Assembly (NCBI GenBank): GCA_902560065.1
Contig: CACEKG010000004.1
Location: forward strand, 1-64,000
Length of the DNA: 64,000 nucleotides
Direction of reading: 5' to 3'
Origin: an uncultured Bacteroidota bacterium
Lineage (GTDB): Bacteria > Bacteroidota > Bacteroidia > Flavobacteriales > Flavobacteriaceae
The translations under genes and the position numbers were made by a program. Numbering within the stretch: the first letter of the stretch is position 1; each line of letters starts with the position of its first letter. Positions 1-64,000 of the stretch are shown piece after piece. Under the pieces are notes generated by a model. That model was not told the origin of the DNA, made no database searches, and saw only the letters and a list, made by a program, of their open reading frames with translations.

Positions 1-49
1 TTGCGATACTTAATCCTAAATTTCCCGTTCCAATTATTGCTATTTTCAT
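1..49 (-). CDS. proC: Pyrroline-5-carboxylate reductase, N-terminal fragment (cut by window edge)
   Basis: Only the first 16 residues are in the window; they read MKIAIIGTGNLGLSIA, the start of an NAD(P)-binding Rossmann fold with the GxGxxG pattern seen in ProC. The ATG is at 49-47 and follows the argC stop by 11 bases on the same strand. In Bacteroidota arginine operons proC commonly follows argC, which supports the call; another Rossmann-fold dehydrogenase cannot be excluded from 16 residues. ProC would reduce pyrroline-5-carboxylate to proline. Confidence 0.65.
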   Translation of the reverse strand, partial: MKIAIIGTGNLGLSIA

Positions 50-60
50 ATTTCTTTTTT

Positions 61-1032
61 TTAATAAATAGATGCTTTTAATTTTAAGCCTAAATTTTCA
101 TCCCAATTCATCATTAGGTTTAAATTTTGTAATGCTTGACCAGAAGCTCCTTTTGTTAGATTATCTATAATACTTGTAATTAATAAAATGTTTTCGTGTT
201 TACATAAATGTATGTAACAGTTATTGGTATTTATTACTGATTTTAATGAAATTTCTTCATCAGAAATATCTGTAAATGGGTGGTTTTTATAATAATTTTT
301 ATATATATTTTTTATTTCGTTTAAATCTCCACTATACTTAGTATAACTAGTTGAAAATATACCTCTTGTAAAATTTCCCCTTTGAGGTATAAAGATCAAT
401 TTTGATTTTTGATTTAATCCATTTAATGTTTGATTAATTTCTAAAAGATGTTGATGATTAAAAGCTTTATACCATGAAATATTATTATTTCTCCAACTAA
501 AATGTGTAGTATCAGAGTTTTTCATTCCAGCACCGGTACTTCCTGTAGTTGCATTAACATGAATTGTATCTTTAATTAGATTATGTTTTGCCATTGGGAT
601 TAAACTAAGTTGAATTGCTGTTGCAAAACATCCAGGGTTCGCTATGGCATTTGCTTTTTTTATTGTTTCTTTATTTAACTCTGGTAAACCATAGATAAAC
701 TTTAGATTATTTAATTCATTATTTTTTCTAATTCTAAAATCATTACTTAAATCAATAATTTTTGTTGTTTTCAAAAATTTATTTTTTTTAAGAAACTTTA
801 ACGAATTTCCGTGTCCAGCACATAGGAATAAAACATCTATTTCTTTTTCGGGGATATTGGTAAATTTCAATGTAGTTAATCCTAATAAGTCCTTATGGAT
901 TTTAAAAAGATAATCTCCAGAAAACTGAGTGCTATATACAAACTTTATATTTAATTTTGGATGGTTGATAATTAATCTAATTAACTCACCTCCTGTATAT
1001 CCTGATCCTCCAACAATACCAACTTTTTTCAT
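61..1032 (-). CDS. argC: N-acetyl-gamma-glutamyl-phosphate reductase
   Basis: This 323-residue enzyme catalyses the NADPH-dependent reduction of N-acetylglutamyl phosphate to the semialdehyde in arginine synthesis. The N-terminus carries the Rossmann motif GGSGYTGGEL at residues 8-17, and the catalytic cysteine is Cys135 in NPGCFATA. The length is normal for the family. It lies 2 bases downstream of argG and just upstream of proC, in one operon led by a GNAT gene and an arginine-rich leader peptide. The start ATG at 1032 gives the canonical N-terminus. Confidence 0.96.
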   Translation of the reverse strand: MKKVGIVGGSGYTGGELIRLIINHPKLNIKFVYSTQFSGDYLFKIHKDLLGLTTLKFTNIPEKEIDVLFLCAGHGNSLKFLKKNKFLKTTKIIDLSNDFRIRKNNELNNLKFIYGLPELNKETIKKANAIANPGCFATAIQLSLIPMAKHNLIKDTIHVNATTGSTGAGMKNSDTTHFSWRNNNISWYKAFNHQHLLEINQTLNGLNQKSKLIFIPQRGNFTRGIFSTSYTKYSGDLNEIKNIYKNYYKNHPFTDISDEEISLKSVINTNNCYIHLCKHENILLITSIIDNLTKGASGQALQNLNLMMNWDENLGLKLKASIY

Positions 1033-1034
1033 GT

Positions 1035-2219
1035 TTATTTTTTTAAATTATGATAAATTTTTCCTGCATTTGCATTTATTTTGATAAACCCTTTAACATC
1101 TGTTGCATTCCAATTTTTATTTACTTCTCCATAAGTTCCAAATTCATTAGTCATTAGGTCATTTTTCGATTTTATTCCTTCTAAATCAAAACTATACGGT
1201 TTTAATTTTAGGTAAACTGTTCCACTTACATTTTTTTGACTATTTGATAAAAAAGATTCTATGTCCCTCATTACCGGATCAAAGTACTGTCCTTCGTGTA
1301 ACAACATTCCATAAAATGAAGAAATAGATTCTTTTTGAAATTGTTGCCATTTAGATAGGGTATGTTTTTCAAGTAAGTGATGCGCTTTGATTATGATCAA
1401 AGGAGCTGCTGCTTCAAAAGCAACTCTACCCTTAATTCCAATTATTGTATCTCCTATGTGAATATCTCTTCCTATGGCATATTTTTTTGCAATATTTTCT
1501 AGATCTCTAATAATATTAATTGGCGAATCTTTTTTTGAATTCAATGAAATTAATTCTCCGTTTTTAAATTCAAGTTTAATTTTTTTTTCATTTTTTAATT
1601 TAAGTTGACTAGGGTAGGCTTTTTCAGGTAAAGGATGTTTTGATGTTAATGTTTCGCTTCCACCTATTGAAGTTCCCCAAAGCCCTTTGTTAATAGAGTA
1701 TTTAGCTTTTTTCCAATCTATCATTACTCCTTTAGACTTTAAATAATTTATTTCGTCTTTTCTAGAAAGATTAAGATCTCTTATTAAAGTAATTATTTCA
1801 GTTTTAGGAGATAGTATTTGAAATATTTGATCAAATCTAACTTGGTCATTTCCAGCTCCGGTTGATCCATGAGAAATATATTTAGCCTGAACTTTATTTG
1901 AATAATTAACTATTTCAATAGCTTGAATTATTCTTTCTGAACTGACAGAAAGAGGATATGTGTTATTTTTTAATATATTTCCAAAGATTAAATATTTAAC
2001 TATTTTATTATAAAATGGAGAAATTGCATTTATACATTTATATTTTTTTGCTCCTAATTTTTTAGCTTTTTTTGAAATTTGATTTATCTCTTCATTTGAA
2101 AATCCACCTGTATTAATTGTAATGGCATGAACTTGATAACCATCAGATGATAATTTTTTTAGACAATATGAAGTGTCTAATCCACCACTATAAGCTAATA
2201 CAACAATTTTATTTTTCAT
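1035..2219 (-). CDS. argG: Argininosuccinate synthase
   Basis: ArgG joins citrulline and aspartate using ATP. The protein begins MKNKIVVLAYSGGLDTSYC, with the PP-loop SGGLDTS right at the N-terminus as in all ArgG; the frame stays open upstream to 2336, but that extension overlaps the GNAT gene and has no family resemblance, so I take the ATG at 2219. Length is 394 residues, normal. Other family sequences visible are HGSTGAGNDQVRF and GTSIGGSE. The start overlaps the end of the GNAT gene by 11 bases, suggesting translational coupling. Part of the arg operon. Confidence 0.95.
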   Translation of the reverse strand: MKNKIVVLAYSGGLDTSYCLKKLSSDGYQVHAITINTGGFSNEEINQISKKAKKLGAKKYKCINAISPFYNKIVKYLIFGNILKNNTYPLSVSSERIIQAIEIVNYSNKVQAKYISHGSTGAGNDQVRFDQIFQILSPKTEIITLIRDLNLSRKDEINYLKSKGVMIDWKKAKYSINKGLWGTSIGGSETLTSKHPLPEKAYPSQLKLKNEKKIKLEFKNGELISLNSKKDSPINIIRDLENIAKKYAIGRDIHIGDTIIGIKGRVAFEAAAPLIIIKAHHLLEKHTLSKWQQFQKESISSFYGMLLHEGQYFDPVMRDIESFLSNSQKNVSGTVYLKLKPYSFDLEGIKSKNDLMTNEFGTYGEVNKNWNATDVKGFIKINANAGKIYHNLKK

Positions 2220-2748
2220 ATTTTTTATTTTTTGGGTCATATAACATTCCAGTGCAAAGGCACATCGTTCGATTTGTTCTAGTAAGAACATCATAGTTTT
2301 TGCATGTTTGACATCCTTTCCAGAAGTCAGGGTCATCCGTAAGTTCAGAAAAATGAACTGGTTTGTATCCTAATTCGTAATTAATTTTCATTACCGCCAT
2401 TCCTGTTGTAATCCCAAATACTTTAGAATTGGGATATTTTTTTAATGAAAGTTCAAATACTTTTTTCTTTATTTTTTTTGCTAAACCTTGTTTTCTATAT
2501 CTGGGAGAAACAATTAACCCTGAATGAGCTACATATTTGCCGTGACCCCAAACTTCAATGTAACAAAATCCAGCAAAGATATTATTGTCAATAGCAATTA
2601 CTGCATTCCCATTTTCAATTTTTTTTGAAATATATTCGGGAGTTCTTCTTGCTATACCAGTACCACGAACTTTTGCAGCCTGATCAATATGGCTACTTAT
2701 TGTTTTTGAGTATTTAATATGTTTAGCTTTTGCTAGAATTATTTGCAT
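2209..2748 (-). CDS. GNAT acetyltransferase at the head of the arginine operon (candidate N-acetylglutamate synthase)
   Basis: A 179-residue GNAT-fold protein with the acetyl-CoA loop around RYRKQGLAKKIKKKV (residues about 84-98). The C-terminus has an unusual cysteine set, CQTC near residue 146 and CLC near residue 163, followed by TGMLYDP. It is the first gene of the arg operon and overlaps argG by 11 bases. Bacteroidota lack classical ArgA in many genomes and this gene position is conserved there to my knowledge, so a role as the N-acetylglutamate synthase is a reasonable inference from context; the substrate is not shown by the sequence. The cysteine tail suggests metal binding or a structural role. 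Confidence 0.75.
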   Translation of the reverse strand: MQIILAKAKHIKYSKTISSHIDQAAKVRGTGIARRTPEYISKKIENGNAVIAIDNNIFAGFCYIEVWGHGKYVAHSGLIVSPRYRKQGLAKKIKKKVFELSLKKYPNSKVFGITTGMAVMKINYELGYKPVHFSELTDDPDFWKGCQTCKNYDVLTRTNRTMCLCTGMLYDPKNKKYEK

Positions 2749-2776
2749 TTATCTTGTTTTAAATTAATTTTTGAAA

Positions 2777-2797
2777 AATCTTTTACTTTAAAAGATT
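2777..2797 (-). terminator. Candidate attenuator terminator hairpin of the arg operon
   Basis: On the minus strand an 8-bp inverted repeat (AATCTTTT / AAAAGATT) with a 5-base loop is followed by a short T run, between the leader peptide and the GNAT start. It is AT-rich and so weak for a terminator, but lies where an attenuator would be. The AATC at its start can also pair with GATT in the preceding hairpin, giving a mutually exclusive fold. Confidence 0.4.
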
Positions 2798-2798
2798 A

Positions 2799-2821
2799 GA
2801 AAATCGGAATATCCAATTTTC
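2799..2821 (-). promoter_or_regulatory. Second hairpin in the arg leader
   Basis: On the minus strand a 9-bp stem (GAAAATTGG pairing with CCGATTTTC, one G-T wobble) with a 5-base loop lies 9 bases after the leader stop codon and directly before the candidate terminator. Its GGATATT portion can alternatively pair with AATATTC just after the leader stop, as an attenuator switch would need. Confidence 0.4.
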
Positions 2822-2830
2822 AAGAGAATA

Positions 2831-2890
2831 TTACACCCACAAGGGGCGAAAAGGGAAACGACGAACAGAAGTTTTTGTTCGGTTATTCAT
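2831..2890 (-). CDS. Arginine-rich leader peptide (putative arg operon attenuator)
   Basis: A 19-codon open frame reads MNNRTKTSVRRFPFRPLWV and stops at TAA. Four of 19 residues are arginine, encoded CGA, CGT, CGT and CGC, whereas arginine in the surrounding genes is overwhelmingly AGA. The stretch is about 43% GC, well above its surroundings. It sits 82 bases upstream of the first arg gene, after a promoter-like sequence and before two tandem hairpins, the arrangement of a transcription attenuator in which arginyl-tRNA shortage stalls the ribosome. A hairpin (CGAACA / TGTTCG, 2862-2881) lies within the coding part. Control by arginine is inferred from position and composition. Confidence 0.7.
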   Translation of the reverse strand: MNNRTKTSVRRFPFRPLWV

Positions 2891-2925
2891 ATTAATATTT
2901 AACAATTGCCCTAGCATTTCGGATG

Positions 2926-2957
2926 CAAATTTGAGCTTTTTTTTATTTACAGCCAAA
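2926..2957 (-). promoter_or_regulatory. Promoter of the arg operon leader
   Basis: On the minus strand TTTG (2957-2954) is followed after 20 bases by CAAATTTG (2933-2926), close to the Bacteroidota -33/-7 consensus TTTG...TAnnTTTG with one mismatch in the -7 element. The bases after it, GCATCC, also follow the -7 element of the rplS promoter in this window. Transcription would begin about 30 bases before the leader ATG. Confidence 0.5.
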
Positions 2958-3012
2958 AAAAATCTGAAATTTTTGATAAAATAACATATTTAATAATTGA
3001 TAAAGTTTGTGT

Positions 3013-3020
3013 TAAATTTG
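3013..3020 (+). promoter_or_regulatory. -7 element immediately upstream of tilS
   Basis: TAAATTTG matches the Bacteroidota -7 consensus TAnnTTTG and ends only 4 bases before the GTG start of tilS, so transcription would start at or next to the start codon. I see no TTG at the usual -33 distance. Confidence 0.45.
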
Positions 3021-3024
3021 TTTT

Positions 3025-4332
3025 GTGAATATTTCAATTAAAGATAAAATCTATAATGATTTAATAAAATTTAAGTCAAAAAAAATTCTCCTAGGCCATA
3101 GTGGAGGTATAGATAGTTCTGTATTGGCAAATATTTTATATGATTTTAAAATTGATTTTTCCATAGCTCATTGTAATTTTCAATTAAGAGGAAAAGAGAG
3201 TGAAGATGATTTTAAATTTGTCTCTAAATGGAGCAATGAGAATAAAATACCTTTTTTTTGTTCTAAATTTTCTACTAAAAAATATTGTCAGATTAATAAA
3301 ACTAATGTTCAATTGGCGACAAGAGACTTAAGATATAATTGGTTTTTTGAATTACAAAACATCTATAAATTTGATTTTATTTTTACTGCACATCATTTAG
3401 ATGACCAGTTTGAAACTTTTTTAATTAATTCGTCAAGAGGAACTGGACTTAAAGGTTTACTTGGAATAGTTAATTCAAAGAAAGTTTACAGACCATTTTT
3501 AAATATTACAAAAAATGAAATATTTGATTACGCTATTCGAAATAAAATATCCTGGAGAGATGACAAATCGAATTATGAAAATTATTATGTGAGAAATAAA
3601 TTTAGAAATAATATTATTCCAGAAATTGAAAAAATAACACCAGATTATTTAAAAAAATTTAAAAACACTATAGATAATCTTGATGAAACTAATTTGTTCA
3701 TTAAAAATTCTATAGAAAAAATTAGAAATAAAATTTTTAAAATAGAAAATAAAATAATTAAAGTAAAAGTCAAAAGTTTGCTAAAATTAGAACCTTTAAA
3801 CTTTCATTTACATGAATTGTTTTATTCATATGGTTTTAATTCTAAAGAACTTGAAAAATTGTTGTCTTCTAATACAGGAAAACAATTATTTTCAAAATCA
3901 CACAGAGTCTTAATAGATAGAGGTTTTTTAGTTTTAAATCAATTAATTAAAAAGAAAAATGAAAGTTATTTAATTGATTTGAATGAAAAAAAAATTAAAT
4001 CTCCAATCAAACTTAATTTTAAATACGTTAGTAAGTATGATAAAGAAATATTAAATCATAATTTTGCATCGATTGATTTAATGAAAATTAAAGAACCCTT
4101 GATTTTAAGAAAACCTTTATCAAAAGATTATTTTTATCCAATTGGAATGCAAGGAAAAAAAACCGTAAGTAAATATTTTAAGGATGAAAAATACTCTATT
4201 TATGACAAAGAAAATCAGTGGTTACTGGTTTCTGATAATGATATCGTCTGGGTAGTAGGTAAAAGACTAGATAGTAGATTTGCTGCAACTAAAAATTCAA
4301 TTAAAGTTTTGGAAGTAAAATGTGTTTTATAA
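3025..4332 (+). CDS. tilS: tRNA(Ile)-lysidine synthetase
   Basis: TilS converts cytidine 34 of the CAU-anticodon tRNA-Ile to lysidine so that it reads AUA, an abundant codon in such an AT-rich genome. The PP-loop SGGIDS is at residues 26-31, followed by the family sequences HCNFQLRGKES and AHHLDDQFETF. The C-terminal domain is present and the length, 435 residues, is normal. The start is GTG; an N-terminus of about 25 residues before the PP-loop is usual. A -7 promoter element ends 4 bases before the GTG. The gene overlaps dsbD by 13 bases. Confidence 0.93.
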   Translation: MNISIKDKIYNDLIKFKSKKILLGHSGGIDSSVLANILYDFKIDFSIAHCNFQLRGKESEDDFKFVSKWSNENKIPFFCSKFSTKKYCQINKTNVQLATRDLRYNWFFELQNIYKFDFIFTAHHLDDQFETFLINSSRGTGLKGLLGIVNSKKVYRPFLNITKNEIFDYAIRNKISWRDDKSNYENYYVRNKFRNNIIPEIEKITPDYLKKFKNTIDNLDETNLFIKNSIEKIRNKIFKIENKIIKVKVKSLLKLEPLNFHLHELFYSYGFNSKELEKLLSSNTGKQLFSKSHRVLIDRGFLVLNQLIKKKNESYLIDLNEKKIKSPIKLNFKYVSKYDKEILNHNFASIDLMKIKEPLILRKPLSKDYFYPIGMQGKKTVSKYFKDEKYSIYDKENQWLLVSDNDIVWVVGKRLDSRFAATKNSIKVLEVKCVL

Positions 4333-6308
4333 GATTATTTATTTTAAGTTTTTTTGTTGTTTTTATTTCTTTTTCACAGATTGAAGAACCAGTAACATGG
4401 AATTCAAATATTGATAAAGTATCTGATGAAAATTATTTAATAACCATAGACGCATTTATTGAAAACAATTGGAGACTATATTCTCAAAATTTACCTAAAG
4501 GAGGTCCAGAACCTACTGAATTCATATTCAAAGAAAAACAAGGATATGAATCATTAGGATCTTTTCAAGAAAGTAAGTCTATCAAAAAGTATGATAAACT
4601 ATTTGAATTAGATTTGAATTATTTTGAAAAGGACGCTTCGTTTTCTCAAGAAATAAAATTAATTGATAATAATTTAGAAAAAATTGATGTAGAAATAAAT
4701 TATCAAGCTTGTGATGATAGACTTTGTATTTTTAGATCTGAATTAATTACAATTCCTTTAAGCGAAAATTTTACTTCAATTGAAAAAAAATTAGACAAAA
4801 ACAGTATTTTAAAATCTAAAGAATTATTTCTAAATATTAAGAATAAAGATTCATATATTTCAAAAGGATCTGAAAACACTAACAAGAATTCTTATTTAAA
4901 AATCTTCATGTTAGGTATAATTGGTGGAATATTAGCACTTTTAACCCCTTGTGTTTTGCCAATGATGCCTTTAACAGTATCTTATTTTTTAAAAAAATCA
5001 AACAATAAACAAAGTGGAATTTTTAATTCTTCACTTTATGGCTTTTTTATAATTCTAGTTTATTTTCTCTTAAGCCTTCCTTTTCATTTTCTTGATTTTT
5101 TGGATCCAGGAATTTTGAATACAATATCTACAAGTGTAACAACCAATTTTATATTTTTTGTTGTTTTTGTTTTTTTTGCTTTTTCTTTTTTTGGTTATTA
5201 CGATATTTCTCTACCAAGTTCATGGGCTAATAAGTCAGAGTCCTCATCTAATTTGAGAAATGTTGTAGGAATATTTTTTATGGCTTTAACATTATCTATT
5301 GTTTCATTCTCCTGTACTGGTCCAATTTTAGGCTCTCTGCTTGCAGGTTCTTTAAATTCCAATGGTCCAACTGAATTGACTTTTGGTATGCTTGGTTTTG
5401 GATTTGCATTGGGAGTTCCTTTTTCTATTTTGGCATTTTTTCCAAAGTTAATTAAGAGTATTCCTAAATCAGGAGGATGGATGAATATTTTAAAAGTTAC
5501 TCTCGGATTCCTAGAATTAGCTTTAGCTTTAAAATTTTTATCAAATGCTGACTTAATTGGAGGTTGGAATATATTAAAAAGAGAAATTTTTATTGTAATA
5601 TGGGCTTTACTTAGTCTTTCATTGGGGATATATTTAATTGGAGGAATAAATTTTATTAAAAATTTTAATTCTAATTTAAAACTAAAACTATACAGTTCGA
5701 TTCCATTTTTGTTTAGCTTTTATCTTATATATAGTCTTTTTACTGATAAAAATGAATTAAGGTTTTTGAGTGGTTTTCCTCCTCCAGAATTTTATTCAAT
5801 TAATATTGCTAATAATGATTGTCCATTAAACTTAAATTGTTTTAAGGATTATGATAAAGGATATGATTATGCAAAATTGAATAATAAACCTATTTTGATT
5901 GATTTTACAGGATGGGCATGTGTAAATTGTAGAAGAATGGAGGAAAATGTTTGGTCAGATCCTCAAATTTATAGTTTACTTAAAAATGATTTCGTTTTAA
6001 TTTCACTCTATGTTGATGATAGAAATAAATTAGATGTTAAAGATCAATTTGATTTTAAATTTTTAAACGGTAGAATAAAAAAAATTGAATCATTAGGAGA
6101 GAAATGGGCAACTTTTCAAGCGATAAATTTTAATTCTGCATCTCAACCTTTCTATGTTCAGTTAAATAAAGATTTAGAACTATTAAATTCACCAATTCAA
6201 TACACAGGAAAAAATGAATTTAGAGATTGGTTGAAAACAGGTTTAAAAAGATCAATCGATCTTTCGGAGAAAAAAGATAAAAATATTTATGATCATAATT
6301 TGTGGTAA
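4320..6308 (+). CDS. dsbD: Protein-disulfide reductase, DsbD family
   Basis: A 662-residue inner-membrane protein that carries electrons from cytoplasmic thioredoxin to periplasmic thiol proteins. A signal peptide (residues 1-19) precedes the periplasmic alpha domain with Cys131 and Cys136 (CDDRLC). The multi-helix membrane domain spans about 194-475, with redox cysteines Cys211 (TPCVLPMMPL) and Cys332 (SCTGPILGS). The C-terminal thioredoxin-like domain has the CxxC pair Cys534/Cys537 in GWACVNCRRM. All six expected cysteines are there. The ATG overlaps the end of tilS, and the 3' end overlaps the convergent nitroreductase by 16 bases. Confidence 0.93.
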   Translation: MCFIRLFILSFFVVFISFSQIEEPVTWNSNIDKVSDENYLITIDAFIENNWRLYSQNLPKGGPEPTEFIFKEKQGYESLGSFQESKSIKKYDKLFELDLNYFEKDASFSQEIKLIDNNLEKIDVEINYQACDDRLCIFRSELITIPLSENFTSIEKKLDKNSILKSKELFLNIKNKDSYISKGSENTNKNSYLKIFMLGIIGGILALLTPCVLPMMPLTVSYFLKKSNNKQSGIFNSSLYGFFIILVYFLLSLPFHFLDFLDPGILNTISTSVTTNFIFFVVFVFFAFSFFGYYDISLPSSWANKSESSSNLRNVVGIFFMALTLSIVSFSCTGPILGSLLAGSLNSNGPTELTFGMLGFGFALGVPFSILAFFPKLIKSIPKSGGWMNILKVTLGFLELALALKFLSNADLIGGWNILKREIFIVIWALLSLSLGIYLIGGINFIKNFNSNLKLKLYSSIPFLFSFYLIYSLFTDKNELRFLSGFPPPEFYSINIANNDCPLNLNCFKDYDKGYDYAKLNNKPILIDFTGWACVNCRRMEENVWSDPQIYSLLKNDFVLISLYVDDRNKLDVKDQFDFKFLNGRIKKIESLGEKWATFQAINFNSASQPFYVQLNKDLELLNSPIQYTGKNEFRDWLKTGLKRSIDLSEKKDKNIYDHNLW

Positions 6309-7009
6309 ACTGACTCAAGAGGAACTCTAAAACGTTTTCCATAGATACCTTCTTGTGTTCTTATTCCACAACTAATTACCATATTGATTTCTGACTTTTT
6401 TGGTAGATTAAGAATTTCTTTTATTTTTTTTGAATCAAAACCTTCCATGGGACACGTATCATATCCAAATGAAGCCATTGAAATCATGAAGTTTTGAGAT
6501 GCAAGAGCTAAACTTTTATGGGCTACAATTCTTAGATCACTTGATTTTACCTCACGGTAAGTTGGTTTAAATAATCCTCTATATTTCATCATAATGGAAT
6601 GAATATATCCTCTAATAGGTGAAAACCCCTTGTATAATTTTGGAATGATTTCTTGATAGTATTTTAATGCACTTATTATGTCGTTTTTTGAATCATTTTT
6701 ATTATTTTTTATAAAATCAATATTTGATTTTAGTCTATTTCTCCAGAGGTCATGTCTTACAACTGGTATTACAAATTGTTTAGATGTTTTAGCTGAGGAT
6801 TGATTAAAACAACTTTTTGATATTTCTGCGCAAATTTTTTTAGAAATTATATGATAAAATTCCCATAGCTGAAGATTACTGCTATTTGGAGCCAATGTTG
6901 AGAGTTTAATGCATTGTTTTACAATTTTTTCATCAATATCTTTATTTTTATCATAAACTCTAACAGATCTTCTAAAGGATATTGATTCACTAACAGTTTT
7001 TTCTTTCAT
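6293..7009 (-). CDS. Nitroreductase-family flavoprotein
   Basis: A 238-residue FMN-dependent oxidoreductase of the nitroreductase fold. The N-terminal SFRRSVRVYDKN (about residues 11-22) is the usual FMN phosphate-binding region, and LAPNSSNLQLWEF (about 39-51) and the later SFGYDTCPMEGFD are family sequences. The natural substrate is unknown; quinones, nitro-compounds or enones are possible. Its ATG overlaps the aldehyde dehydrogenase stop by 4 bases, so the two are probably co-transcribed and may act on related electrophiles. It overlaps dsbD tail to tail. Confidence 0.87.
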   Translation of the reverse strand: MKEKTVSESISFRRSVRVYDKNKDIDEKIVKQCIKLSTLAPNSSNLQLWEFYHIISKKICAEISKSCFNQSSAKTSKQFVIPVVRHDLWRNRLKSNIDFIKNNKNDSKNDIISALKYYQEIIPKLYKGFSPIRGYIHSIMMKYRGLFKPTYREVKSSDLRIVAHKSLALASQNFMISMASFGYDTCPMEGFDSKKIKEILNLPKKSEINMVISCGIRTQEGIYGKRFRVPLESVYHKL

Positions 7010-8379
7010 AGTTTGTTTAATAAAAATTTAAGAAATTTTATTGATTTAGGATATGGCGCAAATCTTTGGGGAAGATCAAATAGAAAAGATCTTTTCACAA
7101 CTGGTTTAAAATGAGAAAAAAGTTTAAAGCTATGTTTTCCATGATATGCACCCATGCCACTAGCTCCAATTCCTCCAAAGGGCAAATTGATATTTGCAAA
7201 TTGAATTAGAGTATCGTTAACAACACCTCCGCCAAAGGAGAATTTGTTAAGCATTAAATTTATAAAAGATTTATTTTTACTAAAAATGTAGAAAGCAAGT
7301 GGTTTTTCTAAATTTTTAATTATTTTAAAAATTCTATCGTTACTTTCATAAGAAATAATAGGAAGAATTGGTCCAAAAATTTCTTCTTGCATTAATTCAC
7401 TATCTAGGTTTGGTTCATCAACAATCGTAGGACTTAAATAAAGATCTTTTTTATCATTAATACCTCCATATATAATTTTTTGATTTTTAAGAGATTTTAT
7501 TAATTTTTCAAGATGGTTTTTGTGAATTATTCTGCCATAATCCTTAGAGTTTTTAATTTCTTTAGTAAAAGCTATTTCAATTTCCTTGATAATTTTCTTA
7601 ATTAAAATTTTTTTTATTTTTTTTTCAACTAAAATATAGTCAGGGGCTATACAGGTTTGACCACAATTGATAAATTTTCCCCAAACTATTCTTTTTGCAG
7701 TTTTATTTATTGAAGCAGTGCTTTCTACTATACAGGGACTTTTTCCACCTAATTCAAGGGTAGTTGGAGTTAAATTTTCAGCAGCTGCTTTTGCAACAAA
7801 TTTTCCAACTCTTGTACTGCCAGTATAAAATATATAATCCCATTTTTGTTTTAGAAGATTTTTAGCAGTATTTGCGTCTCCCTCAATTACTTTAACCCAT
7901 TCTTCTGGAAAAACAGTATCAATAATTTCATTAATTATTTTTGATGTATTTGGAGCAGATTCAGAAGGTTTAAGAACAACAGTGTTTCCAGCTGCTACTG
8001 CTCCAATTAAAGGAGTAAGAGAAAGTTGAAAAGGATAATTCCATGGAGAAATCATTAAAACATTTCCGTAAGGTTCTGGAATTAAATAATCTTTTGAAGG
8101 AAAGTTAATTAAAGAACTTGGAATTCTTTTAGGTTTAGACCATTTTTTTAAATTTCTAATCATTATGTCAAGTTCTTTATTCACAAGCATAGTCTCGCTT
8201 GTAAAAGCCTCAAAATCTGACTTTTTCAAATCTTTATAAAGTGCATCAAAAATATGTTCAGATTTTTCATTAAGTATCTTTTTTAGTTTTTTTAAATAAT
8301 CAATTCTTTTTTTAATATTATAAGTGCTTTGTCTATCAAAAAATGATTCTTGTAAAGTCTTGATTTGTTTTTCTAACAA
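7006..8379 (-). CDS. Aldehyde dehydrogenase, class 3-like
   Basis: A 457-residue NAD(P)-dependent aldehyde dehydrogenase. Visible motifs are the cofactor region PWNYPFQLSLTPLIGAVAAG, the general-base glutamate in LELGGKSP and the catalytic cysteine in FINCGQTCIAPDY. The shorter length and the C-terminal region starting FGGIGASGMGAYHGK match the class 3 (fatty/aromatic aldehyde, YwdH/AlkH-like) branch. Transcribed away from ilvD and overlapping the downstream nitroreductase by 4 bases. The substrate is not deducible; detoxification of lipid aldehydes is a plausible guess. Confidence 0.92.
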   Translation of the reverse strand: MLEKQIKTLQESFFDRQSTYNIKKRIDYLKKLKKILNEKSEHIFDALYKDLKKSDFEAFTSETMLVNKELDIMIRNLKKWSKPKRIPSSLINFPSKDYLIPEPYGNVLMISPWNYPFQLSLTPLIGAVAAGNTVVLKPSESAPNTSKIINEIIDTVFPEEWVKVIEGDANTAKNLLKQKWDYIFYTGSTRVGKFVAKAAAENLTPTTLELGGKSPCIVESTASINKTAKRIVWGKFINCGQTCIAPDYILVEKKIKKILIKKIIKEIEIAFTKEIKNSKDYGRIIHKNHLEKLIKSLKNQKIIYGGINDKKDLYLSPTIVDEPNLDSELMQEEIFGPILPIISYESNDRIFKIIKNLEKPLAFYIFSKNKSFINLMLNKFSFGGGVVNDTLIQFANINLPFGGIGASGMGAYHGKHSFKLFSHFKPVVKRSFLFDLPQRFAPYPKSIKFLKFLLNKL

Positions 8380-8465
8380 TTTATTTCAATTTGAGAAATC
8401 AAATATAATTGAAATGATAGAATAAAATACAATGATTGAATATATTAAAAAAATGCATGAAACTA

Positions 8466-8512
8466 ACTGACAATCAGTATTTTGACAAAATTAGCTTTGT
8501 TTTGACTATAAT
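8466..8512 (+). promoter_or_regulatory. Candidate ilv operon promoter with inverted repeat
   Basis: TTGACA (8482-8487) and TATAAT (8507-8512), 19 bases apart, lie 60 bases before ilvD in an otherwise gene-free stretch (8380-8571). Just upstream is the inverted repeat ACTGACAATCAGT (8466-8478), a possible operator or small hairpin. I see no branched-chain-rich leader peptide here. Confidence 0.35.
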
Positions 8513-8571
8513 TTTAATCTTAACAATCAATAGATATAAATAATATTTTATGATTTAAATTAGTTTATTAT

Positions 8572-10251
8572 ATGTCAATAGAATTAAATAAATACAGTAA
8601 AATAGTTACTCAGGATGATACTCAACCTGCTGCTCAAGCAATGTTGCATGCAATAGGTATGAAAGATGATGACTTTGAAAAACCACTTGTTGGTATTGCA
8701 TCGACTGGATATGAAGGAAATCCTTGCAATATGCATTTAAATGATTTATCTAAATTAATTAAAAAAGGCGTTAATAGTAATAATTTATATGGATTAATAT
8801 TTAATACAATTGGTGTAAGCGATGGTATATCTATGGGTACTCCTGGGATGAGGTATTCCCTTCCATCTAGAGATATAATATCAGATTCAATTGAAACTGT
8901 AGTTCAGGCTATGAGTTATGATGCGTTAATTACTGTGGTTGGTTGTGATAAAAATATGCCTGGTGCACTAATGGCAATGTTGAGATTAAATAGACCTTCG
9001 ATATTAGTTTATGGAGGAACTATTGCTCCTGGTTGTTTAGGAGAAAAAAAATTAGATGTTGTATCAGCATTTGAAGCATGGGGAGAAAGAGTTTCAGGAA
9101 AAATAGATGAAGATCAATACAGGTCGGTTATTGAAAACGCTTGTCCAGGAGCAGGGGCTTGTGGCGGAATGTATACAGCAAATACTATGGCTTCCGCGAT
9201 AGAGGCATGCGGAATGGCTATTCCTTATAATTCATCTAACCCTGCAATTAGTAGAGATAAAAAATTAGAATGTAGTAATATAGGATCGTATTTAAAAAAA
9301 ATATTAGAAAAAGATATTAAACCAAAAGATATTGTAACAAGAGAATCTCTTTTAAATGCCCTAAAATTAATAACTGTTTTAGGTGGTTCAACTAATGCTG
9401 TTCTTCATTTTTTAGCGATTGCAAAAGCTGCTGATATTAATCTATCATTGGATGATTTTCAACAAGTTAGTAATTCAACTCCATTTCTTGCTGATTTAAA
9501 ACCGAGCGGGAAATATTTGATGAATGATCTTCATGAAGTTGGAGGTGTTCCTGGAGTTTTAAAATATATGTTAGAAAAAGGAATGCTTTATGGTGATTGT
9601 TTAACTGTAACTGGAAATACACTTGCTGAAAACCTGAAAAACTTAAAACCTTTAAAAAAAGATCAAGAGATCATTAAGTTAGTTAATGAGCCTATTAAGG
9701 AAACAGGTCATTTACAAATATTAAAAGGAAATATCGCAGAAAAAGGTTCTGTTGCAAAAATAACTGGTAAGGAAGGATTAAAGTTTGAAGGACCAGCAAA
9801 AGTTTTTGATAGTGAATTTGAGGCTAATGACGGTATAAGAAATGGTTTTGTTAAAAAGGGAGAAGTCGTAGTAATAAGATATGAAGGGCCCAAGGGAGGG
9901 CCCGGAATGCCAGAAATGTTAAAACCAACAGCTGCGATTATGGGAGCTGGTTTAGGTAAAAGCGTTGCTCTTATAACTGATGGAAGATTTTCTGGCGGAA
10001 CTCATGGTTTTGTAGTTGGTCATATTGTTCCCGAAGCTCAGGAGGGAGGTGTCATTGGATTAATTAAAAATGGAGATATAATATCTATAGATTCAACAAA
10101 TAATTCTTTAAATGTTAAATTAAGTCAAAAAGAAATAGATAAAAGAAAGAAAGAGTGGAAAAAACCTCCTTATAAGTTTAATAAAGGTATATTATATAAG
10201 TATATTAAATCTGTATCTAATGCATCAGAAGGATGTGTTACGGACCAATAA
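8572..10251 (+). CDS. ilvD: Dihydroxy-acid dehydratase
   Basis: IlvD dehydrates dihydroxyisovalerate and dihydroxymethylvalerate to the 2-keto acids of valine and isoleucine. The protein has 559 residues. Iron-sulfur cluster cysteines are visible in [24 protein letters not shown] and [18 protein letters not shown], and the C-terminal [14 protein letters not shown] is the conserved active-site region. First gene of the run ilvD-ilvB-ilvN-ilvC-gapN; ilvB follows after 4 bases. Confidence 0.97.
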
Positions 10252-10255
10252 TAAA

Positions 10256-11974
10256 ATGGAAAAAGAAAAATATAATAAAATAACAATAAAACAAATTTCC
10301 GGTGCAGAAGCAATGATTCATTGTTTACTTGCGGAAGGAGTAGATTTAATTTATGGATATCCAGGAGGAGCCATTATGCCTGTTTATGATGAATTATATA
10401 AATTTCAAAAAAAACTTAATCATATTTTAACAAGACATGAGCAAGGAGCTGTTCATGCTGCACAAGGATTTGCTAGAACATCTGGTAAAGTAGGTGTTGC
10501 AATCGCAACTTCTGGTCCAGGCGCAACTAATTTAATCACAGGTATTGCAGATGCTTTAATTGATTCAACTCCAATAGTTTGTATTACTGGACAAGTAGCT
10601 TCTCATTTACTTGGTACTGATGCTTTTCAGGAAACTGATATAATTGGAATTTCAACTCCTGCTACTAAATGGAGTTATCAGATCACTAAAGCTAATGAAA
10701 TTCCTTATGTTATGGCTAAAGCATTTTATATTGCTCGTTCTGGAAGGCCTGGTCCTGTTTTAATTGATATTACAAAAGATGCTCAATTTGAATCATTTGA
10801 CTTTGAATATAAAAAGTGTTTAGGTATAAGAAGTTATAACCCTTTGCCTGAAATAAATACAAAAAAAATAGATGAAGCAATTTCAATTATTAATAATGCA
10901 AAAAAACCATTATTAGTTTGGGGTCAAGGTGTCATATTAGGTAGAGCTGAAGAAGAATTAAAATCCTTTATTGAGAAAACAGGAATTCCAGCAGTTTGGA
11001 CAATTTTGGGATTATCTGCTCTTCCAACATCACATCCTTTGAATATGGGAATGGTTGGAATGCATGGCAATTATGGGCCTAATCTTTTAACAAATGAGTG
11101 TGATGTCCTTATTGCTGTTGGTATGAGATTTGATGACAGGGTAACAGGGGATTTAAATACGTATGCAAAACAGGCAAAAATTATTCATTTAGAAATTGAT
11201 CCTTCAGAAATAAATAAAAATGTTAAAGTAGATGTTCCAATATTGGGAAATTGTAAAGAATCACTTGGTCTTTTAATTAAAAAAATAAAACAAAATAATT
11301 TTTCATCATGGATTAATCATTTTAAGGAATTATATGAAATTGAGTATAAAAAAGTAATTAAAGGAGATTTATTTCCTAAAAAAAATGGCTTAACAATGGG
11401 AGAAGCTATCGAATCAATTAATAAATATTCCAAAGGAGATGCGGTGATTGTAACAGATGTTGGTCAGCACCAAATGGTTGCATGTCGCTACGCTAAATTT
11501 AATAGAAGCCAAAGCAACCTGACTTCTGGAGGTCTTGGAACTATGGGTTTTGCCTTACCTGCTGCAATTGGTGCAAAGATGGGTGCACCAGATAGAGAAG
11601 TTGTTGCTGTGATTGGAGATGGTGGTTATCAAATGACAATTCAAGAATTGGGAACAATTTTTCAAACACAAGTTGCAGTAAAGATAGTTGTTTTAAATAA
11701 TGATTTTTTAGGAATGGTAAGGCAGTGGCAACAATTATTTTTTGATAAAAGATATGCTTCAACTGAAATGACAAATCCAGATTTTGTTACTATTGCAAAA
11801 GGGTATCATATAGATGCAGTTAGAGTTACAAAAAGAAATGAATTAGACTCAGCAGTAAAAAAAATGATGTTATCAAAAAAGCCTTTCTTTTTAGAAGTTT
11901 GTGTAGAAAAAGAAGATAATGTTTTTCCTATGATACCATCAGGAGCAAGTGTTTCAGATATAAGACTTGAATAA
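10256..11974 (+). CDS. ilvB: Acetolactate synthase, large (catalytic) subunit
   Basis: A 572-residue thiamine-diphosphate enzyme that condenses two pyruvates to acetolactate, or pyruvate with 2-oxobutyrate to acetohydroxybutyrate. The N-terminal domain has GYPGGAIMPVYD and the catalytic glutamate in TRHEQGAVHAAQG; the C-terminal domain has the diphosphate/Mg motif GDGGYQMTIQEL. I start it at the ATG at 10256 (MEKEKYNKITIKQ); an earlier in-frame ATG at 10220 would overlap ilvD and adds residues without family resemblance. ilvN begins 1 base after its stop. Confidence 0.96.
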   Translation: MEKEKYNKITIKQISGAEAMIHCLLAEGVDLIYGYPGGAIMPVYDELYKFQKKLNHILTRHEQGAVHAAQGFARTSGKVGVAIATSGPGATNLITGIADALIDSTPIVCITGQVASHLLGTDAFQETDIIGISTPATKWSYQITKANEIPYVMAKAFYIARSGRPGPVLIDITKDAQFESFDFEYKKCLGIRSYNPLPEINTKKIDEAISIINNAKKPLLVWGQGVILGRAEEELKSFIEKTGIPAVWTILGLSALPTSHPLNMGMVGMHGNYGPNLLTNECDVLIAVGMRFDDRVTGDLNTYAKQAKIIHLEIDPSEINKNVKVDVPILGNCKESLGLLIKKIKQNNFSSWINHFKELYEIEYKKVIKGDLFPKKNGLTMGEAIESINKYSKGDAVIVTDVGQHQMVACRYAKFNRSQSNLTSGGLGTMGFALPAAIGAKMGAPDREVVAVIGDGGYQMTIQELGTIFQTQVAVKIVVLNNDFLGMVRQWQQLFFDKRYASTEMTNPDFVTIAKGYHIDAVRVTKRNELDSAVKKMMLSKKPFFLEVCVEKEDNVFPMIPSGASVSDIRLE

Positions 11975-11975
11975 A

Positions 11976-12515
11976 ATGGAATTAAAAAAATATACAATTT
12001 CTGTATACAGTGAGAATAATGTTGGATTACTAAATAGAATTTCAGCAATTTTTCTCAAAAGACATATAAACTTAGATAGTTTTTCATCATCTGAATCTGA
12101 GATTAAAGATGTTTATAGATTTGTGATAGTCGTAAAAATAGACATAAACAAAATAAATAATTTGGTGAAACAAATAGAAAAACAAGTTGATGTTATTAAG
12201 GCTTTTTATCATACAGATGAGGAAACAATTTTTCAAGAATCTGCACTTTACAAGGTCAAATCAAATTCTCTTTTTGAAGAAAGAAAAATTCAAAATATTA
12301 TAAAACAAAGCCAGGCAAACATCGTCACTGTTTCACCAAAATTTTTTGTAATTGAATTGACAGGGTTTAGAGAAGAAACGGAAAAGCTATACAACGATTT
12401 AAAACCACTTGGACTTTTACAATTTGTTAGATCTGGAAGAATTTCTGTTACAAAAGAAAAAATGGGTATATCAGAAATATTAAATACTTTTAAAAATAAT
12501 AATAATAAAATTTAA
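11976..12515 (+). CDS. ilvN: Acetolactate synthase, small (regulatory) subunit
   Basis: A protein of about 179 residues with an N-terminal ACT domain ([23 protein letters not shown]...), which binds valine for feedback inhibition and activates IlvB. A second, less conserved domain follows ([20 protein letters not shown]). I choose the ATG at 11976; a TTG three codons upstream (11967) is in frame but overlaps ilvB. Fourth-place spacing to ilvC is 4 bases. It is the regulatory partner of the adjacent ilvB product. Confidence 0.93.
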
Positions 12516-12519
12516 TCAA

Positions 12520-13995
12520 ATGGCTAATTATTTTAATCAACTTTCACTTCGAGACCAATTGCATCAATTAGGACAATGTAGGTTTATGGACTTATCTGAG
12601 TTTAATGATGGTGTTTTAGAATTGAAGGGTAAAAAAATTGTAATTATTGGATGTGGAGCACAAGGTTTAAATCAGGGTCTTAACATGAGAGATTCAGGAT
12701 TAGATATTTCATATGCTTTACGAGAAAATGCTATAAAAGAGAAAAGAGAATCGTTCATAAACTCAACAAAAAATAATTTTAATGTCGGTACCATTGAAGA
12801 ATTAGTTCCAAATGCAGACTTAGTTTTAAATTTAACTCCTGATAAAAATCACACTAAAGTGATTTTAAATGTTATGCCATTTATGAAAAAAGGATCAACA
12901 TTATCATATTCCCATGGATTTAATATAGTTGAAGAAGGAATTGAAATTAGAAAAGATATAACTGTTATTATGGTTGCTCCAAAATGTCCAGGTTCAGAGG
13001 TTAGAGAAGAATATAAAAGAGGTTTTGGTGTTCCAACCTTAATAGCTGTTCACCCTGAAAATGATCCAAATGGAAAAGGACTTGATCAAGCAAAAGCATA
13101 TGCTTATTCAACTGGAGGACATAGGGCAGGTGTTCTAGAATCGTCTTTTGTTGCTGAGGTTAAATCAGATTTAATGGGTGAGCAAACAATACTTTGTGGT
13201 GTTTTACAAACAGGTTCAATCTTATGTTTTAACAAAATGGTAGAGAAGGGAATAAATTCTGCTTATGCAGCAAAGTTGGTTCAATATGGATGGGAAACTA
13301 TTACTGAAGCATTAAAACATGGTGGAATTACAAATATGATGGATAGATTGTCAAATTCAGCAAAAGTTAAAGCTTTTGAACTTTCTGAGGAGTTAAAACA
13401 AATTTTAACCCCTTTATTTCAAAAACATATGGATGATATTATTTCTGGAAACTTTTCAAAAAACATGATGAAAGATTGGGAAAATGATGACAAAGATTTA
13501 TTGAAATGGAGAGCTGAAACTGGAAAAACAGCATTTGAAAAAACAGAAATTTCATCAGAAAAAATAGATGAGCAAGAGTTTTTTGATAATGGAATTTTAA
13601 TGGTTGCATTTGTAAGAGCAGGTGTTGAATTGGCATTTGACACAATGATAGAAGCAGGAATAAAAGAAGAATCAGCTTATTATGAGTCCCTACATGAAAC
13701 TCCTTTAATCGCAAACTTAATTGCTAGAAAAAAATTATTTGAGATGAACAGAGTAATTTCTGATACTGCTGAATATGGATGCTATCTTTTTGATCATGCT
13801 GCAAAACCATTACTCTCAAACTTTATGAAAAAAATTGATAAAAGCTTAATAGGTGATGGATCAAAATATATTAAACAAACTGGCGTTGATAATAAAAAAC
13901 TTATAGATATCAATGAAATTATTCGTTATCACCCTGTTGAGATAATTGGTTATGAACTTCGTGATTCTATGACTGCAATGAAGAAAATTATATAA
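12520..13995 (+). CDS. ilvC: Ketol-acid reductoisomerase, class II
   Basis: KARI isomerises and reduces acetolactate or acetohydroxybutyrate using NADPH. At 491 residues it is the long class II form, with duplicated knotted domains. The Rossmann motif is [14 protein letters not shown] (about residues 43-56) and the conserved [14 protein letters not shown] is at about 150-165. It is followed after only 13 bases by gapN, an unusual neighbour; threonine deaminase, often found here in Bacteroidota, is absent. Confidence 0.97.
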
Positions 13996-14008
13996 TTTTT
14001 ATAAATAT

Positions 14009-15595
14009 ATGAGTAATAAAGTCCCAAAAAAATATCAAGTTTCTCTATTTAATTGTGACGAATACTTAATTAATGGAGAATTAAATAAATGGAAAGGTAA
14101 TACAACACCTGTTTATTCTTCAATTGTTTTAGAGGATAAAAATGGAAATGAGAATAAAACACTTTTAGGTTCAATTCCAGATATGGAAACTGAATCTGCT
14201 ATAGAAGCTCTTAATGCTGCAAAAAATGCTTTTAATAGAGGTCAAGGTTATTGGCCTACATTAAAAGTGGGAGAGAGGTTAAAATGCATGGAGAAGTTTG
14301 TTGAAAAAATGAAAGCTTCAAGAGAGGAAGTCGTTAAATTATTGATGTGGGAAATTTGTAAAAATAAAACAGATTCATATAAGGAATTTGATAGAACAGT
14401 AGATTATATTAATGATACTATTGATGCATATAAAACACTTGATAGAAAAAGTGCAAAATTTGATAAAGAGGGTGGTATCCACGCTCATATTCGAAGAGGT
14501 CCTTTAGGAATTGTTCTTTGTTTAGGACCTTATAATTACCCTTTGAATGAGACCTTTTGTTTATTAATTCCTGCAATTATAATGGGAAATACGGCTATTT
14601 TTAAACCTGCAAAACATGGAGTTTTATTAATTGCTCCTCTTTTAAAGGCTTTTAAAGAAAGTTTTCCTCCTGGAGTTGTGAATATATTATTTGGTCGAGG
14701 AAGAAAAATTGCAACACCAATTATGCAGACTGGATTTATTGATGTTCTTGCTCTTATTGGACATAGTTCTTCTGCTGTTTCCTTACAAGATGAACATCCA
14801 AATAAAAATAGATTAAGATTAGTTTTAGGATTAGAAGCAAAAAATCCTGGAATTATTCTTCCTGATGCAGATCTTGATCATACAGTTAAAGAATGTATTT
14901 CCGGGACTTTGTCATATAATGGACAAAGGTGTACAGCATTAAAAGTTTTATACGTTCATGAGTCAATTGTCGATGAGTTTAATAAAAAATTTGCTAATGC
15001 AGTTGATAATTTAAAATATGGTCTTCCTTGGGAAGATACTTTTTTGACTCCTTTACCGGAACCTTCTAAACCTGCCTATATTAAAGAACTAATTAATGAT
15101 GCTGTTGAAAAAGGTGCTAAGGTATTGAATAAAAAAGGAGGGAAGTTATCTTCAAATTATTCTTTTCCTGCTGTTTTATATCCAGTTGATAATTCAATGA
15201 AAGTTTATCATGAAGAACAATTTGGTCCAGTAGTTCCTATTATTTCTTATAAAGACATAAACGAACCTTTAGATGCAATGGCAGCATCTGAATATGGGCA
15301 ACAGGTAAGTTTATTTGGAAAAGATGTAAAAAAACTGGGTCCTCTTATTGATTCTCTTGCTAATTTGGTATGTAGAGTAAACTTGAATTCAGCATGTCAA
15401 AGAGGTCCAGATGTCTACCCTTTTACTGGAAGGAAAAATTCCGCTGTAAGTACCCTTAGTGTATATGATGCTTTAAGATCATTTTCAATAAGAACTTTTG
15501 TTGCATCTAAAGACAATCCATATAATAATAATATTCTTGAAAAACTTTTAAATTCTAATGAATCAAATTTTATAAATACAGATTATTTACTTTAA
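14009..15595 (+). CDS. gapN: NADP-dependent glyceraldehyde-3-phosphate dehydrogenase (non-phosphorylating)
   Basis: A 528-residue aldehyde-dehydrogenase-fold protein closest to GapN, which oxidises glyceraldehyde 3-phosphate directly to 3-phosphoglycerate while making NADPH. Seen are the cofactor region [20 protein letters not shown], the glutamate region [17 protein letters not shown], the catalytic cysteine in [10 protein letters not shown] and the downstream [10 protein letters not shown]. Long N- and C-terminal arms fit the GapN branch. It is 13 bases after ilvC and so appears to be the last gene of the ilv operon. Its stop overlaps the convergent leuB stop by 4 bases. Confidence 0.88.
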
Positions 15596-16665
15596 TTTTC
15601 TGATAAAATTAGATTTTTAAGAAAGTCACCAATATCATTTGTTTTAAAAGCTTTTTCATTATTTTGAGCCAAATCCTCAGTTATAATACCTTTTTCTAAA
15701 GATTTTTCTACAGATTTTTTAATACATTCAGCTTCTTCTTTTAAATTAAAAGCCATTTCAAACATCATAGCAGCTGAAAGTATTGCTGCTAGAGGGTTTG
15801 CAATGTTTTTACCAGTAGCTTGTGGATAAGATCCATGAATTGGTTCAAAAAGACTATTGTTATTTCCAATTGATGCAGAAGGCATTAAACCCATAGATCC
15901 AGAAATTACAGAAGCTTCATCAGTTAAAATATCTCCAAAAAGATTTTCAGTAATTAAGACATCATAGGTGTTTGGCCATTGAATAAGTCTCATAGCAACA
16001 GCATCAACAAATTCATAACTTACTTCAACCTCTGGATAGTCTTTTTCCATTGATTGAACAGTTTCCCTCCATAATCTTGAACTTTCTAAAACATTTGCTT
16101 TATCAACACAGCATAGTTTTTTTCTTCTTTTCATGGATAATTCAAATCCTTTTTTTGCTAGTCTCTTTATTTCCTCTCTTTTATATGTACATGTGTCGTA
16201 AGCTGTATCACCATTGTCTTTTCTGCCTCTGTCTCCAAAATAAATACCACTAGTTAATTCTCTAACGAAGATTAAGTCAGTTCCATTTATTCTTTCTTTT
16301 TTTAAAGGTGATTTATCAATTAATGAGGAAAAAGTGAAAGTTGGTCTTATATTGGCAAATAAACCAAGTTTTTTTCTCATTTTAAGAAGACCTTGTTCGG
16401 GTCGAATCTTAGCTGAAGGATCATTATCATATTTTGGATCACCAATTGCACCAAAAAGAATTGAATCTGCTTCGATGCAAATTTTGTGAGTTTCGTCAGG
16501 ATAAGGATCATTATATTTTTCAATTGCAATTGCCCCTGTTGAAGCATAAGTCCATATAATTTTATGATTATACTTTTTACATATAGCATTGCAAACTTTA
16601 ATGGCTTCTTTTGTAATTTCTGGTCCTATTCCATCACCGGCTAAAACAGCTATTTTTAATTCCAT
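15592..16665 (-). CDS. leuB: 3-isopropylmalate dehydrogenase
   Basis: LeuB oxidatively decarboxylates 3-isopropylmalate to 2-oxoisocaproate with NAD; the same enzyme acts on 3-methylmalate in the citramalate route. The N-terminus is [31 protein letters not shown], the metal-binding [18 protein letters not shown] and the NAD motif [14 protein letters not shown] are all present. Length is 357 residues. It overlaps the cimA stop by 10 bases and is last in leuA-leuC-leuD-cimA-leuB. Confidence 0.96.
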
Positions 16666-18191
16666 TTTTTTGAATAAATAATATTTAACATTTTTTCAGT
16701 AGCTTTTATGGCAGATACAGTTTGATCAGAATCTAACCCTCTTGTAGTAAAATCACGATCATTATATTTCCATGTAATTGATGTTTCACACAAGGCATCA
16801 GAGTTACTTCCAGGAGGAATTCTAACAGCATAATCAATTAGGTTGGGTAGTTTAATTTTTTGATTTTTATAAATCTTGTTTATTGCATTCCAAAAAGCAT
16901 CATATTGGCCATCTCCAGAAGAATTTTCTTCAAAAACCTTTCCATTGAAGTCCAAAGCTACAGAAGTTGTAGCATTTAATCCTTTAGAATGAGATAATGC
17001 ATATGATTTTATTTTGATTTTATTTTTTATACTTTCACTTCCTATAACATCAGATATGATGTATGGAAGATCCTCAGCGGTTACTCTTTCTTTTTTATCA
17101 CCTAATTCTATAACTCGTTCCGTAACTAATTTAATTTCACTTTCATTTAAAGTTAGACCAAGTTCAGTTAAATTTTTTTTAATGTTTGCTTTTCCAGAGG
17201 TTTTTCCTAGAGCATATTTTCTTTTTCTGCCAAATCTTTCTGGAATTAAATCGTTGAAATATAAGTTTTTTTTATCATCACCATCTGCATGAACACCTGC
17301 TGTCTGTGTAAAAACATTTTCTCCAACTATAGGTTTATTTGCTGGAATTCTAAAACCAGTTAAAGTTGAAACTAATTTACTTACCTTATGAAGAGATTCC
17401 TCATTAACCGAAATTTTAATATTAGGTAAAAAATCATTTATAGCTGCAATTACACTTGCCATTGGGGCATTACCAGCCCTTTCACCCATTCCATTTACAG
17501 TAAGATGTAATCCTTTAACACCAGCTCTTAAAGATTCTAAAGAATTTGCAACTCCTAAATCATAATCATTGTGACCATGAAAATCAAAGTGTAAATTGGG
17601 AAATTTATTAATGATTTCAGATAAAAAATTATAGGTCTCTCTAGGATTTAAAATACCAAGAGTGTCTGGTAATAATACCCTTTTAATTGGTTCATTTGAA
17701 ATAAAATTTAAATATTCGAAAACATAGTCTTTTGAATTTCTCATACCATTACTCCAATCTTCAAGGTATACATTAGTTTCTATTCCAATTTTTTTAGCTT
17801 CAAAGATATTTTTCGAAATAGATTTAAAATGATCAGTAGGCTCTTTTTTTAACTGATACTTAAGATGATTTAAAGATCCTTTTGTCAATAGATTTTGAAC
17901 CTTAGCATCAGCTTTTTTCATCCAATCTAAAGAAATTCCCTTGTCAACAAAGGTTAAAATTTCTATTTTATTTAAAAGCGAATTTTCTTTAGCCCAATTA
18001 GTAATATTTTTTACAGCATAAAACTCTCCTTCAGAAACTCTCGCAGAAGCTATTTCTATTCTGTTTACTTTTAATTCATTGAGCAGTAGCTTAGCTAAAG
18101 TTAGTTTTTCAGATGCGGAAAAGGATACGCCAGATGTTTGTTCTCCATCTCTTAAAGTTGTATCCATAATTTCTATAACTTTATTGCTCAT
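16656..18191 (-). CDS. cimA: (R)-citramalate synthase (LeuA/CimA family)
   Basis: A 511-residue Claisen-condensing enzyme with an HMGL-like TIM barrel ([20 protein letters not shown] at the N-terminus; HGHND metal site; NGMGERAGN) and a C-terminal LeuA-type regulatory dimer domain. From memory its barrel, especially the stretches LLTKGSLNHL, VYLEDWSNG, FTQTAGVHADGD and PERFGRKR, resembles the characterised Leptospira citramalate synthase much more than LeuA, so I infer pyruvate plus acetyl-CoA to citramalate, the threonine-independent route to 2-oxobutyrate. A second isopropylmalate synthase is the alternative. It sits 2 bases after leuD, within the leu operon whose LeuCD and LeuB can process citramalate. 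Confidence 0.78.
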   Translation of the reverse strand: MSNKVIEIMDTTLRDGEQTSGVSFSASEKLTLAKLLLNELKVNRIEIASARVSEGEFYAVKNITNWAKENSLLNKIEILTFVDKGISLDWMKKADAKVQNLLTKGSLNHLKYQLKKEPTDHFKSISKNIFEAKKIGIETNVYLEDWSNGMRNSKDYVFEYLNFISNEPIKRVLLPDTLGILNPRETYNFLSEIINKFPNLHFDFHGHNDYDLGVANSLESLRAGVKGLHLTVNGMGERAGNAPMASVIAAINDFLPNIKISVNEESLHKVSKLVSTLTGFRIPANKPIVGENVFTQTAGVHADGDDKKNLYFNDLIPERFGRKRKYALGKTSGKANIKKNLTELGLTLNESEIKLVTERVIELGDKKERVTAEDLPYIISDVIGSESIKNKIKIKSYALSHSKGLNATTSVALDFNGKVFEENSSGDGQYDAFWNAINKIYKNQKIKLPNLIDYAVRIPPGSNSDALCETSITWKYNDRDFTTRGLDSDQTVSAIKATEKMLNIIYSKKWN

Positions 18192-18193
18192 TA

Positions 18194-18790
18194 CTATAAT
18201 GGTGATTTTTTTGCAAAACTAGTTATATCATTTTTAATACTATTAAGAAAATCAATGTCATCATAACCGTTTAATAAATTTTCTTTTTTATATGAGCTAA
18301 TATCAAAGTTTTCACTTTTATTTTTAGATAGATTTAAAATTTGTTGTTTAGGCAAATTAATTTTAAATTCAGATTTAGGATTTTCTTCAATAGTTCTGAA
18401 AATTTCTTCTAAAAAATTATCTGAAATTTGAACTGGTAAAACACCAATATTTAAACAATTATTTCTAAATATGTCAGCAAAAAAACTTGAAACTACACAT
18501 CTAAAGCCATAATCATATATTGCCCAGGCAGCATGTTCTCTTGAAGACCCTGAACCAAAATTTTTACCTGCCACAAGTATTTTACCATCAAAACTTTCAT
18601 TATTTAAGATAAAATCTTTTTTTGGTCGATTATCACTAAAAAATCTCCAATCTCTAAAAAGATTATCTCCGAAACCTTTTCTTTCAGTTGCTTTAAGAAA
18701 TCTAGCAGGTATTATCTGATCTGTATCTACATTTTCAATTGGTAGAGGAACTGCTGTACTGTTTAAAATATTAAATTTTTCGTATGCCAT
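18194..18790 (-). CDS. leuD: 3-isopropylmalate dehydratase, small subunit
   Basis: A 198-residue swivel-domain subunit that pairs with LeuC to isomerise 2- to 3-isopropylmalate, and citramalate to methylmalate. The signature VDTDQIIPARFLK is near residue 20 and GKNFGSGSSREHAAWAI near residue 75. It follows leuC by 8 bases and precedes cimA by 2. Confidence 0.96.
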   Translation of the reverse strand: MAYEKFNILNSTAVPLPIENVDTDQIIPARFLKATERKGFGDNLFRDWRFFSDNRPKKDFILNNESFDGKILVAGKNFGSGSSREHAAWAIYDYGFRCVVSSFFADIFRNNCLNIGVLPVQISDNFLEEIFRTIEENPKSEFKINLPKQQILNLSKNKSENFDISSYKKENLLNGYDDIDFLNSIKNDITSFAKKSPL

Positions 18791-18798
18791 TTATAAGA

Positions 18799-20193
18799 TT
18801 ATAAAAAAATTCTTGGATCAGTTACTTCACCTGTAACAGCAGCAGCAGCAGCAACTATTGGGCTCCCTAATAGAGTTCTTGATCCAGGACCTTGTCTTCC
18901 TTCAAAATTTCTATTAGAAGTGCTTACTGCATATTTTCCTGGAGGTATTTTATCATCATTCATTGCCAGACAAGCAGAACAACCAGGCTCTCTTAATTCA
19001 AAACCAGATTCATTTAAAACATTTAATAAACCTTCATTTTTTATTGATTGAAGAACCTTATGGGAGCCAGGAACTAACCAAGCTGTAACATTATTTGCTT
19101 TTTTTCTCCCTTTTACAATATTTGTAAAAGCTCTAAAATCTTCAATTCTTCCATTAGTACAACTCCCTAAAAAAACAAAATCAATTTTTTTTCCAATCAT
19201 TTTTTCTCCTTCGTTATATCCCATATATTCTAAAGATTTTTTATACGTTGAGGGATCTCCAATTACTGATGATGCTTTTGGAATAGATTTTGAAATAGGT
19301 AATCCCATTCCTGGATTAGTTCCAAAAGTTATCATAGGTTCTATTTCACTAGCATTAAAAATATATTCTTTATCAAATTTTGCTTTTTCATCAGATTTTA
19401 AAGTTCTCCAATATTTCATAGCTCTATCAAACTCCAATTTTTTAGGAGTAAACTCTCTGTTTTTTATGTAATCAAAAGTTTTTTTATCAGGTGCAATCAT
19501 ACCTCCTCTAGCACCCATTTCGATACTTAGATTGCATACAGTCATTCTACCTTCCATTGATAAAGATTCAAAAACTTGACCAGAATATTCAACAAAATAT
19601 CCTGTAGCTCCTGAGGTAGTTAATTTAGATATTATAAAAAGAGCTACGTCCTTAGGAGTAACTCCATTATTTAATTTACCGTCAATTGTAATTCTCATTT
19701 TTTTTGGTTTTGGCTGAATTATACATTGAGTAGCTAAAACCATTTCAACTTCAGATGTTCCAATTCCAAAAGCAATTGCTCCAAATGCTCCATGAGTTGA
19801 TGTATGTGAATCACCACATACAATTGTTGCTCCAGGTTGAGTTATTCCATATTCAGGACCTATAACATGTACAATTCCATTTTTTTTATGGCCTAAACCC
19901 CAATAAGAAATTCCATTATCTTTTGCATTTGTTTCTAAAGCTTTCAATTGTTTTGCTGATAGTGGATCAGCAACTGGAAGATGTTGATTTATAGTAGGAG
20001 TATTGTGATCGGCAGTTGCAAATGTTCTGTCAGGAAATAAAACATTAATTTTTCTTTTTTTTAAACCTAGAAAAGCAACTGGGCTGGTTACCTCATGAAC
20101 CATATGACGATCTATAAATAGAACGTCAGGTCCATCTTTTATAGATTTTACAACATGAGAGTCCCAAACTTTATCAAAAAGTGTTTTATTCAT
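18799..20193 (-). CDS. leuC: 3-isopropylmalate dehydratase, large subunit
   Basis: A 464-residue aconitase-family protein carrying the [4Fe-4S] cluster of isopropylmalate isomerase. Cluster cysteines are visible in [14 protein letters not shown] and [37 protein letters not shown] is the conserved substrate region. Partner subunit is leuD, 8 bases downstream; leuA lies 5 bases upstream. Confidence 0.97.
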
Positions 20194-20198
20194 ATAAA

Positions 20199-21347
20199 TT
20201 AAATATTGCTAGATTGAATAATTTTAGGAATATCTTCATCACGTACTTCTTTTTGAACATCAGCGACTTTAAGAAATTCTTTATAAACTTTATCTAGCTG
20301 TAATTTATCTAATTCAAAACCAACATTTCTTGCTCTGTAAGCTAATGCTGCCCTGCCGCTTCTTGCAGTTAAAACAATTGAAGATTTATCGACACCAACA
20401 TCTTTTGGATCAATAATCTCATACGTTTCTCTTCTTTTAATTACACCATCTTGATGTATTCCTGAACTATGAGCAAATGCATTTGCTCCAACAATAGCTT
20501 TATTTGGTTGAACAGGCATACCCATACTTTCTGAAACTAGCTTACTTATACCATAAAGCATTTCAGATTTTACTTTAGTATCAAGGTCAAGCCTTGGGTG
20601 TTGTCTCATTATCATAACAACTTCCTCTAATGATGTGTTTCCTGCTCTTTCACCAATTCCATTAATTGTACACTCAATTTGTCTAGCTCCATTTTGAATA
20701 CCAGCTATAGAATTTGATGTTGCTAATCCAAGATCATTATGACAATGACAAGAAATTTTTGCTTTATCGATACCTTTTACATTTTCTTTTAAGAATTTTA
20801 TTTTAAAACCATATTCTTCAGGTAAGCAGTATCCTGTAGTATCAGGAATATTGAGAACAGTAGCTCCAGCTTTTATAACTTCTTCGCAAACTTGAGCTAA
20901 AAATTCATTTTCAGTTCTTCCAGCATCTTCAGCATAAAACTCTACATCGTTAACATATTTTTTTGCATGAGATACAGCAGCAACAGCTCTTTCAATAATC
21001 TGAGATTTAGTTGCTTTGAATTTAAATTTCATGTGACTTTCAGACGTGCCTATACCAGTGTGAATTCTTGGTTTTTTTGCATTTTTTAAAGCTTCTGCAG
21101 CTACATCAATATCTTTTTTAACAGCTCTAGTTAAGCCACAAACTGTTGCATTTTTAATAATTTTTGAAATTTCATTTACAGCATTAAAATCACCAGGGCT
21201 TGATATTGGAAAACCTGCTTCAATAATATCGATACCTAGAAAGTCAAGTTGTTCTGCAATTATTAATTTTGTTTTAGAATCTAATTTACAACCAGGAACT
21301 TGTTCACCATCTCGAAGTGTGGTATCAAAAATCTCAACGTACTCCAT
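20199..21347 (-). CDS. leuA: 2-isopropylmalate synthase (short form)
   Basis: A 382-residue HMGL-like synthase that condenses 2-ketoisovalerate with acetyl-CoA. It starts [19 protein letters not shown] and has the metal site [10 protein letters not shown] and [14 protein letters not shown]. It ends after the second accessory subdomain and lacks the C-terminal leucine-binding regulatory domain, which is usual for Bacteroidota LeuA; feedback inhibition by leucine through that domain is therefore not expected. First gene of the leu operon, preceded by an 18-base palindrome 9 bases before the ATG. Confidence 0.93.
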
Positions 21348-21356
21348 AAAAATTCG

Positions 21357-21374
21357 TTAATAATCGATTATTAA
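21357..21374. promoter_or_regulatory. 18-bp perfect palindrome upstream of leuA
   Basis: TTAATAATCGATTATTAA is a perfect palindrome ending 9 bases before the leuA start, with a CG centre in an AT-only context. It could be a repressor or Lrp-type binding site, or fold as a 7-bp hairpin in the leuA leader. Its function is unknown. Confidence 0.4.
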
Positions 21375-21394
21375 TTAACAAGTACAATATACAT
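21371..21394 (-). other. Possible mini leader ORF before leuA
   Basis: A 7-codon open frame reads MYIVLVN followed by two TAA stops; four of seven residues are branched-chain. It overlaps the first bases of the palindrome just upstream of leuA. It could act as a very short attenuator leader, but a frame this short in AT-rich DNA is easily accidental. Confidence 0.2.
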
Positions 21395-21502
21395 ATTATC
21401 TAAAAAACATATAAATTATTTATATTTGTATTACAATATTCTATTATAATACTAATTTTATAACTAACTAATAGACAAGGTTTTAAACTTTAGCTTTTTA
21501 CA

Positions 21503-23089
21503 ATGACAAGTGAACAGAAAGATAATTTGTTTGTTTTAATTAAATCATTAACAAAGTCTGAAAAAAGACAATTTAAATTATATGTCGGCAGAATGGATTC
21601 TAATGAAGATTCCAAGTACATAAGTCTTTTTAATTTAATGGATAAAATGAATGATTATAGTGAAGATGCTATTTTAAATAAAGGTATAGTAAAAAAACAA
21701 CAATTATCAAATTTAAAAGCCCACTTATATAAACAAATTTTAATTAGTTTAAGACTAAATCCGGTATTAAAAAATGTTAGAATACAAATTAGAGAACAAT
21801 TAGATTTTGCAACTTTATTATATCAAAAAGGCTTATATAAACAAAGTTTGAAGGTTTTAGAAAAAGCTAAAATTATGGCTTTGAATCATGAAGAGAAATA
21901 TATTGCTTATGATATTGTGGAACTTGAAAAAGTTATAGAGTCTCAATACATAACAAGAAGTTTATCTAATAGGGCAGAAGAGTTAATAAATGAAGCTGAT
22001 AAGTTATCTGAACAAAATAATATTTCAACTCAATTATCTAACCTTTCACTAGAGTTATACCAAAGATTAATAAGGGCAGGTTATGCAAAGAGTGATATAG
22101 AATTTAGAGAAATAACTCAGTTTTTTTATAAAAGAATGCCTAAAGTAAAAGAAAATGATTTAGGATTTAGAGAAAAACTATGGTTTTATAAAGCACATGT
22201 ATGGTATAGTTTTTTAACCCAAGACTTTTTATCTAGTTATAAGTATTCATCAAAATGGGTAAAAATGTTTGAGGAATCTCCCAAAATGATTCCCGTTAAT
22301 CCTGTTTTTTATTTAAAAGGTAATAATTACTTAATGGAAATCCTTTTTTTAATTAAACATCCAATAAAATTCAAAAAAGTTTTAACTCAAATGAAGAAGA
22401 GAGTTGATAACATTAATTTTCCTAAAAATGATAATTTGGGAGCTCTAACTTTTCACTTTAACTATAGTAATCTTGTTAATCTTTGTTTTTTGGAGGGTGA
22501 TTTTGATAGAGCTTTAAACTTTATTCCATCAATATTGAAAGGAATAAAAGAATATAATAATCAAATTGATGCACATCATGTAATGATGTTTTATTATAAA
22601 ATAGCATGCATTTATTTTGGTAAAGAAGACTACGAGAATTGCATTATTTATTTGGATAAAATAATTAGCAATAAGGACTTAAAGATGCGTGAAGATTTAT
22701 TATGTTTTTCCAGAGTTCTTAATATTTTTGCTCATTATGAGGCTGGATTTGATTATCATTTGGAAAAGCAATTGAGAGAAACATACAAGTTTTTAATTAA
22801 AATGAATGATTTACATGAAGTTCAGAAGGCAATGATAAGATTTGTAAGAAAATTAGATCAGGTATATCCGCATGATTTAAAACATGCCTTTAAAAAGTTA
22901 TTGATCGAATTAAAAAAATATGAAAATGATCCATATGAGAAAAGATCTTTTCTTTATTTGGATATATTATCTTGGCTTGAATCTAAAATTGAAGGAAAAC
23001 CAATTGTAGATATAATAAAAAGCAAGGCCTCAAAATTTAATCGAAAAGAACGTTCTTCCATATCCCATAACTCGGTATTGAAGCAATAA
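21503..23089 (+). CDS. Uncharacterised helical-repeat protein
   Basis: A 528-residue soluble protein I do not recognise as a named enzyme. It is rich in alternating helices with TPR-like periodicity (for example YQKGLYKQSLKVLEKAKIMA near residue 95 and KEDYENCIIYLDKI near 375), and begins with the helical TSEQKDNLFVLIKSLTKSEKR. No signal peptide or membrane helix is visible. The composition suggests a scaffold or interaction protein. It stands alone on the plus strand, with a TATATTTG box at 21421-21428 as a possible -7 element. Its last 53 bases overlap the end of the convergent pseudouridine synthase gene. Confidence 0.75.
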   Translation: MTSEQKDNLFVLIKSLTKSEKRQFKLYVGRMDSNEDSKYISLFNLMDKMNDYSEDAILNKGIVKKQQLSNLKAHLYKQILISLRLNPVLKNVRIQIREQLDFATLLYQKGLYKQSLKVLEKAKIMALNHEEKYIAYDIVELEKVIESQYITRSLSNRAEELINEADKLSEQNNISTQLSNLSLELYQRLIRAGYAKSDIEFREITQFFYKRMPKVKENDLGFREKLWFYKAHVWYSFLTQDFLSSYKYSSKWVKMFEESPKMIPVNPVFYLKGNNYLMEILFLIKHPIKFKKVLTQMKKRVDNINFPKNDNLGALTFHFNYSNLVNLCFLEGDFDRALNFIPSILKGIKEYNNQIDAHHVMMFYYKIACIYFGKEDYENCIIYLDKIISNKDLKMREDLLCFSRVLNIFAHYEAGFDYHLEKQLRETYKFLIKMNDLHEVQKAMIRFVRKLDQVYPHDLKHAFKKLLIELKKYENDPYEKRSFLYLDILSWLESKIEGKPIVDIIKSKASKFNRKERSSISHNSVLKQ

Positions 23090-23717
23090 ACTCTATCTTT
23101 TCTTTACTTATAGGATGATATATAATAAGCTTGTAAGAATGAAGCCCGATATAGCCCAGATCATTTGACCTTTTTGACCCATATTTTAAATCTCCCATTA
23201 CAGGAAAACCAATCTTACTTAATTGAGATCTAATTTGATGATGCCTTCCAGTTTCTAATTCAATTTCTAAAATTGAGTAATTAATTAGTTTTTTTACTTT
23301 TTTATAATGAAGAATTCCTTTTTTACTATTATTAACTTTTTTATCATATGAAAAAGATTTGTTTTTAAGCTTTTTTCTTAATAACCAGTGTTCCAAAGAT
23401 CCTATTTCATTTGGAAATTTATTCGAAACAATTGCAAGATATTTTTTTTTAGTTATTCTGTTTTTAAATTGATCGTTTAATCTTTTAAGAGCTTTAGAGG
23501 TTTTTGCGAAAATAACTACACCACTTGTTGGTCTATCAATTCTATGAATTACCCCAAGAAAAACATTTCCAGATTTAACATATTTTTTTTTTAAATACTT
23601 TTTAATTTTATCAACTAAAGAAATATCTTTTGTTTTGTCATTTTGAACTAATTCGCCATATTTTTTATTTATAACAATTATATGGTTGTCTTCAAAAATG
23701 ATTTGATTAAGATTCAC
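23037..23717 (-). CDS. RluA-family pseudouridine synthase
   Basis: A 226-residue RNA pseudouridine synthase with the catalytic aspartate Asp61 in HRIDRPTSGVVIFAKT and the later LETGRHHQIRSQLSKIGFPVMGDLKYG, both typical of the RluA/RluC/RluD group. There is no N-terminal S4 domain, so it resembles the short RluA or TruC type; whether it acts on rRNA or tRNA cannot be told. It lies 9 bases downstream of panB and overlaps the 528-residue gene tail to tail by 53 bases. Confidence 0.92.
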   Translation of the reverse strand: MNLNQIIFEDNHIIVINKKYGELVQNDKTKDISLVDKIKKYLKKKYVKSGNVFLGVIHRIDRPTSGVVIFAKTSKALKRLNDQFKNRITKKKYLAIVSNKFPNEIGSLEHWLLRKKLKNKSFSYDKKVNNSKKGILHYKKVKKLINYSILEIELETGRHHQIRSQLSKIGFPVMGDLKYGSKRSNDLGYIGLHSYKLIIYHPISKEKIEFIASIPSYGIWKNVLFD

Positions 23718-23726
23718 TAAAATAAA

Positions 23727-24539
23727 TTAGTATTGTTCATCACTATTAGGAAAAGATGAATTTTTAACATCTTTAGTATATTCTTTTACAGCATGATCTA
23801 TTTTTTCACTTAGATTTAAATATCTTCTTAAAAACCTTGGGTTAAATTTTTGAGTCATACCAAGAAAGTCATGAAGAACAAGAACTTGTCCATCAACATT
23901 TTTTCCTGCTCCAATTCCAATTACTGGAATTTTTATTGATCTAGAAATTTCAGAAGCTAGAGTTGCAGGTATTTTTTCAAGAACAATAGCAAAACAACCA
24001 ATTTCTTCTAATTTTTTGGCATCTTTTATTAATTCATTAGCCTCTTTTTTCTCTTTAGCTCGAACATTATATGTTCCAAATTTATATATTGATTGAGGAG
24101 TTAGTCCTAAATGCCCCATTACAGGAATACCAGCTTGAAGAATTCTTTCAATTGATTCAACAACTTGACTTCCACCTTCTAATTTTACTGCATGAGCTCC
24201 TGATTCTTTCATGATTTTTATTGCTGACCTAAGTGCTTCCTTTGAGTCAGATTGATATGTTCCAAAAGGTAAATCGACAACAACTAATGCTCTTTTTACA
24301 GCCCTAATAACACTAGAAGCATGATATATTATTTGTTCTAAAGTAATTGGAAGAGTTGTTTCGTGACCAGCCATAACATTTGAAGCAGAGTCTCCAACTA
24401 GAATAACATCTATTCCTGCTTTATCAATAATTCCAGCAAGTGTGAAATCATAAGCTGTTAGCATAGCTATTTTTTCACCAGAAATCTTCATTTCAGATAA
24501 AGTATTTGTTGTAATTCTTCTATAATCTTTTGAACTCAT
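23727..24539 (-). CDS. panB: 3-methyl-2-oxobutanoate hydroxymethyltransferase
   Basis: PanB transfers a hydroxymethyl group from methylene-tetrahydrofolate to ketoisovalerate, the first committed step to pantothenate and CoA. The 270-residue protein has [39 protein letters not shown] and the active-site KLEGG, followed by [12 protein letters not shown] and IGIGAG. It draws on ketoisovalerate made by the ilv operon; coaBC and coaE later in the window complete the same route. Divergent from dnaK. Confidence 0.96.
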
Positions 24540-24590
24540 TTATTTAAATTTAATTTGCTAAAATTAATATTTTATTATTAAGTACTATTT

Positions 24591-24634
24591 CTGTCATAGT
24601 GTCAGTTTCTTTTTTTTTGGCATAATGCTTGACA
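24591..24634 (+). promoter_or_regulatory. Sigma-54-like dnaK promoter with upstream inverted-repeat box
   Basis: TTGGCA (24617-24622) and TTGACA (24629-24634) place a GG and a G exactly 10 bases apart, as in -24/-12 promoters of sigma-54 (TGGCAC-N5-TTGC), but with GA in place of GC. Twelve bases upstream is CTGTCATAGTGTCAG (24591-24605), an imperfect inverted repeat CTGnCA-N3-TGnCAG that could bind a regulator. Transcription would start about 12 bases before the dnaK ATG. Confidence 0.5.
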
Positions 24635-24656
24635 TTAAATTAATAAAAATGAAATC

Positions 24657-26576
24657 ATGAGTAAAATAATTGGAATAGATTTAGGAACGACAAATTCATG
24701 CGTTTCTGTTATGGAAGGAAAAGAACCTGTAGTCATACCAAATGCTGAGGGTAAAAGAACTACTCCATCAGTAATAGCATTTGTAGAAGGTGGGGAAATT
24801 AAAGTTGGAGACCCTGCGAAAAGACAGGCTGTTACAAACCCTACTAAAACTATTGCTTCTATTAAGAGATTTATGGGAAATAAATTTTCTGAATCAAAAA
24901 ATGATGTTTCTAATGTAGCTTATAAAGTATTAAAAGGAGATAATGATACACCTAGGGTTGATATTGATGGAAGGTTATATACACCTCAAGAATTATCTGC
25001 AATGACATTACAAAAAATGAAAAAAACAGCTGAAGATTATTTAGGTCAAAGTGTCTCTGAGGCAGTAATTACTGTACCTGCTTATTTTAATGATTCACAA
25101 AGACAAGCAACTAAAGAAGCAGGTGAAATTGCTGGATTAAAAGTTCAACGAATTATAAATGAGCCAACTGCTGCTGCTCTGGCATATGGTTTAGACAAAG
25201 GAACATCAGATAAAAAAATTGCTGTATATGACTTAGGAGGAGGAACTTTTGATATTTCAATATTAGAATTAGGAGATGGAGTTTTTGAAGTATTATCAAC
25301 TAATGGTGACACTCATCTTGGAGGAGACGATTTCGATCAAGTTATAATTAATTTTTTAGCTGAAGAATTTATAAAAAATGAATCAATAGATTTAAGAAAA
25401 GACCCTATGGCTTTACAGAGGTTGAAAGAAGCTGCAGAAAAAGCTAAAATTGAACTTTCTTCATCAAAACAAACAGAAATAAATCTTCCATATGTTACTG
25501 CAACTGATTCAGGACCAAAACATCTTGTTACAACACTAACAAGAGCAAATTTTGAAAAATTAGCTGATGATTTGGTAAAAAGATCGATGTCTCCAGTAAA
25601 AAAAGCTTTAGATGATGCTAGTTTATCTAAGTCTGATATAGATGAAGTTATTTTAGTCGGAGGTTCTACTAGGATTCCTATAATTCAAGGTGAAGTGGAA
25701 AAGTTTTTTGGAAAACAACCCTCTAAAGGTGTAAACCCTGATGAGGTAGTTGCAATTGGCGCAGCAATTCAAGGAGGTGTTTTAACAGGAGATGTTAAAG
25801 ATGTTCTTCTATTAGATGTCACACCTTTATCTCTTGGTATCGAGACAATGGGAGGGGTTATGACAAAATTAATTGAATCTAATACTACAATACCATCAAA
25901 AAAATCTCAAACTTTTTCAACAGCAGCTGATAATCAGCCTTCAGTTGAAATTCACGTTTTACAAGGGGAAAGGTCTATGGCAACAGATAATAAAACAATT
26001 GGAAGATTTCATCTTGATGGAATTCCACCTGCTCCAAGAGGAACTCCTCAAATTGAAGTTACATTTGATATTGATGCAAATGGTATAATAAAAGTTAGTG
26101 CTTCTGATAAAGCTACTGGTAAGTCTCAAGATATTAGAATCGAAGCTTCATCCGGTTTAACTGAAGAAGAAATAGAAAAAATGAAGAAAGAAGCTGAAGC
26201 TAATGCGGATGCAGATAAAAAAGCTAAAGAAGAAGTTGATAAATTCAATTCTGCCGATCAAATGATTTTCCAAACTGAAAGTCAATTAAAAGAATTTGGA
26301 GATAAATTGTCTGCAGATAAGAAAAAACCTATAGAAGACGCTTTAAAATCTTTAAAAAAGGCTCATGAATCAAAAAATATGAAAGAAATTGATTCAGCTA
26401 TGGAAGTTATTAATGAAGCTTGGAAAAATGCCTCTGAGGAAATGTATAAAGCTCAGGCTAATGCCCAAGCATCTAATTCATCAAAATCTAAAGGAGATAC
26501 AAAGTCCAAGTCAACAAAAAAAACAAAAGATGATGGAGACAATGTTCAAGATGTAGATTTTGAAGAAGTAAAATAA
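24657..26576 (+). CDS. dnaK: Hsp70 chaperone DnaK
   Basis: A 639-residue ATP-dependent chaperone. Phosphate-binding motifs are [17 protein letters not shown] at the N-terminus, [19 protein letters not shown] near residue 190 and [13 protein letters not shown] near 335; the substrate domain begins after [13 protein letters not shown]. The C-terminal tail ends DVDFEEVK, close to the EEVK/EEVD-like bacterial ending. dnaJ and grpE are not next to it. It is preceded by a sigma-54-like promoter and followed by a good intrinsic terminator, so it is probably transcribed alone. Confidence 0.98.
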
Positions 26577-26596
26577 CTCAATTTTTAATTATATTT

Positions 26597-26623
26597 AAAC
26601 CTCTAATTTTAGAGGTTTTTTTT
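26597..26623 (+). terminator. Intrinsic terminator after dnaK
   Basis: A 10-bp inverted repeat (AAACCTCTAA / TTAGAGGTTT) 20 bases after the dnaK stop runs into eight T residues. The next gene begins 8 bases beyond the T run. Confidence 0.85.
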
Positions 26624-26631
26624 ATAAATAA

Positions 26632-27051
26632 ATGGATAAAAAAGTAATTATTGAAATGTGCAACAACATTTCAAAAAACACTTTAATAGAGACGTTAAGT
26701 ATTAAATTTACTGATATTGGAGAAGATTTTGTTGAGGCAAAAATGCCAGTTAACGAATCTGTTCATCAACCTGATGGAATTCTTCACGGAGGCGCTACAG
26801 CTGCATTAGCAGAAACTGTTGGAAGTACTGCAGCATTTGTTTTATTGAAAAGAAAAGATATTGTCGTTAGAGGTATAGAAATTTCTACAAATCATTTAAA
26901 AAGTATTTCTAAAGGTGAAATTACTGCCATAGCTAAACCTATTAATTTAGGAAAAACAATTCAATTATGGGAAATAAAAATTACTGATCAAGAAGGGCAA
27001 CTGATATCAATAAGTAAGTTAACAACTTATACAAGAATTAAAAATAAATGA
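26632..27051 (+). CDS. Hotdog-fold thioesterase (PaaI/MenI-like)
   Basis: A 139-residue single hotdog domain of the PaaI family. The segment DGILHGGATAALAETVGSTAAF (residues about 43-64) holds the HGG motif and the catalytic acidic residue of this branch. Related proteins hydrolyse phenylacetyl-CoA-type thioesters or 1,4-dihydroxy-2-naphthoyl-CoA in menaquinone synthesis. The next gene encodes a UbiA-type prenyltransferase, which is compatible with a quinone role, but no other men gene is near. Substrate uncertain. Confidence 0.85.
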   Translation: MDKKVIIEMCNNISKNTLIETLSIKFTDIGEDFVEAKMPVNESVHQPDGILHGGATAALAETVGSTAAFVLLKRKDIVVRGIEISTNHLKSISKGEITAIAKPINLGKTIQLWEIKITDQEGQLISISKLTTYTRIKNK

Positions 27052-27111
27052 TGGAAGTTTTTTTATTATGAATTAAATTTGAAAAAAAATAATAACTAAA
27101 AAAGTATAAAA

Positions 27112-28476
27112 ATGAAGAGCGTTATAATATGTGATATGGAAGGTGTAATTCTAAATCTTAACAAAGGTGCAGAACAAATGTTTGGGTATTCTAATTTAGA
27201 ATTAGTTGGTAAAAAAAGAGTTTCTATTTTTTCTCCCGGAGAAATTGTTTTACAAAATGTTTTTGGATGGTTAAAACAGGCAAATAAAAATGGGAGTTAT
27301 CAAACTAAAACAAATTTTCTTAAAAAAGATGGAACTTTGTTTAATGCAAAAATAACTATAACTCCAAATTTTTCTAATGGTAAAAATAATCCTCAAACTG
27401 GTTATTGTGGAATAACTGAAGTTATTGATGAAAAAGTTAAAGTTCCAATAAAGTTTACCACAAAAATAATTAAGTTTGTTGCGATAACGAGAGCAGGATT
27501 TACTTCGGCGTCTCTATTCCCAGTATTAATAGTTGCATCTTATTTTGCTGGAATTGGAGACAATTTATTTAATCCTTTAAGTTTAATTCTAACGTTGGCA
27601 GGAATATTTTCACTTCAATTATTTTCAAATTTATATAATGATTTTTTTGATGTTAAGGATGGAACTGATGGTTTAAATGATGAGTACTTCAATGTAGGAA
27701 TGAACGATCCTATATTGGAAGGCGCTCAACTTTCTGGTGGAAGTAGAGCTATAGAATTAGGATTAACTACGTTAAAAAAAACAAAGTATTTAGCTAATAT
27801 TATGTTAATATGTTCACTTGTTTCTGCCACCGTAATTTTATTATTAAGTTATTTAAACACAAACTCATATCAAAATGCCATTTATGTTTCAATAATAGCT
27901 GTGATAGGAATTTCTTTAGGTTACTTATATACTGCAAAACCTTTAAAATTATCAGCTAGAAAGGGTTTAGGTGAGTTAACAATATTTTTAACATTTGGAC
28001 CATTATTAACTCTAGGAACAGGGTTTGCTATTTCTGCTGATACAATTTCTTTGTTTTCTAATGAATTTTATAATTTAATTTTTTTAGGAGTTCCAGTTGG
28101 TTTATTAACAACTAATATTTTATTTATAAATCAATTCCCTGATTATAAATCTGATAAATTAGCGGGGAAGAACAATTTAGTTGTATTATTTGGAAAAAAA
28201 TCTGCAAGATGGATTTATTTAATTTTTCTTCTATTAACATATGCTTTTATGTTTTATTATGTTGATATTTTAAATGAAAATATTTCTAATTTTTCTTTAA
28301 CTCTATTTTATGTTTTTAATTCTATTTTAATTATAATTGGATTGTTTATTGTTTTCCATATATTTAAAAACTATGACAATAGATCATTAGTTAGATCTAA
28401 TATAAACACAATTTATTATCAAATGCTTTTTTCAATTTTGTATATTATTATTTTAAATCCTTTTTATCTTAATTGA
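27112..28476 (+). CDS. PAS domain fused to UbiA-type membrane prenyltransferase
   Basis: A 454-residue fusion. Residues 1-105 form a PAS domain (IICDMEGVILNLNKGAEQMFGYS at the start, FLKKDGTLFNAKITITP near 69-85, GYCGITEVID at its end). Residues about 115-454 are a multi-helix UbiA prenyltransferase with the first aspartate motif NDFFD at 176-180 and the second, DYKSD, at 344-348. UbiA enzymes attach isoprenoid chains to aromatic or other acceptors (menaquinone, heme O, archaeal-type lipids, carotenoid or chlorophyll tails). Both Asp motifs are intact, so activity is likely; the PAS part may sense redox state, light or a ligand. Overlaps the CPBP gene by 4 bases. Acceptor unknown. Confidence 0.85.
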   Translation: MKSVIICDMEGVILNLNKGAEQMFGYSNLELVGKKRVSIFSPGEIVLQNVFGWLKQANKNGSYQTKTNFLKKDGTLFNAKITITPNFSNGKNNPQTGYCGITEVIDEKVKVPIKFTTKIIKFVAITRAGFTSASLFPVLIVASYFAGIGDNLFNPLSLILTLAGIFSLQLFSNLYNDFFDVKDGTDGLNDEYFNVGMNDPILEGAQLSGGSRAIELGLTTLKKTKYLANIMLICSLVSATVILLLSYLNTNSYQNAIYVSIIAVIGISLGYLYTAKPLKLSARKGLGELTIFLTFGPLLTLGTGFAISADTISLFSNEFYNLIFLGVPVGLLTTNILFINQFPDYKSDKLAGKNNLVVLFGKKSARWIYLIFLLLTYAFMFYYVDILNENISNFSLTLFYVFNSILIIIGLFIVFHIFKNYDNRSLVRSNINTIYYQMLFSILYIIILNPFYLN

Positions 28477-29378
28477 AAAAAGTAAATTATTTTATTAATA
28501 GAAATAAAAAAGACCCATTTTGGATGTACCTTCTTGGGTCTTTTGTAGTTATAATATTTAATTTTATTGGTCAATTCCCATTAACTTATTATATAATAGA
28601 ATCTAATAAATTTGATATAAGCAGTTCTGATCCACTTGAATTATTAAGAAAAATTGAAAGTAATTTACAGTTATTATTGATATTAATTCCTTTTTTGTTT
28701 TCATTTATTGGTTTTTGGTTGATTATTAAAAAACTACATAATTCATCCTTAGTTAGAATAGCTACAATTAGAAAAAAAATTGACTTTAATAGAATTATTT
28801 TTTCTTTTGTTTTATGGGGGGCATTGATAATATTTTTGGTATTATTTGATTATTTTATTTATCCTGACGATTATAAATGGAATTTTAAATTAAAAGAATT
28901 TTTAATTATGATTCCAATAGCTTTTTTGTTTATTCCAATTCAAACTAGTCTGGAAGAGTTTATTTTTAGGGGGTATTTGATGGAAGGTTTTGCATCGCTT
29001 TTGAAAAACTCATGGATGCCTTTAATTTTTACTTCATTAATATTCGGCTTATTGCATATTTATAATCCTGAGGTTGATAAATTAGGTCATGGCATTTTAA
29101 TATATTACATAGGAACAGGTTTATTTTTAGGAGTTTTATCAATAATGGATCAAGGAATTGAATTATCAATAGGGTTTCATGCTGCAAATAATTTAGTAAC
29201 CGCTTTACTAGTTACCTCAACTTGGACTGTTTTTCAAACAGAGTCGATTTTAATTGATGTTTCAGAACCAAGTTTATTTTTTGAAACAGTTTTTTCATTA
29301 TTAATATTGTATCCTTTATTTTTATATGTTATGTCAAGGAAGTATAATTGGAATAATTGGAAAGAAAAGATATTTTAA
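28473..29378 (+). CDS. CPBP-family intramembrane metalloprotease
   Basis: A 301-residue membrane protein with about seven or eight hydrophobic segments. The CPBP (Abi/CaaX-protease-like) motifs are Glu161-Glu162 and Arg166 in EEFIFRG, His195 in FGLLHIYNP and a third histidine in GFHAANN. Members process prenylated proteins in eukaryotes and have varied, mostly unknown roles in bacteria. The start is a TTG that overlaps the stop of the PAS-UbiA gene (TTGA), implying translational coupling; the next ATG is at residue 18. Adjacency to a prenyltransferase is suggestive but not proof of a joint function. Confidence 0.85.
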   Translation: MKKVNYFINRNKKDPFWMYLLGSFVVIIFNFIGQFPLTYYIIESNKFDISSSDPLELLRKIESNLQLLLILIPFLFSFIGFWLIIKKLHNSSLVRIATIRKKIDFNRIIFSFVLWGALIIFLVLFDYFIYPDDYKWNFKLKEFLIMIPIAFLFIPIQTSLEEFIFRGYLMEGFASLLKNSWMPLIFTSLIFGLLHIYNPEVDKLGHGILIYYIGTGLFLGVLSIMDQGIELSIGFHAANNLVTALLVTSTWTVFQTESILIDVSEPSLFFETVFSLLILYPLFLYVMSRKYNWNNWKEKIF

Positions 29379-29422
29379 CACAAATTTATTTTTATTTTAG
29401 ATATTTGTTAAGTTTTTAATAT

Positions 29423-29602
29423 ATGGGATTAAATAAAAACAAAATTGTAGGCTTTGGGGCTTTAATTCTAGCTGTTATTGGAACTGCGTTAATACTTATT
29501 GGAATCCTAAAGTATAGAGATCATGCTATAGGTTTTTCAATTGCTGGAGTAGGTTTCTATGCTATTGCATGGGCATTTAATGCATTAAGAGGAAGAATAT
29601 GA
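29423..29602 (+). CDS. Small two-helix membrane protein, CAL67264-type
   Basis: A 59-residue protein beginning MGLNKNKIVGFGALILAVIG and ending AWAFNALRGRI. Two hydrophobic helices (about residues 8-27 and 34-52) flank a short KYRDHA loop. From memory it matches the small Flavobacteriia membrane family named CAL67264; function unknown. It is convergent with fumC, separated by 9 bases. Confidence 0.75.
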   Translation: MGLNKNKIVGFGALILAVIGTALILIGILKYRDHAIGFSIAGVGFYAIAWAFNALRGRI

Positions 29603-29611
29603 TATTTTTTA

Positions 29612-31009
29612 TTAATTATTATCTCCAATCATATCTTCAGGCCTGACCCATTTATCAAAATCTTTTTCAGAAACATAACCTAGAAGTTTTGCAGATTCCT
29701 TTAAGCTAATACCTTCATTATATGCTTTATTTGCAATTTCAGCCGATTTATAATAACCGATTTTTGTGTTTAATGCAGTTACTAGCATCAAAGAGTTTTC
29801 AACCATTTTTTTAATTTGTTTGTGATTAGGTTTTATTCCAAGAACACAATTTTTATTAAAACTGTTAGATGAATCACCTAGTAATTGTGCTGATTCAATA
29901 ATATTATTAGCCATTAAAGGTTTAAATACATTGAGTTCGAAATGACCTTGACTGCCTGCAAAAGAAATCGAGGTATCATTTCCCATAATTTGCGCACAAA
30001 CCATTGTTAATGCCTCACATTGAGTTGGATTTATCTTACCAGGCATAATTGAACTTCCGGGTTCATTTGAAGGAAGAATAATTTCTCCAATTCCAGATCT
30101 TGGACCAGATGATAGCATCCTTATATCATTAGCAATTTTATAGAGAGACATTGCTATTTGTTTTAGAGCTCCATGTGTCTCCACAATTGCATCGTGAGCA
30201 GCTATTGATTCAAACTTGTTTTTTGACGTAATAAAGGGTAAACCCGTAAATTTTTTAATATAAGAAGCTACTAATTTATCATATCCTTTTGGAGTGTTAA
30301 TTCCTGTACCGACAGCTGTTCCTCCTAATGCAATTTCTGATAAATGGGGTAGGGTATTTTTTAAAGCTTCAATTCCATGATCAATTTGTGAAAAATATCC
30401 AGAAAATTCTTGACCTAAAGAAAGGGGAGTGGCATCCATGAAATGGGTTCTTCCAATTTTAATTATTTTTCTGAATTCATTAGCTTTTTTATCAAAAGAA
30501 TTCCTGAGATCCTCTAAAGCAGGGATTGTTAATTTAACTATTTTATTGTATGCTGCAATATGCATTGCTGTTGGAAAAGTATCGTTAGAAGATTGAGATT
30601 TATTGACATCATCATTGGGGTTAAGCATCTTTTCACCCTCACCAATTTTCTTTCCTTCAAGAATATGAGCTCTATTTGAAATAACTTCATTAAGATTCAT
30701 ATTTGTTTGGGTTCCGGATCCTGTTTGCCAAACAACTAAGGGAAAATGATTGTCTAATTTTCCGTCAATAATTTCGTCACAAACCTTAGATATTGCATTT
30801 CTTTTTTCTAACGTCAAAATTTTTAATTCATGATTAGCATATGCAGCAGCTTTTTTTAATGTAGCGAAACCATATATTATTTCAATTGGCATAGTCGATT
30901 TATTACCAATTTTAAAGTTATTTATTGATCTTTGGGTTTGAGGACCCCAGTATGATTCAATTGGAATTTTAACTTCTCCTAAAGTGTCTTTTTCTATTCG
31001 ATATTTCAT
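29612..31009 (-). CDS. fumC: Fumarate hydratase, class II
   Basis: A 465-residue iron-independent fumarase of the citric-acid cycle. Conserved sequences are [18 protein letters not shown], the [15 protein letters not shown] region, [17 protein letters not shown] and the superfamily signature [15 protein letters not shown] near residue 315. A TATTTTTG box at 31034-31027 (minus strand) may be its -7 element, 17 bases before the ATG. Confidence 0.97.
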
Positions 31010-31161
31010 TAAAAAAAGATTTTATACAAAAATACAAGGTTTGATTTCAAATGATTTCATAAAAATTAAAAGATTTTTTAAAAAAATAAATTTAGTTAAT
31101 AATATTTTTATCTAATAATTAAATATATTTTATAATTTTACACCTTAATAAATTAATTATT

Positions 31162-31323
31162 ATGGAGTTTGACCAGTATTTAGGTTTTTTAGCATTTTTG
31201 TCAATATTCACAATGGGATTTTGGCTTATGTTTTTTTTGCTGCTTTTTGTAATTCCTTATTGGCTTTTTGGGTATTTTATTGAGCAAATTCAAATAAAGT
31301 CAAAAAAGAAACTTAAAAGATAA
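31162..31323 (+). CDS. Hypothetical 53-residue membrane protein
   Basis: An open frame in the gap between fumC and the outer-membrane receptor encodes MEFDQYLGFLAFLSIFTMGF, then a long very hydrophobic stretch (residues about 8-40, rich in Phe, Leu, Trp) and a basic tail EQIQIKSKKKLKR. The membrane-plus-basic-tail design and the codon use look like a real small protein, but I recognise no family. The rest of the gap 31010-31347 shows nothing else except the fumC promoter region. Confidence 0.55.
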   Translation: MEFDQYLGFLAFLSIFTMGFWLMFFLLLFVIPYWLFGYFIEQIQIKSKKKLKR

Positions 31324-31347
31324 TAGGTTACTGATTGTAAGTTTTGA

Positions 31348-33840
31348 TCAAAAATCAAATCCTTCATCTTCACCTCCTCCATAATTTCTTTGCTGTCTTC
31401 TTCTATTTTTCTTTTTATTTGGATTTATCTGATAAGTAAGAGTAAGAACATATGAAGGTTCTCTCCACTGAAATTCACCATAACTATAAAAACTTTCAGT
31501 TCTAGTTTCTGATTTTCTTCTTGAAGAGTCCAATAGATCAGAGACTCTAAATGAAATAGTACCTTTTTTATTTAAAACTTCTTTATTTAATGCACCAGAC
31601 AGGAACAAAATACCTTTACTTTTTGTCTGTGCATTTTCAGAAGGTCCTCTGTAAAAAAATCTAGTTTGCCAATCAATTGAACCAGGAAGTTTAATGTTGC
31701 TATTAAATCTAGCAAACCAACTTATATTTTTAGCATCAAATGTTTGTCCTTTATAATCACCAATAATTTCAGAACTAAATAAATTAAAATTACCACTTAA
31801 TCTAATTTTTCTTGAAGGAAAATATGAAATAGAAAATTCACCACCATATCTAATATTTTCAGATAAATTTATTGGGAATAATCTAATGACCGGGACTTCA
31901 ACAACTGGATTAGAAGGATTGTTTTCTTCTCCAGAAATTATTACTTTTTCACCTGAGTCTTGCCTTATAAAAGTAAAAGCTTTTGTAGCTTTTTGATAAT
32001 AAATTGATGAATTAAGGGTAAGAGTTTTCCAACGTTTTAAATAGCCTATATCAAATGCATTTGAATAAGTGGGATCTAAATTAGGATTTCCTTGAAAAAT
32101 ATTTGTAATGCTACTCCTAGATGGAAAGGGATTTATAAACCTTGATCTTGGTCGTCGTAAACGTCTAGAGTATCCTAAAGTATAACTTTCTTTGTCATTA
32201 ATTTCAAAAGATAAATTTAAAGTAGGAAAAAAATCAGTATATTTTTTTATTGTTTTATCATTAGAAGTTTTTTGATCAATTTCAATTTTAGAATCTTCCA
32301 TACGAAGACCTAATAGATAGGAAAATTTGTCAATTTTTTTTCCATACTGAGTATAAGCTGCGTTTACATATTCTTTATAGATTAAATAGTTAGTTAGATT
32401 ATTGTCTAGTTCATAATTTGAATCAATTAAATATGAAACTTGATAATCAGTTTTTTGAGTAGAAAAACTTCCTCTATATCCAATTTCAAATTGAGTATTT
32501 TCATCAATTGGAAGAACATAATCACTTTGAGCTAGAATCCTTTTTTGATTTTCATCATTTATTACTTTTTCATAATTTATTTCGGAGATAATAGGGACTA
32601 AAGTTTGATTGTTTATATCAGAATATTCATCTTCATAGCTTTCCTCATATTGGAAAAGAGCGGTAAACCTGTGTCCTTCTTTTTTAAAATCTTTAAAAAA
32701 ATTAACACTATATTGTTTTGAAATATCTTTTTCGTCTTCATCTTCTTTTCTTTCAGTAAGATTTAAAGGATTTTCTGAGAAATCTAATTCTTGAATTTTA
32801 TTTACAGTATTACTTTCTCTATCTGATTCTCTATAAAATGAACTTAATGTTAATGAGGTTTTATCATTAAAAAAATATTCAAGGCCATAACTAGTAAAAA
32901 AACTTTTTCTGTTTCTCTCAGAAAGTCTTTTTTCTCTTAAAAACGTAGTTGGATCGTTTCCATTAAAATATTCATTGTTATTAAAGGAATTTCCTTTAGT
33001 TATGTTGTCACTTAATGTATTTGTAGTAAAAATATTTAACTTTTTTGTTCTCCAATTTAAATTAGCAGAAGTTCTATTGTTTTTAGGGATACCCACACTA
33101 CCTGTTAGAGTTCCATTAATTCCTTCTAAGTTTTGTTTTTTTAAAATAATATTTAAAATACCGGCAGTTCCTTCAGCATCATATCTAGCTGATGGTGAAG
33201 TGACCACCTCAACTTTTTCAATAGATTCAGCAGGTAACGACCTAAGTCCTTGAGGACCTGATATACCAACTAACCCTGAGGGTTTTCCATTTATTAATAT
33301 CCTTACATTATCATTTCCCCTTAGAGCAACGTTTCCCTCTACATCAACAGAAACTGATGGCACATTGTCTAGAACATCCGCAACACTTCCACCCCTTACC
33401 ATTATATCTTTACCTACATTATATATTTTTTTATCTAATCTAATTTCAACTTCAGTCCTTTCTCCAATTAATTCAATTTCTTCAAGTTGATTTTCACTAA
33501 AAATCATTAAAATTTTACCAAAGTCTTTATTTTCTCTAATTAACTCACCTTCATATTTTATAGTATTAAAACCTATGTATTCAATTAACACATCATATTT
33601 GCCAGGAAATATTTCTAAATCAAATTTTCCTATTTCATTAGTTATTCCACCTTGAATTCTATCTGGAAACCTATTGTTTTTGAGAGTAATAGTTGCATAT
33701 TCAAGTGGTTGGTTTGATTCTTGATCAAAAACATTTCCAGTTATTTTTATTTTTTTAATATTAGGGATATTTGATGGACGTTGACCATATAAAAAACTTG
33801 AAATAATTAACACAAAAAGTAAAAAATAATTTTTTCTCAT
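31348..33840 (-). CDS. Outer-membrane beta-barrel receptor (TonB-dependent-like)
   Basis: An 830-residue secreted protein with a signal peptide ending near residue 20 (SSFLYGQ). Residues about 30-115 form a carboxypeptidase-like regulatory domain (ITGNVFDQESNQPLEYATITLKN would start it); about 125-235 a plug domain (GSVADVLDNVPSVSVDVEG, VTSPSARYDAEGTAGILNI); the rest a 22-strand-type barrel of the Bacteroidota outer-membrane beta-barrel family. Such proteins import substrates with TonB or act in envelope biogenesis. No SusD partner is next to it, so glycan uptake is not indicated; substrate unknown. The C-terminus is Arg/Gly rich. Confidence 0.87.
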   Translation of the reverse strand: MRKNYFLLFVLIISSFLYGQRPSNIPNIKKIKITGNVFDQESNQPLEYATITLKNNRFPDRIQGGITNEIGKFDLEIFPGKYDVLIEYIGFNTIKYEGELIRENKDFGKILMIFSENQLEEIELIGERTEVEIRLDKKIYNVGKDIMVRGGSVADVLDNVPSVSVDVEGNVALRGNDNVRILINGKPSGLVGISGPQGLRSLPAESIEKVEVVTSPSARYDAEGTAGILNIILKKQNLEGINGTLTGSVGIPKNNRTSANLNWRTKKLNIFTTNTLSDNITKGNSFNNNEYFNGNDPTTFLREKRLSERNRKSFFTSYGLEYFFNDKTSLTLSSFYRESDRESNTVNKIQELDFSENPLNLTERKEDEDEKDISKQYSVNFFKDFKKEGHRFTALFQYEESYEDEYSDINNQTLVPIISEINYEKVINDENQKRILAQSDYVLPIDENTQFEIGYRGSFSTQKTDYQVSYLIDSNYELDNNLTNYLIYKEYVNAAYTQYGKKIDKFSYLLGLRMEDSKIEIDQKTSNDKTIKKYTDFFPTLNLSFEINDKESYTLGYSRRLRRPRSRFINPFPSRSSITNIFQGNPNLDPTYSNAFDIGYLKRWKTLTLNSSIYYQKATKAFTFIRQDSGEKVIISGEENNPSNPVVEVPVIRLFPINLSENIRYGGEFSISYFPSRKIRLSGNFNLFSSEIIGDYKGQTFDAKNISWFARFNSNIKLPGSIDWQTRFFYRGPSENAQTKSKGILFLSGALNKEVLNKKGTISFRVSDLLDSSRRKSETRTESFYSYGEFQWREPSYVLTLTYQINPNKKKNRRRQQRNYGGGEDEGFDF

Positions 33841-33910
33841 TTATAAATCTATTAAGTTACAGCTCTTTTATTATAATATTCCGTTTCTTTATTTAAAAAC
33901 CCTACCTCAA

Positions 33911-34273
33911 TTAAAGCTTTTTTAAAAAATCATAGAGTTTTTCTATTGGTCTTCCTATTACTGCACTATTTTCATTTTCTATTATTGGTCTTTCGATTAG
34001 TTTTGGATTTTCTAACATTATAGAAATTATTTCATTTTCAGTCAAATTTTTTTTTTTTGAAAATTCAGATTTCCATAATAATTCATTTTTTCTGACAAGA
34101 TCGATAGCATCAATTTTTAATTTAAATAAAAGATTTTCTAAAGTGGTTTTACTTAGAGGGTTAGAGAGATATAAAAAAAGATTATAATCAATACCTGAAT
34201 TATTTATATAATCTAAAGCTTCTCTTGATTTTCTGCAACGAGGATTATGATAAATTGAAATTTTACTTTTCAA
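33911..34273 (-). CDS. ArsC/Spx-family thioredoxin-fold protein
   Basis: A 120-residue protein of the arsenate-reductase family: the cysteine Cys13 sits in YHNPRCRKSREAL and the C-terminal part has LIERPIIENENSAVIGRP. The family includes glutaredoxin-linked arsenate reductases and YfgD-type proteins of unknown function. No arsenite exporter or ArsR is near, so a general redox role is as likely as arsenic resistance. It follows rplT by 8 bases. Confidence 0.82.
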   Translation of the reverse strand: MKSKISIYHNPRCRKSREALDYINNSGIDYNLFLYLSNPLSKTTLENLLFKLKIDAIDLVRKNELLWKSEFSKKKNLTENEIISIMLENPKLIERPIIENENSAVIGRPIEKLYDFLKKL

Positions 34274-34281
34274 AATTTGAA

Positions 34282-34626
34282 TTATTTTAATTTATCAACT
34301 ATTGCCTTAAAAGCTTGAGGATTATTCATAGCTAAATCTGCAAGAACTTTTCTGTTTAATTCAATTTTATTGGATTTAATTTTTCCCATAAATTGACTGT
34401 AAGACATTCCATAAAGCCTGGATGCTGCGTTAATTCTAGTGATCCAAAGAGATCTAAAGTTTCTTTTTTTTGTTTTTCTATCTCTATAAGAGTATTGCAT
34501 GGCTTTTTCAACTGCATTTTTGGCAATAGTCCATACATTCTTTCTTCTTCCAAAATAACCTTTAGCTAATTTTATTATTTTTTTTCTTCTTTTTCTTGAC
34601 GCAACCGAATTTAATGATCTTGGCAT
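34282..34626 (-). CDS. rplT: 50S ribosomal protein L20
   Basis: A 114-residue basic protein starting [20 protein letters not shown], with the conserved [20 protein letters not shown] and [19 protein letters not shown]20 is needed for early 50S assembly and in several bacteria represses its own operon. Last ribosomal gene of thrS-infC-rpmI-rplT; a 73-base gap with a GC-rich structured element separates it from rpmI. Confidence 0.97.
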
Positions 34627-34641
34627 TTTAATTTAATTTTT

Positions 34642-34683
34642 GAAGGAGGCGGAACTTTAGCTCACTTGATTTGGCCTTACTTC
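34642..34683 (-). promoter_or_regulatory. GC-rich structured element between rpmI and rplT
   Basis: The minus strand has GAAG and AGGC near 34683-34674 that can pair with GCCT and CTTC near 34650-34642, an eight-pair stem with a small bulge around a 20-odd-base loop. The 42 bases are about 48% GC, far above the surroundings, which suggests a conserved RNA element, possibly an L20 autoregulatory site. It has no T run and is not a terminator. Confidence 0.4.
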
Positions 34684-34699
34684 TGGTTTATATAATATT

Positions 34700-34897
34700 T
34701 TATTTAAGTCTTAATTGTTCTTTTATATTATCATTATCACTTTTGTGAACTAGTCCAAAATGAGTAAGCCTTAACTTTCTTTTTTTAGATTTTTTAGTTA
34801 AAATATGATTTTTAAAAGCACGTTTTCTCTTTATTTTTCCAGATCCAGTTATTTTAAATCTTTTTTTCGCACTGGATTTTGTTTTCATTTTAGGCAT
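34700..34897 (-). CDS. rpmI: 50S ribosomal protein L35
   Basis: A 65-residue basic protein beginning [20 protein letters not shown], the standard L35 N-terminus, with the later [14 protein letters not shown]. It starts 3 bases after infC ends, in the universal infC-rpmI-rplT order. Confidence 0.97.
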
Positions 34898-34900
34898 AAC

Positions 34901-35467
34901 TTATTTTTTACTTATTTTTTTTGGTGTTATTAAAATTGACATCTTTTTTCCTTCTAATTTTGGCATCTGTTCTACTTTTCCATATTCTTCTAAATCTTGA
35001 GCTAATCGCAACAATAAAATTTGACCTTTTTCTTTATAAATAATTGACCTTCCTTTAAAGAAAACAAAAGCCTTTAATTTAGCTCCATCTAATAAAAATT
35101 TTTCAGCATGTTTCTTTTTAAATTCATAATCATGTTCATCAGTATTAGGACCAAAACGTATTTCTTTTAATACTACTTTAATGGTTTTAGATTTTAATAA
35201 TTTTTCTCTTTTTTTTTGTTCGTATAAAAACTTTTTATATTCTAAAATCTTACAAACTGGAGGAGAGGCATTTGGAGAAATTTCAACAAGATCTAATTCT
35301 TGATCCCTAGCAATCGACAAAGCTTTATTTAAATTATAAATTCCAACCTCAACATTTTCACCAACTAAACGAATTTCATGTGCAGTTATTTTTTCGTTAA
35401 TTTTATGAGGGTTTTCTTTTATAACTCTACCTGGTCCCCTTCTTCCTCTTTTTTTTCTTATTCCTAT
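34901..35467 (-). CDS. infC: Translation initiation factor IF-3, apparent AUA start
   Basis: IF-3 binds the 30S subunit and rejects wrong start codons. The first conventional start in frame (TTG at 35320) falls inside the N-domain and would delete about 49 residues. Reading upstream, the frame stays open to a TAA at 35482 and encodes [14 protein letters not shown]..., [20 protein letters not shown], the true IF-3 N-domain, yet contains no ATG, GTG or TTG. The likely start is ATA at 35467 (before GGA ATA AGA), or ATA at 35473, giving about 188 residues. Non-AUG starts are known for infC (AUU in E. coli), where IF-3 autoregulates. It starts 12 bases after the thrS stop. Confidence 0.88.
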
Positions 35468-35479
35468 GACTATATAATT

Positions 35480-37408
35480 TTAATTATTAATATTATTCAC
35501 CTCAAAATTAATCTTTTCAATTAATTCATCAATTTTTATTGTTCCTAAATCACCTATTTTATGTTTTCTAAGTGAAATTGTATTATTTTTAGCCTCTTTC
35601 TCCCCAATAATAATCATATAGGGAATTTTAGACAATTCTGATTCTCTTATTTTTTTCCCTATAGTTTCATTTCTATCATCAAGTAGCGCGCGAATTTCGT
35701 TATTTTTCAATAAATCTAAAACTTTTAAAGCGTATTTTTTATATTTTTCACTAACACAAAGAATATTTATTTGGGTTGGAGTTAACCATAAGGGTAATAT
35801 ACCAGAAGTATGCTCTAATAATATAGCAACAAACCTTTCCATACTTCCAAAAGGTGCCCTGTGAATCATAACAGGTCTATGTAGTTCATTATCCTTTCCT
35901 TTGTATGATAGTTTAAATCTCTCAGGTAAATTATAGTCTACTTGAATTGTACCTAATTGCCATTCCCTATTTAAAGCATCTTTAACTATAAAATCAAGTT
36001 TAGGACCATAGAATGCTGCTTCACCTTTTTTAGTAATATAATTTAACTTCTTTTCTTCAGCTGCAGAAATAATAGCTTTTTGAGCTAAATCCCAATTTTT
36101 TTCTGATCCTATATATTTTTCAGGATTATTTGGATCTTTTAAAGAAACTTGAGTAACAAAATCTTCAAAACCAAGAGATTTAAATACATAAAGAGTTAAA
36201 TCAATTACTTTTTTAAATTCATCATTTAATTGATCTGGCCTACAAAAAATATGAGCATCATCTTGAGTAAAACCTCTTACTCTACTTAAACCATGGAGTT
36301 CCCCACTTTGTTCATATCTATAAACTGTACCAAATTCTGCATACCTTTTAGGAAGATCTTTGTAACTCCATGGTCTACTTTTATAAATTTCACAATGATG
36401 AGGACAATTCATTGGTTTAAGTAAAAACTCTTCATTTTCAGAAGGAGTTAATATTGGTTGAAAGCTATCTGATCCATACTTTTCATAGTGCCCTGAGGTA
36501 ACATAAAGTTCTTTATTACCAATGTGAGGAGAAATTACTTGTTCGTAACCTGCTTTAATTTGAGCTTTCTTTAAAAAAAGCTCTAACCTATCTCTTAAAT
36601 CTGCTCCTTTAGGAAGCCAAAGTGGTAAACCTTGACCAACTTTTTCAGAAAAAGTAAACAAATCTAATTCTTTACCAAGTTTTCTGTGATCTCTTTTTTT
36701 AGCTTCTTCTATAAGAGATAAGTATTGATTTAACTCTTTTTGTTTTGGAAATGAAATACCATAAATTCTTGTTAATTGTTTATTTTTTTCATTTCCTCTC
36801 CAATATGCTCCTGCCACATTTAATAATTTAACAGATTTTATAAATCCAGTATGGGGAATATGCCCTCCTTTACAGAGATCAGAAAAATTTGCATGATCAC
36901 AAAATGTGATTTCACCATCATTTAGACCTTTAATTAATTCAGTTTTATATCTATTTTTTTTATAAAAATTTAATGCATCTTTTTTAGACACATTTTTCAT
37001 TTTAAAATAATATTTTTCCTTTGAAAATTCTAAGATTTTTTTTTCAATAGATTTTAAGTCACTTTCTGTAATTGTCTCCCCTTCAAAATCAGCATCATAA
37101 TAAAATCCATTGTCAATTGCAGGTCCAATTGTAAGTTTACAATTAGGATATAAATCAACTAATGCTTGAGCTAATACATGAGCTGATGAGTGCCAAAAAG
37201 CTTTTTTTCCTTCAGAATCATTCCAAGTAAAAAATTTTATAGAACCACTTTCATTTAATTTACTTGATATTTCAATAGTATTTTCATTAAAGCTTGCTGA
37301 AAGAACATTTCTAGAAAAACCTTCACTTATATCCATAGCAATTTCCATAGCAGTGATTCCCTTTTTATATTTTCTAACTGAATCGTCAGGAAATTTTATT
37401 TTAATCAT
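35480..37408 (-). CDS. thrS: Threonyl-tRNA synthetase
   Basis: A 642-residue class II synthetase. The N-terminal TGS domain (MIKIKFPDDSVRKYKKGITAMEIA) is followed by the editing domain with HSSAHVLAQAL and CDHANFSDLCKGGHIPHTG, then the catalytic core with the zinc-site cysteine in KPMNCPHHCEIY, motif 2 (RYEQSGELHGLSRVRGFTQDDAH) and motif 3 (HRAPFGSMERFVAILLEH), and the anticodon domain. All domains complete. Immediately upstream of infC, as in many bacteria. Confidence 0.97.
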   Translation of the reverse strand: MIKIKFPDDSVRKYKKGITAMEIAMDISEGFSRNVLSASFNENTIEISSKLNESGSIKFFTWNDSEGKKAFWHSSAHVLAQALVDLYPNCKLTIGPAIDNGFYYDADFEGETITESDLKSIEKKILEFSKEKYYFKMKNVSKKDALNFYKKNRYKTELIKGLNDGEITFCDHANFSDLCKGGHIPHTGFIKSVKLLNVAGAYWRGNEKNKQLTRIYGISFPKQKELNQYLSLIEEAKKRDHRKLGKELDLFTFSEKVGQGLPLWLPKGADLRDRLELFLKKAQIKAGYEQVISPHIGNKELYVTSGHYEKYGSDSFQPILTPSENEEFLLKPMNCPHHCEIYKSRPWSYKDLPKRYAEFGTVYRYEQSGELHGLSRVRGFTQDDAHIFCRPDQLNDEFKKVIDLTLYVFKSLGFEDFVTQVSLKDPNNPEKYIGSEKNWDLAQKAIISAAEEKKLNYITKKGEAAFYGPKLDFIVKDALNREWQLGTIQVDYNLPERFKLSYKGKDNELHRPVMIHRAPFGSMERFVAILLEHTSGILPLWLTPTQINILCVSEKYKKYALKVLDLLKNNEIRALLDDRNETIGKKIRESELSKIPYMIIIGEKEAKNNTISLRKHKIGDLGTIKIDELIEKINFEVNNINN

Positions 37409-37466
37409 GCTCTAAATTATTTATTATTGTAAAGATAAGCTCTATAAATATGGTATACAATTCAAA

Positions 37467-37700
37467 TTATAATCTATTGTTTTTCTTTTGGCCTAAAAAT
37501 GAATTCATTAAAATTTGAATTCCTTTAAAACCATTGAAAATTGCAAGGAAAAAAAATATTAATCCAATAATTAATACTGGTATAAATAAGTAATGTTCTT
37601 TATTTTTAAAAGCTTGATAAATTACAATAGGACCAGTAAAAGCAAAAAATAAGAAATATGACAAACGAATTAAACTTTTTTTTAATAAAACTTTATTCAT
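37467..37700 (-). CDS. Small membrane protein, DUF6095-type
   Basis: A 77-residue protein with two hydrophobic helices (about residues 12-30 and 39-62) and a basic tail. From memory it resembles the DUF6095 family found just downstream of murQ in Flavobacteriia. It overlaps the murQ end by 8 bases, so the two are translationally coupled. Function unknown. Confidence 0.75.
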   Translation of the reverse strand: MNKVLLKKSLIRLSYFLFFAFTGPIVIYQAFKNKEHYLFIPVLIIGLIFFFLAIFNGFKGIQILMNSFLGQKKNNRL

Positions 37701-38508
37701 ATTTATAGTTAGATATTGATTTTCTTATACTTTTGTGTTTATCAATAAGCTTTTTTGCCTTTTTTTTATTAATATTTAATTCTTTCATCAAAATTTTTAT
37801 TCCTCTATCATGAAGTTTATTGTTATTTAGTTGCAGATCAATCATCTTATTTCCTTTTACATGACCAAGCTTAATCATTACAGTGGTAGAGATCATATTT
37901 AAAATTAACTTCTGAACAGTTCCAGCTTTCATTCTTGAACTTCCTGTTAGAAACTCAGGACCTACGATAATTTCTATTGGATAATCAGAATTTTTTGACA
38001 ATGGGCTTCCTGGATTACAAGTTATACAACCAGTTGGTATATCATTTTTATTACAATCTTTAATACCAGAAACAACATAGGGTGTTGTTCCAGAAGCAGC
38101 AATTCCAAGAACAAAATCTTTATCAGAAACATTATGTTTTTTTAGGTCTTTCCAAGCTTGTGATTGATCGTCTTCTGATTTTTCAATAGAGTTTCTTAAT
38201 GCATAATCACCACCTGCAATTATTCCAATTACTTTTCCAGGATTTGTTCCGAATGTTGGAGGGCATTCAGAGGCATCTAAAACACCAAGTCTTCCACTTG
38301 TTCCTGCTCCAATGTAAAAAAGTCTACCATAATTGTTTAATTTCTGAAATATTTTGTCAATTAAAACAGATATTTTAGGTAATATTTTATTTATTGCTGA
38401 AACAGCTTTTTGATCTTCTTTATGAATATTGGATATAATCTCTTTAGTTGACATTTTATGAAGATCACTATAAAGGGAATCTTTTTCAGTTATTTTTTCA
38501 AAGGTCAT
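37693..38508 (-). CDS. murQ: N-acetylmuramic acid 6-phosphate etherase
   Basis: MurQ cleaves the lactyl ether of MurNAc-6-phosphate in cell-wall recycling. The 271-residue protein has the SIS sugar-phosphate domain with YIGAGTSGRLGVLDASECPPTFG, GIIAGGDYALRNSIE and GIAASGTTPYV, and the family EFLTGSSRMKAGTVQKLILNM. Complete and typical. No anhydro-MurNAc kinase or permease is adjacent. Downstream of icd by 12 bases. Confidence 0.95.
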   Translation of the reverse strand: MTFEKITEKDSLYSDLHKMSTKEIISNIHKEDQKAVSAINKILPKISVLIDKIFQKLNNYGRLFYIGAGTSGRLGVLDASECPPTFGTNPGKVIGIIAGGDYALRNSIEKSEDDQSQAWKDLKKHNVSDKDFVLGIAASGTTPYVVSGIKDCNKNDIPTGCITCNPGSPLSKNSDYPIEIIVGPEFLTGSSRMKAGTVQKLILNMISTTVMIKLGHVKGNKMIDLQLNNNKLHDRGIKILMKELNINKKKAKKLIDKHKSIRKSISNYKYE

Positions 38509-38520
38509 AACTTAAAAAAG

Positions 38521-39750
38521 TTAGATTTTAAATTCTTTTTTTAAATTTTCTTCTATTTCAAAAAGGAAATCCTCAGTGTTAAGATAATCTGATTCATTTA
38601 ATTTTTCATTATGTATTAATAAAGCTAAATCCTTTGTCATTTTTCCATTTTCTACTGTTTTGATACATACGTTTTCAAGAGTATTACAAAAAGAAATTAA
38701 ATCAGTATTCTTATCTAATTTCCCTCTGAATTCTAAACCTCTAGTCCAAGCAAAAATTGAAGCTATTGGATTAGTAGAAGTTTTCTCTCCATTTTGGTGT
38801 TGTCTAAAATGTCTTGTAACTGTTCCATGGGCAGCCTCTGCCTCCATTGTTTTTCCATCAGGCGTTACTAAAGTAGATGTCATTAAGCCAAGTGAACCAA
38901 ATCCTTGAGCAACTGTATCGGATTGAACATCCCCATCATAGTTTTTGCATGCCCAAACAAAACCACCATTCCATTTCATAGCTGCAGCAACCATATCATC
39001 AATAAGTCTATGCTCATATGTTATTCCGGCTTTTTTGAATTTATTTTTAAATTCAATTTCAAAAACTTCTTGAAAAATATCTTTGAATCGTCCATCATAG
39101 GACTTTAAAATAGTATTTTTTGTTGATAAATATAATGGCCAAGTTTTTGAAAGAGCTTGGTTCATACAAGATCTTGCAAAACCATATATAGAGGAATCAA
39201 TGTTATACATTGCCATGGCAACACCGTTTTCCTGAAAATTATAAACTTCCCAAGATTTAGATTTATCTCCGTTTTCAGGAGTAAAGGTCATTGTAAGTTT
39301 ACCTTTTCCATGAGTAACAATATCAGTTGCTTTATATTGATCTCCAAAGGCATGTCTTCCGATACAAATAGGTTTTGTCCAACCTTGAACATATCTTGGA
39401 ATATTTTTCATAATTATAGGCTCCCTGAAAACTGTTCCTCCAACAATATTTCTTATAGTTCCATTAGGAGATCTCCACATTTTTTTTAAAGTGTATTCTT
39501 GAACTCTATCTTCATCAGGAGTTATCGTTGCACATTTAATACCTACATTATATTTTTTAATTGCATTAGCTGCATCTACTGTCACTTCATCATCAGTAAA
39601 GTCTCGATTTTTAATACCTAAATCATAATATTTTATGTCAAGATCTAAATAGGGAAATATTAATTTTTCCTTAATAAATTTCCAAATTATTCTTGTCATC
39701 TCATCTCCATCTATTTCAACAATAGGGTTTAAAACTTTAATTTTTGGCAT
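38521..39750 (-). CDS. icd: NADP-dependent isocitrate dehydrogenase (eukaryote-type)
   Basis: A 409-residue enzyme of the homodimeric type II family otherwise typical of eukaryotes and Bacteroidota, rather than the E. coli type. It starts [20 protein letters not shown] and has [34 protein letters not shown], the metal region [25 protein letters not shown] and [14 protein letters not shown]. Makes 2-oxoglutarate and NADPH. Lies downstream of rplS. Confidence 0.96.
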
Positions 39751-39825
39751 AATACTCTTCTTTTAAATTAGAACTTATATTGGTTTTATAAAATTACAAT
39801 TAACTATTTAAAGAAAATATATATT

Positions 39826-40170
39826 TTATTTTTCTCTTATTTTAGCTTTTTTACCTGTAAGTTTTTTGAAATAGTAGATTTTAGATTGTCTAACTTTCCC
39901 TTTACTGTTGACTTCTATCTTTTGAATTGTAGGTAAATTTATAGGAAAAATTCTTTCTACTCCTATATTTCCAGACATTTTTCTGATTGTAAATGTTTTT
40001 GTTAAACCAGTCCCTTTAATTTTAATTATAACACCTTTAAAAAATTGTGTCCTGACTTTATCTCCTTCTCTAATATCATAAAAAACAGTTACAGTATAAC
40101 CAGAGGAAATTTGAGGGAAATCTTTTTTTTCAATAAATTGAGTTTCAACAAAATTTACTAAACTTTCCAT
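39826..40170 (-). CDS. rplS: 50S ribosomal protein L19
   Basis: L19 sits at the 30S-50S interface. The 114-residue protein starts MESLVNFVETQFIEKKDFPQ at 40170; the frame extends upstream to 40203 but the extra residues do not look like L19. Seen are GYTVTVFYDIREGDKVRTQFFKG and GVERIFPINLPTI. It has its own promoter, downstream of trmD. Confidence 0.96.
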   Translation of the reverse strand: MESLVNFVETQFIEKKDFPQISSGYTVTVFYDIREGDKVRTQFFKGVIIKIKGTGLTKTFTIRKMSGNIGVERIFPINLPTIQKIEVNSKGKVRQSKIYYFKKLTGKKAKIREK

Positions 40171-40225
40171 TTTTTGAGAAATTAAGTTTACATAGAATAA
40201 CATTCACGAATTTCGTCAGAGGTTA

Positions 40226-40239
40226 ATCCTATTTAGGAT
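40226..40239 (-). promoter_or_regulatory. Inverted repeat at the start of the rplS leader
   Basis: ATCCTATTTAGGAT (plus strand) is an inverted repeat that begins at the predicted rplS transcription start, in a leader of about 65 bases. It could stabilise the 5' end or be part of an autoregulatory leader. Confidence 0.35.
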
Positions 40240-40240
40240 G

Positions 40241-40273
40241 CAAAAATAAGATTAATTTTAAACTACGCAAAAA
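40241..40273 (-). promoter_or_regulatory. rplS promoter
   Basis: On the minus strand TTTTTG (40273-40268), a 19-base spacer and TATTTTTG (40248-40241) match the Bacteroidota -33/-7 promoter closely. GCATCC follows, as at the arg promoter. It lies in the 140-base gap between trmD and rplS. Confidence 0.7.
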
Positions 40274-40311
40274 TCAAAATTTCACATAATTATTTTTACT
40301 TAATATTCTAT

Positions 40312-40983
40312 TTAAAATAAATCAGGTCTTAATTTTTTTGTTCTATTAATTGAATTATTTTCTCGCCATTCTTCAATTAATGATTTATTACCTGATAATA
40401 ATTCATTAGGAACATTCCAGTTTTTATAATTCGAAGGTCTTGTGTATATTTCAGGAGCAAGTAATTTATCTTGAAAACTATCATTTAGAGCGGAAGATTC
40501 ATCACCTAAAACTCCAGGAATTAATCTTATTATAGAATCGCAAAATACCGCAGCGGCAAGTTCTCCTCCAGATAAAACAAAATCTCCAATAGAAATTTCT
40601 CTAGTTACTAAATGATCTCTAACTCTATGATCAACTCCTTTATAATGACCACAAAGAATAATAATATTTTTTTTAATTGAAAAATCGTTGGAGATTTTTT
40701 GATTTAACTTCTCTCCATCTGGAGTAAGATATATTATATCATCATATTTGCGTTTTTTTTTTAAACTAGAAATACATTTATCAATGGGTTCTATCATAAG
40801 AACCATTCCAGACCCACCACCAAAAGGATAATCGTCAACTTGTTTTTGTTTTTTTATACCATACTCTCTTAAGTCATGAAAGCTTATCGAAACAATTTTT
40901 GATTTTATCGCTTTTTTAAGGATTGATACACTAAATGGACTTTGTAAAATCTCTGGAAATAAAGTTATAATATCGATGTTCAC
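40312..40983 (-). CDS. trmD: tRNA (guanine-N1)-methyltransferase
   Basis: TrmD methylates G37 of tRNAs reading CNN codons, preventing frameshifts. The 223-residue SPOUT enzyme starts MNIDIITLFPEILQSPFSVS; the knot region has LCGHYKGVDHRVRD, EISIGDFVLSGGELAA and LAPEIYTRPSNYKNWNVP. 13 bases after the htrA end and before rplS, the partner it often has in operons. Confidence 0.97.
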   Translation of the reverse strand: MNIDIITLFPEILQSPFSVSILKKAIKSKIVSISFHDLREYGIKKQKQVDDYPFGGGSGMVLMIEPIDKCISSLKKKRKYDDIIYLTPDGEKLNQKISNDFSIKKNIIILCGHYKGVDHRVRDHLVTREISIGDFVLSGGELAAAVFCDSIIRLIPGVLGDESSALNDSFQDKLLAPEIYTRPSNYKNWNVPNELLSGNKSLIEEWRENNSINRTKKLRPDLF

Positions 40984-40996
40984 TTTAAATTAAATA

Positions 40997-42376
40997 TTAT
41001 CTAAAAAATAATCTTTCTTTTTCACCTTCAGGATTTATAAATAATATATTTTCTAAATCGTATGGACTAAATTTTTCTACATCAGAAACTTTATAAATTT
41101 TTTTGTTATTTATTTCTAAAATGATATGTCCTTCATTAATTCCATTTCTATATAACCTTTCATTTCCCATTCTGGAAATAATTAAACCTCCGTCAATATT
41201 AAATTCTTCTTTTTTATTTTTATTAAGCTCTCTTAATTCCATTCCATAAAAGTTTATTCTATTAATCTTTTTTAGAATAACCATAACATTTTTCTCTAAA
41301 TTATTTCTAATATATTTAATAGAAACTTTTTGTCCAGGTCTCTTAGTTGATAAATACCCAGATAGATCAGCAAATTTATTAATTTTTAAACCATCAATAC
41401 TTTTAATAATATCACCCGGTTTTAATCCAGAAATATCAGCACCAAATCCTTTTTCAATTTCATTAATATAAAAACCTTCAGTTTCAAATACACCAAATTT
41501 TTCAGCAACATCAGAATTAAGTGCTTGACCAATAACACCTAATAAACCTTTCTGAACATCTCCAAATTCGATTATATCTTCAAAAACTTTTCTAGCAACA
41601 TTACTTGGAACAGCAAAGGAATAACCAACAAACCCCCCTGTAACAGAACTTATAGCAGTATTAATTCCAATTAATTGTCCATTTGTGTTAACTAGGGCAC
41701 CTCCACTATTACCTTTATTTACTGCCGCATCAGTTTGAATATATGATTCATTTTTGTTGTCATATTTGTTTAAATCTCGAGATTTGGCACTTATAATGCC
41801 AGCAGTTACAGTTGAATTTAAATTAAAAGGATTTCCTACTGCTAATACCCATTCTCCGATTTTAGTGTTATCAGAATCGCCAAAAGAGATATAAGGCAGC
41901 ATTGAATCAGTATTAATTTTTAGTACAGCAATATCCGTTCCTGGATCTGTGCCAATTAAACTTGCTTTATATGATTTATTGTTATTAGTTGTAATTTCAA
42001 TTTCTGAATATCCGTCTATAACATGATTGTTTGTAATAATATATCCATCTGGAGATACTATAACTCCTGATCCAGTCCCAATCCTCTCAGGTATATCACT
42101 TTCTTCTTCATAAAAAAATCTATACCAAGAAGGAGTATTGCTTGAACTTCTTGAAGTATTTTTAACATGTACGACTGCATCAATTGTTTTTTCAGCAGCA
42201 ACAGTAAAGTCAGTTGATATTGAATTCTTATTTGAATATAAATAATTAACAGGTATTGAGTTGCTATAGTTTAAATCATTAAATTTAATTTCAGACTTAT
42301 CATAATAATTGTAAAAATAGATTGATATAAAACCTGATAAAACTCCTATTAATAGATATTTAAGAAATAATTTCAT
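40997..42376 (-). CDS. htrA: Periplasmic serine protease/chaperone of the HtrA (DegP) family
   Basis: A 459-residue protease for misfolded envelope proteins. An N-terminal hydrophobic segment (about residues 5-24) exports or anchors it. The trypsin-like domain has His118 (ITNNHVIDG), Asp148 (DPGTDIAVLK) and Ser224 (KGNSGGALVN), so the triad is complete. A first PDZ domain covers about 255-375 and a second, shorter one 385-459. A TATTTTTG box lies shortly upstream of the start on the minus strand. Divergent from dapF. Confidence 0.94.
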   Translation of the reverse strand: MKLFLKYLLIGVLSGFISIYFYNYYDKSEIKFNDLNYSNSIPVNYLYSNKNSISTDFTVAAEKTIDAVVHVKNTSRSSSNTPSWYRFFYEEESDIPERIGTGSGVIVSPDGYIITNNHVIDGYSEIEITTNNNKSYKASLIGTDPGTDIAVLKINTDSMLPYISFGDSDNTKIGEWVLAVGNPFNLNSTVTAGIISAKSRDLNKYDNKNESYIQTDAAVNKGNSGGALVNTNGQLIGINTAISSVTGGFVGYSFAVPSNVARKVFEDIIEFGDVQKGLLGVIGQALNSDVAEKFGVFETEGFYINEIEKGFGADISGLKPGDIIKSIDGLKINKFADLSGYLSTKRPGQKVSIKYIRNNLEKNVMVILKKINRINFYGMELRELNKNKKEEFNIDGGLIISRMGNERLYRNGINEGHIILEINNKKIYKVSDVEKFSPYDLENILFINPEGEKERLFFR

Positions 42377-42467
42377 TATTACATAATTTCCACAAAAATA
42401 TAAATTTCAATTTTTATAATTTTTATTTTAACTCGAATTTAACAACTATATTAATTTTCAATTTGAT

Positions 42468-42475
42468 TAAATTTG
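42468..42475 (+). promoter_or_regulatory. -7 element close to dapF start
   Basis: TAAATTTG matches TAnnTTTG and ends 7 bases before the dapF ATG, leaving a leader of only a few bases. No TTG at the -33 distance. Confidence 0.4.
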
Positions 42476-42482
42476 TTAACTA

Positions 42483-43268
42483 ATGGAATTAATTTTTGAT
42501 AAATATCATGGTTTGGGAAATGATTTTGTTATAATTGACGGAAGATCATTGAATTTTCAACAATTAAATCAAAATCAGATTAAAAAAATTTGTAATCGTA
42601 ATTTTGGTGTTGGAGCAGATGGTTTGATTTTAATTAAAGATCATTTAAAGTTAGATTTTGAAATGATATATTATAATTCTGATGGATTATTAAGCTCAAT
42701 GTGTGGAAATGGGGCTAGATGTTCAGTGGCTTTTGCTTATGAAAAAAATATATGTTCAAAAAAAATGCTTTTCATGGCATATGATGGAACTCACGAAGGT
42801 TTTATAGTGTCTGATAGTATAATTAAATTATCTTTTAACGAAATTTCAATTGTGAAAGAAAATGAGCATGGTATATTAATAAATAGTGGATCTCCACATT
42901 TATTAATTTTTGAGAAAAATATTGAAAATTTAAATGTTAGAGAACTAGGATCATCAATAAGGTATTCAAAAAACTTTCTTAAAGAAGGTGTTAATGTTAA
43001 TTTTATTGAACATATAAATAAAAATAGTTTCAAATTAAGAACTTATGAAAGAGGAGTAGAGAATGAGACTTTATCTTGTGGTTCAGGAGCAGTTGCGGCT
43101 GCAATTTCAGCTCATTATAAAGGATTAGTTAAAAATTATTCTGAGATTTTAATTCAAACTTTAGGTGGATCACTTAAAATTGATTTTAAAAATGATAAAG
43201 AAAAATATTTTAATATATATCTCTCTGGTAAAGCTCAAAAAGTTTTTTCAGGAATAATATCAATATAA
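42483..43268 (+). CDS. dapF: Diaminopimelate epimerase
   Basis: DapF interconverts LL- and meso-diaminopimelate for lysine and peptidoglycan. The 261-residue protein has both catalytic cysteines, Cys74 in MCGNGARC and Cys199 in LSCGSGAVA, and the N-terminal FDKYHGLGNDFVIID. Starts the cluster dapF-GNAT-mltG; 1 base separates it from the GNAT gene. dapA lies elsewhere in the window. Confidence 0.96.
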   Translation: MELIFDKYHGLGNDFVIIDGRSLNFQQLNQNQIKKICNRNFGVGADGLILIKDHLKLDFEMIYYNSDGLLSSMCGNGARCSVAFAYEKNICSKKMLFMAYDGTHEGFIVSDSIIKLSFNEISIVKENEHGILINSGSPHLLIFEKNIENLNVRELGSSIRYSKNFLKEGVNVNFIEHINKNSFKLRTYERGVENETLSCGSGAVAAAISAHYKGLVKNYSEILIQTLGGSLKIDFKNDKEKYFNIYLSGKAQKVFSGIISI

Positions 43269-43269
43269 G

Positions 43270-43776
43270 ATGGATGGTGTAAAACTTAGAGCATTAGAAC
43301 CTGAAGATATAGATGTCTTATATTCTATTGAAAATAATAAAGAATTATGGAAATATTCAAATAGAAATGAACCCTATTCAAAGTATACATTAAAAAAATA
43401 CATTGAAATCCAAAATCAAGAAATTTCTGAATCAAAACAAAAACGATTTGTTTTATCTAATAATGATAAAATTGTTTTTGGATTTATAGATTTATTTGAT
43501 TTTGAAACTTTTCATAGAAGAGCTGGTATAGGATTAGTTATTTTGTCTAACTACAGAAATAAAGGTTTTGGATTAAAAGGTTTGGAGTTAATAGAATATC
43601 ATTCAAAATTATATTATAATTTACATTTACTCTATGCAAATGTTGCATATGAAAATAAGGAGAGTAATCTTCTGTTCAAGAAAATGAAATATGATTTAGT
43701 TGGGGTTAAAAAAAAGTGGAATTATTATGATAATTCATTTCATGATGAATGTTTATATCAAAAAATTTTAGATTGA
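43270..43776 (+). CDS. GNAT-family N-acetyltransferase (RimJ/RimL-like)
   Basis: A 168-residue GNAT protein with an acetyl-CoA loop around YRNKGFGLKGLELIEYH (about residues 95-111) and the RimL-like N-terminal pattern LRALEPEDIDVLYSIENN. Targets of such enzymes include ribosomal protein termini, polyamines and antibiotics; nothing here decides. Wedged between dapF and mltG, overlapping the latter. Confidence 0.82.
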   Translation: MDGVKLRALEPEDIDVLYSIENNKELWKYSNRNEPYSKYTLKKYIEIQNQEISESKQKRFVLSNNDKIVFGFIDLFDFETFHRRAGIGLVILSNYRNKGFGLKGLELIEYHSKLYYNLHLLYANVAYENKESNLLFKKMKYDLVGVKKKWNYYDNSFHDECLYQKILD

Positions 43777-44807
43777 AAAAAAGATCATATTTTATAATTT
43801 TAATTTCACTAATAGTCATAGTTTACTTTATAAATAGTTTCTTAATATACTTTAGTAATAATACAGATTTTAACTTTAAAGAAATTACCTTTTATATTGA
43901 TAATGATGACAACATAGATTCTTTAGCTATTAAACTGCAGCCTTATTTAAAGTCTACAAACAATTTTATTAAAGTTGCAAAAAAAAAGGGGTATATTAAT
44001 AATATTAAGTCTGGTAAATATTTAATTAAAAAGGGAAGTAGCAACAATGATATTATAAATAATTTAAGAATTAATAGATTAACGGTTAAAGTTGTTTTTA
44101 ATAACCAAGAAAGGTTAGAAGATTTAGCTTCAAGAGTTTCAAAACAAATTATGACTGACAGCATATCTCTAATTAAAAGTTTTTTAGATTCTGACTTTTT
44201 AAATAAAAAGGGTTTTGATTCGCTAAACGCATTGTCAATGTATATTCCTAATACATATGATTTTTATTGGGATGTTAGTCCTGAAAAATTTAGAGATAGA
44301 ATGTGGAATGAATATAATTCTTTCTGGACTAAAGATCTAAAAATCAAAGCAAAAAAAAATAATTTATCTAAAATAGAAGTTTACATCCTTGCATCAATTG
44401 TTCAAAAGGAATCTTCAAAGGAAATAGAAAAAAGTAAAATTGCTTCTGTATATCTTAATAGAATTAAAAGAAATATGAAGTTACAGGCAGATCCTACTGT
44501 AATTTATGCAATGAAAAAAGAAAGTAATAATTTTAAAAAAATAATAAAAAGAGTTTTGTATAAGGATTTAAAAATTAAATCAATACATAATACATATTAT
44601 AATAAAGGTCTTCCTCCATCTCCAATTTGTATGCCTGATGTATCCACTATTAAAGCAGTACTTAATCCTGAAAATCATAATTATTTATATTTTGTTGTAG
44701 ATCCTCAAAAACCAGGTTTTCATTTATTTTCAAAAGACCTTGTTCAACATAATAAGAATAAAAAAAAATATACTAACTGGCTAAATAAGAAAAAGATATT
44801 TCGTTAA
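43773..44807 (+). CDS. mltG: Endolytic transglycosylase MltG
   Basis: MltG is an inner-membrane lytic transglycosylase that ends glycan strands during peptidoglycan synthesis. A transmembrane helix (FIILISLIVIVYFINSFLIYF) follows the start; the YceG domain has ILASIVQKESS with its catalytic glutamate, VYLNRIKRNMKLQADPTVIYAM and NTYYNKGLPPSPICMPDVSTIKAVLNP. The TTG at 43773 overlaps the GNAT stop as TTGA; an ATG at 43749 is the alternative start and adds 8 residues. About 344 residues. Overlaps the rsmI-like gene tail to tail by 4 bases. Confidence 0.92.
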   Translation: MKKRSYFIILISLIVIVYFINSFLIYFSNNTDFNFKEITFYIDNDDNIDSLAIKLQPYLKSTNNFIKVAKKKGYINNIKSGKYLIKKGSSNNDIINNLRINRLTVKVVFNNQERLEDLASRVSKQIMTDSISLIKSFLDSDFLNKKGFDSLNALSMYIPNTYDFYWDVSPEKFRDRMWNEYNSFWTKDLKIKAKKNNLSKIEVYILASIVQKESSKEIEKSKIASVYLNRIKRNMKLQADPTVIYAMKKESNNFKKIIKRVLYKDLKIKSIHNTYYNKGLPPSPICMPDVSTIKAVLNPENHNYLYFVVDPQKPGFHLFSKDLVQHNKNKKKYTNWLNKKKIFR

Positions 44808-45517
44808 TTATATATTGATTCAATAATAAATGTTGTTGGCTTTTTATCTAATTCAATTTTTATATTTTTCCATTCAAAAATTCTCATTGTATTTATATAT
44901 TCTTTTTTTGAATTTAAATTAGAGGCTATGCAGAGCTTAGTGTATGGCTTTAAGTGTTTAATTAAATCATTAAATAATTGATTATTTCTGTATGGGGTTT
45001 CAATAAATATTTGGCTTTGTGATAATAAATTAGAATTTTTTTCAATTTTTTTAACTTTTAAAATTCTTTCTTTTTTGTTTATTGGTAAATATCCATTGAA
45101 ACAAAAATTTTGACCATTCATACCAGAGCTCATTAAAGCTAAAAAAATTGATGATGGACCAGGAATTGGTTTAACTATTAATTTATTAGCATGTGCCAAA
45201 CTTATTATTTCTGATCCTGGATCAGCAATAGCTGGACATCCTGCATCAGACATTAAAATCATTGAATGTCCCTCCATACAAGGTTTAAGATAATTAGTAT
45301 TGGATTCGTAATTATTTTTATTTATAATAAAAAAAATTAAGTCATCTTGATTTTTTTTTGGGTATATTTTTTTAATAAAAGATCTAGCTGATTTTTCATT
45401 CTCAACAATATAATAATCGATTTTTTTTATAATTTCTTTTGTGAATGGAGGGATTTGATTCAAGGATGATTCTTCACCAATCATAGTCGGAATAAGATAT
45501 AGTTTTCCAGTTTTCAA
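44804..45517 (-). CDS. SAM-dependent methyltransferase, RsmI-like (tetrapyrrole methylase family)
   Basis: A 237-residue member of the RsmI group, which 2'-O-methylates C1402 of 16S rRNA. The N-terminus MKTGKLYLIPTMIGEESSL departs from canonical RsmI (usually GTLYVVATPIGN), but SDAGCPAIADPG and PIPGPSSIFLALMSSG are clear. It is the Bacteroidota variant and may have a different target. Downstream of dnaA by 6 bases; a phosphatase gene sometimes found between them is absent. Confidence 0.8.
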   Translation of the reverse strand: MKTGKLYLIPTMIGEESSLNQIPPFTKEIIKKIDYYIVENEKSARSFIKKIYPKKNQDDLIFFIINKNNYESNTNYLKPCMEGHSMILMSDAGCPAIADPGSEIISLAHANKLIVKPIPGPSSIFLALMSSGMNGQNFCFNGYLPINKKERILKVKKIEKNSNLLSQSQIFIETPYRNNQLFNDLIKHLKPYTKLCIASNLNSKKEYINTMRIFEWKNIKIELDKKPTTFIIESIYN

Positions 45518-45523
45518 TTAAGT

Positions 45524-46951
45524 TTAGAGTGTAAGTTTTTGACTCAAATCTTCAACATATTTTCTAAACTGCTTATCGGTAAAACTCAGATTATCAACAG
45601 TCTTACAGGCATGAAGCACTGTTGCATGATCCCTTTTTCCAATTTGATTTCCAATGCTAGCTAAAGAAGCCTTTGTATATTTTTTAGCAAAATACATCGC
45701 AAGTTGTCTTGCTTGAACAATATGTCTTCTTCTGGTCTTTGATTGCAATGTTGGTATATCCATTTGAAAATAGTCGGAAACCACTTTTTGTATATAATCA
45801 ATGGAAACTTCTCTTTTGGTATTTTTTACAAATTTTTGAACAATATCTCTAGCCAGATCAATTGTAATTTCAGCTTTATTGAATGATGATTGGGCAATTA
45901 GAGAAATTATTGCTCCTTCTAATTCTCTGACATTTGTTTTTATATTTTTAGCTACATATTCAATAATATCTTGATTAATTTCTACTCCATCCCGATATAA
46001 TTTATTTTTTAATATTGATATTCTTGTTTCAAAATCTGGTAATTGCAGTTCAGCTGAAAGGCCCCATTTAAATCTTGACAATAAACGTTGTTCAATATCT
46101 TGCATATCAACAGGAGCTTTATCAGATGTCAATATAACTTGTTTGCCATTTTGATGAAGTTGATTGAAGATGTGAAAAAACACATCTTGAGTTCCGCTTT
46201 TACCAGAAAGAAATTGAACATCATCAATTATAAGAACTTCTAAAATTTGATAAAAATGTATGAAATCATTTCGAGTGTTTTTTTTAACTGATTCTACATA
46301 CTGTTGAGTAAACTTTTCTGCCGAAATATATAATACAGTCTTATCTGGATATTTTTCTTTTATTTCAACTCCTATTGCATGAGCAAGATGAGTTTTACCA
46401 AGACCTACTCCTCCAAAAATTAATAATGGATTGAAAGATGTTCCGCCTGGCTTATTTGAAACAGCCATTGCAGCAGATCTTGCTAATCTATTGGAATCCC
46501 CTTCTAGAAAGTTTTCAAAATTATAATTTGGATTTAATTGAGATTCAATTTGTAAATTTTTGATTCCAGGAATTATAAAGGGATTTTTTAATTCATTTGA
46601 ACTTGAGTATACAGGTGCATTTACCTCTTGAGCCTGAATATTTGATTTATTATTACTCGGAATTTTTTCTGTAAAAGGAGATTTACTACCATAAGTGTTT
46701 TCCATTTTTATAACATAAACTAGTTTAGCTTCATTTCCTAGTTCTTTATTAAGGGCAGTTTTTAAGATTTTTAAATAATGCTCTTCTAACCATTCATAGA
46801 AAAATTTACTTGGAACTTGAATTGTTAATGAATTGTCTTCTAATTTAATTGGTTTAATGGGTTTAAACCAAGTTTTATATGCTTGAGTTTGAATGTTATC
46901 TTTAATAAAGATTAAACAATTATTCCAAACAGAATTAGCATCTAAATTCAT
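45524..46951 (-). CDS. dnaA: Chromosomal replication initiator DnaA
   Basis: A 475-residue AAA+ protein that opens the origin. Domain I is residues 1-85; Walker A GGVGLGKTHLAHAIG is near 180, Walker B LIIDDVQFL near 237, and the DNA-binding domain IV has the GKRDHATVLHACKTV signature near the C-terminus. Complete. The 185-base gap upstream does not show clear DnaA boxes, so the origin is probably elsewhere. Confidence 0.98.
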   Translation of the reverse strand: MNLDANSVWNNCLIFIKDNIQTQAYKTWFKPIKPIKLEDNSLTIQVPSKFFYEWLEEHYLKILKTALNKELGNEAKLVYVIKMENTYGSKSPFTEKIPSNNKSNIQAQEVNAPVYSSSNELKNPFIIPGIKNLQIESQLNPNYNFENFLEGDSNRLARSAAMAVSNKPGGTSFNPLLIFGGVGLGKTHLAHAIGVEIKEKYPDKTVLYISAEKFTQQYVESVKKNTRNDFIHFYQILEVLIIDDVQFLSGKSGTQDVFFHIFNQLHQNGKQVILTSDKAPVDMQDIEQRLLSRFKWGLSAELQLPDFETRISILKNKLYRDGVEINQDIIEYVAKNIKTNVRELEGAIISLIAQSSFNKAEITIDLARDIVQKFVKNTKREVSIDYIQKVVSDYFQMDIPTLQSKTRRRHIVQARQLAMYFAKKYTKASLASIGNQIGKRDHATVLHACKTVDNLSFTDKQFRKYVEDLSQKLTL

Positions 46952-47136
46952 TTAAATGAAACTGGTTTATGTGTTATTTAAATAGTGTTTTTTATTTAAG
47001 ATCATTGAATTACAAATATTAAAAAAAAAATGTAAAAAAAATTTTTTTTTTGTATTGATTTTTAACTTTTTTTTTTTGATATTCTCAAACACTAAATTTG
47101 TAGGAATAATTTAGTTTTCTTACTTTAATATAAATT
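46952..47136. other. dnaA-thioesterase intergenic region with long A/T tracts
   Basis: This 185-base divergent spacer holds a homopolymer-rich core (about 47020-47077: runs of nine or more A then T) and TAAATTTG at 47093-47100, a good -7 element for the plus-strand thioesterase. I found no TTATCCACA-type DnaA box and no other gene. Confidence 0.6.
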
Positions 47137-47532
47137 ATGGAATATATAACAAAACCAATTTTAATTAGATATTACGAAACAGATCAAATGGGGTTTGTTC
47201 ATCATTCAAATTATCTAAGATACTTTGAACTTGCTAGAATTGAATGGATTTCGACTTTAGGATTTTCTTATCAAAAAATGGAAGAGAGAGGATATTTAAT
47301 GCCAGTAATTAATGCTAATATAGAATTTAAAAGACCCTTAACTTTTGGTAATAGCTTCAGAGTTAAAATTCAATCTAAGGAAATTCCTAAGGTGAAATTT
47401 GAATTAATATATGAGATCGTTTTAGATAAAGATATAATTATTGCAAGAGGATCAACTACTTTGGCTTTTTTGTCTTCTCATAATTTAAAACCAGTTAGAT
47501 GTCCAAAATTTTTTTCAGATTTATTTAGGTAG
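47137..47532 (+). CDS. Acyl-CoA thioesterase, YbgC/4HBT type
   Basis: A 131-residue hotdog thioesterase. RYYETDQMGFVHHSNYLRYFELARIEW (first residues about 10-36) holds the catalytic Asp and the Y-x-x-H-N-type pattern of 4-hydroxybenzoyl-CoA thioesterases. Substrate unknown; YbgC proteins are often linked to phospholipid or Tol-Pal functions, but no tol gene is near. It overlaps ribD tail to tail by 8 bases. Confidence 0.87.
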   Translation: MEYITKPILIRYYETDQMGFVHHSNYLRYFELARIEWISTLGFSYQKMEERGYLMPVINANIEFKRPLTFGNSFRVKIQSKEIPKVKFELIYEIVLDKDIIIARGSTTLAFLSSHNLKPVRCPKFFSDLFR

Positions 47533-48559
47533 GATAGTAAATACTTAATATGTCATTTCCTATTTTTTCAGAATAAGTTTCGTTAATTTTTAATAAAGGT
47601 TCTTTTATTCCGTTAGTTATTTTTTTTTGTCCAGTAAAAACTATTGCCTTATCCCATAAATTTTCGTCGATGAAATATTGAATTGTTTTACTTCCTCCTT
47701 CAACCAATAAAGATTGAATATTTTCTTTATATAAAATTTTTAAAACATTTGATGTTTTTTTAAAATTACATTTAATCCATTTTTTATTTTTTATAATAAA
47801 ACTTTTATGAGAATTAATTATTGTTAGAGGGTATTTGTCTTTCAAAATTTTTAAATTATCATAAAGTCTAAGATTAGGGTCAAGAACATATCTATTGGGA
47901 TGCTTTCCATTCCATTTTCTTAATGTTAAACTAGGATCGTCATCTAATATAGTATTTACACCAACCAAAATACCATCTTCTGTACTTCTGTATTTATGTG
48001 CAATTTTAATAGACCAGGGGTTAGATATCCAAAATATTTTATTTGTTTTTTTTGTTTTATTAGATGGAGCAATAAAACCATCTTTTGTTCTAGCCCATTT
48101 TAAAATAACATAGGGTCTTTTTTTTTGATGGAATGTAAAAAAACGTTTATTTAAATTTATACAATCTTTTTTTAAAACATTAATTTTAATTTGACAGCCA
48201 TTTTTTTTTAACTTCTCAATACCTTTTCCATTAACTTTGTTATTTGGATCTTTTACGCCTATAACTAATTTGGGTATTTTATGTTTAATTATAAGATCTG
48301 TACATGGAGGAGTTTTACCTTGATGATTACATGGTTCTAAATTTACATATAAAGTACTTTTAGTTAAAATAGAAATGTTATTTACACTATTTATTGCATT
48401 AACTTCTGCATGGGATTCTCCATAACTTTGATGCCAACCTTCTCCAACAATTTTATTATCATATACTATAACACATCCAACTAAAGGATTTGGAGAAGTA
48501 TACCCAATTCCCTTCTTTGCAAGGAATAAACATCTTTTCATGTAAAATTCATCTGTCAT
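47525..48559 (-). CDS. ribD: Bifunctional riboflavin deaminase/reductase
   Basis: RibD performs the second and third steps of riboflavin synthesis. The 344-residue protein has the zinc deaminase domain first (GESHAEVNAI and NLEPCNHQGKTPPCTD) and the reductase domain after about residue 145 (KRPYVILKWARTKDGF, STEDGILVGVNTILDDDPSL, LLVEGGSKTIQ). Both domains complete. Divergent from prmC. Confidence 0.95.
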   Translation of the reverse strand: MTDEFYMKRCLFLAKKGIGYTSPNPLVGCVIVYDNKIVGEGWHQSYGESHAEVNAINSVNNISILTKSTLYVNLEPCNHQGKTPPCTDLIIKHKIPKLVIGVKDPNNKVNGKGIEKLKKNGCQIKINVLKKDCINLNKRFFTFHQKKRPYVILKWARTKDGFIAPSNKTKKTNKIFWISNPWSIKIAHKYRSTEDGILVGVNTILDDDPSLTLRKWNGKHPNRYVLDPNLRLYDNLKILKDKYPLTIINSHKSFIIKNKKWIKCNFKKTSNVLKILYKENIQSLLVEGGSKTIQYFIDENLWDKAIVFTGQKKITNGIKEPLLKINETYSEKIGNDILSIYYPT

Positions 48560-48647
48560 TTTGATTTAATAAAAATTAGAATACATAATGTTTCGTAAAT
48601 TTAATTATTAATTTAAATTGTAAAGTATTATTAATTACTATAACCTA

Positions 48648-48655
48648 TAAATTTG
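48648..48655 (+). promoter_or_regulatory. -7 element immediately upstream of prmC
   Basis: TAAATTTG matches TAnnTTTG and ends 3 bases before the GTG start of prmC, implying a leaderless mRNA. No TTG at the -33 distance. Confidence 0.45.
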
Positions 48656-48658
48656 CCC

Positions 48659-51518
<2,860 letters not shown>

Positions 51519-51520
51519 AA

Positions 51521-51536
51521 TGTTATATTTATAACA
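51521..51536 (+). repeat. Short inverted repeat after ligA
   Basis: TGTTATATTTATAACA, a 7-bp inverted repeat 2 bases after the ligA stop, may form a weak hairpin that stabilises the 3' end; no T run directly follows. Confidence 0.3.
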
Positions 51537-51613
51537 CATTTATTATAAAATATATAGTTGTTTCAATTTTTATGTTTTTATAGTTTGTTAAAATAATTTT
51601 AAATTTAATTGTA

Positions 51614-52132
51614 ATGATTAAAAGAATTAAATTTCTTTTTTTGAGCTTAAGACTAAGTAAAGAACTTAAAAATAGCAACAAAAAAATAAAAATCATTCCA
51701 AAAAAAAAATTGTCCGTAGGTCTAATAATAGATTCAAAATTTGATTTAAATGATTCCTTTATCGAAAAGCTAGCGATGAACTTAGAATTATCTAAAGATA
51801 GATTTCATATTATGGTTTTCAATAAAAATAACTTCAAAAATTTCAAGACTAATTATATTTCAATTGATGATGTTGGGTTGTTTGGCAAATTGCCCTTAAG
51901 TATCAATAAATTTTTAAATAAAAGATTTGACTTGTTATTCAATTTACATTATAGGAATTCATTATTATCTCTATTGTCTTTTCGAAGTAAAGCTAATTTT
52001 AGAATTGGTTTAATTCAAGCAGATAAAAGACTAAATAATTTAATCATAAACTTAAACCCAGAAAATCCAGCATTTATTGCTGAATCAGTTAAGTATTTAA
52101 ATATAATATTTAAAAAAAATAATGGAAATTAA
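51614..52132 (+). CDS. DUF6913-type protein of unknown function
   Basis: A 172-residue basic protein (MIKRIKFLFLSLRLSKELKN at the start) with the pattern SVGLIIDSKFDLNDSFIEKLA and a later FDLLFNLHYRNSLLSLL. From memory it matches DUF6913, a family found just upstream of dapA in Flavobacteriia. No signal peptide or obvious catalytic motif. Overlaps dapA by 11 bases. Confidence 0.75.
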   Translation: MIKRIKFLFLSLRLSKELKNSNKKIKIIPKKKLSVGLIIDSKFDLNDSFIEKLAMNLELSKDRFHIMVFNKNNFKNFKTNYISIDDVGLFGKLPLSINKFLNKRFDLLFNLHYRNSLLSLLSFRSKANFRIGLIQADKRLNNLIINLNPENPAFIAESVKYLNIIFKKNNGN

Positions 52133-52997
52133 AGGTCTAGGAGTTGCAATGATAACTCCATTTAATAAAAAGGGAAATATTGATTTTGATAAAATTCCAC
52201 AAATAATTGATAATATAGTTTCTGGTTTAGCTAATTATATAGTTGTACTTGGTACAACAGCTGAAACATCTCTACTATCAATGGAAGAAAAAAAACAGTT
52301 AATTAAAATTATAATTGAAGCAAATAATAGTAGATTACCATTGGTTATTGGAATTGGTGGGAATAATACTGATTCGGTAATTAAAGAAATTAATAAGACA
52401 AATCTATTTCATTTTAGCGCAATTTTATCAGTATCACCATACTATGTTAAACCTACTCAAAAAGGTATAATTAAACATTATTCAATGGTTTCAAAAGAGT
52501 GTCCAATACCATTAATTCTATATAATGTTCCATCTAGAACTGGATCTATGATAGAAATAGATACTTACTTGGAAATAATAGATCAAAATGACAATATATT
52601 AGGAATAAAAGAAGCTAGTGGAAATCTGTCTTTTGCTCAAGATTTAATTAAAGCATCTCCTAGTAATATTCAAGTTATTTGTGGTGATGATCAATTAACC
52701 CTACCAATGATATTGTCTGGGGGTTCAGGATCTATATCAGTTATAGCTAATGCTTTTCCAAATAAAATTTCCAAAATGATATCTTTTGCCATGTCTCAAA
52801 AGGTTAGTAAGGCCTATGAAATTCATTTTGAATTATTAGATTTGGTTAAACTTTTATTTTTGGAGGGAAATCCTACTGGAATAAAAGAGTTGATGAGTCA
52901 ATTATCATTGTGTTCAAATATTTTAAGACTCCCGTTGTTAAAGGCCTCAAGTGAATTATCGGAAAAAATTTCTAATAAACTGAAAGAAATAAATTAA
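52122..52997 (+). CDS. dapA: 4-hydroxy-tetrahydrodipicolinate synthase
   Basis: DapA condenses pyruvate with aspartate semialdehyde, the first step to diaminopimelate and lysine. The 291-residue TIM barrel has the Schiff-base lysine Lys163 in GIKEASGN, Tyr134 in LILYNVPSRTG and the substrate loop GTTAETSLL (usually GTTGES; the Ala here is a mild departure). dapF, for a later step, is 9 kb away. Confidence 0.95.
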   Translation: MEIKGLGVAMITPFNKKGNIDFDKIPQIIDNIVSGLANYIVVLGTTAETSLLSMEEKKQLIKIIIEANNSRLPLVIGIGGNNTDSVIKEINKTNLFHFSAILSVSPYYVKPTQKGIIKHYSMVSKECPIPLILYNVPSRTGSMIEIDTYLEIIDQNDNILGIKEASGNLSFAQDLIKASPSNIQVICGDDQLTLPMILSGGSGSISVIANAFPNKISKMISFAMSQKVSKAYEIHFELLDLVKLLFLEGNPTGIKELMSQLSLCSNILRLPLLKASSELSEKISNKLKEIN

Positions 52998-53046
52998 TTC
53001 TTTCATAGTAAAACATATAAAAAATAAAAATTTAATTGAGATTTAT

Positions 53047-53054
53047 TAGATTTG
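53047..53054 (+). promoter_or_regulatory. -7 element immediately upstream of bamD
   Basis: TAGATTTG matches TAnnTTTG and ends 4 bases before the bamD ATG, suggesting a leaderless or nearly leaderless transcript for the bamD-rpoZ-coaBC cluster. No TTG at the -33 distance. Confidence 0.4.
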
Positions 53055-53058
53055 CAAA

Positions 53059-53877
53059 ATGTATTTGCTTAAATATACTTTTTTATTTCTTTTATTTCTC
53101 TCTTTTGTAAAATGTAGTGATTATCAAAAATTACTTAATAGTGATAACGTATCAGAAAAATATAAAGTCGCAGAGGCTTTTTATAACGAAGGAAATTACA
53201 GAAAAGCATCGAGACTTTTTGAACAAATAATTCCAAAGTATAGGGGGAAACCTCAGGCTCAGAGAATTGTATATTTTCTAGCAGATAGTTATTTTTTAGA
53301 CAATAATTTTTATTTAGCTGCAAATCAATTTGAAAATTTTATAAAGTCATACCCAAAGAGTGAGCGCATTATTGAAGCACAATTTAAGGAAGCAAAAAGT
53401 TTTTATTTTCAATCTCCAATTTTTAGCTTAGATCAAGAAGACACATATGTTGGGATAGAAAAATTGCAAGTTTTTATAAATAACTATCCAAATTCAAAAT
53501 TTTCTAAGGAAGCTAATTCATTAATTAATGAATTGCAAATTAAACTTGAGAAAAAAGATTTTGAAATTGCAAAACAATATTATACAATAAGAGATTTTAA
53601 AGCTTCTTTAAAAGCAAATGACAATTTTATTTCATCTTTCCCTGGAACTAAATTTAGAGAAGAATCAATGTATGTAAAATTTAATTCTATGTATGAAATT
53701 GCAATTAATAGTATTGAATTTAAAAAAAAAGAAAGACTAAATGAATTAAAAGATTATATGAAATTAATTCTAGACTATTATCCCGAGACTATGTTTTACG
53801 AGGATTTAGAAAAAAAAAATAAAATAATTGATAAAGAATTAAATTTATTTAAAGAAAAAGAACTACCAACAAAATAA
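53059..53877 (+). CDS. bamD: Outer-membrane assembly lipoprotein BamD
   Basis: BamD is the essential lipoprotein partner of BamA in inserting outer-membrane barrels. The 272-residue protein has a hydrophobic signal with Cys19 (SFVKCSDYQK) as the likely lipidated residue; lysine just before it is unusual for a lipobox. TPR repeats follow (KYKVAEAFYNEGNYRKASRLFEQ; YFLADSYFLDNNFYLAANQFE). Starts the cluster bamD-rpoZ-coaBC-DUF4835-recN. Confidence 0.93.
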   Translation: MYLLKYTFLFLLFLSFVKCSDYQKLLNSDNVSEKYKVAEAFYNEGNYRKASRLFEQIIPKYRGKPQAQRIVYFLADSYFLDNNFYLAANQFENFIKSYPKSERIIEAQFKEAKSFYFQSPIFSLDQEDTYVGIEKLQVFINNYPNSKFSKEANSLINELQIKLEKKDFEIAKQYYTIRDFKASLKANDNFISSFPGTKFREESMYVKFNSMYEIAINSIEFKKKERLNELKDYMKLILDYYPETMFYEDLEKKNKIIDKELNLFKEKELPTK

Positions 53878-53883
53878 TTTATT

Positions 53884-54216
53884 ATGACAAAATATAGAGA
53901 ATCAAAAGCATCTTTAACAACAAAAACATATAATAAAGATAATATTGAATTAAACACAAATAACATTTATGAGGCATTATCAATAATTGCTAAAAGAACA
54001 AATCAAATTAATTTAGATATCAAAAAAGAACTTCATGAGAAATTAGATGAGTTTGCTACTCATAATGACAGTTTAGAAGAAATATTTGAGAATAAAGAAC
54101 AAATTGAAGTTTCTAAATTTTATGAACGTTTGCCAAAACCACATGCAATTGCTATTGAAGAATGGTTAAATGATAGAATATATCACAGAAATACTGATGA
54201 AGAAACTAATTTTTAA
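53884..54216 (+). CDS. rpoZ: RNA polymerase omega subunit-like protein
   Basis: A 110-residue protein. NNIYEALSIIAKRTNQINLDIKKEL (about residues 26-50) corresponds to the omega core helix region that helps fold the beta-prime subunit; a C-terminal extension is typical for Bacteroidota. The position between bamD and coaBC is the conserved one. It ends 2 bases before the coaBC start. Confidence 0.85.
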   Translation: MTKYRESKASLTTKTYNKDNIELNTNNIYEALSIIAKRTNQINLDIKKELHEKLDEFATHNDSLEEIFENKEQIEVSKFYERLPKPHAIAIEEWLNDRIYHRNTDEETNF

Positions 54217-54218
54217 AA

Positions 54219-55427
54219 ATGAGTTTTCTTATTGGAAAAAAGGTTTTAGTCGGTGTTACTGGAGGAATTGCAGCATACAAATCACCTGAAATTGTAAGAC
54301 ACCTAATAAAAAAAGGATCTGAAGTTAAGGTTATAATGACTCCTTCCTCTAAGGATTTTGTTACCCCACTTTCATTGTCAACTGTTTCAAAAAACCCTGT
54401 ATTATCAAGTTTTACATCGGAAGATTTAGACAATCCTTTATGGAATAATCATGTTGATATAGCTAATTGGGCTGATTTGTTTTTAATTGCTCCTGCTACT
54501 TCTAATACTATCTCATCTATGGCGAATGGAAATTGCAACAATTTACTTTTAGCAACTTATTTTTCATCTAAATGTCCTGTAATAATAGCTCCTGCTATGG
54601 ATTTAGACATGTATGAACATCCAACAAATAAAAAAAATTTAAGAAAATTAAATTCATTTGGAAATATAATTTTGCCTGTTGGAGAGGGATTTTTAGCTAG
54701 TGGTTTAAATGGAAAGGGCAGAATGCTTGAGCCAGAAGAAATTATAAATTTTATTGATAATTTTTTTAAAAAAAAACTAACTCTTTACAAAAAAGAAATT
54801 TTAATTACTGCAGGACCTACATATGAAAAAATTGATTTAGTTCGTTTTATCGGAAATTATTCATCTGGAAAAATGGGATTTTCTTTAGCTAGGGTAGCTC
54901 TTGACCTTGGGGCTAAAGTTTATTTAATATCTGGGCCAACTTCTCAGAAAATTGATCATCCTAATTTAGAACAGATAGATATTATATCAGCATCAGATAT
55001 GTTGGACAAAGTAAAATTATTGTATAAAAAAGTTGATATAGCGATCGCATCAGCTGCAGTTTCAGATTTTAAACCATTGAAAATATTAAATAAAAAAATT
55101 AAAAAAGAAGATGATGTTAAACAACTAAAACTTAAAAATACGGTTGATATTCTTGATTATATGGGACAAAATAAAAAAAATCAATTGCTAGTCGGTTTTG
55201 CATTAGAATCAGAAAATGAAATTAAAAATGCTAAAAAGAAATTAAAAAGTAAAAATTTGGATTTTATTGTTTTAAATTCTTTAAATGAAAAAAAGGGTGG
55301 TATCAATAGTGATAACAATAAAATAACAATTATTAAAAAGGACTCTTCTATTAGAGATTTTAACTTAAAATCTAAAATTAATGTTGCTAAAGATATATTT
55401 AAAGAAATAATTCATGAGATCATTTAA
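54219..55427 (+). CDS. coaBC: Bifunctional phosphopantothenoylcysteine decarboxylase/synthetase
   Basis: CoaBC makes 4'-phosphopantetheine for CoA. The 402-residue protein has the flavoprotein decarboxylase part (VGVTGGIAAYKSPEIVRHL; PAMDLDMYEHPTNKKNL) and the synthetase part (ITAGPTYEKIDLVRFIGNYSSG near residue 195). Works between PanB and CoaE, both in the window. Overlaps the next gene by 14 bases. Confidence 0.96.
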   Translation: MSFLIGKKVLVGVTGGIAAYKSPEIVRHLIKKGSEVKVIMTPSSKDFVTPLSLSTVSKNPVLSSFTSEDLDNPLWNNHVDIANWADLFLIAPATSNTISSMANGNCNNLLLATYFSSKCPVIIAPAMDLDMYEHPTNKKNLRKLNSFGNIILPVGEGFLASGLNGKGRMLEPEEIINFIDNFFKKKLTLYKKEILITAGPTYEKIDLVRFIGNYSSGKMGFSLARVALDLGAKVYLISGPTSQKIDHPNLEQIDIISASDMLDKVKLLYKKVDIAIASAAVSDFKPLKILNKKIKKEDDVKQLKLKNTVDILDYMGQNKKNQLLVGFALESENEIKNAKKKLKSKNLDFIVLNSLNEKKGGINSDNNKITIIKKDSSIRDFNLKSKINVAKDIFKEIIHEII

Positions 55428-56310
55428 TTTTTTCTTTTTTCTTATTTTTTTTGTTTTTATTCATAAGATTATTTCGCAAGAATTAAATGCTCAAGTAATT
55501 GTTAATTCTAATTTAGTGAATCAAACTAATCAGCAGATTTTTCAAACTTTAGAAAAGTCTCTTAATGAATTTTTAAACAATCAATCATGGACAAATAAAG
55601 AATTTCTTAGTAATGAAAAGATTACCTGTAGCTTTATTTTTACCCTTTCGAGTTATAAAAATGATAAATTTGAGGGGACTCTTCAAGTTCAATCTCAAAG
55701 ACCAGTTTTTGATTCAAATTATGACAGTCCGGTATTAAATTTTCTGGACAAAGATATTGAATTTAAATACCAAGAATTTCAACCTTTATTTTTTAACAAA
55801 TCTTCTTTTGAATCTAATTTAGTTTCTATTGTTAGTTATTATTCATTTTTGATAATTGGATTGGATATGGATACTTTTAAATTAAATGGAGGGTCTTTTT
55901 CTTTTGACAATGCTCAAACTATTGTGAACTTAGCTAGACAATCTGGTTTTAAAGGATGGAACCCTAATGAAAGTGACAGAAATCGATTTTGGTTAATAGA
56001 ATCTATTTTATCTAATTCATTTAATGATTATAGAGAATCATTATACATATATCATAAAAAGGGATTAGACTTTATGACTAATAATAATTTTGAAGCAAAA
56101 ATATCTATTCTTGAATCTATAAATAATTTGGAAAAAGTTTACAATGTTAGACCTGATTCTTATTTACTTCAAATTTTTTTTGATGCTAAATCTGATGAAA
56201 TTGTAAATATATTTTCTGGGGGTCCTAAAGTTGATTTAAATTCAACTTTAAGTGTTTTAAAAAAAATATCTCCTTTTTTTAATTCTAAATGGAAACAAAT
56301 AAAAATGTAA
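55414..56310 (+). CDS. Secreted DUF4835 protein (PorD-like)
   Basis: A 298-residue exported protein with a signal peptide (FFFFLIFFVFIHKIISQ) and a body beginning LNAQVIVNSNLVNQTNQQIF. The SFIFTLSSYKNDKFEGTLQVQSQRP stretch and position after coaBC match DUF4835; some members are called PorD and linked to type IX secretion. No other secretion gene is nearby, so that role is tentative. Confidence 0.85.
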   Translation: MRSFNFFFFLIFFVFIHKIISQELNAQVIVNSNLVNQTNQQIFQTLEKSLNEFLNNQSWTNKEFLSNEKITCSFIFTLSSYKNDKFEGTLQVQSQRPVFDSNYDSPVLNFLDKDIEFKYQEFQPLFFNKSSFESNLVSIVSYYSFLIIGLDMDTFKLNGGSFSFDNAQTIVNLARQSGFKGWNPNESDRNRFWLIESILSNSFNDYRESLYIYHKKGLDFMTNNNFEAKISILESINNLEKVYNVRPDSYLLQIFFDAKSDEIVNIFSGGPKVDLNSTLSVLKKISPFFNSKWKQIKM

Positions 56311-56360
56311 TTTATTTTTTTAAATTATACTAAATTTTAATTGAATTTAAAAATTAAAAA

Positions 56361-58013
56361 TTGTTAACACAACTAAGAATAAAAAACTTTGCGCTAATTG
56401 ATGAATTAACTGTATCTTTTTCAGGCGGAATGTCATGTATTACTGGAGAAACAGGAGCTGGTAAATCTATTTTATTAGGCGGACTCTCATTGGTTTTAGG
56501 TAAAAGAGCAGATATAAGTTTATTAAAAGATTTAAATAAAAAATGTGTTATTGAAGCTGTTTTTCAAATTAAAAATTATGATTTGAAGAATTTTTTTTCT
56601 GAAAATAATTTAGATTATTTTGATGAAACAATTTTAAGGAGAGAAGTTATACCAAATGGAAAATCCCGAGCTTTTATAAATGATACTCCTGTTAAGGTAA
56701 ACATGCTAGAGAATTTAAGTATGAATTTAATTGATATTCATTCTCAAAATGAAAAACAATTAATAAATCAAGAATCTTACCAATTTTTAATAATAGACTC
56801 TTTTGCAAAAAATAATTATATTTTAAATGAATATAAAATTTTTATGAATGAATATAATTTGATTAATGATGAATTGGAAAATTTAAAAAACAAACGTTTT
56901 GAATTGAATCAATCTTTTGAATATAAGAAATTTATTTATGATGAATTGTTAAATACAAACTTGCCTGAAAATTATGAAGATGATATAGAATATAAATATC
57001 GTGAGCTATCAAATGTAGAAGAAATAAAAGAGAATTTAAGAAAATCAATTTCTCTTTTAGAAAACGAACAAATTGGATTAATTAATAAATTGATTGAATT
57101 TAGGAATATAATTAAGGATCTTAATCAAAGCTCTAATAAATATTTGAAAGTTAAAGAAAGAACGGATTTTATTTATTATGAATTAATTGATTTCCTTGAG
57201 GATTTTAATAAAAGAATTGAAAATTTAGATCTATATCCTGAGGAGTTATTGACATTAGAAAACAGAATTAATGAAATCAATGCTCTTTTAAACAAACATA
57301 AGCTTAAAAAAGTTTCAGAATTAATCTATTTAAGAGATGAACTGAGAAAAGAAATTGAAAAAAATGAAAATATTGATCAATATATTTTATCAGTTAAGAA
57401 GAAAAAAAGAGATTTAGAAACAAAATTAAATAATTTATCAAGAGAGATCTCTAAAAAAAGAAAAGCAGTCATTCCTTCTATTGAATCTGATCTTAAAAGA
57501 TTAACTCACAGAATGGGTATGAAAGATGCAAGCTTTAAAATAGAATTAACTAATTCTGAAACTTTTTTAAAAAATGGAAAAGAATCCATTGCATTTTATT
57601 TTAAAGCTAATAAAGGAACTGATTTTAAATTATTAAAGAAAATAGCTTCTGGTGGAGAAATATCCAGAATTATGCTGTCAATTAAAAATATAATATCTAA
57701 ATTTAAAAAACTGCCAACAATAATTTTTGATGAAATTGATTCAGGCGTTTCAGGTAAAATATCTGATAGTATAGCAGATATAATGTATGAACTTTCAGTA
57801 ACAACTCAAGTATTTACTATTACTCATTTGCCCCAAGTTGCTTCCAAAGGCAATAATCATTTTAAGGTATTTAAAAATACAAATAAGTCAAATACAAATA
57901 CTTTTATAAAGCAATTAACTAAGAAAGAAAGAGTTGATGAAATAGCTTTAATGTTATCTGGAAATAAAATTACAGACACAGCAAAAGCACATGCTAAACA
58001 ATTATTGAATTAG
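56361..58013 (+). CDS. recN: DNA repair ATPase RecN
   Basis: RecN is an SMC-like protein for double-strand-break repair. The 550-residue protein starts at TTG with LTQLRIKNFALIDELTVSF; Walker A is GETGAGKSILLGG (about residues 29-41), a long central coiled coil spans about 150-370, and the Walker B/signature region includes SGGEISRIMLSIK and IIFDEIDSGVSG. No ATG fits, so TTG is the start. Confidence 0.95.
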   Translation: MLTQLRIKNFALIDELTVSFSGGMSCITGETGAGKSILLGGLSLVLGKRADISLLKDLNKKCVIEAVFQIKNYDLKNFFSENNLDYFDETILRREVIPNGKSRAFINDTPVKVNMLENLSMNLIDIHSQNEKQLINQESYQFLIIDSFAKNNYILNEYKIFMNEYNLINDELENLKNKRFELNQSFEYKKFIYDELLNTNLPENYEDDIEYKYRELSNVEEIKENLRKSISLLENEQIGLINKLIEFRNIIKDLNQSSNKYLKVKERTDFIYYELIDFLEDFNKRIENLDLYPEELLTLENRINEINALLNKHKLKKVSELIYLRDELRKEIEKNENIDQYILSVKKKKRDLETKLNNLSREISKKRKAVIPSIESDLKRLTHRMGMKDASFKIELTNSETFLKNGKESIAFYFKANKGTDFKLLKKIASGGEISRIMLSIKNIISKFKKLPTIIFDEIDSGVSGKISDSIADIMYELSVTTQVFTITHLPQVASKGNNHFKVFKNTNKSNTNTFIKQLTKKERVDEIALMLSGNKITDTAKAHAKQLLN

Positions 58014-58016
58014 CAG

Positions 58017-58024
58017 TATATTTG
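58017..58024 (+). promoter_or_regulatory. -7 element upstream of fabI
   Basis: TATATTTG, matching TAnnTTTG, lies 19 bases before the fabI ATG, in the short gap after recN. Confidence 0.35.
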
Positions 58025-58043
58025 AAAAAAAGTTAAAATTAAT

Positions 58044-58856
58044 ATGTCACACAAAATTTTAGAAGGTAAAAAAGGGATTGTTTTTGGAGCATTGGACAGT
58101 TCATCTATAGCATGGAAAACAGCTGAAGCTATTCATAAATCTGGTGGTAAATTTGTTTTAACAAACGCTCCTGTTGCTTTAAGAATGGGTTCAATTAGTG
58201 AATTAGCTAAGCAAACGAACTCCAGTTTAATTTCTGCAGATGCAACCAATATGGATGATCTTTCAAATCTTATAGATGAAACACAAAACATATTTGGTTC
58301 CAAAATAGATTTTGTTTTACATTCAATAGGAATGTCAGTAAATGTGAGAAAAGAAAAAAAATATACCGAACTAAATTATGATTGGTTAACAAAAGGATGG
58401 GATGTTTCTGCAGTTTCATTTCATAAATTATTACAGGTTTTATATAAATGTGACGCTATGAATCAATGGGGAAGCATAGTTGCGTTATCATATATTGCAT
58501 CTCAAAGGGTATTCCCAAATTACAATGATATGGCTGACAATAAGGCTTATCTAGAATCCATTGCACGAAGTTTCGGATATTTTTTTGGAAAAGAAAAAAA
58601 AGTAAGGGTTAATACTATTTCTCAATCTCCGACCATTACTACAGCTGGAAAAGGCGTTGAAGGTTTAAATAATTTTTTGAACTACGCAGAAAAAATGTCT
58701 CCTCTTGGAAATGCATCAGCAGAAGATTGTGCAAATTATATAGTTTCTTTATTTTCTGATTATACAAAAAAAGTTTCTCTTCAAAACCTATTTCATGATG
58801 GAGGATTCTCTAATGTTGGCATAAGTGAAGAAATTATAAAAATGTTTAGTGATTAA
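58044..58856 (+). CDS. fabI: Enoyl-ACP reductase (NADH)
   Basis: FabI completes each round of fatty-acid elongation. The 270-residue short-chain reductase has the FabI-type nucleotide loop GIVFGALDSSSIAWKTAEAI, the Ser/Ile-containing LHSIGMS, and the catalytic Tyr-x6-Lys in YNDMADNKAYLE. It is the target of triclosan-class inhibitors in other bacteria. Confidence 0.95.
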   Translation: MSHKILEGKKGIVFGALDSSSIAWKTAEAIHKSGGKFVLTNAPVALRMGSISELAKQTNSSLISADATNMDDLSNLIDETQNIFGSKIDFVLHSIGMSVNVRKEKKYTELNYDWLTKGWDVSAVSFHKLLQVLYKCDAMNQWGSIVALSYIASQRVFPNYNDMADNKAYLESIARSFGYFFGKEKKVRVNTISQSPTITTAGKGVEGLNNFLNYAEKMSPLGNASAEDCANYIVSLFSDYTKKVSLQNLFHDGGFSNVGISEEIIKMFSD

Positions 58857-58877
58857 GTAAATAATAAATTTGATCTT

Positions 58878-59834
58878 TTGATAAAGTTAAGAATCGATCA
58901 GAAAATTTTAAAATTTTTTAAAACAATTAACTCTAGTTTTTTTATAATTTTTCTTATTATTTCTTGTTTTTTTTGGATAGTAACGAAATTTTCTAATACC
59001 TATAAGATTAAAAATGATTTTTATATAAATTGGATAAACATTCCCGAAACAATTGTTCTTGATGATCAACAAAAAAAAATATCTATTTTGTTATCTGCAT
59101 CAGGATTTGAGATTCTACTTTATAAATTTTTTAAAGATAATATTGATTTGAGTTTGGATAAAGATGTTACTTATAATAATAACATAGCTCAAGTTAATAT
59201 TAATAAAAAAATGTATGAAATTGAAAATCAGCTTTTTGAGAATAATAAAATAGAAGACTTAATCTCAAAACAAATTTCATTTAAATATTCAATTCTATCA
59301 AGAAAAAAAGTTCCAGTTTTTTTTGATGAAAATATTAGCTTTAGACCAGGATACCTAAATGAGGACGAATTTAATATAATTCCAGATAGTATTATTGTAA
59401 TAGGGCCAATGCATATTATTGATACACTAAAAAGAGTAAAAACTATATTATATAAAAAAAATGATGTTTATAGGTCAATTAATGAAGAAATTGAACTTTT
59501 AAAATTAGAAAACTTATTCTACAATAAAAATCAGGTAAAAATTTCAAGTATTGTAAAAAAATATTCTGAAAAGGAATTTAAAATACCAATTAGAATATTA
59601 AACCTTCCAGATTCAATTAAATTAAAATTATTTCCAAACTACGTTACTTTAAAAGCAATAATTAGTCTTGATAATTATAATAACATTACTAATGATGATT
59701 TTATAATTACTACTAATTATAAATTATTAAATTCTAATTTCAGCAATTTATCACTACTTTTAGCTAAATATCCTAAAGACGTTAAAAATATAAATTGGTA
59801 CCCTAAAACAGTAAATTATTTAATAAGAAAATGA
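58878..59834 (+). CDS. YbbR-domain membrane protein
   Basis: A 318-residue protein with one N-terminal transmembrane helix (SSFFIIFLIISCFFWIVT, about residues 18-36) and a mainly beta extracytoplasmic part containing YbbR-like repeats (PVFFDENISFRPGYLNEDEF; IPDSIIVIGPMHIIDTLK). In Firmicutes YbbR (CdaR) regulates cyclic di-AMP synthase; no cdaA is seen here. Start is TTG. Overlaps coaE by 4 bases. Confidence 0.8.
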   Translation: MIKLRIDQKILKFFKTINSSFFIIFLIISCFFWIVTKFSNTYKIKNDFYINWINIPETIVLDDQQKKISILLSASGFEILLYKFFKDNIDLSLDKDVTYNNNIAQVNINKKMYEIENQLFENNKIEDLISKQISFKYSILSRKKVPVFFDENISFRPGYLNEDEFNIIPDSIIVIGPMHIIDTLKRVKTILYKKNDVYRSINEEIELLKLENLFYNKNQVKISSIVKKYSEKEFKIPIRILNLPDSIKLKLFPNYVTLKAIISLDNYNNITNDDFIITTNYKLLNSNFSNLSLLLAKYPKDVKNINWYPKTVNYLIRK

Positions 59835-60412
59835 AGATAATTGGGTTAACTGGGGGAATAGGGTCAGGGAAATCATCAATTTTAAATCTTTTTAAAAAAA
59901 AGAATATTAGTTGTTTCAACACAGACTTTATTGCAAAAAAATTAATGGACAATGAACTTAAGGAAAAAATTAAAACTTTATTTGGAACAGATATATATAA
60001 AAAGGGGGAATTAAATAGAAAAAAAATTTCTAAAATTGTTTTTAATGATATAGAAAAATTAAATAAGTTGAATTCAATAGTTCATCCAGCGGTAAGAAAA
60101 AACTTTACGGATTTTGTTAAAAGAAATAAAAAAGACAAATTTATTGTTTATGAAACGGCTTTATTGTTTGAAACTGGTTTTAATAAAGAATGTGACATTA
60201 TTATACTTGTTATTGCACCTTTGAAAAAAAGAATTAAAAGAATAATAAAAAGAGATGGTCTTTTGAAATCAGAAATAACTAGAAGAATAAATCATCAATG
60301 GTCAGATGAAAAGAAAGTGGATTTATCAGATTATATTATTAATAATGATAATTGGGGAAATACTTTGATTGAATTTGACAAAATTTTCAATAAATTAAAT
60401 TTATCTTATTAA
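59831..60412 (+). CDS. coaE: Dephospho-CoA kinase
   Basis: The final enzyme of CoA synthesis. The 193-residue P-loop kinase starts MKIIGLTGGIGSGKSSILNLF and has the DFIAKKL and VYETALLFETGF regions plus the lid region RIIKRDGLLKSEITRRI. Overlaps the YbbR gene by 4 bases. Confidence 0.96.
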   Translation: MKIIGLTGGIGSGKSSILNLFKKKNISCFNTDFIAKKLMDNELKEKIKTLFGTDIYKKGELNRKKISKIVFNDIEKLNKLNSIVHPAVRKNFTDFVKRNKKDKFIVYETALLFETGFNKECDIIILVIAPLKKRIKRIIKRDGLLKSEITRRINHQWSDEKKVDLSDYIINNDNWGNTLIEFDKIFNKLNLSY

Positions 60413-60469
60413 CATTGTTTTAATATATTTTATTATAAAAATGACAGAAATTTGTAAAAAATTATTGAA

Positions 60470-62056
60470 TTGAAAAAAAATATTTTTTTATCGTTGGTTT
60501 TCTTAACAATAGCATCTATTATAGGTATTATTCTATTTCAAGGCTATTGGATATATTCAGCTTGGGAGAATAAAGAAGAAGAATTTTCTCTTTCAGTTCA
60601 ACAATCCATTCAAAAAGTATCAAAAGAAGTTCAAGAAAGAGAATTATCTGATTATATAACGGCTTATGAGAGGTATATAGACTCTTTAGGGTCTCCTGAT
60701 AATGCTAATTTTGCAGAAGTTTATCTTTTTTTAGATGACGATAAATCAAGTGATTTAATGTCTTATTATGCTTATGGCATTTTACAAGAAGATTATAATA
60801 TTCAACCTTATTTAGTTCAAAATGACACATCAAATGTTAGAAAAATAACGGATTTTAAAAGTGTAAAAAACACTACTGTTATAGATAAAAATAACATTTT
60901 TGATAGGGCAAATAATTTAACAAGCTCTATTGAAAAGATTAAAACTGTTAATAGGATTAATCTTTATGATCAGGCAAAAAGAGAGGCTTTTACTCAATAT
61001 TCTAAAAATATTCCCATTCATAAAAGATTAAACTCAAATGAATTGAATTTTTTAATTGAAAGAGAACTCGAAAATAAAAACATAAACACTCCTTTTGATT
61101 TTTTAGTTTTAAATAACGGCTTGGTAACAAAAGTAAAATCAAATAATTATATTGAAAAATACTTGGGACCAAAATATTTTACCCCACTTTTTTTTGATGA
61201 AAATGGAGTAGCTCAATATGAATTAGTAGTTTCTTTTCCAGAAAAAAACCAATATGTATTATCTTCTATTTTTGGAATCGGTGCTTTAACTTTTTTTCTT
61301 ACAATAATTATTGTAGTTGTTTCATCTACAGCATTATATCAAATGATAAAACAGAAAAAAAACTCAGAAATTAAAACAGATTTCATTAATAACATGTCAC
61401 ATGAATTTAAAACCCCTATAGCTACTATTAATTTAGCATTAGATTCTATTTCAAATTCTAAGCTGATTACAAAACCGAAGGTGATAAATAATTATGTTAA
61501 AATGATTAGAGAAGAAAATTCAAGAATGTTAGAACAAGTTGAAAACATTTTAACAATTTCTCAACTTGAAAGAAATAAGAATTCACTTGTACTGAATACT
61601 ATAAAAATGCATCCTATTATTAATACCGCAATAAACCATATTAAATTAATAATCTCTAATAAGGGTGGAAAAACTATTAAAAATTTAAAAGCATCAAATG
61701 ATATGTTTCATGGCAATAAAAATCATTTTATTAATATTTTAATAAATATTCTTGATAATGCAATTAAGTATTCAAAAGATTCTCCAGAAATTAAAATTGA
61801 AACTAAAAATGATGATTCTCATATTTTTGTCATTATTAAAGATAAAGGAATTGGTATGGATTCTAATACTCAAAGAAAAATATTTGATAAGTTTTATAGA
61901 GAACAATCAGGAAATATTCATGATGTAAAGGGGCATGGTTTAGGTTTGTCTTATGTTAAAAAAATTATTGATCTTCATAAGGGTGAAATTAAAATTAATA
62001 GTAAAAAAGGTAAAGGTTCAAATTTTATTATTTCTATACCTTTAATAAATGCATAA
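60470..62056 (+). CDS. Sensor histidine kinase (two-component)
   Basis: A 528-residue membrane kinase. Two transmembrane helices (about 6-28 and 265-290) enclose a large extracytoplasmic sensor. The phospho-acceptor is His311 in NNMSHEFKTPIATI; the ATPase domain has NILDNAIKYSKDSP, GIGMD and GHGLGLSYVKKIIDLHKGEI. Start is TTG. The order with the next gene and coaE recalls the RprX/RprY pair of Bacteroidota, from memory. Signal unknown. Confidence 0.9.
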   Translation: MKKNIFLSLVFLTIASIIGIILFQGYWIYSAWENKEEEFSLSVQQSIQKVSKEVQERELSDYITAYERYIDSLGSPDNANFAEVYLFLDDDKSSDLMSYYAYGILQEDYNIQPYLVQNDTSNVRKITDFKSVKNTTVIDKNNIFDRANNLTSSIEKIKTVNRINLYDQAKREAFTQYSKNIPIHKRLNSNELNFLIERELENKNINTPFDFLVLNNGLVTKVKSNNYIEKYLGPKYFTPLFFDENGVAQYELVVSFPEKNQYVLSSIFGIGALTFFLTIIIVVVSSTALYQMIKQKKNSEIKTDFINNMSHEFKTPIATINLALDSISNSKLITKPKVINNYVKMIREENSRMLEQVENILTISQLERNKNSLVLNTIKMHPIINTAINHIKLIISNKGGKTIKNLKASNDMFHGNKNHFINILINILDNAIKYSKDSPEIKIETKNDDSHIFVIIKDKGIGMDSNTQRKIFDKFYREQSGNIHDVKGHGLGLSYVKKIIDLHKGEIKINSKKGKGSNFIISIPLINA

Positions 62057-62061
62057 TTTTA

Positions 62062-62766
62062 ATGAAATCAAACAATAAAATACTAATTGTAGAAGATGAT
62101 CCAAATTTTGGATCTATTTTAAGAGACTATTTAAAATTAAAAGATTACAATGTAACTCTAGCAAAAAATGGCATTGAGGGTTTTGAAAAGTTTAAATCAA
62201 ATAAATTTGATCTTTGTATTCTTGATGTTATGATGCCCTATAAAGATGGATTTACTTTAGCAAAAGAAATTAGAGAAAAAAATGAAAATATTCCTATCTT
62301 TTTTCTTACTGCAAAATCACTAAAAGAAGATGTTTTAAAAGGATTCAAAATTGGTGCTGATGACTATTTAACTAAGCCTTTTGATTCAGAAGTTTTATTA
62401 GCTAAGATTAAAAATATTTTGAACAGAAAAACCTCTACTAATTCAATGAATGAAAATTCCCTCAAATTTAAATATAAATTTGGTAAATTTAGTTTTAATT
62501 CAAAAATTAGAGAACTTAAGTATGAAAATAATTCTCCTATTAAACTATCTCCAAAAGAAAATAAATTACTTGAATTATTGGTTTTAAATATTAATGATTT
62601 ATTACCAAGAGATATTGCTTTAAACAAGATCTGGAGAGATGATACTTATTTTACATCAAGAAGTATGGATGTTTATATAGCAAAGCTTAGAAAGTATCTT
62701 TCATTAGACTCTAATATAGAAATAATAAATATTCACGGGGAGGGTTTTCGTCTGTTTTTAAAATAA
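62062..62766 (+). CDS. OmpR-family response regulator
   Basis: A 234-residue regulator paired with the preceding kinase. The receiver has the acidic pocket VEDDPNF, phospho-acceptor Asp55 in LCILDVMMPYKDGF, FLTAKS and DDYLTKPFD; the C-terminal winged helix is intact (SPKENKLLELL ... SRSMDVYIAKLRKYL). Probably RprY-like. It ends 1 base before the convergent xerD stop. Confidence 0.92.
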   Translation: MKSNNKILIVEDDPNFGSILRDYLKLKDYNVTLAKNGIEGFEKFKSNKFDLCILDVMMPYKDGFTLAKEIREKNENIPIFFLTAKSLKEDVLKGFKIGADDYLTKPFDSEVLLAKIKNILNRKTSTNSMNENSLKFKYKFGKFSFNSKIRELKYENNSPIKLSPKENKLLELLVLNINDLLPRDIALNKIWRDDTYFTSRSMDVYIAKLRKYLSLDSNIEIINIHGEGFRLFLK

Positions 62767-62767
62767 T

Positions 62768-63667
62768 TTAAATATTTCTTGGATGAAATTTTTTCATGAT
62801 ATTTTTTAAATGTTTTGTGTCAAGGTGAGTATATATTTCAGTTGTTATTATGTTTTCATGTCCTAACAATTTTTGTACAGTTCTCAAATCAGCTCCATTT
62901 TCAATTAAATGAGTAGCAAACGAATGCCTAAGAGTATGAGGGCTGATGTTTTTTTTAATATTAGACTTTATAGCTAGTTCTTTTATTATTTTAAAAATCA
63001 TAACTCTAGAAATTTGACGTCCGTTTCTATTAAGAAAAATTGTGTCAGAATCAATTTTAAAAATTTTAAGTTTTGGTCTTTCATTTTCTATATAAATTTT
63101 TAAATATTTTTTTGAAAATTTTCCCATTGGAACTAATCTTTGTTTATTTCCTTTTCCTGAAACTTTAATTAAACTTTCTTTAAAAAAAAGATTTGATAAC
63201 TTAAGATTTGTTAGTTCAGAAACTCTTAACCCGCTTGCGTACAACGTTTCTATAATAGCTCTATTTCTAATTCCTTGAGAATGGCTTAAATCAATATTAT
63301 TTATAATTTTAATTATTTCTTTTAGACTTAAGCTGTCAGGGAGTTTTTTTCCAATTTTTGGAGTTTCAATTAGCTCTGTTGGATTTGTTTTTATGAATGA
63401 CTCAAATGTTAAATAATCAAAGAAGCTTCTAATACCTGAAATTCTTCTTGCTTGAGTTTTTGGATTATTCAATTTAGACTGCTCATAAATATATTGTTTT
63501 ATAATATTACTATCACAATTTTTTAAATCCTTAGATAAATTATTTTTAATAATAAAATTGTTTAATGATTTTAAATCTGAGCTATAACTTTCGATCGAAT
63601 TTTCTGAAAGTCCTCTTTCTATTTTAAGAAACAGTTTAAATTTTGAAATTGCTTCTAACCAATTCAT
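62768..63667 (-). CDS. xerD: Tyrosine recombinase XerC/XerD
   Basis: A 299-residue recombinase that resolves chromosome dimers at dif. An N-terminal SAM-like domain precedes the catalytic domain, with the first Arg in ETLYASGLRVSELTNL, the HTLRHSFATHLIENGADLRTVQKLLGH box and the Tyr nucleophile in TTEIYTHL. Full length with no neighbouring phage genes, so housekeeping. Divergent from aroQ. Confidence 0.92.
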   Translation of the reverse strand: MNWLEAISKFKLFLKIERGLSENSIESYSSDLKSLNNFIIKNNLSKDLKNCDSNIIKQYIYEQSKLNNPKTQARRISGIRSFFDYLTFESFIKTNPTELIETPKIGKKLPDSLSLKEIIKIINNIDLSHSQGIRNRAIIETLYASGLRVSELTNLKLSNLFFKESLIKVSGKGNKQRLVPMGKFSKKYLKIYIENERPKLKIFKIDSDTIFLNRNGRQISRVMIFKIIKELAIKSNIKKNISPHTLRHSFATHLIENGADLRTVQKLLGHENIITTEIYTHLDTKHLKNIMKKFHPRNI

Positions 63668-63721
63668 AAGAAAAATTTTATTCTAAACTCTTAAAATATT
63701 ATTTTTGATTAAATATTTCAA

Positions 63722-64000
63722 ATGAAATTAAGCATAATTAATGGACCAAATCTAAATTTATTAGGAAAGAGAGAACCAAATATTTATGGAAATGAATCTT
63801 TTGATGTCTATTTAGATTTTTTAAAGAAAAAATATTCTAAAATTAATTTTGATTATTTTCAATCAAATATTGAGGGTGAAATTATCGATCAAATTCAAAA
63901 AGTTGGATTTACATACGACGGTATACTTTTAAATGCTGCTGCTTTTACTCATACTTCAATAGGTATTGCTGATGCAATAAAATCTATTAGTACTCCAGTT
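63722..64000 (+). CDS. aroQ: 3-dehydroquinate dehydratase type II, 5' part (cut by window edge)
   Basis: The first 93 residues are in the window: MKLSIINGPNLNLLGKREPN is the AroQ start, and GEIIDQIQKVG and LLNAAAFTHTSI (usual INPAAYTHTS) follow. AroQ dehydrates 3-dehydroquinate in the shikimate pathway. A TATTTTTG box at 63700-63707 lies 14 bases before the ATG. Confidence 0.95.
   Translation, partial: MKLSIINGPNLNLLGKREPNIYGNESFDVYLDFLKKKYSKINFDYFQSNIEGEIIDQIQKVGFTYDGILLNAAAFTHTSIGIADAIKSISTPV

Follow-up and report, generated by a model that had tools for sequence, protein, structure and literature searches.

The GNAT-argG-argC operon of the DNA analysed here (a stretch of 64,000 nucleotides, hereafter the window) is preceded by a short ORF with conserved arginine codons, and we consider it likely that this ORF encodes a cis-acting arginine-sensing leader peptide for the operon, acting through ribosome stalling, with a non-classical readout, and substituting for the repressor ArgR. 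Judged from sequence comparison, the sensor part of this reading, i.e., CGY codons conserved at a conserved place in an ORF heading an arg operon, is well supported; for the readout, a stalling-controlled, factor-dependent switch is our best guess.

The leader ORF and its conservation

The frame running from 2890 to 2831 on the minus strand encodes MNNRTKTSVRRFPFRPLWV followed by a stop codon (19 aa) and has a G+C content of 26/60 by direct count. All four of its arginine codons are of the CGN type (CGA, CGT, CGT, and CGC), compared to 253 AGA, 46 AGG, 17 CGA, 15 CGT, 2 CGC, and 1 CGG codons in the 21 genes of the window, and the chance of four CGN out of four given this usage is about 1e-4. 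A previous sequence-only reading of the window had pointed to this 19-codon frame with four CGN arginines amid AGA-using neighbours, which the translation and codon counts bear out. It had also started the frame at 2890, a position which comparison with a sister genome and more distant relatives disfavours. In the sister genome (an assembly containing N's), the codon at the 2890 position is TTG and the ATG at 2917 is retained, and the leaders of 75 relatives are mostly 25 to 28 aa long. Together with the spacing of the upstream TTTG box, this makes ATG 2917 the more likely real start (Table 1).

The promoter-like sequence that the earlier reading had placed before the frame is indeed present, as a TTG and a TTTG box (2929-2926). 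In 73/75 relatives, the 20 nt before the leader ATG contain a TTTG box (12.7 in shuffled sequences), most often at a distance of 7 to 8 or 15 to 16 nt, the distance in the window being 8 nt. Because the box lies so close to the leader ATG, the leader mRNA probably has almost no 5′ untranslated region.

Table 1. Coordinates of the arginine leader, its RNA hairpins, and the downstream operon in the window
Feature	Position	Strand	Basis
Putative flavobacterial promoter (TTG at 2956-2954 plus CAAATTTG at 2933-2926)	2926..2956	(-)	Sequence; TTTG box in relatives
Leader ORF, probable true extent (MLGQLLNINMNNRTKTSVRRFPFRPLWV and stop, 28 aa)	2831..2917	(-)	Sequence and relatives
Arg-codon cluster, CGT CGT TTC CCT TTT CGC (RRFPFR)	2846..2863	(-)	Sequence; Arg enrichment in the frame of 62 relatives
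Hairpin P0, CGAACA(8)UGUUCG, inside the ORF directly before the Arg codons	2862..2881	(-)	Folding; covariation in 21 relatives
Hairpin P1, CGCCC(CUUGU)GGGUG, holding the last Arg codon	2834..2848	(-)	Folding; relatives
Hairpin P2, GAAAAUUGG AUAUU CCGAUUUUC	2799..2821	(-)	P1+P2 model match; covariation
Hairpin P3, AUCUUUU(5)AAAAGAU, followed by U's at 2777-2774	2778..2796	(-)	Folding
GNAT acetyltransferase, heading the operon	2209..2748	(-)	Pfam PF00583
argG, argininosuccinate synthase	1035..2222	(-)	TIGR00032, 270.6 bits
argC, N-acetyl-gamma-glutamyl-phosphate reductase	61..1032	(-)	TIGR01850, 310 bits

GNAT was present in 56 of 100 related genomes, and the best 30 loci were inspected by eye. 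All 30 showed an Arg-rich frame that usually ends in Arg-Arg-(Arg)-Pro-stop; one hairpin sits at the stop codon and another follows. From named genomes scanned separately (marine Flavobacteriaceae MAGs, Zobellia, Maribacter, Flagellimonas, Eudoraea, and others), we obtained 78 loci with sufficient upstream sequence, in all of which argG lies 3′ of GNAT. Using as a criterion an ORF of 15 to 44 codons with at least three arginines and ending 60 to 110 nt before GNAT, an Arg-rich leader was detected in 74/78 of these loci, compared to a mean of 6.6 (maximum 12) in dinucleotide shuffles and 16 on the reverse strand. The enrichment is specific to the frame (the last 15 codons of 62 aligned loci hold 3.9 Arg per sequence, versus 1.4 and 1.2 in the other two frames), and it extends to codon choice, CGU and CGC accounting for 277 of the 301 arginine codons in the 78 leaders versus 130/554 in the adjacent GNAT genes. 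Conservation of an Arg-rich ORF upstream of the operon in related Flavobacteriia, which had been put forward as the check on the initial observation, is thus found, with codons, frame, position, and hairpins all kept across the Flavobacteriaceae. In many of the nearest relatives the leader ends in RRRPFGV, RRPLGV, or RRPLWV before the stop, the last of these being the ending of the window bar one residue.

Some lineages deviate from this arrangement. One clade has what appear to be tandem leaders, a second Arg-rich ORF (e.g., MKNLKNKIRCSTPGLPVRNRRRF followed by a stop) lying before the main leader at about 220 to 300 nt upstream of GNAT (seven loci and others). In a large genus of the family, g152, the GNAT operon is kept with a different, less Arg-rich leader (MNKISLHITSLSRTNSPITSPEVRTLSL with its stop, and similar), with CGG codons beside a hairpin. 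Thirteen loci of this genus share a conserved CTCCCGARGTACGGA with a CGG arginine codon about 200 nt before GNAT.

Outside the family, where we counted ORFs with at least three arginines in their last 12 codons at the right distance from GNAT, Arg leaders were found in 21 of 32 other Bacteroidia loci, representing 14 of 20 families (shuffles, 2.0; maximum, 5). These leaders have diverged and their hairpins differ in sequence; by eye, in several of the loci a hairpin loop contains the stop codon and a further hairpin comes next. In other classes of Bacteroidota the leader signal was at chance level, except for two convincing loci of a single family. The GNAT that heads the operon is itself kept across the Bacteroidota; it carries a VRGTGIA motif and, at the C terminus, a cysteine cluster (GCQTCKNY...CLCT), and is a candidate for the first enzyme of the arginine pathway.

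Hairpins and the terminator question

The hairpins that the sequence-only reading had seen were recovered by folding, P0 inside the ORF and others downstream. In the window, the folding energies are -5.0 kcal/mol for P0 (z -4.9), -5.6 for P1 (z -2.5), -8.7 for P2 (z -4.2), and -4.6 for P3 (z -2.5). P1 takes the form CGCCC GUAA GGGUG in most relatives, with the stop codon within the loop; a longer P1, with the stop codon just 3′ of it, is found in many of the nearest relatives. P2, which begins about 20 nt after the stop codon, has a family form consisting of a six-pair outer stem, a bulged A, two G-C pairs (GG/CC), and the loop UGNGU, a loop that has diverged to AUAUU in the window's genus. 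P3 is confined to that genus (two genomes, the window and its sister) and was seen in none of the other relatives.

Covariation supports the P1+P2 structure. Across 29 loci, 93.4% of the alignment cells pair and the covariation is 0.277 versus 0.125 ± 0.012 in shuffled alignments; across 62 loci, the values are 95.3% and 0.275 versus 0.129 ± 0.009, a level reached by 0/500 shuffles. Changes on both sides were observed in 8 of the 13 pairs in the 62 loci, one of them in P1, so that the support is mostly for P2, and the invariance of much of P1 and of the P2 core limits the signal there. P1 moreover overlaps the coding sequence, and part of its conservation could come from the Arg codons. P0, found by folding (mean z -0.74 versus 0.02 in a control region), shows both-sided changes in 6/7 pairs among 21 loci of one other clade, with a covariation of 0.567 versus 0.212 ± 0.030.

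A covariance model of P1+P2 has a single match in the window, at 2862-2784 (38.2 bits, E 5.6e-10). It gives one strong match in each of 125 of 201 Flavobacteriaceae genomes, adjoining GNAT wherever the neighbours were examined, and the family genomes without GNAT that were covered for both GNAT and the motif lack the motif too. One genome has GNAT and no model match, yet an Arg leader and two hairpins are visible by eye; the g152 leaders gave no match to the model. No Rfam family was found at E <= 1 in eight leader loci, nor at the leader locus in the window; elsewhere in the window, at 40198-40225 on the minus strand, Rfam identifies an L19-Flavobacteria ribosomal protein leader (RF03130) at the start of an L19-like ORF (39826-40203).

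Other roles for these hairpins were considered and set aside. A P2-only model matched strongly once in each genome, at the arg leader, and P2 as a general attenuator module was rejected as no second strong copy per genome was found. Ten weaker second matches to the P1+P2 model (E 1e-4 to 1e-2) had no leader arrangement, were mostly in coding sequence, and were regarded as noise. Mimicry of a tRNA-Arg anticodon arm by P2, considered for the UACG loops of some Bacteroidia, was dropped since the loops of the Flavobacteriaceae are UGNGU, and the AGGUGA in P2 is unsuited by position as a Shine-Dalgarno mimic. Among Bacteroidia loci from outside the Flavobacteriaceae (five loci), UACGY-type loops with CC/GG closing pairs are frequent in the hairpin that follows the Arg leader; a UNNGY loop pattern is common to these hairpins and to the GG/CC-closed UGNGU hairpins of the Flavobacteriaceae.

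From the end of P2 to the GNAT start there are 42 to 56 nt in most of 62 relatives. This stretch is unstructured (mean z +0.34) and G-poor, with 6.7 C versus 2.6 G in the 42 nt after P2, compared to about equal C and G in the upstream regions of the window genes. A poly-T tract of at least six residues at -45 to -10 of the GNAT start is present in 46/78 relatives versus 3/29 other window genes, about 25 to 35 nt before GNAT and mostly 10 to 25 nt beyond P2, and no hairpin was seen directly before it in the relatives. An intrinsic terminator, i.e., a GC-rich hairpin with an adjacent U-tract, is not conserved at the arg leader in relatives, the 9 nt after P2 containing 2.8 T's and those after P1 4.5, versus 6.7 after the his terminators of the same genomes (13/14 hisG loci scorable).

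The 14 Flavobacteriaceae hisG leaders are of the textbook type, with a run of His codons, a CUCARGCG complementary to the 5′ arm of the terminator, and an intrinsic terminator, which is present in the window's own genome too. Upstream of ilvD in the window, no clear leader was seen. The his leaders show that these bacteria use intrinsic terminators in amino-acid leaders, though apparently not at arg. In the window itself the only terminator-like element is the AU-rich P3 with its short U-run, possibly a lineage-specific terminator where relatives have the poly-T tract. Since the U-run is preceded by P3, the window's genus may have moved towards intrinsic termination, and with its diverged P2 loop as well, its readout may not be that of the other relatives. 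The earlier description of the element as an arginine attenuator therefore largely holds: the Arg leader is conserved, recurs in other families of Bacteroidia, and is present where ArgR is missing, but "attenuator" in the strict sense does not fit an element with no conserved U-tract terminator.

ArgR distribution, proposed mechanism, and competing explanations

A search for the arginine repressor domain (PF01316) found it in 0/12 relatives, and in 201 Flavobacteriaceae genomes it returned one weak, partial match only, with a Bacteroides control positive. A sound argR match is absent both from the window's own genome (66% complete) and from the relatives (complete). In a set of 297 genomes from across the phylum, GNAT was present in 125, ArgR in 110, and both in only 4, against about 46 expected (Fisher 7e-29, a value that overstates the number of independent events, the exclusion being strongly structured by phylogeny). 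The four overlaps comprised one weak match, one five-copy repeat, and two sound cases, the latter both from one family in which GNAT is immediately preceded by argR and an Arg leader was not detected. In these two genomes of one family, one regulator seems to have replaced the other in a natural swap. Because the leader/GNAT operon and ArgR are nearly mutually exclusive, the leader device would take the place of ArgR in these bacteria.

In the mechanism that we propose, transcription would start a few bases before the ORF, as suggested by the position of the TTTG box, and the leader would be translated at once. The sensor would be the charging level of the tRNA-Arg reading CGY, because the arginine codons of the leader are CGN and, in relatives, mostly CGU or CGC. 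P0 is probably a pause site at which RNA polymerase waits for the ribosome. Under arginine shortage, the ribosome would stall on the Arg cluster, a position from which it covers P1, and transcription would continue into the operon; with ample arginine, it would get as far as the stop codon, inside P1 or just beyond it, and leave, allowing P1 to fold. Shut-off would then probably be factor dependent, through the action of Rho on the C-containing, G-poor sequence that follows P2 or through a factor that binds the arg-specific P2. This step is suggested by base composition and by the lack of a conserved U-tract terminator at arg in genomes that have one in their his leaders. That such a device governs arginine biosynthesis instead of ArgR throughout the Bacteroidia, an RNA/leader-peptide system with CGY tRNA-Arg charging, three hairpins, a P2 that recruits Rho or an RNA-binding protein, and an arg-only readout unlike textbook attenuation, is a conjecture to which we give rather less than even credence.

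Control of GNAT translation or of mRNA stability, with P1, P2, and ribosome occupancy setting ribosome loading on GNAT or an RNase cut, is a somewhat doubtful alternative. Ribosomes could load on the G-poor, U-rich sequence preceding the GNAT start, P2 with its bulged A, GG/CC pairs, and conserved loop resembles a protein-binding hairpin, and a precedent has been proposed for the arginine branch of Salmonella orf34-speF (PMC6386406), but the unstructured sequence separating P2 from GNAT leaves the start codon unsequestered. A classical attenuator of the trp/his type, in which P2 (or P3 in the window's genus) would be an intrinsic terminator and a stalled ribosome would favour an antiterminator, seems unlikely. 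The layout is that of known attenuators, the AU stem of P3 in the window is followed by U's, a poly-T tract is frequent in relatives, and the CGCC of P1 could pair with the GGUG of P2 in 97% of cells. This pairing is, however, invariant, without covariation, and disrupted in the window; in relatives, most poly-T tracts are too far past P2, with no hairpin seen before them, and T's are far fewer after P2 than after the his terminators. A ribosome at the Arg codons or at the stop codon would, besides, cover P1 and not P2, given the distance from the stop.

Two further readings concern the peptide itself. Nascent-peptide arrest in the style of TnaC, SpeFL, or the fungal AAP, with free arginine or a metabolite stopping the ribosome at the end of the leader, would be consistent with the recurrent RRRP-stop C terminus and with the stop codon in the hairpin loop, but we think it quite improbable: the C terminus changes along with P1 (RRT and RRTFVRA in two loci, RRRPFGV or RRPLWV in the nearest relatives), the N-terminal half is strongly different between clades so that only the Arg codons persist, and the CGY codon bias points to tRNA charging rather than to the peptide. 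An ORF produced incidentally by a structured RNA, with no regulatory translation, is a reading favoured by the overlap of the final one or two Arg codons with P1; it is nonetheless very hard to credit, as the Arg codons upstream of P1 are kept with synonymous CGT/CGC variation, the Arg enrichment is frame specific, the start codon and promoter spacing are kept, and Arg leaders persist where hairpin sequences differ.

Comparison with known systems

Leader-peptide attenuation has been inferred upstream of amino-acid operons in Flavobacterium psychrophilum, pheA and hisG being among the conserved 5′ elements, and the main text of that study does not mention the arg operon (PMC9723704). Its structured 5′ leaders belong to the same bacterial family as the host of the arg leader. 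No arginine leader in Bacteroidota was found in the main texts of the open-licence literature, and the searchable part of that literature yielded a single bacterial Arg-codon leader, Salmonella orf34 (SpeFL) upstream of speF, in which consecutive Arg codons sense arginine with a non-classical readout involving Rho and RNase G (PMC6386406). The Salmonella leader controls polyamine synthesis, is also regulated by ornithine, and encodes a conserved peptide domain, DUF2618 (PMC6386406); it is unrelated to the arg leader in sequence, structure, and target, the flavobacterial target being arginine biosynthesis.

The arg leader would add arginine biosynthesis to the amino-acid pathways sensed by bacterial leader peptides and offers an answer to how arginine synthesis can be controlled in a large, ecologically important group that lacks ArgR. 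It also yields an RNA motif with covariance support that Rfam lacks, and a contrast inside one genome, where the his leader has a normal terminator and the arg leader does not.

The fungal AAP is likewise an upstream peptide controlling an arginine biosynthesis gene. It is eukaryotic and acts by peptide-sequence-dependent arrest in response to free arginine, whereas the sequence of the flavobacterial peptide is poorly conserved. With ArgR/AhrC the shared job is repression of arginine biosynthesis when arginine is present, which is done there by a DNA-binding protein, absent from these genomes, and would be done here by a leader RNA/peptide. In layout there is a resemblance to attenuators of the trpL/hisL type, including the hisG leaders of these same bacteria, with which the arg leader shares a short ORF with end-product codons at the start of the mRNA and hairpins downstream. 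Enrichment in the end-product codon and a position directly upstream of the cognate operon are features of classical attenuators that it displays. It differs from them in sensing arginine rather than His, Trp, Leu, etc., in having no conserved U-tract terminator, and in the order of its hairpins, with P0 in the ORF, the stop codon inside P1, and an arg-specific P2. From its sequence, the arg leader would thus work as an amino-acid leader peptide while departing from the classical attenuator in its terminator.
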